Positions 1 through 24,486 of a stretch of DNA of 24,486 nt are shown here, piece by piece. The translations under genes and the position numbers were made by a program. This stretch comes from a virus. The DNA lies in the IMG/VR virus record IMGVR_UViG_3300025127_000265, positions 1-24,486 of that record. One strand, written 5' to 3'. Numbering within the stretch: position 1 is the stretch's first letter; the number at the start of each line of letters is the position of its first letter. Under the pieces are notes generated by a model. That model did no database searches. It worked only from the letters and a program-made list of their open reading frames with translations, and had not been told where the DNA came from.

Positions 1-229
1 AATCTGTGCCAAGGTATTTTCTATATGTGAGTCTTATACTATTGTCGTCTCTATTACTCCAGGAATTATCATAAGGTCTATACTCTGAGTCCCTTTGTTC
101 TACAGAAACATCTATCTCACCACATCTATCACTGTTATTAAGATATTCATTTCTAGGATATGCAGGGTCAGCAAATAAAGCTAAAAGACATAACATTACT
201 ATGAGTATCGCTGTAAATTTGTAGTTCAT
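1..229 (-). CDS. Secreted or membrane-anchored protein with N-terminal signal sequence, truncated by window edge
   Basis: This is the last gene of the leftward replication block, and its 3' end runs off the window; 76 residues are visible without a stop. The protein starts MNYKFTAILIVMLCLLALF, a short basic N-end followed by a long hydrophobic stretch, then a polar part rich in Asn, Asp, Arg and Tyr (for example RNEYLNNSDRCGEIDVS). That is the layout of a signal peptide or N-terminal membrane anchor, so export to the periplasm is likely. The Cys in the hydrophobic run lacks a canonical lipobox. I chose the ATG at 229 because GGAG lies about 9 bases upstream. An in-frame ATG at 244 would add five residues (MESAL) and cannot be excluded. 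The family is not recognised and no function is proposed. Confidence 0.6.
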   Translation of the reverse strand, partial: MNYKFTAILIVMLCLLALFADPAYPRNEYLNNSDRCGEIDVSVEQRDSEYRPYDNSWSNRDDNSIRLTYRKYLGTD

Positions 230-257
230 CAGGGCGCTCTCCATAGTACATAAAATC

Positions 258-593
258 CTAATAGTTTATTTCTCTGTTGAGATCTTTAATATCGTATTCC
301 ATCTGTCTAACTTTATCAGCTAGAACTTCGTATAAATTTTCAGCCATTTCCCAGGTTCCTTCAGCTCTTTCTAACTTTGCAATAACAGTATTTACATTGT
401 CAGTTAATACAGACATATCTCTACGAACATTTTCTATGCTCATAGTTTTTAACTCTTGTATTTCTGCTTGATTGGCGTTGATAGTGTCTGTTAAGTTAAC
501 GATGTATTTAACACCTGTGAATGTTCCAACTAGCACAGAGGCTACAACAGGAACCATTACTATATTTTTCTTTAACAGATCTACTAAATTCAT
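258..593 (-). CDS. Small membrane protein with N-terminal TM segment and coiled coil
   Basis: The 111-aa protein has a hydrophobic segment at about residues 11-33 (IVMVPVVASVLVGTFTGV) followed by a long charged helix (about 36-108) with heptad-like spacing of Leu, Ile, Val and Met. This fits a single-pass inner-membrane protein with an extended coiled coil. The layout recalls i-spanins and other small phage envelope or lysis proteins, but no specific family motif is seen. The start codon overlaps the stop of the preceding 36-aa ORF by one base (TAATG), which suggests translational coupling. It sits between a 36-aa amphipathic peptide and a signal-peptide protein, so the end of the replication block carries three consecutive membrane-type products. 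A role in lysis or host-envelope modification is inference only. Confidence 0.7.
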   Translation of the reverse strand: MNLVDLLKKNIVMVPVVASVLVGTFTGVKYIVNLTDTINANQAEIQELKTMSIENVRRDMSVLTDNVNTVIAKLERAEGTWEMAENLYEVLADKVRQMEYDIKDLNREINY

Positions 594-703
594 TACTGCG
601 CTTTTGGTGTAAATAAAGATTTAATTTTTTTATAAACCCAAACAACAACAGCTTTAATTTTATTGTATATCCAAGTTAAAATTTTTTTTATTTTATTCAT
701 CAT
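593..703 (-). CDS. 36-aa cationic amphipathic membrane peptide
   Basis: This short ORF has a strong ribosome binding site, GAGGAG at 711-716, seven bases before a double ATG. Its start overlaps the 3' end of the 217-aa gene, and its stop forms TAATG with the next gene. The peptide begins MMNKIKKILTWIYNKIK and continues with a Val/Trp/Tyr run (AVVVWVYKKIKSLF). Lys residues alternate with aromatic and aliphatic residues, as in an amphipathic helix, so membrane association is likely. No homologue is recognised. Because both flanks are coupled and the SD is clear, I regard it as a real gene. A membrane-active role such as a pinholin-like peptide is speculative. Confidence 0.65.
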   Translation of the reverse strand: MMNKIKKILTWIYNKIKAVVVWVYKKIKSLFTPKAQ

Positions 704-1346
704 TTTTTTTCTCCTCTATTTCGTAAAAGAAATTATCAGTGTCTTCTGTTCGCCACTGTTGTGTATCTTCAACGTTCCAATAGTTAGTTTGAACCTTCCA
801 ATCAGGTATTTGGTCCTTGACCGTGAACGATGGTATGTCCCAAATAAGTCTGTTGTTAGGTTGTGCTGCGTAGTTGCCATCATTTAATGCCAATACGTGT
901 GCGCACTTATGCTCGTGCGGGATCTCAGAATGATCAGTGTCTAGTATATTAGGTTCTGGATGTGCAAAGTCAACAGTAAATAAATAACGACCCCAATGCC
1001 ATTTTTTATCTTTACCAATGTATTTCCCTGATTGTGCCTCTAAAATATCCCAACTAGTAACAGCAGGATAATAACTAAAAGAGTTCCAGAGCTGAAGCTC
1101 ATCAAGTCTTCTCCTTGGGACGTCAGTGACTTTGAATCCACGTTGAATAAACGCCGTAATAGGGAGTCTATAAAAGATTGCACCATTTTCCATGATAGCA
1201 TGAAATAATAAAGCACGCCCAGTGATACATGTAACGCCAAAGATAATACACTCTTCAACTTCACCGTGATGTTTTTTAAGATCATAAAGATACTCTCTTC
1301 TGATCTGTGCATACTCTACAGGTATATTCGCATTTAAATAAGCCAT
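693..1346 (-). CDS. Conserved phage protein of unknown function
   Basis: This 217-aa soluble protein lies directly downstream of DNA polymerase with a 9-base gap, and GAGG sits seven bases before the ATG. The N-terminal half has a predicted alpha/beta character (EECIIFGVTCITGRALLFHAI). The second half is rich in Trp, His and Asp with segments such as HWGRYLFTVDFAHPEPN and HEHKCAHVLALNDGNYAAQPNNRLIWD. The HEHKCAH cluster could bind metal, but I see no known catalytic signature. The C-terminus is acidic and overlaps the start of the 36-aa ORF. Position in the replication block suggests expression with the replication genes. No Pfam family is recognised with confidence. Confidence 0.75.
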   Translation of the reverse strand: MAYLNANIPVEYAQIRREYLYDLKKHHGEVEECIIFGVTCITGRALLFHAIMENGAIFYRLPITAFIQRGFKVTDVPRRRLDELQLWNSFSYYPAVTSWDILEAQSGKYIGKDKKWHWGRYLFTVDFAHPEPNILDTDHSEIPHEHKCAHVLALNDGNYAAQPNNRLIWDIPSFTVKDQIPDWKVQTNYWNVEDTQQWRTEDTDNFFYEIEEKKNDE

Positions 1347-1355
1347 AGTTTATCC

Positions 1356-3203
1356 TCATTTTATTGTACCCCAATTTGGTCCAGATTCATAGTCCACTTT
1401 GTTAGGCACTTCTAAATCAACAGCAGATTCCATAATTTGTTTTATTTTATCTGCGTTGTCTGTAACTGATATATCAAGTTCATCATGCACTTGTATATGT
1501 GGTGTAATACCTTCTTTATGTAATTCTATCATAGCTTTTTTAGTCATGTCAGCTGCAGATCCTTGTATTAATCTATTCAAAGCTTTGTATGTGTAAGCTC
1601 TTCTGATCCCTGGTCCGTGTTCCGCGAGCGCTGCATCGTGAGGTAATGGTTTATGTATACCGAATTGATTAGGCTCCCATAAATGAAACCTGCATAGTCT
1701 ACCTAACAAGGTTCTTACTCTACCGCGATCTTGAGCTCTTGACATTACACTATCCATTAATTGTTTTACAAATGGTACACGTGAATGATACTGTTTAAAT
1801 AATTCTTCAGCTCTTTCTTTATTGACTCCAAGTTCTGCCTGCAATTTATTTTTACCCATACCATAAAATAAACCTAGATTTATTGTCTTAGCCTGCTCTC
1901 TTGGTATATCAGCCATCTCAGCTACAATCTTGTGAAAGTCTGCATCACCTTCATTGTAAGCATCCAGTACATCTCCAACTGCATACATGTTTTGTAACGC
2001 AGCATAGTGCACAACTAGTCTTGGTTCTTGTTGACTGTAATCAAACACACCCCAAGTACAATCCTTTTCTGGTATAAACAGTGATCTAATCATTGGTCCA
2101 AGTTCCTTGTTTCGTGCAGGTATTTGCTGCAGGTTAGGATTAGAATAACTAAATCTACCGGTAACAGTGCCACCCTGATCTGATCTAAGTTGGTTTATTT
2201 CAGCATGTATTCGTCCTTTATGTGAGTGTTTTAATATGGTATCAATAAATGTTGTGTGTGCTTTATTTATTTCTCTAGCACGTGCAATATATTTAACAAC
2301 AGGATGAGGATGATTCTGTAAAAAATTTTTGGTAAAAGATGGAGAATCGGTTTTTTCAGTTCGGTCAAAAGGTAGGCGAAGTTTTTCAAAGACTTGCGCA
2401 ATCGATCGAGCAGCCCATATTTGGGTATCTACTCCTGTTTCTATTTTTACTTTTTGCAAGCATTCTTTTTCTTCTGTTAGTAGTTTGTGTTTTAATTGAC
2501 TCGCTGCTTCAACGTCTACTCTCACGCCTAAAAAACGCATATCGACGAGACAAGGAAACAAATCAGTTTCTAATTTAAATATATCCTCTACATCTTCAGA
2601 GTATATCTCCTTCTTCATCTCCTGCCATAATTCTAAAGTTAGTTCTGCATCTCTTTCAGCATACTCACCTACATACATTGCAGGTAATTTATACATCTCA
2701 GATTTAGGATCTACGCCCCATTCTTTAGCTGTTTCAGCCAAAATAGCCTCATTTTTGCCCTTTCCGAGGTAATCCCTACCCATAGAGCCTAAATCGTAAC
2801 GAAAGCGATTCTCGTTGACGAGAGAGCCAGCAATCATGGTATCTACGACCTCTCCTGCTATTTGTAGCCCTGCAGCTCTAATAAAGCATACATCGTACAT
2901 AGCATTGTGAAATATCTTTCTAGAGGGTAAACTTAGAACGGTTCTAAAGTAATTTAACACCTTTTTCTCGTCCATATTACCACCACCTTCATGAGCTATT
3001 GGATAATATCCTGACCAGTCCGTTACAGCTAAAGCTATGCCAACTATTCTACCTTTACCTGTAACAGAGCCAGATCCCATGGTTTTTAACTCTGGATCTT
3101 TTGTCTCTAAGTCTATGGCTATTTCTTCATAGTCTGATAAATCTTTAAACTCCTCGGGCGGTATCCACTCCACCTGCGGGGAGAACATTGGTTTCTGTAT
3201 CAT
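1356..3203 (-). CDS. polA: Family A DNA polymerase with 3'-5' exonuclease domain
   Basis: This is the replicative DNA polymerase of the phage: 615 aa, lacking the 5'-3' nuclease domain of bacterial Pol I. The exonuclease domain occupies about residues 20-200, with ExoI IDLETKDP (D31, E33), ExoII FHNAMYD (N100, D104) and ExoIII YAERDAEL (Y181, D185), so proofreading should be active. The polymerase domain carries TGRFSYSNPNLQQIP (from 348), motif A FDYSQQEPR (D388, E393), motif B AKTINLGLFYGMG (K439, Y447) and motif C QVHDELD (H573, D574, E575). The residue equivalent to E. coli Phe762 is Leu443. The start overlaps the DUF3310 stop as ATGA. It belongs with the upstream primase and SF1 helicase. 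Identification is secure. Confidence 0.97.
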   Translation of the reverse strand: MIQKPMFSPQVEWIPPEEFKDLSDYEEIAIDLETKDPELKTMGSGSVTGKGRIVGIALAVTDWSGYYPIAHEGGGNMDEKKVLNYFRTVLSLPSRKIFHNAMYDVCFIRAAGLQIAGEVVDTMIAGSLVNENRFRYDLGSMGRDYLGKGKNEAILAETAKEWGVDPKSEMYKLPAMYVGEYAERDAELTLELWQEMKKEIYSEDVEDIFKLETDLFPCLVDMRFLGVRVDVEAASQLKHKLLTEEKECLQKVKIETGVDTQIWAARSIAQVFEKLRLPFDRTEKTDSPSFTKNFLQNHPHPVVKYIARAREINKAHTTFIDTILKHSHKGRIHAEINQLRSDQGGTVTGRFSYSNPNLQQIPARNKELGPMIRSLFIPEKDCTWGVFDYSQQEPRLVVHYAALQNMYAVGDVLDAYNEGDADFHKIVAEMADIPREQAKTINLGLFYGMGKNKLQAELGVNKERAEELFKQYHSRVPFVKQLMDSVMSRAQDRGRVRTLLGRLCRFHLWEPNQFGIHKPLPHDAALAEHGPGIRRAYTYKALNRLIQGSAADMTKKAMIELHKEGITPHIQVHDELDISVTDNADKIKQIMESAVDLEVPNKVDYESGPNWGTIK

Positions 3204-3439
3204 GAGTAATCTCTCTCTAATATCATTTCTAAATAGTGTATGGCTTTCTTAATATCTTCTTCCTTTCCTTTTACAGAGTGCCTACAAATATATTTTATAG
3301 CATTCCCCTCTGCAAACAATAGTTTATTTTCGTTTATGAAGTGTGCAGGCTGAATCTTCATGTTGCGATAATGTTTTCCGCCCACCTGTTTTTCTAATGA
3401 ATCGTATGTTGATTCTTTGAAGATGTCTTTATGTGTCAT
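3200..3439 (-). CDS. DUF3310 family small protein
   Basis: This 79-aa protein matches the DUF3310 pattern well from memory: VGGKHYRNMKIQPAHFI (from about residue 19), then EGNAIKYICRH and a C-terminal helix KGKEEDIKKAIHYLEMIL. DUF3310 members are widespread in phages. Some databases label them 'nucleotide kinase', but no P-loop is visible here, so that label is not supported. The gene overlaps the helicase stop by ATGA at 3436-3439 and the polymerase start by ATGA at 3200-3203, so it is translated in tight coupling with both. The context suggests a role alongside DNA replication or nucleotide metabolism; the biochemical function is unknown. Confidence 0.88.
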   Translation of the reverse strand: MTHKDIFKESTYDSLEKQVGGKHYRNMKIQPAHFINENKLLFAEGNAIKYICRHSVKGKEEDIKKAIHYLEMILERDYS

Positions 3440-4920
3440 AAATTATATCCTTTATATTTTTGTTTTGGTTCTATAACGTGTAGATGTTCCTTGGTCCTTG
3501 TTGCACCAACATAAAACAATCTATTCTCATCATCTGGGTTTTGTTCGTATGACTTCATTGTGTTTAAACTCAAGTCTGTAAGCAACACAACGTTTTCTGC
3601 TTCACCACCCTTTGCACCATGTATTGTAGATAAAGTTATACGTGGTGCTTCATTTAACTTCTCTCCATTCTTTCTCATCTTTCTTAAATAACTTACATCT
3701 CTGCTTGGCGCACCATTAAATGCTTCAAACCAAACAGAGTCTACATTTAAACCATAGTCTTTTTTTAATTGATCCATGCCATAGAAAGATTCTTTAGCCA
3801 TGCCTTTCATATTTTTATTATCCCAAGAGTCTATGTATGAAGATATGTTTTCTAGTTGATCGTATTTTAATAATTGACCTTGACGTAAATTTTCCCAATC
3901 TACAGCTGCTACGTGTAGTTTGTGTTCACGTGTTTTTCTAAATTTATTTTGATAGTAGTAACCATTTAAATATAAAGTTGGCTCTAACTGATCTAACATA
4001 TATTTAGTTCTAGCTAGAACCAACCACTCGCCCGATGACATATCTACTTGTTCAAAATCATCGTATCTTGATAGAGCTCCCTCGTGTGTCCTAGGACTCC
4101 ACGACTTATCAATTCTTTTTTTAATTCTATTTATTAAACCCATGGCTAGGTTGTGGACCTTTGCAGGTATTCTATAAGATTGTTGCAAAGGCATCATCAA
4201 ACCTTTTTGTGCAATGAAAGAATCCACATCCGCTCCTGCCCATCTAAATATTGCCTGGTCATCATCTCCTGCAATAAAAGAATCTTCTGTTTTATTCCAA
4301 ATAGTTTTGGCCATGTCCCACTGCATGTTAGATAAATCCTGCGCTTCATCTATAAATACTACATCAAACTTTGGTGATTTATCTGATTTTACAAATTGTA
4401 ATATCATGTCATTAAAATCTATTAGTCCATGTTCTTTTTTGTATCTTTCTAATTCGTTTGCAATGATACGAAGTTTGTCTCTTTCTAAATCTTGGTTGTG
4501 CTCGTTTAAATTAAATTGTTGCTCAGGTGTTATGTTTCTAAGTTTAGCTAAATTTATGATTCTAAGATACTCACTATCTGTTGTGAATATACCATTGTGA
4601 TCATTCTCATACACAGCGTAGTTTACAGGAAAACCTAACTTTTCACCTAAATCTTTATAATGTCTACGTTGCATTACATTTTCTTTTTTAATACCTAACC
4701 TTCTAAAAGCTAGTGAGTGCAGGGTTCTAAAATATGGTAGGTCATCTTCTGTTAAATTAAATTTTTTAATGGCTCTATCTCTTGCTTCATATGCAGCTTT
4801 TTGTGTGAATGCAAAGTATCCTACTTTATCTGGCTCTGTTTTTTTAAGATACTCATCTACTTTGTTTAATAGAGTTGTTGTCTTTCCAGTTCCAGGTGGT
4901 CCTAATACTATTGTTTTCAT
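3436..4920 (-). CDS. Superfamily 1 (UvrD/Rep-type) DNA helicase
   Basis: This ATP-dependent DNA translocase/helicase likely serves phage replication or recombination. The motifs appear in SF1A order. Walker A LGPPGTGKTTT opens the protein, then FAFTQKAA (Ia), DVVFIDEAQDLS (II), FIAGDDDQAIFRWAGAD (III), LQQSYRIP (IV), STIHGAKGGEAENVVLL (V) and RLFYVGATRTKEHL (VI). At about 494 aa it is shorter than UvrD (about 720), as is common for phage forms such as Dda-sized helicases. I prefer the ATG at 4920, giving MKTIVLGPPGTGKT. It overlaps the stop of the 24-aa micropeptide by ATGA, whereas the alternative TTG at 4944 has no ribosome site and lies inside that ORF. The downstream DUF3310 overlaps by 4 bases. 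Confidence 0.95.
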   Translation of the reverse strand: MKTIVLGPPGTGKTTTLLNKVDEYLKKTEPDKVGYFAFTQKAAYEARDRAIKKFNLTEDDLPYFRTLHSLAFRRLGIKKENVMQRRHYKDLGEKLGFPVNYAVYENDHNGIFTTDSEYLRIINLAKLRNITPEQQFNLNEHNQDLERDKLRIIANELERYKKEHGLIDFNDMILQFVKSDKSPKFDVVFIDEAQDLSNMQWDMAKTIWNKTEDSFIAGDDDQAIFRWAGADVDSFIAQKGLMMPLQQSYRIPAKVHNLAMGLINRIKKRIDKSWSPRTHEGALSRYDDFEQVDMSSGEWLVLARTKYMLDQLEPTLYLNGYYYQNKFRKTREHKLHVAAVDWENLRQGQLLKYDQLENISSYIDSWDNKNMKGMAKESFYGMDQLKKDYGLNVDSVWFEAFNGAPSRDVSYLRKMRKNGEKLNEAPRITLSTIHGAKGGEAENVVLLTDLSLNTMKSYEQNPDDENRLFYVGATRTKEHLHVIEPKQKYKGYNL

Positions 4921-4991
4921 AACCCTAAGTGGAGATAGATCCAAAGGGCAGTAAACATAGTTATTGCCAATAGATCCATCGCAGCTATCAA
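4917..4991 (-). CDS. 24-aa single-TM micropeptide coupled between primase and helicase
   Basis: This ORF starts with TTG at 4991, overlapping the primase stop as TTGA, and ends in TGA overlapping the helicase start as ATGA. GAGGAG lies eight bases before the TTG, an excellent spacing. The peptide begins MIAAMDLLAITMFTALW and ends IYLHLGL. It is almost entirely hydrophobic with one Asp and one His, so it would span a membrane once. An internal ATG at 4979 gives a 20-aa version. Double 4-base overlaps are the normal sign of a coupled gene in this operon, and the space would otherwise be an unexplained spacer. The function is unknown. It could instead be a coupling leader whose translation delivers ribosomes to the helicase. 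Confidence 0.6.
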   Translation of the reverse strand: MIAAMDLLAITMFTALWIYLHLGL

Positions 4992-6496
4992 TATGGTGTC
5001 TCCTCTTTTAATACCTTTTGTTTATACTCTTCCTGCTTCTTGTCAAATTCTTTGACTGCAAATACAGATAATTTTTCTTTACCCACACGTTTATTTTCAC
5101 AATTACATTTTTCTTTTAACATTTGTGCTGTTCTTGAATATCCAAGATCCCATCTTCTACGCATTAAAAACTGATGATAGAATCTATCAAATACAAAGTG
5201 ATGATGGCCATTGTTTGTCCATACACCACCTTTTGGTAAATCAGCTTTGTCTGTTGATGACATTCTATTTAAACAAAATTCTTCTAAATGATTCTGTAGT
5301 TGATCTTCTGTACGTAAACCCTCTGCAGGTTCTGTGATTTCTGCGTTGTTTAATAATTGATTAGTTACAACTACCCAGTCTTTTTCTTTTAATGTAGGTG
5401 GTCTAAATTTTAATTGCACCATGCAGGATTCTTGAAACAAACTTTGTTGCCGTAAATGTTTTACGTTATCTAATTTTAATCTCTGTCCATCCACATTCAT
5501 GTAATAATATGGATCCTCTAAATCTATAACTTGCAGGTCAGTTAAGTTAGGAAACATAATTTCTTGTCCAATACCAAACTTTCTGCTCCTGCATAAAGTT
5601 TTATCACAAAGACTACACATAGGCTCATCTTTACATTTATAGCCCCATTCTTTTTTATCGTGTTGTTTTGTAATTATATCTACTTCTGTATCTGACAGCG
5701 GTTGCTCCATAGCTGTTTCATTGAACACAACTACTTTTGATTTCCAATTATCCGGCCATTTATTTTTTGCATATACACCATAGTGAAACAATGCATTGTT
5801 ACGTCCACCCTCACCAACTTTATTTTGTGCCATTAATTCTATGCATGGTGGTCCATCAGAGTATGGAGTTTCTGGTCTTTTAATTTGTAAATTTTCTAAT
5901 TGTTGTGGTTTAATTTTTCTAACATCATATAAATAATAAAAACCTTTTAGATTAACAGCTTCACCTGCTGAATCAAAAGCATATCTTGTTGAGTCATCAC
6001 CATTAAAGTATGGTAAATTTAAAAAATTTCCTGTATCATCTTCCGATTTTAATTCTGTCTGTTTTGGAAAAACTTCTGATCCACTGTAACCTAACACAGC
6101 TTTTATTTGTGTAAGTTTATCTTGCATTAATTTTGCAGCTACATAACTGTCTGTAAATAAAAATACGTGAGCACCACCAGATTTTGATCTACAAACTACT
6201 AGAGGTAAATCTAAACTAGATATTTTATTAACTAATTTTTTGTGATCAAACCCTGCATATGAATCTATGTCTATACATCCCCACCTGCATTGATTGTTGT
6301 CGTTGATAGGAATAATACCTAAACTATTTCGACCCTCTAAATGGTCTAACCAAAGTTGATCTGTTACAGGTTCTCTTTTGATAAAAGATTTTCCCTGCAC
6401 TTTAGTGCCATCACCATTAGATTGCCCAACTTTAGTGACACCGTGTGCACGCTCTAATCCTATAAATATTTCCTTAAATCTTTCTGCACTAACCAT
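4988..6496 (-). CDS. Archaeo-eukaryotic-type primase (AEP, TOTE-like)
   Basis: This 502-aa protein most likely synthesises primers for the phage polymerase. The N-terminal domain shows the AEP signatures: CIDIDSY (D76, D78; metal-binding hhhDhD), SKSGGAH (S106-H110; the sxH motif) and a following GNFLNLPYFNGDDS segment typical of phage and TOTE-system AEP domains. A helical part follows with EGGRNNALFHYGVYAKNK (about 229-246), similar to PriCT-type C-terminal regions. A cysteine cluster comes next (C288, C294, C297, C302), probably a zinc or Fe-S site. The last 190 residues are not recognised. No Shine-Dalgarno precedes the ATG; instead a hairpin with a T-run lies directly upstream. The downstream micropeptide overlaps its stop. 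The AEP assignment rests on motifs, not a search. Confidence 0.82.
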   Translation of the reverse strand: MVSAERFKEIFIGLERAHGVTKVGQSNGDGTKVQGKSFIKREPVTDQLWLDHLEGRNSLGIIPINDNNQCRWGCIDIDSYAGFDHKKLVNKISSLDLPLVVCRSKSGGAHVFLFTDSYVAAKLMQDKLTQIKAVLGYSGSEVFPKQTELKSEDDTGNFLNLPYFNGDDSTRYAFDSAGEAVNLKGFYYLYDVRKIKPQQLENLQIKRPETPYSDGPPCIELMAQNKVGEGGRNNALFHYGVYAKNKWPDNWKSKVVVFNETAMEQPLSDTEVDIITKQHDKKEWGYKCKDEPMCSLCDKTLCRSRKFGIGQEIMFPNLTDLQVIDLEDPYYYMNVDGQRLKLDNVKHLRQQSLFQESCMVQLKFRPPTLKEKDWVVVTNQLLNNAEITEPAEGLRTEDQLQNHLEEFCLNRMSSTDKADLPKGGVWTNNGHHHFVFDRFYHQFLMRRRWDLGYSRTAQMLKEKCNCENKRVGKEKLSVFAVKEFDKKQEEYKQKVLKEETPY

Positions 6497-6538
6497 AATA
6501 AAAACGTGGGCGTATCCACGCTAGCTTTAACGCCCACG
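6497..6538 (-). terminator. Perfect 9-bp hairpin plus T-run before primase (terminator or attenuator)
   Basis: On the minus strand CGTGGGCGT pairs perfectly with ACGCCCACG across a 16-base loop and is followed by TTTTTATT. The stem is strikingly GC-rich for this AT-rich genome. It lies between the 249-aa gene and the primase, with the T-run touching the primase ATG. An alternative 5-bp pairing (bases 6505-6509 with 6516-6520, CGTGG with CCACG) competes with the main stem. Read as RNA it is a classical intrinsic terminator shape. Full termination would cut the replication genes from their upstream promoter, so partial read-through or attenuation is more plausible. Confidence 0.72.
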
Positions 6539-6547
6539 ACCTAGGAT

Positions 6548-7297
6548 CTAGTATGGTTGCTTTGATTCGTTTTCTTCCGAACCATGTTTAGCTTGAACCT
6601 CACCCTTACCTACACTCACAGCAAAGCTTTTAGCCATGTCATAGATTCCCTTATCTGTGACTGGTCCAACCTTTGACACATCCCAACCAAACCATGTTCC
6701 TTTGTCATTAGACATCTGGACGGTTGATAGTTTATAAATGTGGCTGTAAGTAGGCGGTGTGAATAAACCGTTTTTGCCCTGCATTTTGATACCCATCATC
6801 ATTGAGTTCCATTTTCTACTCACTTTTAATTGAGTAGATTTCATAGACATCAATGCAGTCTCTGGGTTATCACCTAAAACTAACACAAAGTGATTAGCGG
6901 TATTGTCTAAATAGTTACCATTTGGCAATCTATCTTTATAGTCTTTACCTCTAGTCGTTTGGCTTACGATATCACTGTCTGCCTCGTGAATCGCAACAGG
7001 TGCACCACTACTCGTGCCTCTATCTTGCCACTCTATGTACTGTCTCTTATAATGACACGGTACGACATTTATAGAATCATACAATGCATTTGTGACAGTG
7101 TTTATTATTTTGCCAGGCTCAGCGCCCTCTACATATTTACCATCTCTCTTGTTAACTTCTGGAGATAGTTGGCCCAAAATTTTTAAGAAAGGCAACGCAA
7201 GATCTTCCTGCGATATATTTTGAGCACCTTGATTTGCATCAGCTTCAAATATATTTGAAACTAACGCTCCTTCTTTTTTTTCTGCTACTTGGTTCAT
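6548..7297 (-). CDS. Conserved phage protein of replication block, possible ssDNA-binding role
   Basis: The 249-aa soluble protein has a polar N-terminus, then DLALPFLKILGQLSPEVNK and EGAEPGKIINTVTNALYDS, then VVPCHYKRQYIEWQDR. The middle contains NHFVLVLGDN and MSMKSTQLKVSRKWNSMMM, and the C-terminus ends in a low-complexity acidic/polar tail (EENESKQPY). An acidic flexible C-tail and a probable beta-rich core are features shared with phage single-stranded DNA-binding proteins, and the location upstream of primase would fit. No diagnostic OB-fold motif can be read by eye, so the SSB idea is inference. AAGGA precedes the start by about 10 bases, and the upstream gene ends 2 bases before it. 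The hairpin at 6497-6538 follows its stop. Confidence 0.75.
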   Translation of the reverse strand: MNQVAEKKEGALVSNIFEADANQGAQNISQEDLALPFLKILGQLSPEVNKRDGKYVEGAEPGKIINTVTNALYDSINVVPCHYKRQYIEWQDRGTSSGAPVAIHEADSDIVSQTTRGKDYKDRLPNGNYLDNTANHFVLVLGDNPETALMSMKSTQLKVSRKWNSMMMGIKMQGKNGLFTPPTYSHIYKLSTVQMSNDKGTWFGWDVSKVGPVTDKGIYDMAKSFAVSVGKGEVQAKHGSEENESKQPY

Positions 7298-7299
7298 GT

Positions 7300-7881
7300 T
7301 TATTTGTTCCTTTTTATTGTAGTTTTATTTTCAGAAAACACTCCGAAAATTTCCGTTGGCAGTTCTTTACCTGCCTCAATACGCTCACGGACTAACGCTT
7401 TTAAAGTCATGGGTTCTACCTTCATCTTTTGTGTCGGTTGGAACCCTTGACCCTTTGCAAGTTCAGCATAATTTGCTGCCTTGTTATCTTCGTTACGACC
7501 AAAAGACACCGAGATCTCATTCTTAATAATATCTCCTAGTCCATTGTTACGAAGCCAGTTAAACGCCGCCTCTTTATTTGCTTCCGTTATGGTAGCTCGA
7601 TACGTCGTTGAAACTTTTAAGTGAGATCCATCATGCAGTTTTAATTCTGCAAGACCCATCTCAGACATCATGGTTGGTATAACCTCACCTGATATGTGAT
7701 CTCTTTTCTTTTTCATCATCTTTAAATCGTTTTCTATATCTGCAATACGGTCATCGCATAGCTCTAATCTTTCAACTTGATCTGCAAGAGACTGAATACC
7801 TTCAGTCTTCTTCATTGCATCTTGTTGATCTGCTTCAAAGTTTATTTCATCTTTAAATTTTATTTGTTGTTTAATCGCCAT
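7300..7881 (-). CDS. Conserved phage protein with N-terminal coiled coil
   Basis: The 193-aa protein has a charged helical N-terminal half with probable coiled coil at about residues 28-65 (LADQVERLELCDDRIADIEN). A compact domain follows with IPTMMSEMGLAELKLHDG and then beta-type segments (HLKVSTTYRATITEANKEAA) and FNWLRNNGLGDIIKNE. The C-terminal part has LKALVRERIEAGKELPTEIFG. This order (coiled coil, 'Met-Glu-Gly-Leu plus dG..lkv' module, then 'WL..nG...iiK') recurs from memory in unannotated phage replication-region proteins, but I cannot name a family or function. AAGGAG sits six bases before the ATG. The start overlaps the 3' end of the 125-aa gene by 11 bases. Co-expression with replication genes is likely. 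Confidence 0.75.
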   Translation of the reverse strand: MAIKQQIKFKDEINFEADQQDAMKKTEGIQSLADQVERLELCDDRIADIENDLKMMKKKRDHISGEVIPTMMSEMGLAELKLHDGSHLKVSTTYRATITEANKEAAFNWLRNNGLGDIIKNEISVSFGRNEDNKAANYAELAKGQGFQPTQKMKVEPMTLKALVRERIEAGKELPTEIFGVFSENKTTIKRNK

Positions 7882-8248
7882 CTATTTCTCCTTTCTCGTG
7901 TAAATTAATAGCTATGGGATAATAGGTTCTTTCTTGTTTATCCCATTTTAATAAATTATATTTACCATTTGTAACTTCAGATACCAAAGAACAAGTTATA
8001 CCTATTATTGCAGGGTCACCCGTACATAAAAGATAATCATCTTTATTAAAATTTTTTATTAAAGGTCTTAATCTATAAATTAATGGACCCGGAGAAAATA
8101 TAATTTGTGAATCTTCGGGCAATAAAAATTTAAATTTACCAAACTTAGAAGCACCCATAATGTTTATTTTAGGGTTGCCAACTTTAGTTCCAGGTATCTC
8201 CTGTATAACATAAACTATTCTTTCTGGCATACTTGACATATAATTCAT
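7871..8248 (-). CDS. Small conserved protein, first gene of leftward replication block
   Basis: The 125-aa protein contains PGTKVGNPKINIMGASKFGKF, then LLPEDSQIIFSPGPLIYRLRPLI and YLLCTGDPAIIGITCSLVS, suggesting an alternating beta/alpha fold. No known motif is recognised. It is the first gene on its strand, reading away from the divergent SNF2 gene. Three in-frame starts are possible: ATG at 8248, at 8239 (AGGA eight bases upstream) and at 8230 (MPERIVYV). The first two lie inside the perfect inverted repeat 8233-8265, so the annotated start is uncertain. If a promoter within the repeat drives this gene, the start at 8230 is more likely. Its position suggests early expression. Confidence 0.72.
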   Translation of the reverse strand: MNYMSSMPERIVYVIQEIPGTKVGNPKINIMGASKFGKFKFLLPEDSQIIFSPGPLIYRLRPLIKNFNKDDYLLCTGDPAIIGITCSLVSEVTNGKYNLLKWDKQERTYYPIAINLHEKGEIDGD

Positions 8249-8265
8249 CCTGGATTATATGTCAA
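8233..8265. promoter_or_regulatory. Divergent operator/promoter palindrome with TTGACA on both strands
   Basis: TTGACATATAAT (8233-8244) and ATTATATGTCAA (8254-8265) are perfect inverted repeats of 12 bp separated by 9 bases. Each arm begins with TTGACA on its own strand. A TATATG stands 17 bases further on in both directions, giving symmetric sigma70-like promoters that overlap completely. The element lies exactly between the leftward replication block and the only rightward gene. The plus-strand promoter would start transcription near 8268, leaving a leader of about 17 bases before the helicase. The arms could also be a repressor or activator binding site. Promoter activity is inference from motif and position. 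Confidence 0.65.
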
Positions 8266-8284
8266 TACTAGAAAGAAGAAAATT

Positions 8285-9715
8285 ATGAATTATAAATTTA
8301 AAACTAAACCATATGCACATCAATTGACTGCATTAAAAAAGTCATGGAATAAAGAAACCTTTGCCTATTTTATGGAGATGGGTACAGGTAAAACAAAAGT
8401 GTTGATAGACAATCTAGCTATGCTTTATGACAAAGGTAAAGTTGATGGAGCTTTAATTGTTGCACCCAAAGGTGTTATTAAAACTTGGTACGAGCAGGAG
8501 TTGCCAACACATCTACCAGATCATATAGAAAACGTAACCATATTATGGCAATCAAATATTACCAAAGGACAACAAGAAAAATTAGAAAGTTTATTTGAAA
8601 TAGAAACAGCATTACATATTTTGATTATGAACGTTGAAGCATTTAGTACAGAGAAAGGTATGAAGTTTGCATCTAAATTTTTAAACTCACATAAAGTATT
8701 AATGGCTATTGATGAGTCTACAACTATAAAAACTCCTTCTGCAAAAAGAACTAGAAATATTATTGACTTAGGAGTGCATGCTAAATACAGACGTATTATG
8801 ACAGGGTCACCTGTAACTAAAAATCCCTTAGATTTATTTACACAATGTTATTTTTTAGATCCTTTTCATCTAGACCATAGTTCTTATTATTCATTTAGAA
8901 ATAGATATGCCATAATGAAAACTATGCATGTAAGGGGCAGGTCAATACAAATAGTTCATAAGTTTCAAAATTTAGGAGAATTATCTGAAAGATTACAAAA
9001 TTTTTCTTACAGAGTTTTAAAAGAAGATTGTTTAGATTTACCACCAAAAAATTTTATGAAACGACATGTTTCCTTAACATCAGATCAAAAGAAAATTTAT
9101 CAACAAATGAAAAAGCAGGCACTAGCAGTATTAAATGGCAAGGTTACAACCACCATGACAGTATTAACTCAACTTATGAGATTACATCAAATAACTTGTG
9201 GTCATTTTAAAGCAGATGATGGTTCAACACAAGCTGTAGACAGTAACAGACTTAATGAGCTTATGGGTGTTTTGGCTGAAACTGAGGGTAAAGCCATAAT
9301 ATGGGCTAACTATCAATTAAGTGTAGGAGAAATCATACAGAGAATAATAAAAGAATACGGAGAGGATTCTTATGTGCACTACTATGGACTAACTTCACAA
9401 GAAGAGAGACAAGATCATATTCGTAAATTTCAAAACAATCCTAAATGTAGATTCTTGGTAGGCACACCACAAACAGGTGGATATGGTATTACACTAACAC
9501 AAGCTAATACTGTTATCTATTATTCTAATGGTTATGATCTTGAAAAAAGATTACAATCAGAAGACAGAGCACACAGAATAGGACAAAAGAAAACAGTAAC
9601 TTATGTTGACTTGATCGCTGAGGATACTGTTGATGAGAAGATTGTAAAGGCTTTAAGAAATAAAATAAATATTGCATCTGAAGTCATGGGTGAAGAATTA
9701 AAGCAATGGATCTAA
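8285..9715 (+). CDS. SNF2-family (SF2) helicase/ATPase
   Basis: This is the only plus-strand gene in the window. The 476-aa protein carries SF2/SNF2 motifs: Q-like KPYAHQLTAL, motif I MEMGTGKT (G33-T37), Ia LIVAPKGVIKTWYEQE, motif II LMAIDESTTIKTPSAKR (D143, E144), III RRIMTGSPVTKNPLDLF, IV AIIWANYQLS, V FLVGTPQTGGYGITLTQANT and VI EDRAHRIGQKKTV (R428, R431). Such enzymes translocate on double-stranded DNA, and in phages they are thought to act in replication, recombination or fork restart. At 476 aa it has little beyond the two RecA-like lobes. It diverges from the replication block across the palindrome at 8233-8265 and converges with the endolysin gene, stop codons overlapping by 4 bases. 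A weak purine-rich ribosome site precedes the ATG. Confidence 0.93.
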   Translation: MNYKFKTKPYAHQLTALKKSWNKETFAYFMEMGTGKTKVLIDNLAMLYDKGKVDGALIVAPKGVIKTWYEQELPTHLPDHIENVTILWQSNITKGQQEKLESLFEIETALHILIMNVEAFSTEKGMKFASKFLNSHKVLMAIDESTTIKTPSAKRTRNIIDLGVHAKYRRIMTGSPVTKNPLDLFTQCYFLDPFHLDHSSYYSFRNRYAIMKTMHVRGRSIQIVHKFQNLGELSERLQNFSYRVLKEDCLDLPPKNFMKRHVSLTSDQKKIYQQMKKQALAVLNGKVTTTMTVLTQLMRLHQITCGHFKADDGSTQAVDSNRLNELMGVLAETEGKAIIWANYQLSVGEIIQRIIKEYGEDSYVHYYGLTSQEERQDHIRKFQNNPKCRFLVGTPQTGGYGITLTQANTVIYYSNGYDLEKRLQSEDRAHRIGQKKTVTYVDLIAEDTVDEKIVKALRNKINIASEVMGEELKQWI

Positions 9716-10188
9716 ACTAAATTTCTAGCGGTCCCAATCACAGGTTTATATTTTGTTTTACCTTCTGATTTATATGCATGCATGTATTGTGCACGTCTAC
9801 CTTCAGGTATCCAACTACAGTGAATCCACCCGCTGTTAGGTTCACCTGGAGTATAAAACTCGAGAATAAGCTGATCTGGCTCGAGGTTCTTATAAATCCA
9901 ATCGGCTAATTCTGCATTGTCAACACCGGGACATTCGAAGTCTGCGGCCTCAGCTTTGGCGTGCTGTGAATTTGCAGAGCTGCCTATTGCAAGACATAAA
10001 TCTACACTACGGAACCCGCTAGTGATCTTGACCCTGCCAAAATGGTCACGCACCGGCTGAAGAATATTTTCACATAGTGCTTTTAATTTTTCTACTTGTT
10101 CAGCGTTAGGGTTATTATTAATGTCCCGTCTGATAGCAGTGTCGCTTTTGGTAAGCTCTGAGAGAGTAAAATTACGCGATAAATTCAT
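9712..10188 (-). CDS. Peptidase M15 family endolysin (D-Ala-D-Ala-type peptidoglycan hydrolase)
   Basis: This 158-aa enzyme probably cuts peptide cross-links of the host peptidoglycan at lysis. The core carries VKITSGFRS, SQHAKAEAADFEC and GWIHCSW, giving zinc ligands H76, D83 and H123 as in the M15_3-type single-domain peptidases. E110 is a possible catalytic acid. The usual small glycine in the HxxGxAxD pattern is Ala79, a conservative change. There is no signal peptide, so export would need the holin. The start forms TAATG with the upstream 58-aa holin-like gene, making a lysis cassette at the end of the late block. An alternative role as a virion-associated or maturation peptidase cannot be excluded. 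The base composition appears somewhat richer in G+C than the structural genes. Confidence 0.88.
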   Translation of the reverse strand: MNLSRNFTLSELTKSDTAIRRDINNNPNAEQVEKLKALCENILQPVRDHFGRVKITSGFRSVDLCLAIGSSANSQHAKAEAADFECPGVDNAELADWIYKNLEPDQLILEFYTPGEPNSGWIHCSWIPEGRRAQYMHAYKSEGKTKYKPVIGTARNLV

Positions 10189-10364
10189 TATTTCATATAG
10201 TTCATAACCAAGGCTAGAATGAGTGACCCCATCCCTCCTACGATCATGTATTCAATTCTTTTAATACGTTCTTTCATTTCTTTTATTTGATCGAACGTTT
10301 GTTTCTGCATGATCCTGCAGAGTTTTTCATGTGCCTCTATTTTTTGTAAAGCCGATTTTTTCAT
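10188..10364 (-). CDS. Small holin-like protein (XhlA-like: helix plus C-terminal TM)
   Basis: The 58-aa protein starts MKKSALQKIEAHEKLCRIMQ, continues as a charged helix (QIKEMKERIKRIEYM) and ends with a hydrophobic segment (about residues 41-56, IVGGMGSLILALVMNY). The order 'EaHEK.C ... RI.RIE.mi.G' followed by a C-terminal membrane span is the pattern of XhlA-type and similar small phage holins. Start and stop form TAATG with the 1414-aa gene and the M15 peptidase gene, so it is coupled on both sides. Adjacent holin and endolysin genes form a standard phage lysis cassette. The assignment is by pattern and context, not by a search. Confidence 0.75.
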   Translation of the reverse strand: MKKSALQKIEAHEKLCRIMQKQTFDQIKEMKERIKRIEYMIVGGMGSLILALVMNYMK

Positions 10365-13300
10365 TATGTTCTACCTGCTATAACTTGTTCTTCTGGTGAT
10401 AGTAACGCCTGCTCTGTCGCTGTCAAGTTAGTAATTGGATTTCTTTGTTGCGTTTGAGCCATGATCCGTGGTGAAGGTGTATTGGGTAAAGGAGGTGTTT
10501 GCATACTTGATGCATCAGATACATACATACTTTCATCTATAATAAAGTCTCTATTTAACCTTTGTTTTTTTAATCTTTTTATAATTCTTTTAATTTGTTT
10601 CTCTGATCTTTTATTTAAAGGATTTGGGATACCTTTTTCTTTAGATAATTCTTCATAAACTTCTATCATTCTGTCTGATATGGTAAATGGCTTAAATCTA
10701 TTTGTTTGTATTTTTTTATACAAAGTCCCCATACCTCTATCATCAAACTCTTTTTTAATTTCTTTGTCACGCATACCTAAAACTTTTAATGCATCATAAA
10801 ATCTTCTCATGCTGTTAAATGTTTCAAACCTTTGTTCGTTAGCAAATATAAATTGTTTTACAATTAATTCACTATCTTTAACGGGATCACCTGTTAATGA
10901 ACCTTTATAAATTAAACCTCTTTCATTTCTTTCATCTGTTCTAAACTCCGCTAATTTAAAATTTAAACTTTTATTTAAATCTAATGGAACTTTTCTAAAA
11001 CCAAGTAGACCCATAAGTTCATCCGGTACTTCATACTGTGTTCCTTTTACAGTTTCATCTGTAAGAGCAGCTATCATTCTTTTTACCTGTGGTAAAGATC
11101 CTGGAGATAATTGATATGCTGCGTGTTTAAATGCAGCAGATAATTTATTTCCAATAGAATCTCTTTCATTAAATATTCTTGTTCCTTTTCTAGTAACACC
11201 ATTCCTTGCAAATAAATCCAACACAACACCTAAATATATAGACTCACTTACAAATGGCTCCATAAAACTAGACATTGCTTTTGCCATACCTGTTGCCAAA
11301 CCTTTTATTAATGGTTCTTCACCTTTAGCTTCTACGTTAGCTAAAACTGATTGCACTGGATTTAAAAGAGTGTCGTAGAAAAAACCGTGACTAAAATCTA
11401 TGTATTTATATTTTCCATTTTCATAAACAGGAAGAATAGTATTGTCTTTAGAAAACGATGGTAACAATTCTCTCATGGCTGCAACTTTTTCTCTGCTAAC
11501 TCCATACAACGCTCTAGCTCCCTCGTATGCCATAACAGGTAATGCAGCGTACGTAATACCCTGACCTAATAATCTTCTATAACCAATACTTTTTCTTATA
11601 GGATCTTTTACTTCTCTTAAACTTCTAGCTGTTGTATTTGCTGTTGTTCTAACTATCTCTGCAGGAAACGAAGCAAAGTTTCCTAAAGGTGAACGTCTAA
11701 CACTTTTTACAAAATCAGATACGTATGCGTAGTTAGGAACAGTTTCTCTTACAATACCTGCTGCTTCCTTCATTATATCTATTTCGCTAGGCATTTTTTT
11801 AATAAGATTATTTTCAACACCTTTTTTAAATGCTTGTGTTAATTTATGTTGTTCTCCTAAAAAATTAATTATTCTAAATGCGTCGTCCTCTGCTACATAA
11901 AAATCTTGTGCTACTCTTACAGCTCCTTTTAATTTTTTACCCATGCTGTTATAAAATTTACTTACAAAATCACCACCTTTTGCAATGTCAGATATAAGAC
12001 CTTCAACATCTCTGTATACTGCACTTTGATTAACTACACCTTCTTCAAGTAAAAATTTATATAGTCCTTGTCCTTCTGGAGTATTTCTAAATCTAGGATT
12101 TTTTGTCATTCTATATAAAGCTTGTGGTTGAGTTGCCTTGTAGGCCATTTTGATAGCATTACCCATGGCTGCAGGAGATATAAATATATTACCACTGTGA
12201 ACTGCAGTAACCATTGCAGATGTAAAGTTTCTTGCGTGTGTAAATGGTCCAAGTACAGTTTTAAATGCCTGTGTTACACCTTTTGGTATTAAGAATAACA
12301 TACGGTATGGAACACTTCTAGTTAAAGGCGATGATACTATTTCATCTCCTATTCTTATAGCTTCCACAAAATCTTGTCGTGTAAATTTACCGTCTATTGG
12401 ACTAGTGTATATTTCATCTGCAAGATTAGTTTTAACTTTTATACCTTCTCTACCTGCAAATATTTTTTGAAAAGGAAACTTAGCAAGAGCTTCGTTGTAA
12501 CTGTTATAAAAAATACCTCTTTCACCATTTTTAATTAAATTATCTGACGCTTTTAATAAATTACTGTAAAATCTATCTCTACCTAATATTTCTCCCATGT
12601 CCTCCATGCTGTTAAAAATAACTTTTTTTGCATCTTTGTACTCACCAAATAAATTCTTAAAAGCTTGAAGATCTGATTTAGTTTGTATCAAACCACCTTT
12701 GCCATCAGGTTTAAATTTACCGCCTGACGTAATATTTTCTGCTATATTTTTTACCTGCACAGCTTTGTCATCTAAAAAATTTTTAGTTCCAAATGGAAAC
12801 TCTGGAGTTTTTGTGACAGGGTTTTTAGAAGCTCGTTTGACTATGTTGTCTACTATCTGCATGGCCTCATCTTCATCTATTGGAGCTTTGTTTGCTTTTG
12901 AATATCTAGCAAAAACATCAGCCACTTCTCTTTTAGCTTCTAATACTGGTTTAAACCCATTTAAAAATCCTTTGTTTGCATCAAAAATTTTATAGTCACT
13001 AGATAAAAAATTTTGAGTTCTATCATTCATTATTTTGTTAAACTCTTTTGTTCCAACATTTACATTTTTACCAGACAATACAGCTTGTTTTAAATCTGCT
13101 ATAGTTCTTCTAAAAAGATCAGCATCAGATATAATTTTATTTACATTAAAGTCACTAACACCAATTTTTTTCATACCCTCAGTAAAAGCTTTTGTAGACT
13201 CTTTTGAAAAACCATTAAATACTATTTTATTTTTAATAACAGAGTCTGGAGTTTTTAACATAAACTCTGCCATCATTTTTGATAAAGTCTCTGGTTCTAT

Positions 13301-14608
13301 TGCTTCAGATGCTCTTTTAGTTTCTTTTGATATTGCATTTAAACTATCATCTATATTTTTACTAAAATCATCTGCTACAAGTTTTATCGCAGCTTTCGTA
13401 CCCTCTAACTTTTGAGTTTGCACAAATATATTTTCATCTTTAAAACTTCTTGCTCTAAATTTTTCTGCAAATTTATCTACCCATCTTTCAATTACTTTGT
13501 TACTGTATGCAAGTTCTTTACCTCTTGTCGCTATAGCTTTACCTGCAAGTCCTGCACCATAGAAAAAAGGTAAAATAGGAAAACCTAATTCAGCACCAAA
13601 TTTTAATTTATTTGCTAATTGTCTTGCAGCATCCTCAGAGGATGTTTCTTTTTCCTCTCTATCTAATTCTGTGGGTCCTGCTTCAAATATATCTCCAAAA
13701 GTACCGATGTCCTCTGCTTTCATAACAACAGCTCCTGTACCCAAACCACCTCCTACAGTTACTCCTACAAATTTATCAAAACCAGATGCCTTATTTAATT
13801 GTTCTACTTTTCTTTTTGCGTTGTATAAATTTTTATTACCACTAGTATTTACATATTTATTTTTTTTAATCTTACCAACTAGTTTATCTGCTAGCTGTCT
13901 ACTTTTTTGTGTTAATTTAGTTACAACAGGCACTGCAGTTTTTTGAGCTATTTTACCTGCACCATATAATTGTATCATGGCTTCTGTTATTTTACCTGCA
14001 GCTGTCTCTCTAGCTTGATCCTCTGATTGTTTTGCAATAACTCCTAGTGCTGTATTTTCAAAAGCTCTATTAACTTTTGCAGTTAAACTTTGACTTACAG
14101 GTATGCCCTCTTCTTGAAATGCATCATAAATTAAAGTTCCAAAATTAACAAAACCTTGTGGTATTTTTATTAAACCACTAACTATTGCATTAGCAACAGA
14201 TTCACCTGTAGATACTTCGTTAAATTCGTCTTTTTGTATACCAATCGATCTTTGTTTTGATTTTGTTATCTCAGGTATGTCATCAGGTTCTGCTGCTTGC
14301 GCAGAGCCAAATAAATTCTTATTACTTTCTATTTCATCTGCTTTACCAGAGGGTATAAATTTATTTATTATAGATTTATTTGTTTTAAGAAACTGATCTA
14401 CTTTTTGTCTATTTTGTAAAACCTCTTCTTCTGTTTGTCCCTGGTCCAGAGCTTCTTGCTCTGCAATTCTTGTAACTAAAGATCTAATACCCTCTTCATC
14501 AAGTATTCTTGCATACTTTCTACCCTCTTCGATTTGTTCGATTATATTTCTTTTTTCTTCCTCGGTAGGTTTTAATAATTTTTGAAGGAAGCTTCTTTCT
14601 TCAGCCAC
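10364..14608 (-). CDS. Giant (1414 aa) probable internal virion / DNA-ejection protein
   Basis: This is the largest gene of the window. The protein is mostly alpha-helical, Lys/Glu-rich, with hydrophobic segments at about 281-297 (VGVTVGGGLGTGAVVM), 337-360 (FGAELGFPILPFFYGAGLAG) and near 1010-1030 (QGITYAALPVMAYEG). The long C-terminal half has FASFPAEIVRTTANTTARSL and a Pro-rich stretch (MQTPPLPNTPSP). It ends NPITNLTATEQALLSPEEQ, a short module that I recall from other marine phage proteins. No enzymatic motif is recognised. Size, membrane-prone segments and position after Gln/Ala-rich ejection-type proteins, just before the lysis genes, resemble the large ejected core proteins of podoviruses such as T7 gp16. 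The start is GTG with AGGAGG four bases upstream. Function is inference. Confidence 0.8.
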   Translation of the reverse strand: MAEERSFLQKLLKPTEEEKRNIIEQIEEGRKYARILDEEGIRSLVTRIAEQEALDQGQTEEEVLQNRQKVDQFLKTNKSIINKFIPSGKADEIESNKNLFGSAQAAEPDDIPEITKSKQRSIGIQKDEFNEVSTGESVANAIVSGLIKIPQGFVNFGTLIYDAFQEEGIPVSQSLTAKVNRAFENTALGVIAKQSEDQARETAAGKITEAMIQLYGAGKIAQKTAVPVVTKLTQKSRQLADKLVGKIKKNKYVNTSGNKNLYNAKRKVEQLNKASGFDKFVGVTVGGGLGTGAVVMKAEDIGTFGDIFEAGPTELDREEKETSSEDAARQLANKLKFGAELGFPILPFFYGAGLAGKAIATRGKELAYSNKVIERWVDKFAEKFRARSFKDENIFVQTQKLEGTKAAIKLVADDFSKNIDDSLNAISKETKRASEAIEPETLSKMMAEFMLKTPDSVIKNKIVFNGFSKESTKAFTEGMKKIGVSDFNVNKIISDADLFRRTIADLKQAVLSGKNVNVGTKEFNKIMNDRTQNFLSSDYKIFDANKGFLNGFKPVLEAKREVADVFARYSKANKAPIDEDEAMQIVDNIVKRASKNPVTKTPEFPFGTKNFLDDKAVQVKNIAENITSGGKFKPDGKGGLIQTKSDLQAFKNLFGEYKDAKKVIFNSMEDMGEILGRDRFYSNLLKASDNLIKNGERGIFYNSYNEALAKFPFQKIFAGREGIKVKTNLADEIYTSPIDGKFTRQDFVEAIRIGDEIVSSPLTRSVPYRMLFLIPKGVTQAFKTVLGPFTHARNFTSAMVTAVHSGNIFISPAAMGNAIKMAYKATQPQALYRMTKNPRFRNTPEGQGLYKFLLEEGVVNQSAVYRDVEGLISDIAKGGDFVSKFYNSMGKKLKGAVRVAQDFYVAEDDAFRIINFLGEQHKLTQAFKKGVENNLIKKMPSEIDIMKEAAGIVRETVPNYAYVSDFVKSVRRSPLGNFASFPAEIVRTTANTTARSLREVKDPIRKSIGYRRLLGQGITYAALPVMAYEGARALYGVSREKVAAMRELLPSFSKDNTILPVYENGKYKYIDFSHGFFYDTLLNPVQSVLANVEAKGEEPLIKGLATGMAKAMSSFMEPFVSESIYLGVVLDLFARNGVTRKGTRIFNERDSIGNKLSAAFKHAAYQLSPGSLPQVKRMIAALTDETVKGTQYEVPDELMGLLGFRKVPLDLNKSLNFKLAEFRTDERNERGLIYKGSLTGDPVKDSELIVKQFIFANEQRFETFNSMRRFYDALKVLGMRDKEIKKEFDDRGMGTLYKKIQTNRFKPFTISDRMIEVYEELSKEKGIPNPLNKRSEKQIKRIIKRLKKQRLNRDFIIDESMYVSDASSMQTPPLPNTPSPRIMAQTQQRNPITNLTATEQALLSPEEQVIAGRT

Positions 14609-14616
14609 AATGCCTC

Positions 14617-15648
14617 CTATTCTCCAACTTGTACGAATTTAGTTCCGTCGAATCTATATACTTTATTCTCGCCTGGGTTTACGTAAATGTTTCCTTTGAA
14701 ATAATCTTCTTTGTCTAGATCTTCATTTAAAACAAGTATGTCTCTACCTGTTTCTTCACCATTAACTATTTCAGGTTGTTTTTCAGCTCCTGATATGTGA
14801 TATCTACTTGGATCAAACTGTGAAGCGTCTGCTCCTGCTATTTTACCTTTTTCAACTTGTTGAAACACTCTAAAAATACTCTCAGCTGCAGGAACAGTTA
14901 AGTCTTCTCCTGCATCAGATCTTACATAAGCATCTGCATATCTTGCTACGTTTATTCTATCTAATTCACCTGGTCCGTATTGAACACCTTCAATTTCTTT
15001 TTTTAATAATACATTATAACCTTCTGCTTCATTTTTAAAGAATCCAGACTCAACACCACGTTTAACTTTTTTCTCTAACGAACTTAGGTCTTCTTCGCTC
15101 ATAGATTCTATTACAGATTCTAATAAATCTTTATCATCTGATCTTTCTTGTATTTTCATAGCTTGGAAAGTTTTTAGTGGTTCTTTTGCAGCTTCTGCAG
15201 CTGTAGCGATTAATCCACCTCTAGGTGAAGCAGATGCTAAGTTTAAACCAAACTGTGTTAAAAAACTAGACATTGGTAAAGATGATTTACCTAGTAACGA
15301 GTCACGTAACGCTATTCTTTTTTCAAATTCTGTTTTAACATCATCATCACCTGCTTTTAAATCTTCTATATTAAATTGATTATTATTTTTATTATTTCCT
15401 GTATTTGTTATTTTTTTTGAACCACCTGTTCTTTTACCTGACTCATCGATAATACCTTTACTTTGTAGTTCTTGCATTTGTTTATCGTACTCTTCTTGAG
15501 TGCCTGGAAAATCTATCGGTTTAGTTCCAAACTGAAAAGGTGTTCTAGTAAAACCTTCAGGTAATATACCTCTTACTCCTGTCATGATACCATCAGAAGA
15601 TGATCCGCCCATTCTAAACATTGGTCTTTTTAATATTCTGTTCATCAT
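14617..15648 (-). CDS. Virion-associated protein with N-terminal RPMFRMGGS motif
   Basis: The 343-aa protein begins with two Met and NRILKRPMFRMGGSSSDG (residues 3-20), a basic-to-GG tag related to the GG motifs of the 661-aa neighbour. A Gly/Asn/Lys-rich linker follows, then a helical region with RIALRDSLLGKSSLPMSSFL and FGLNLASASPRGGLIATAAEA, which resembles membrane-inserting or ejection-protein sequences. The C-terminal part is beta-rich (DYFKGNIYVNPGENKVYRFD). Start codon overlap with the preceding gene is TAATG, and the downstream gene begins after 8 bases. A virion role is inferred from its place between two putative ejection proteins. No named family is recognised. Confidence 0.75.
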   Translation of the reverse strand: MMNRILKRPMFRMGGSSSDGIMTGVRGILPEGFTRTPFQFGTKPIDFPGTQEEYDKQMQELQSKGIIDESGKRTGGSKKITNTGNNKNNNQFNIEDLKAGDDDVKTEFEKRIALRDSLLGKSSLPMSSFLTQFGLNLASASPRGGLIATAAEAAKEPLKTFQAMKIQERSDDKDLLESVIESMSEEDLSSLEKKVKRGVESGFFKNEAEGYNVLLKKEIEGVQYGPGELDRINVARYADAYVRSDAGEDLTVPAAESIFRVFQQVEKGKIAGADASQFDPSRYHISGAEKQPEIVNGEETGRDILVLNEDLDKEDYFKGNIYVNPGENKVYRFDGTKFVQVGE

Positions 15649-16640
15649 TAGAATTTACCTGTTATGCCTCCGTAAATACCTGCAAGTGTTGAACCAACAC
15701 CAAGTGCTGTCTGTAATGGTGTAGGGTTAGGTATATTTGTTGTAGCTGTTCCAGTTCCTCTCATACCACCCATAATACCTGTAGTGATATCAGCGAATCT
15801 ATTTAACTCTTCTTGTGGTGCAAAAGCAGCTTGTCTTGTAGCCTCTCTTGTTGCATCTAGTTGAGCCTGTGCTTGTGCTTGGTTAATCGCGCCCAATTGA
15901 CCTAAACGTCCAATATCTGTTCCTTGTAATGCTTGTTGTGTTTGTCCTAACGTCGCTTGTTGACCAGCTAAACTCCCTAATCCTTGTACAACTCCAAATC
16001 TGTTGGCAATGTCTTGTTGCCTTCCTCGAACTCCTTCTCCAAATCCTTGTTGTAAAAGATTAGCTTGTAGTAAAGCTCGTTCTCTTCCTGCCCCTGTGCC
16101 AAACTCAGCGAGTTGCACTCCCGCTCGACCACTGCCGAGCGCACCCAAAGCTGCCTGTTGATCTCTAATTTTTTGCTCTTGAATAGCTTTATTACGATCA
16201 AACTCTCCTAATGTAGCGTCAATAACTTGTTGCTGAAATGGAGACATAAACTGTTGTATTTGAGCTGCTGTTGGTGCTCCTAAAGATATTTGTCCTAATC
16301 CTGTTGCTGCTGCACCTGTTTGTCTTTGTGCTTCCGTTATAAAAGGTGCAAAAGATCCTACTCCTGCTTGTGCTAAACTCTGTGCTTGTCTTTGTAATGC
16401 ATCTTGTTGTGCTACTTGTGGTGCAAGACCTGCTAAACTTTGTTGTCTGGTTGTAAAAGCTCTAGCTGCATCTTGTCTTGCTTTAAAACCTGCAGCAGTT
16501 TCTCCAGCTTGTCGAGTAATTCCTGCAAGACCAGTCGCTACTACAGGGACTTGTTGTAGTCCTAACGTTTGTTCTGCGAGTTTTTTACCTATATCTTCTA
16601 CAAAGGGTGCGGGTCTATTTATTACGGTTTCAGTAGCCAT
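15648..16640 (-). CDS. Gln/Ala-rich probable internal virion (DNA-ejection) protein
   Basis: The 330-aa protein is dominated by Ala, Gln, Gly and Leu and should be a long helix bundle. A conserved-looking centre reads FMSPFQQQVIDATLGEFDR (about 130-148) followed by AALGALGSGRAGVQLAEFG. This 'SP..qqVvd.tl...' and 'GAlGsgR' order recurs from memory in small ejection proteins of marine podoviruses and is reminiscent of T7 gp14-like proteins. The C-terminus is Gly-rich and hydrophobic (TPLQTALGVGSTLAGIYGG), suitable for membrane insertion. Both ends use TAATG junctions. The role is inferred from composition and neighbours. Confidence 0.78.
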   Translation of the reverse strand: MATETVINRPAPFVEDIGKKLAEQTLGLQQVPVVATGLAGITRQAGETAAGFKARQDAARAFTTRQQSLAGLAPQVAQQDALQRQAQSLAQAGVGSFAPFITEAQRQTGAAATGLGQISLGAPTAAQIQQFMSPFQQQVIDATLGEFDRNKAIQEQKIRDQQAALGALGSGRAGVQLAEFGTGAGRERALLQANLLQQGFGEGVRGRQQDIANRFGVVQGLGSLAGQQATLGQTQQALQGTDIGRLGQLGAINQAQAQAQLDATREATRQAAFAPQEELNRFADITTGIMGGMRGTGTATTNIPNPTPLQTALGVGSTLAGIYGGITGKF

Positions 16641-18625
16641 TACAATACTTCCTCTAATCTTTTTGATGTTTGAAACATTCTTCGAGCGCCCTCTAAACCT
16701 TGCGATTCTTCGGATACGTTACCTCCATCTTCGAGGTTCTTCATCATGTTATACATAACTTCTGCGCCTTTGTCCACATCGCCATCTCCTGCGTTTCTAA
16801 CAGCTTCAGCTGTAAATACAAACTCATTCTTTGATAATCTTGCAGGCACATCGTCTGCTTTTTCCATTCTTCCTATTGGTACAAAACCACCTTCAGCTCT
16901 TAAATCCATTTCTTGTCCACCCATATCTAATAAAGGCATAGTCTTTTTAGCTACGGGTTCTACGTTTCCACCTTTTTGGAAACCCTCTTTGTATAATTTT
17001 TCGAATGTATCAAATTTTTCATCGTAAGCAGGATTATCTCTTGCCATAGAAGGATCTACTCCATACATTTTTTTAAAACCTTTGTATAAAGGGCTTTTAG
17101 CTAGTTTCTTCATTTCTTTTTCACTTATCACACCTCCAGCCTCTGCATAACCAATTCTACCACCATCAGCAGCAGATTCTGTAAATTGACTTCCTAGTAT
17201 TCTAGGAAATAAATCTGGATTAGGGTCTAATCTACTTGATGCATAATATGCGTCTATGTCAAATTTATCCTCATCTTGTTTTGGAGCTGTTAAACCAGCT
17301 AACGCTGACAGACCAGCTATACCTGCAAATACACCTTTGTCCGATAAATTATCTAAACTAAAACCTTTAGCTGCATCTTTTAAAAAAAATTTACCTAAAC
17401 CTTTTTCTTTTAAAAAAGGCACACCAAATTTAAGTGCAGCAAATCCTAAAGCTGCTTTACCAAACGGTGATTTAGCAACTTTTTTAATCGCTCTTGTTGC
17501 ACCTTTAATTCCTTTTTTTATACCTTTAACTATACCACCTAAAAACATTTCTTCCCTTACTAGGTCCATAATTCCACCATCCATAGCACTTACTCTCCCA
17601 CCATCTGCAAGACCTGTAAAATCAAATATGGAGCCACCTACTCTTGGAGAAAGACCACCTAAATTTCTAGCGATTGCATTTTGTGCTGTTTGGTCTGCTT
17701 TTTTACCTATAAAACAATATGATGGTGGGTTAGGTCCTAAACACGGATCACTTGGTCTACCTGCATCATCAGGTCTTGGTTTTGGTGGTGGATATAACTC
17801 TTCAAAACGATTTTGAGTCATTCCTTGTTCAACTAATTCATCCCTATTTCGTATGCCTTCTCTTATATCTGATAATAAGTTTGATTGATATTTTGTTAGA
17901 GGCTGTCCTTGTAAAGTTGTTCTTACTGAAGCTAGTTCTCTAATACTATCTAAATCTAAATCTGGAACAGCGCTCATTTCAGAAGATGTTCCTGATTTTC
18001 CTATTGGAGTTAAGTTTGAAAATTCTTTTATATTACTTAAATCTTTTCTAGCGGCTATGGCATCAGATATTTCATCATATATACTAGAAATTGGATAACT
18101 ACCAAAAAGACCATCTCTTGGTTCTTCTTCAAATCTACTTAAATTTGTTATTAAATCTCTATTTATAAAATCTAAAATACCTTGTTGTCTTCTTCTTGAT
18201 ATTTTATCTCTAAAAGATGTAGGCCTACTTCCTACTGGAGGTAATTGACCCCTAGATAAAAATTGTTGATCATATCTTCTTCTTTGTCTGTCCCTAGTAT
18301 CTCGAGATACTTTTGTTCTTGGTCCAGTTTTACTTGTTCTAACTGTTCCTGTTCTAGTTTGTGTTACTGACTCCTGCTCTCTTCTATCATCACCTCCACC
18401 AAAACCAGTAGAAGAAGTTTTTGAAGTAGAAGACCTATTAGAAGATCGACTTCTTTCAGCCCCTCTTTCTCTAGCCGATGAACTGCCAGTTCTTGATCCT
18501 CCACCAGTTCTATTAGATTGTGCTCTTGCACTTCTGTATCCTGGTCTTTTACCATTTCCTGGTTTGACCAACATACCGCCGTCTTGTAACATCTGTTTTG
18601 CTTGTTGTGCTCTAGTTATTGCCAT
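16640..18625 (-). CDS. 661-aa modular virion protein with repeated GG motifs and conserved C-terminal module
   Basis: The N-terminus has DGGMLVKPGNGKRPGYRSA, then a disordered Ser/Arg/Thr-rich basic region (about 30-145) that could bind DNA. A helical middle and a Pro/Cys loop (DPCLGPNPPSYC) follow. The second half alternates hydrophobic helices (AALGFAALKFGVPFL at about 391-405; GIAGLSALAGLTA at about 435-447) with short GG tags at 342-343 (LADGGRVS), 350-351, 488-489 (AADGGRIGYAEAGG), 552-553, 579-580 and 634-635. Residues 578-638 read EGGFVPIGRMEKADDVPARL and NEFVFTAEAVRNAGDGDVDK. I recall this module from many uncultured marine phage virion proteins. The gene starts 9 bases after the 59-aa gene without a clear SD. 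A DNA-injection or core-protein role is inference. Confidence 0.8.
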   Translation of the reverse strand: MAITRAQQAKQMLQDGGMLVKPGNGKRPGYRSARAQSNRTGGGSRTGSSSARERGAERSRSSNRSSTSKTSSTGFGGGDDRREQESVTQTRTGTVRTSKTGPRTKVSRDTRDRQRRRYDQQFLSRGQLPPVGSRPTSFRDKISRRRQQGILDFINRDLITNLSRFEEEPRDGLFGSYPISSIYDEISDAIAARKDLSNIKEFSNLTPIGKSGTSSEMSAVPDLDLDSIRELASVRTTLQGQPLTKYQSNLLSDIREGIRNRDELVEQGMTQNRFEELYPPPKPRPDDAGRPSDPCLGPNPPSYCFIGKKADQTAQNAIARNLGGLSPRVGGSIFDFTGLADGGRVSAMDGGIMDLVREEMFLGGIVKGIKKGIKGATRAIKKVAKSPFGKAALGFAALKFGVPFLKEKGLGKFFLKDAAKGFSLDNLSDKGVFAGIAGLSALAGLTAPKQDEDKFDIDAYYASSRLDPNPDLFPRILGSQFTESAADGGRIGYAEAGGVISEKEMKKLAKSPLYKGFKKMYGVDPSMARDNPAYDEKFDTFEKLYKEGFQKGGNVEPVAKKTMPLLDMGGQEMDLRAEGGFVPIGRMEKADDVPARLSKNEFVFTAEAVRNAGDGDVDKGAEVMYNMMKNLEDGGNVSEESQGLEGARRMFQTSKRLEEVL

Positions 18626-18634
18626 CGTATTAGT

Positions 18635-18814
18635 TTATTTTGTTTCTCCAAATAAATCAAGACTCGGCATTATCACTCTTACATCTTTTCTTATGTCAGA
18701 CTCAGGTATACCTTTAGCCTTCCATTCATTATCACTTTTATATTCTTCGCCTGTTTTCATATTTGTTATAGTAGTTATCACTTCTTTTGGCTCTATTATT
18801 GGTATATCTTTCAT
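18635..18814 (-). CDS. 59-aa conserved small protein of structural block
   Basis: This short gene starts at an ATG overlapping the stop of the 113-aa gene (TAATG) and ends 9 bases before the 661-aa gene. The protein has MKDIPIIEPKEVITTIT, then TGEEYKSDNEWKAKGIPESD and ends in VIMPSLDLFGETK. It is hydrophilic with no membrane segment. The final 'PSLDLFG.TK' and 'Y.sd.eWkakGip..D' pattern matches, from memory, short unannotated proteins in marine phage structural operons. AGAGAGG lies about 10 bases before the start. Function is unknown; a small virion or assembly component is plausible from context. Confidence 0.78.
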   Translation of the reverse strand: MKDIPIIEPKEVITTITNMKTGEEYKSDNEWKAKGIPESDIRKDVRVIMPSLDLFGETK

Positions 18815-19155
18815 TATGCTGTTACCTCTCTTGGCTGTATTTCTAATATTGAAGCTATGACGTGCAGCTCATTCGCGTCAGCAGCCTGTACTTTAAGCAC
18901 TTCACTCTCTTCCATAACTAACGGTTGAGATAAAAGTTCGGTTGATGCTTTTGATGCTATAGCTTTATCTTTAAATAAATTAAATATAGCTCCACTAGAA
19001 TTTACTAAAGTTATTGTGATTGTGCTTCCTGATCCTGCATCTTCAGTTACTAACAATGATTTAACAACAGTTGTAGTTGCAGTTGGAACTGTATACAAAG
19101 TCGTAAGATCAGTTGTAGTTAAATCTACTTTTTTATTTTTAAAACTATTAGCCAT
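18814..19155 (-). CDS. Small beta-rich virion-type protein
   Basis: The 113-aa protein is rich in Thr, Val, Ser and Ala and should be nearly all beta strand: DLTTLYTVPTATTTVVKSLL, then SGSTITITLVNSSGAIFNLF and EVLKVQAADANELHVIASIL. That composition and length fit phage decoration or fibre-attachment proteins. Both gene junctions are TAATG overlaps with the 54-aa and 59-aa genes, so the three small genes between the stabilization protein and the 661-aa protein are translated as one coupled unit. No family is named with confidence. A virion surface or head-tail connector role is inferred. Confidence 0.78.
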   Translation of the reverse strand: MANSFKNKKVDLTTTDLTTLYTVPTATTTVVKSLLVTEDAGSGSTITITLVNSSGAIFNLFKDKAIASKASTELLSQPLVMEESEVLKVQAADANELHVIASILEIQPREVTA

Positions 19156-19319
19156 TAATTTAAAAAGAAGTTAAATGCTTCTACCTCTTGTTTTAGTTCT
19201 TCTTGAAACGTAGTGTTTAATTTTTCAACAATAGCATCTAAGTCTCTAACTTGTGCTTCTGCTGTACCTAAATCGTATTCTTCACTTGGTCTAGTTAATA
19301 CTTGTACTATTTTTGCCAT
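19155..19319 (-). CDS. 54-aa helical small protein of structural block
   Basis: The gene lies between the stabilization protein and the 113-aa protein, with a one-base TAATG overlap at both ends. GGGAG stands six bases before the ATG inside the upstream gene. The protein starts MAKIVQVLTRPSEEYDLGTA, followed by an acidic amphipathic helix (VRDLDAIVEKLNTTFQEELK) and a hydrophobic end (AFNFFLN). It may form a coiled coil. No homologue is recognised. The clear start signal and exact fit in the gene train support it as real. Confidence 0.75.
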   Translation of the reverse strand: MAKIVQVLTRPSEEYDLGTAEAQVRDLDAIVEKLNTTFQEELKQEVEAFNFFLN

Positions 19320-21490
19320 TATCTTCTCCCGTCTGGTTGTGTATCTAATCTAAATGTTCCTAACTTCCAGCTTTGATTAGTTGATGTGTTTTCTATTTTT
19401 AAAGATATAGCTCTAGCTCTTGCACGTGTGTCAACTTTTTGTGTGCTAGATGTTATATCAAATGGTCCAAGTGATGAGCTTGTTCTGGTATCATTTGGAA
19501 AATTTCTTAAATTTAATGTAACTCTTGTTGTCCCTGTTTGTGAAATAAAGTCTGGTATAAATCTTCTTATCTTCATTATAAACTCACCATCACCACTAAA
19601 ATCTGCCACACCAGTTTGTTGTCCTCGTTTTGTAATATCAAAGTCTCCAGAAGATATATTAGCAAGTATTGCAGTAGTAGCACCACCTCTAATTTGATCG
19701 GTCCCTGTTTCGTGTTCATAGTATGTTGTTCTACCTTCTGTGTTGCCCACAACATCAAATGAAGAATCATTTGCTGCATCGTACTCTGTTGCATGTGGTA
19801 AACCAAATATGGCAGAGTCTCTCCACATTGTTCTCGGTAATGTGCCAACTGTCCATACTGGCCTTTGTGGTGAAGAATCAAAATAGTTATACGCAACCAT
19901 TCTGTTTACGACAGATGATGAGGAAGTTGGGTAGAACCACATGACTTCACCAAAAAGATTATTTAGTCCAGCAGAAACCATTTGGTTACCAGACTCTAAA
20001 TTTATATCATCAAATACATGATCTTCTACTAAACACGGTAATGATTCTAGTTTACCTGCATATCTAAAAAAACCATTCTCTGACATCCAATACGCAGAAC
20101 CATCTACTTCTACACATGCATTCTGTCCAACAAGTCCACAGTTTGTACCTACTTGTGAAAAGGCAAACGTAAAGGGAGATCCAACAAATCTTTGTGTAAA
20201 CAGAGCTGTGTCTGTCCAAACATATATTGCATCTCTACCTCTGATGGCTCCTCTGATCTGTGATCCATCGGCCAGTCTTTGTGTACCAGCTGTATTGGTT
20301 GCTGTTGGTGTATATGTATTAATATCTTCTTGATCAGAAAATCTTATAAACATATCATCTTGAGTTCCCACATCTCCTATTGTTGTTTCTGTTCCATAAA
20401 ATACTAAGTGTCTATCAGGTGTGGATACGACCATGTGTCTTGATGCAGTCGGTGCACCAGTTATAATAGCAGCTCTTGTTGCTGTTGCATTTGTTATACT
20501 AGAGTCCCAAGAAAATACTGCACTATCATGTATTAAACAAATAGCTTTATCACCAAAATTATCTATGGACCACATACCCGGTTCTAATACTAAGTCACCA
20601 GATGCAGCCTCACCCCACCCAATAAAACTAGTTGTACTAGTAATTGTTGCACCTCCACTATGAGCTGCTTTTGTGGTTCCACCTACTTCTCTAGTAACAC
20701 CTGTAAGTTCTCCTGTAGCTGCAATACCTGTGTAAGATATTTCTTCACTATCTATTTGTAAAAAGTTTGTCCCTGCAGTTGGAAATTGTGATGCATCAAC
20801 TAATATAATACCAGTTGTTTGAGTATCATTTATACCATTTTGTAGTGTAGTTGTTGGACTACCAGCGACTGTTCCACCCCAAGATCCTAGTGACCAACCA
20901 AAACCTTTAGCTTGCACAGCTGGTCCCACAGGATAATAGTGTTGTACTCTAATACCACCTGATGTTGTTGCACCAGATCCTGACTCATTTGATGGCATTG
21001 TAATTGTTAATGTTGTGCTTGTAGGCACAGACGTAACCATGAATTTTTTATCGTTAAAATCAGAAGCACCAAAATTAGAATTGGTTATTGCAGAAAAACT
21101 ATCTAATAATATTATATCATTTTCAGATATATTGTGTGGACTAGAGAAAGTTATTGTAACAGTTGGTGATCCGTTAGTGGTGCTGAAAGCACTTGTAAGC
21201 GTTGTTGTAGATTTAATAGGATGTATGTCATAATATACGCCTCCAGAAAAAGCATACAAAATTCTATTTGTACCTATAATTGCATATTTTCTAGCTAAAC
21301 TATTAACAAAATGATGTAATCCTCGACCTGCACCTGTAAGATTACTTTCCCCCAGTTGTTTCCAACCACCTATCTTTTCAGGTATACCATAACGAAATCT
21401 AACATTATCGCAGTCTGTCCATTGACCCTCTGCTCCTGTCTCTGTAATTTGTTTATTTATACCGGGCTGAAAACCTATCTTTTGTAGCAT
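19319..21490 (-). CDS. P22 gp10-like stabilization / tail-tube protein
   Basis: The 723-aa protein likely closes the head-tail connector or forms the short tail. It opens LQKIGFQPGINKQITETGAE and then DNVRFRYGIPEKIGGW, the start pattern of phage stabilization proteins (P22 gp10-like). A beta-propeller-like body follows: SFIGWGEAASG at about 288-298, then RHMVVSTPDRHLVFYG and RDAIYVWTDTALF. Two beta insertions interrupt the N-terminal part at about 91-180 and 215-287; the second carries NFLQIDSEEISYTG and GELTGVTREVGGT, a module frequent in phage structural proteins. The C-terminus has KVDTRARARAISLKIENTS. The gene starts 46 bases after the terminator at 21531-21565, and a TATAAT at 21499-21504 lies just upstream. 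It is the first gene after that terminator. Confidence 0.83.
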   Translation of the reverse strand: MLQKIGFQPGINKQITETGAEGQWTDCDNVRFRYGIPEKIGGWKQLGESNLTGAGRGLHHFVNSLARKYAIIGTNRILYAFSGGVYYDIHPIKSTTTLTSAFSTTNGSPTVTITFSSPHNISENDIILLDSFSAITNSNFGASDFNDKKFMVTSVPTSTTLTITMPSNESGSGATTSGGIRVQHYYPVGPAVQAKGFGWSLGSWGGTVAGSPTTTLQNGINDTQTTGIILVDASQFPTAGTNFLQIDSEEISYTGIAATGELTGVTREVGGTTKAAHSGGATITSTTSFIGWGEAASGDLVLEPGMWSIDNFGDKAICLIHDSAVFSWDSSITNATATRAAIITGAPTASRHMVVSTPDRHLVFYGTETTIGDVGTQDDMFIRFSDQEDINTYTPTATNTAGTQRLADGSQIRGAIRGRDAIYVWTDTALFTQRFVGSPFTFAFSQVGTNCGLVGQNACVEVDGSAYWMSENGFFRYAGKLESLPCLVEDHVFDDINLESGNQMVSAGLNNLFGEVMWFYPTSSSSVVNRMVAYNYFDSSPQRPVWTVGTLPRTMWRDSAIFGLPHATEYDAANDSSFDVVGNTEGRTTYYEHETGTDQIRGGATTAILANISSGDFDITKRGQQTGVADFSGDGEFIMKIRRFIPDFISQTGTTRVTLNLRNFPNDTRTSSSLGPFDITSSTQKVDTRARARAISLKIENTSTNQSWKLGTFRLDTQPDGRR

Positions 21491-21530
21491 AATAATCCAT
21501 TATACCTATTTTGCAGTTAATTAATAGATT

Positions 21531-21565
21531 AAAAGCAGGGAGAGGGTGTGGTGGTGTCTCTCCCT
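21531..21565 (-). terminator. Intrinsic terminator after the 2OG oxygenase genes
   Basis: On the minus strand AGGGAGAG (21565-21558) pairs perfectly with CTCTCCCT (21544-21537) across a 13-base loop of CACC-type repeats, followed by GCTTTTAATC. The stem is GC-rich in an AT-rich gap between the last oxygenase gene (stop at 21584) and the stabilization gene (start 21490). The shape is a standard rho-independent terminator, although the T-run is only four bases. It would separate the oxygenase genes from the downstream virion genes. Confidence 0.75.
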
Positions 21566-21583
21566 ACCAGCCTATTGTATAGA

Positions 21584-22225
21584 CTATTTTGTAAATTTAG
21601 TCAACTTAACACCTTTAAACCATCCAGGTAAACCTATCATAGGTCTTTTGTCTAAGGTATTTTCTTTTGCCATTTTAGACCCTGCTTTGTTATAGTGTAA
21701 AAATACTTGACCACAATCTTTGCCTGTAAATTCTTCTCTCCAGTGTTCTAAATCACACCCAGAATATATTAACATGTCACCTGGATTTAGTTTTACTTTA
21801 ACACCAGCTTGTCCTTGTTTACCAGTTGGATCTAAATATATTGGCCAGTCATCACCACCTAGATTTAAAGTAGTGGATATTTCACAAGAATATCTATCTT
21901 TGTGTCTAGCTAATATATCACCTTTTTTATAAATTCTAGCATACGAATATGTTTCAGATAATTTTAATCCTGTATGTTTTTCCATAACAGGTTTTACCTG
22001 TTGTAGTAAAGTTTCCATGGCAATGTCACCATAATGTGAATATGTATTTGGAACCTGTTCATCAGTCCATACACCAAAATATTCTGTAAATGGAGATATA
22101 TATCTTGTATCAAATAATACTCTAGCAACGTTTCTTTTATTTAAAAAATAATTATATACAAAATTTGCTAATTCTTTTGATATTGCATTTTTTAAAACAC
22201 TGTATTTATTTTTTTTGAACGACAT
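21584..22225 (-). CDS. 2OG-Fe(II) dioxygenase, third of a trio
   Basis: The 213-aa protein has the double-stranded beta-helix signature of 2-oxoglutarate/Fe(II) oxygenases. ETYSYARIYKKGDILARHKD carries H108 and D110, then SCEISTTLNLGG, then LNPGDMLIYSGCDLEHWREE with distal H161. The expected basic residue for 2OG binding after H161 is not the usual Arg; candidates are K169 and other nearby residues (GKDCGQVFLHYN). The C-terminal 30 residues are basic. It overlaps the upstream oxygenase gene by 20 bases and is followed by an intrinsic terminator. The substrate is unknown: protein (Pro, Lys or Asn), nucleic acid base or small molecule are possible. The three oxygenases are not close copies of each other. 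Confidence 0.85.
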   Translation of the reverse strand: MSFKKNKYSVLKNAISKELANFVYNYFLNKRNVARVLFDTRYISPFTEYFGVWTDEQVPNTYSHYGDIAMETLLQQVKPVMEKHTGLKLSETYSYARIYKKGDILARHKDRYSCEISTTLNLGGDDWPIYLDPTGKQGQAGVKVKLNPGDMLIYSGCDLEHWREEFTGKDCGQVFLHYNKAGSKMAKENTLDKRPMIGLPGWFKGVKLTKFTK

Positions 22226-22883
22226 TTAAAACTCCTTTCGGTATCGCTTGGCAGTTCCAATGTATAAACCTAAAAGGCTCATAACCCATATCAACAATAT
22301 ATTGATGTGGCATGTACGATGGAAAGAATATCATTCTACCTGGTTGAACTTTATAGTGAATTTGTGAACTTGCATATGTGACCTTTGATTTATCTTTTTC
22401 TGGTAAAAGATTCATAATGTTGCCAGGTCTTGGATCTTCAAACAATGGCATGGATGTTTTTTCACTTGCTTTTAAGAAATAAAAACCAGACATATGTCCA
22501 TTCCAATGTGTATGTAATGTATGATGTCCACCACCTTTTTTAGCAAACTCTTGTACCCACATTTCTGTAGTAAATACTTGATAGTTTGTTAAATCAAAAC
22601 CCATCTCTAATAATAAGTTATGTGATGTTGCTCCTATATAATCTTGTAATTCTTTAAATTTAGGATCACCAATTAATGAAGTTGAATGAAACACATGTCC
22701 CATATCACCCTTGTCACCAAATTTTTTGTTTCTTGTGTCTATTTGTTTTTTTAAATTTTTTTGTGATTCTTTTATATATTTGTCAGATGCTTTATTTAAT
22801 TTTTTAACAAACTTAGGTTCATCTGCCCACCATATTGGACATTTAAAATATTCTTCTAAATTTAGTTGTTTTGGAAAACTCAT
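22206..22883 (-). CDS. 2OG-Fe(II) oxygenase (2OG-FeII_Oxy_5-like), second of a trio
   Basis: The 225-aa protein has an N-terminal helical part rich in Lys and then the core EMWVQEFAKKGGGHHTLHTH, WNGHMSGFYFLKAS (SG-Y/F strand), FEDPRPGN and QPGRMIFFPSYMPHQ. The metal centre is probably built from H124/H126 with H193, and R205 (EPFRFIHWN) is the 2OG-binding candidate. The 'H.H....SG.YfL ... DPR ... FPs...H' order is typical of the putative oxygenases in Pfam PF13759, which are common in marine phages. It overlaps its upstream neighbour by ATGA at 22880-22883 and its downstream neighbour by 20 bases. The substrate is unknown. Confidence 0.86.
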   Translation of the reverse strand: MSFPKQLNLEEYFKCPIWWADEPKFVKKLNKASDKYIKESQKNLKKQIDTRNKKFGDKGDMGHVFHSTSLIGDPKFKELQDYIGATSHNLLLEMGFDLTNYQVFTTEMWVQEFAKKGGGHHTLHTHWNGHMSGFYFLKASEKTSMPLFEDPRPGNIMNLLPEKDKSKVTYASSQIHYKVQPGRMIFFPSYMPHQYIVDMGYEPFRFIHWNCQAIPKGVLNVVQKK

Positions 22884-23506
22884 CTATAAGGCCATCCTAA
22901 ATTCCAAATAACTAGACTATATCTAGATCCTTTTTTAACTGGACAAACTCTGTGCCAAACAAAACCAGGAAATACAACTAGAGATCCTTTTGGTAATATC
23001 TCTGTGCATTTTCTAATATTAGGTTTTTTATCAGGATCCATATTTCTAAAATCAAATTCTAGCTCACCACCTTTATAATCTTTTGGATCTGATAAACTAA
23101 CAGTTACTGATAACTTTCTAATTTTACCATTTGATGGATCTCCTTCTTGTCTTTGATAAGGTCTATCCCAACCATCACAATGCCAATCATAGAATTGACC
23201 TTTTTCATATTTTGTAAACTGACAACTTTCTGAAAAATCCCATTGAAAATTCCAACCTGCGTTTGTGTTTGCCTGATGAACGTACGGTTGTATCTCTTTA
23301 TATATCCATCTATCATTCATCCAAACAATATTAGAATCTCTTTTTTGTTTTAAATCTTTTATTTGTTTTTTATTTAAATTTTTATTACCCATGCCACCAG
23401 TAACAGCCATTTGATCAGAAATAGATTTTCCATATTTAACTATCTCATCACAAATTCTAGCAGGAACTGCTGATTTAAAATACCAATAATAATTTGTTAG
23501 GTTCAT
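22880..23506 (-). CDS. 2OG-Fe(II) dioxygenase (prolyl-4-hydroxylase/PKHD-like), first of a trio
   Basis: The 208-aa protein shows a full set of catalytic residues: FTKYEKGQFYDWHCDGW (H109, D111), then RKLSVTVSLSDPKDYKGGEL, then GSLVVFPGFVWHRVCPVKKG (H185) and SRYSLVIWNLGW with R195 as the 2OG-binding residue. The layout HxD...H...R, with 'Y..G.fy.wH.D' and 'GsLVvFPgf..HrV.PV..G.R', is that of PKHD-type and prolyl-4-hydroxylase-like oxygenases. These couple decarboxylation of 2-oxoglutarate to hydroxylation of a substrate. The gene begins after a 27-base gap behind the fibre-type gene and overlaps the next oxygenase by ATGA. The substrate is unknown. Confidence 0.92.
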   Translation of the reverse strand: MNLTNYYWYFKSAVPARICDEIVKYGKSISDQMAVTGGMGNKNLNKKQIKDLKQKRDSNIVWMNDRWIYKEIQPYVHQANTNAGWNFQWDFSESCQFTKYEKGQFYDWHCDGWDRPYQRQEGDPSNGKIRKLSVTVSLSDPKDYKGGELEFDFRNMDPDKKPNIRKCTEILPKGSLVVFPGFVWHRVCPVKKGSRYSLVIWNLGWPYR

Positions 23507-23533
23507 CTTTCTATGTCTTTCTTATATCAATTA

Positions 23534-24486
23534 TTAAGAGACAGTCAAGGTTCCTGAAACTGTAAATGTTGCTAACTTATCCCCACTTGGGTGTGTAGAT
23601 GTTGCGTTTGTACAAGGTGAAACTGCAAAAGTTCTATCACTTGGACCTCTTATTATTATTATTCCTGAACCACCAGCACCACCACTAGCTCCACCAGGAG
23701 AGTTTCCACCTCCACCACCACCAGTATTTGCCGTTCCCGCCGTACCTGCACCTCCAGGATGATTTCCTCCGGCTCCACCACCACCTGATCCACCAGCTCC
23801 ACCTGATGCATTTCCAGCTCCTCCACCACCTCCAGCATATGTAGTGCAAGAATTATTAATATTGTTTGTTAATCCGGCTCCACCAACACCACCATTACCA
23901 GGTGCACCACCTCCAGCTGCACCAGCACCACCTCCACCACCTCCAGAAGAAGGAGGGACTGCTCTACCGATACCACCAGGATTACCTTGTTGTTTTGTTT
24001 GAGGAGGCGTATTACTTCCTCCTACGTCTCCAGGAGAAGTGCTATCAGATACACCACCTCCTGATCCACCAGCGTTACCTGCTCCACCATTTATTGGTTG
24101 AGCACCTCCGCCACCACCACCAGAAGATGTAATCATTGTAGTATCTTCAGAACCACCTGGATTAAATACTGAATTAGTTCCTGTTTGAGCAGGACCTCCT
24201 CCAGGTCCTGGGTTAGTTGCTCCACCACCACCAACTGTTACACTATAAGAAACTCCTTTAGAAACATTTGTAAAACTTAAAGCAGATCCATTTATAGGTG
24301 AAGGACTTCCTATGGAAGCTCTAAATCCTCCAGCCCCACCTCCACCACCTTTAATATGTCCTCCTGCTCCACCACCTGCAACTACTAAGTAATTTAAACT
24401 ATAAGATATAACTAACTCTGGCCATGTTCCTTGTTGCTTGGCTTGAAATTGACTTTGCATTGACCACACACCACTTGCTTTACTTA
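23534..24486 (-). CDS. Glycine-rich tail fibre / receptor-binding-type protein (N-terminus outside window)
   Basis: The reading frame is open to the window edge, with SKASGVWSMQSQFQAKQQG in frame from the first complete codons, so this is the C-terminal part of a longer gene rather than a start at the GTG near 24469. At least 317 codons are visible. After ELVISYSLNYLVVAGGGAGG comes a long Gly/Pro/Ala/Ser-rich region with many GGGGG, GGAG and GGSGG runs, ending GSGIIIIRGPSDRTFAVSPC and a closing beta segment (KLATFTVSGTLTVS). The 'SG.W....q....k..g.WP' opening and 'G.GiiIiR ... F..SGT.tVs' ending are typical of phage tail-fibre or tail-tip proteins with poly-glycine scaffolds. It likely contacts the host surface. 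Confidence 0.82.
   Translation of the reverse strand, partial: SKASGVWSMQSQFQAKQQGTWPELVISYSLNYLVVAGGGAGGHIKGGGGGAGGFRASIGSPSPINGSALSFTNVSKGVSYSVTVGGGGATNPGPGGGPAQTGTNSVFNPGGSEDTTMITSSGGGGGGAQPINGGAGNAGGSGGGVSDSTSPGDVGGSNTPPQTKQQGNPGGIGRAVPPSSGGGGGGAGAAGGGAPGNGGVGGAGLTNNINNSCTTYAGGGGGAGNASGGAGGSGGGGAGGNHPGGAGTAGTANTGGGGGGNSPGGASGGAGGSGIIIIRGPSDRTFAVSPCTNATSTHPSGDKLATFTVSGTLTVS
23650..24375 (-). repeat. Low-complexity glycine-codon-rich tract within the fibre gene
   Basis: On the given strand this stretch is filled with CCACCACC and CCTCCACC runs, which read as GGTGG and GGAGG on the coding strand. They encode Gly-Gly repeats interleaved with short Asn, Ser, Pro and Thr segments. The units are imperfect and irregular, with no fixed period by eye. 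Such tracts promote recombination and length change in fibre genes. Confidence 0.6.

Follow-up and report, generated by a model that had tools for sequence, protein, structure and literature searches.

The divergent junction and its 33-bp element

We analysed a 24,486-base virus fragment, IMG/VR record IMGVR_UViG_3300025127_000265 (the window), which is identified by sequence as a piece of an HTVC023P-type pelagiphage relative. Its SNF2-family helicase is 61–63% identical to the helicases of HTVC027P and 023Pt_psg01 and 45% identical to that of HTVC023P. This helicase gene (8285–9715) is the only one in the window that does not read leftward. On its left, beyond a short palindromic element, lie Pam3 gp32-like, gp33-like and gp34-like genes and those for a primase, a UvrD-type helicase, a DUF3310 protein and a family-A DNA polymerase, the gp32-like gene being the first of this leftward replication block. 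The initial annotation had described the boundary as the sole divergent junction. This holds within the 24.5-kb fragment but not in complete relatives, which have several such junctions. The features at the junction are as follows.

7871–8230, minus strand: gene for the Pam3 gp32-like protein, 119 amino acids from 8230 (PF23992, 1.7e-29; phrog_5888)
8228–8230, minus strand: start codon of the leftward gene, its A (8230) being the predicted +1, the seventh base past the -10
8233–8265, no strand: 33-bp palindromic element, read as two fully overlapping opposite promoters (TTGAC-N-GTCAA conserved at homologous junctions, counts below)
8233–8238, plus strand: putative rightward -35, TTGACA (TTGAC invariant in 143 distinct elements, which were selected on TTGAC)
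8237–8242, minus strand: putative leftward -10, TATATG, spacer 17 (TATA 16–17 from the leftward TTGACA in both size classes)
8256–8261, plus strand: putative rightward -10, TATATG, spacer 17 (most distinct elements, irrespective of length, have a TATA box at this spacer)
8260–8265, minus strand: putative leftward -35, TTGACA (from sequence and conservation)
8267–8268, plus strand: predicted rightward transcription start, placed 6–7 bases past the -10
8270–8278, plus strand: AGAAAGAAG, the helicase gene's likely ribosome-binding site (most homologous junctions retain AGAAAG)
8285–9715, plus strand: gene for the SNF2-family helicase, 476 amino acids (Pfam PF00176, 6e-24; PF00271, 2.7e-15)

The element reads TTGACATATAATTCATCCTGGATTATATGTCAA. 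As first described, it is a perfect 33-bp palindrome whose arms, TTGACATATAAT (8233–8244) and ATTATATGTCAA (8254–8265), match at 12 of 12 positions around the 9-base spacer TCATCCTGG, and TTGACA-N17-TATATG is present on each strand (8233–8261 on the plus strand, 8265–8237 on the minus strand). Both strands have the sigma70-type arrangement of a TTGACA-like -35 and a TATAAT-like -10 separated by 16–18 bp. The T at -7 of sigma70-type promoters is absent at this helicase junction and present at the terminase junction described below. At the sequence level the two putative promoters overlap and diverge: they share DNA, point apart and have a gene on either side. The element is missing from the list of predicted sigma70 promoters because its -10, TATATG, has no T at the sixth position.

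The symmetry itself is a poor guide to function. The element is the window's sole inverted repeat with perfect arms of at least 10 bases and a gap of at most 20. An arm of at least 12 bases nevertheless arose somewhere in 5 of 60 dinucleotide-shuffled windows, about one in twelve, giving p ~0.08 per window for symmetry alone. As a bare palindrome the element is not far from chance, and the functional case rests on conservation; chance becomes a much less likely explanation once its location at a divergent junction and its terminal TTGACA motifs are considered. The genome scan for further copies of the arm that the initial annotation had proposed found the element once in the record, with no additional arm copies in the window at 0–1 mismatches.

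Conservation and spacing in homologous junctions

Helicases or the gp32-like protein served as seeds for five scans, which recovered some 400 loci; among these, 250 distinct junctions include 70 nt or more of sequence upstream of the helicase. TTGAC...GTCAA adjoins the helicase in 186 of them, as elements of 33 bp (62), 34 bp (7), 36 bp (1), 37 bp (113) and 38 bp (3), and never of 35 bp. In 9 further junctions the element stands at the divergence point, and an inserted gene or a non-coding stretch of about 150 nt separates it from the helicase. The remaining 55 junctions lie mostly on the HTVC027P side, where a rightward TTGACW-N17-TATATA (TTGACT in the clade) directly precedes the helicase and the right arm is missing. 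The element does not characterise the group as a whole, since the HTVC027P clade no longer has the leftward -35 and HTVC023P itself has no such element; DSL-LC04 lacks it too. A chance palindrome in AT-rich DNA, to which the shuffled windows might lend some colour, is already refuted by the recurrence of TTGAC-N-GTCAA with fixed internal spacing at 186 of 250 junctions and at displaced divergence points, and we give it virtually no credence.

How spacing behaves across length classes tells a promoter pair from an operator: an operator for a dimer preserves its half-sites and the spacing between them, whereas a promoter pair preserves the -35 to -10 spacing on each strand. The comparison covered 143 distinct elements of 33, 34, 36, 37 and 38 bp, which are linked by descent and recombination, so that distinct elements are not to be equated with independent events. 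The sixth base of the rightward -35 is A in 136 of the 143. The near TATA starts 6–7 bases from the start of TTGAC in elements of 33–34 bp and 9–11 bases from it in those of 36–38 bp. The far TATA starts at base 22–23 from the opposing TTGAC (spacer 16–17) in all length classes and on both strands. Hence, as length changes, the distance between the two TATAs varies and that from TTGACA to the far TATA stays at 16–17. TATA occurs at spacer 16 or 17 on both strands in 109 of the 143 elements, against a mean of 0.5 and a maximum of 3 in shuffled cores. A quickly built helicase tree requires no fewer than 21 changes of length class, a number that junction recombination could inflate, and the spacing rule has probably been obeyed repeatedly. 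The initial annotation's proposal of two opposed sigma70-type promoters on one stretch of DNA is thus supported by spacing conserved across relatives.

Its companion proposal, that a dimeric regulator reads the symmetry, fared differently. On this explanation the palindrome is an operator, and a dimeric phage or host protein bound to both arms closes both promoters. Perfect symmetry in the window and in L048/L052 is what such a site would look like, and operators that overlap promoters are common, that of pLS20 Rco being one example (PMC4207663). Half-sites conserved in symmetry and spacing are not what the relatives contain. In neither the 33-bp nor the 37-bp class do mirrored columns outside TTGAC and TATA pair more often than expected of independent columns, and perfect arms of at least 12 bases occur in just 6 of 50 33-bp elements and in 0 of 83 37-bp elements. 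The half-site spacing, from TTGAC to the near TATA, shifts by 4–5 bp between classes; arm geometry as a whole varies by up to 5 bp, and the promoter spacing of 16–17 bp is kept. None of the neighbouring proteins tested in the window was recognisable as a regulator, and no conserved operator was seen at the element in homologous junctions. The initial annotation had itself named loss of symmetry in relatives of the same gene order as telling against its proposal, and most of these relatives have lost the perfect arms. We consider an operator improbable. Since the spacing rule is kept and mirrored positions do not covary, the perfect 12-base arms are best seen as a by-product of two opposite promoters overlaid on one another. 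What is preserved in the relatives, judged from their sequences, is the interlocked divergent promoter layout, not mirror symmetry.

The two promoters are also to be distinguished from a bidirectional promoter of the Escherichia coli type, in which one -10 serves both strands and starts would lie ~18 bp apart. TATA is self-complementary, and one TATA (ACTATATA) may belong to both -10s in the HTVC027P clade. Published starts of such promoters are 7–25 bp apart (PMC10268837), whereas those predicted here are 38 bp apart for the 33-bp element and ~33 bp apart for the 37-bp element. Moreover, the Warman/Grainger type has a shared -10, and the phage elements keep two separate TATA boxes, each with its own TTGACA. 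A single shared -10 is accordingly most improbable at these junctions.

Contig ends raise a further explanation, a genome-end, packaging or recombination site. Among 80 distinct junctions with a contig end within 1.2 kb, 15 end 0–100 nt and 31 end 700–900 nt upstream of the helicase ATG. This clustering is real but diffuse, as the ends are scattered and do not share a single base position. For three published genomes the first ATG was simply chosen as the place to open the sequence, and in the near-complete contigs G001 and G005 the two ends match each other in sequence and lie elsewhere than the helicase junction, leaving such a site with only a very slender chance of being right.

Predicted start sites, leaders and the -10 base

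The interlocked promoter pair makes precise predictions for where transcripts begin. The initial annotation had offered either a leaderless transcript or a start at 8230 for the leftward gene. The two options are one and the same, since the seventh base past the leftward -10 (8242–8237) is 8230, the A of the ATG. The gene most likely starts there on a leaderless message, and its start has been moved to 8230. In gp32-type relatives the predicted leftward leader is 0–5 nt, placing the ATG at the predicted +1 to about +5; for 37-bp elements the script chose a TTG six bases earlier, and the ATG itself lies at about +3. In psg01-type relatives the leader is ~13 nt. An in-frame ATG upstream of the leftward start occurs in only 38 of 183 junctions and is not a shared feature.

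On the other side, the helicase message has a predicted leader of ~17 nt that contains AGAAAGAAG. Its AGAAAG is also kept where a co-directional gene has been inserted upstream of the helicase, and presumably pairs with CUUUCU at the 3' end of 16S rRNA. In L059, L364, L391, L396 and L399, a non-coding insert leaves ~150–165 nt between the element and the helicase ATG. This insert (...GGGTAAGGAGCGAATGACGATCTTCCTAGGCGTATC...TAATACGCC...) has inverted-repeat ends and looks like a structured leader RNA; Rfam gave no match on the window or on the loci with the insert.

The -10 of the window element has no -7T on either strand and would be weak in E. coli. Across helicase junctions the -10s are TATATG, TATATA, TATATC or TATATT. 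HTVC023P-type isolates infect SAR11, an alphaproteobacterium. Start-site data from four Alphaproteobacteria place more than 60% of sigma70 promoters in the class without -7T, for which dependence on CarD has been proposed; the usual 17-bp spacer and 6-bp distance to the start are retained (PMC8407463). Given an alphaproteobacterial host and a -7T that is commonly missing in this class, the weak-looking -10 is no serious objection. A -10 motif based on transcription start sites in SAR11 itself was not found in the literature searched. In many elements of 36–38 bp, TATAAT is better matched at spacer 18–19 than at 16–17, so the register is ambiguous there.

We consider it highly likely that the element is a pair of interlocked host-type sigma70 promoters firing in opposite directions, with an essentially leaderless leftward message. 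Each promoter's -35 would lie against or over the other's -10, and host RNA polymerase would bind in either orientation to give one transcript or the other. The rightward promoter would produce the helicase message, with its short leader and ribosome-binding site, and the leftward promoter would start at or within a few bases of the gp32-like AUG to give the replication-block message. Polymerase occupancy would be exclusive because both core promoters use the same 33–38 bp. We infer from sequence that RNA polymerase uses both strands, where exactly it starts, that translation is leaderless, that occupancy is exclusive in vivo, and whatever regulatory effect competition may have. In E. coli, bidirectional promoters show no competition at basal activity and compete once one direction is activated (PMC12825309). 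A switch between the replication block and the helicase is a possibility.

A second junction and known promoter arrangements

Near-complete relatives were searched for TTGAC-N23..28-GTCAA, which revealed a second conserved site, TTGACAATTTAAGGTAACTATCCTATAAAGTCAA and variants, between two divergent genes (loci L419–L426 and L437–L541). One of the flanking genes, whose product starts MGVPKRLTEM, is taken as that for the terminase small subunit, from this N terminus and its position. On either side, two bases separate the element from a start codon. The resulting 44-bp module, CAT-NN-TTGACA-N22-TGTCAA-NN-ATG, is present in 105 viral contigs, against 2 for a control with N21. TAnnnT occurs at spacer 17 on both strands in 42 of 47 strand-collapsed distinct elements, mostly as TAAATT, TATATT, TAAAAT or TATAAT. 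By these motifs the terminase junction has the same plan in a purer form, with near-consensus -10s on both strands, and both of its messages are predicted to start no more than one or two bases away from their AUGs. The relaxed pattern TTGAY/RTCAA with N23-24 occurs exactly once in 9 of 10 near-complete phage records; the reversed-pattern control matches one.

The cultured phage HTVC027P has a comparable arrangement: gp30 and gp31 are exactly 38 bp apart, with TTGATA-17-TATAAA and TTGATT-17-TAAATA between them. An RNA-seq study (PMC12753301) describes gp30 as highly expressed at 3 h and at 12–15 h after infection; these data show transcription of gp30, not its start.

Taken together, the two junctions permit a bolder proposal, tentative and on balance unlikely. 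HTVC023P-type pelagiphages would use, as a standard part, a regulator-free interlocked sigma70 module, leaderless both ways from start codons ~38 bp apart, with polymerase orientation as the switch. The base at -7 would separate replication (not T, perhaps CarD-dependent) from packaging (-7T).

Overlapping divergent promoters, bidirectional promoters with a shared -10 and leaderless mRNAs are each already known separately. The cI transcript from PRM of phage lambda is a leaderless phage mRNA. The phage elements resemble it in having an AUG at or beside the predicted +1, but the junctions here serve replication and packaging genes, have no repressor gene and, at the terminase junction, are predicted to be leaderless on both sides. 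In Pc/Pr of pLS20, too, two promoters of the sigma70/sigmaA type overlap in opposite orientations and RNA polymerase can occupy only one of them at a time, but that system also involves a dedicated regulator, Rco, with numerous operator motifs and DNA looping, and 461 bp separate Pc from the gene downstream of it (PMC4207663). The element here has no conserved regulator site, and one or both messages are predicted to be leaderless. PCR/PM of the EcoRV restriction-modification system are divergent core promoters with overlapping polymerase sites as well; they differ in being controlled by a C protein, whose transcript is not leaderless (PMC5333194). In the bidirectional promoters of E. coli and Salmonella, symmetry also leads to firing both ways with room for one polymerase, but these have one -10 and starts 7–25 bp apart, whereas the phage element has two full interlocked promoters with starts predicted 33–38 bp apart (PMC12825309, PMC10268837). 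The literature searched contains no description of an interlocked promoter pair with leaderless start codons that is conserved at two junctions. What appears to be new is this combination of interlocked promoters and predicted leaderless starts, seen at the two junctions in a dominant group of marine phages; it provides precise predicted start sites and a promoter module that can be recognised at both.

Bacterial counterparts of the module were also sought. A search of 84,980 bacterial genomes gave 49 matches to the outer pattern, and TATA-type -10s on the two strands accompany it only in L573, a Rhodobacteraceae MAG (REDSEA-S34_B6 scaffold52). This scaffold carries the phage's own terminase gene and junction and is probably a mis-binned pelagiphage contig.

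Two further sets of sites were observed in the phage records. G002, G003 and G004 (L420–L422) have a 35-bp site, TTGACAATGACAGCGATGAGTGTTTAAGTTGTCAA, beside a small gene. In HTVC027P (L409), TTGACA-N17-TAGGAT occurs at 17718, 19224 and 19774, and TTGACA-N17-TATAGG at 17395. These sites stand ahead of gp33, gp34, gp36 and gp38 and are likely a family of directional promoters.
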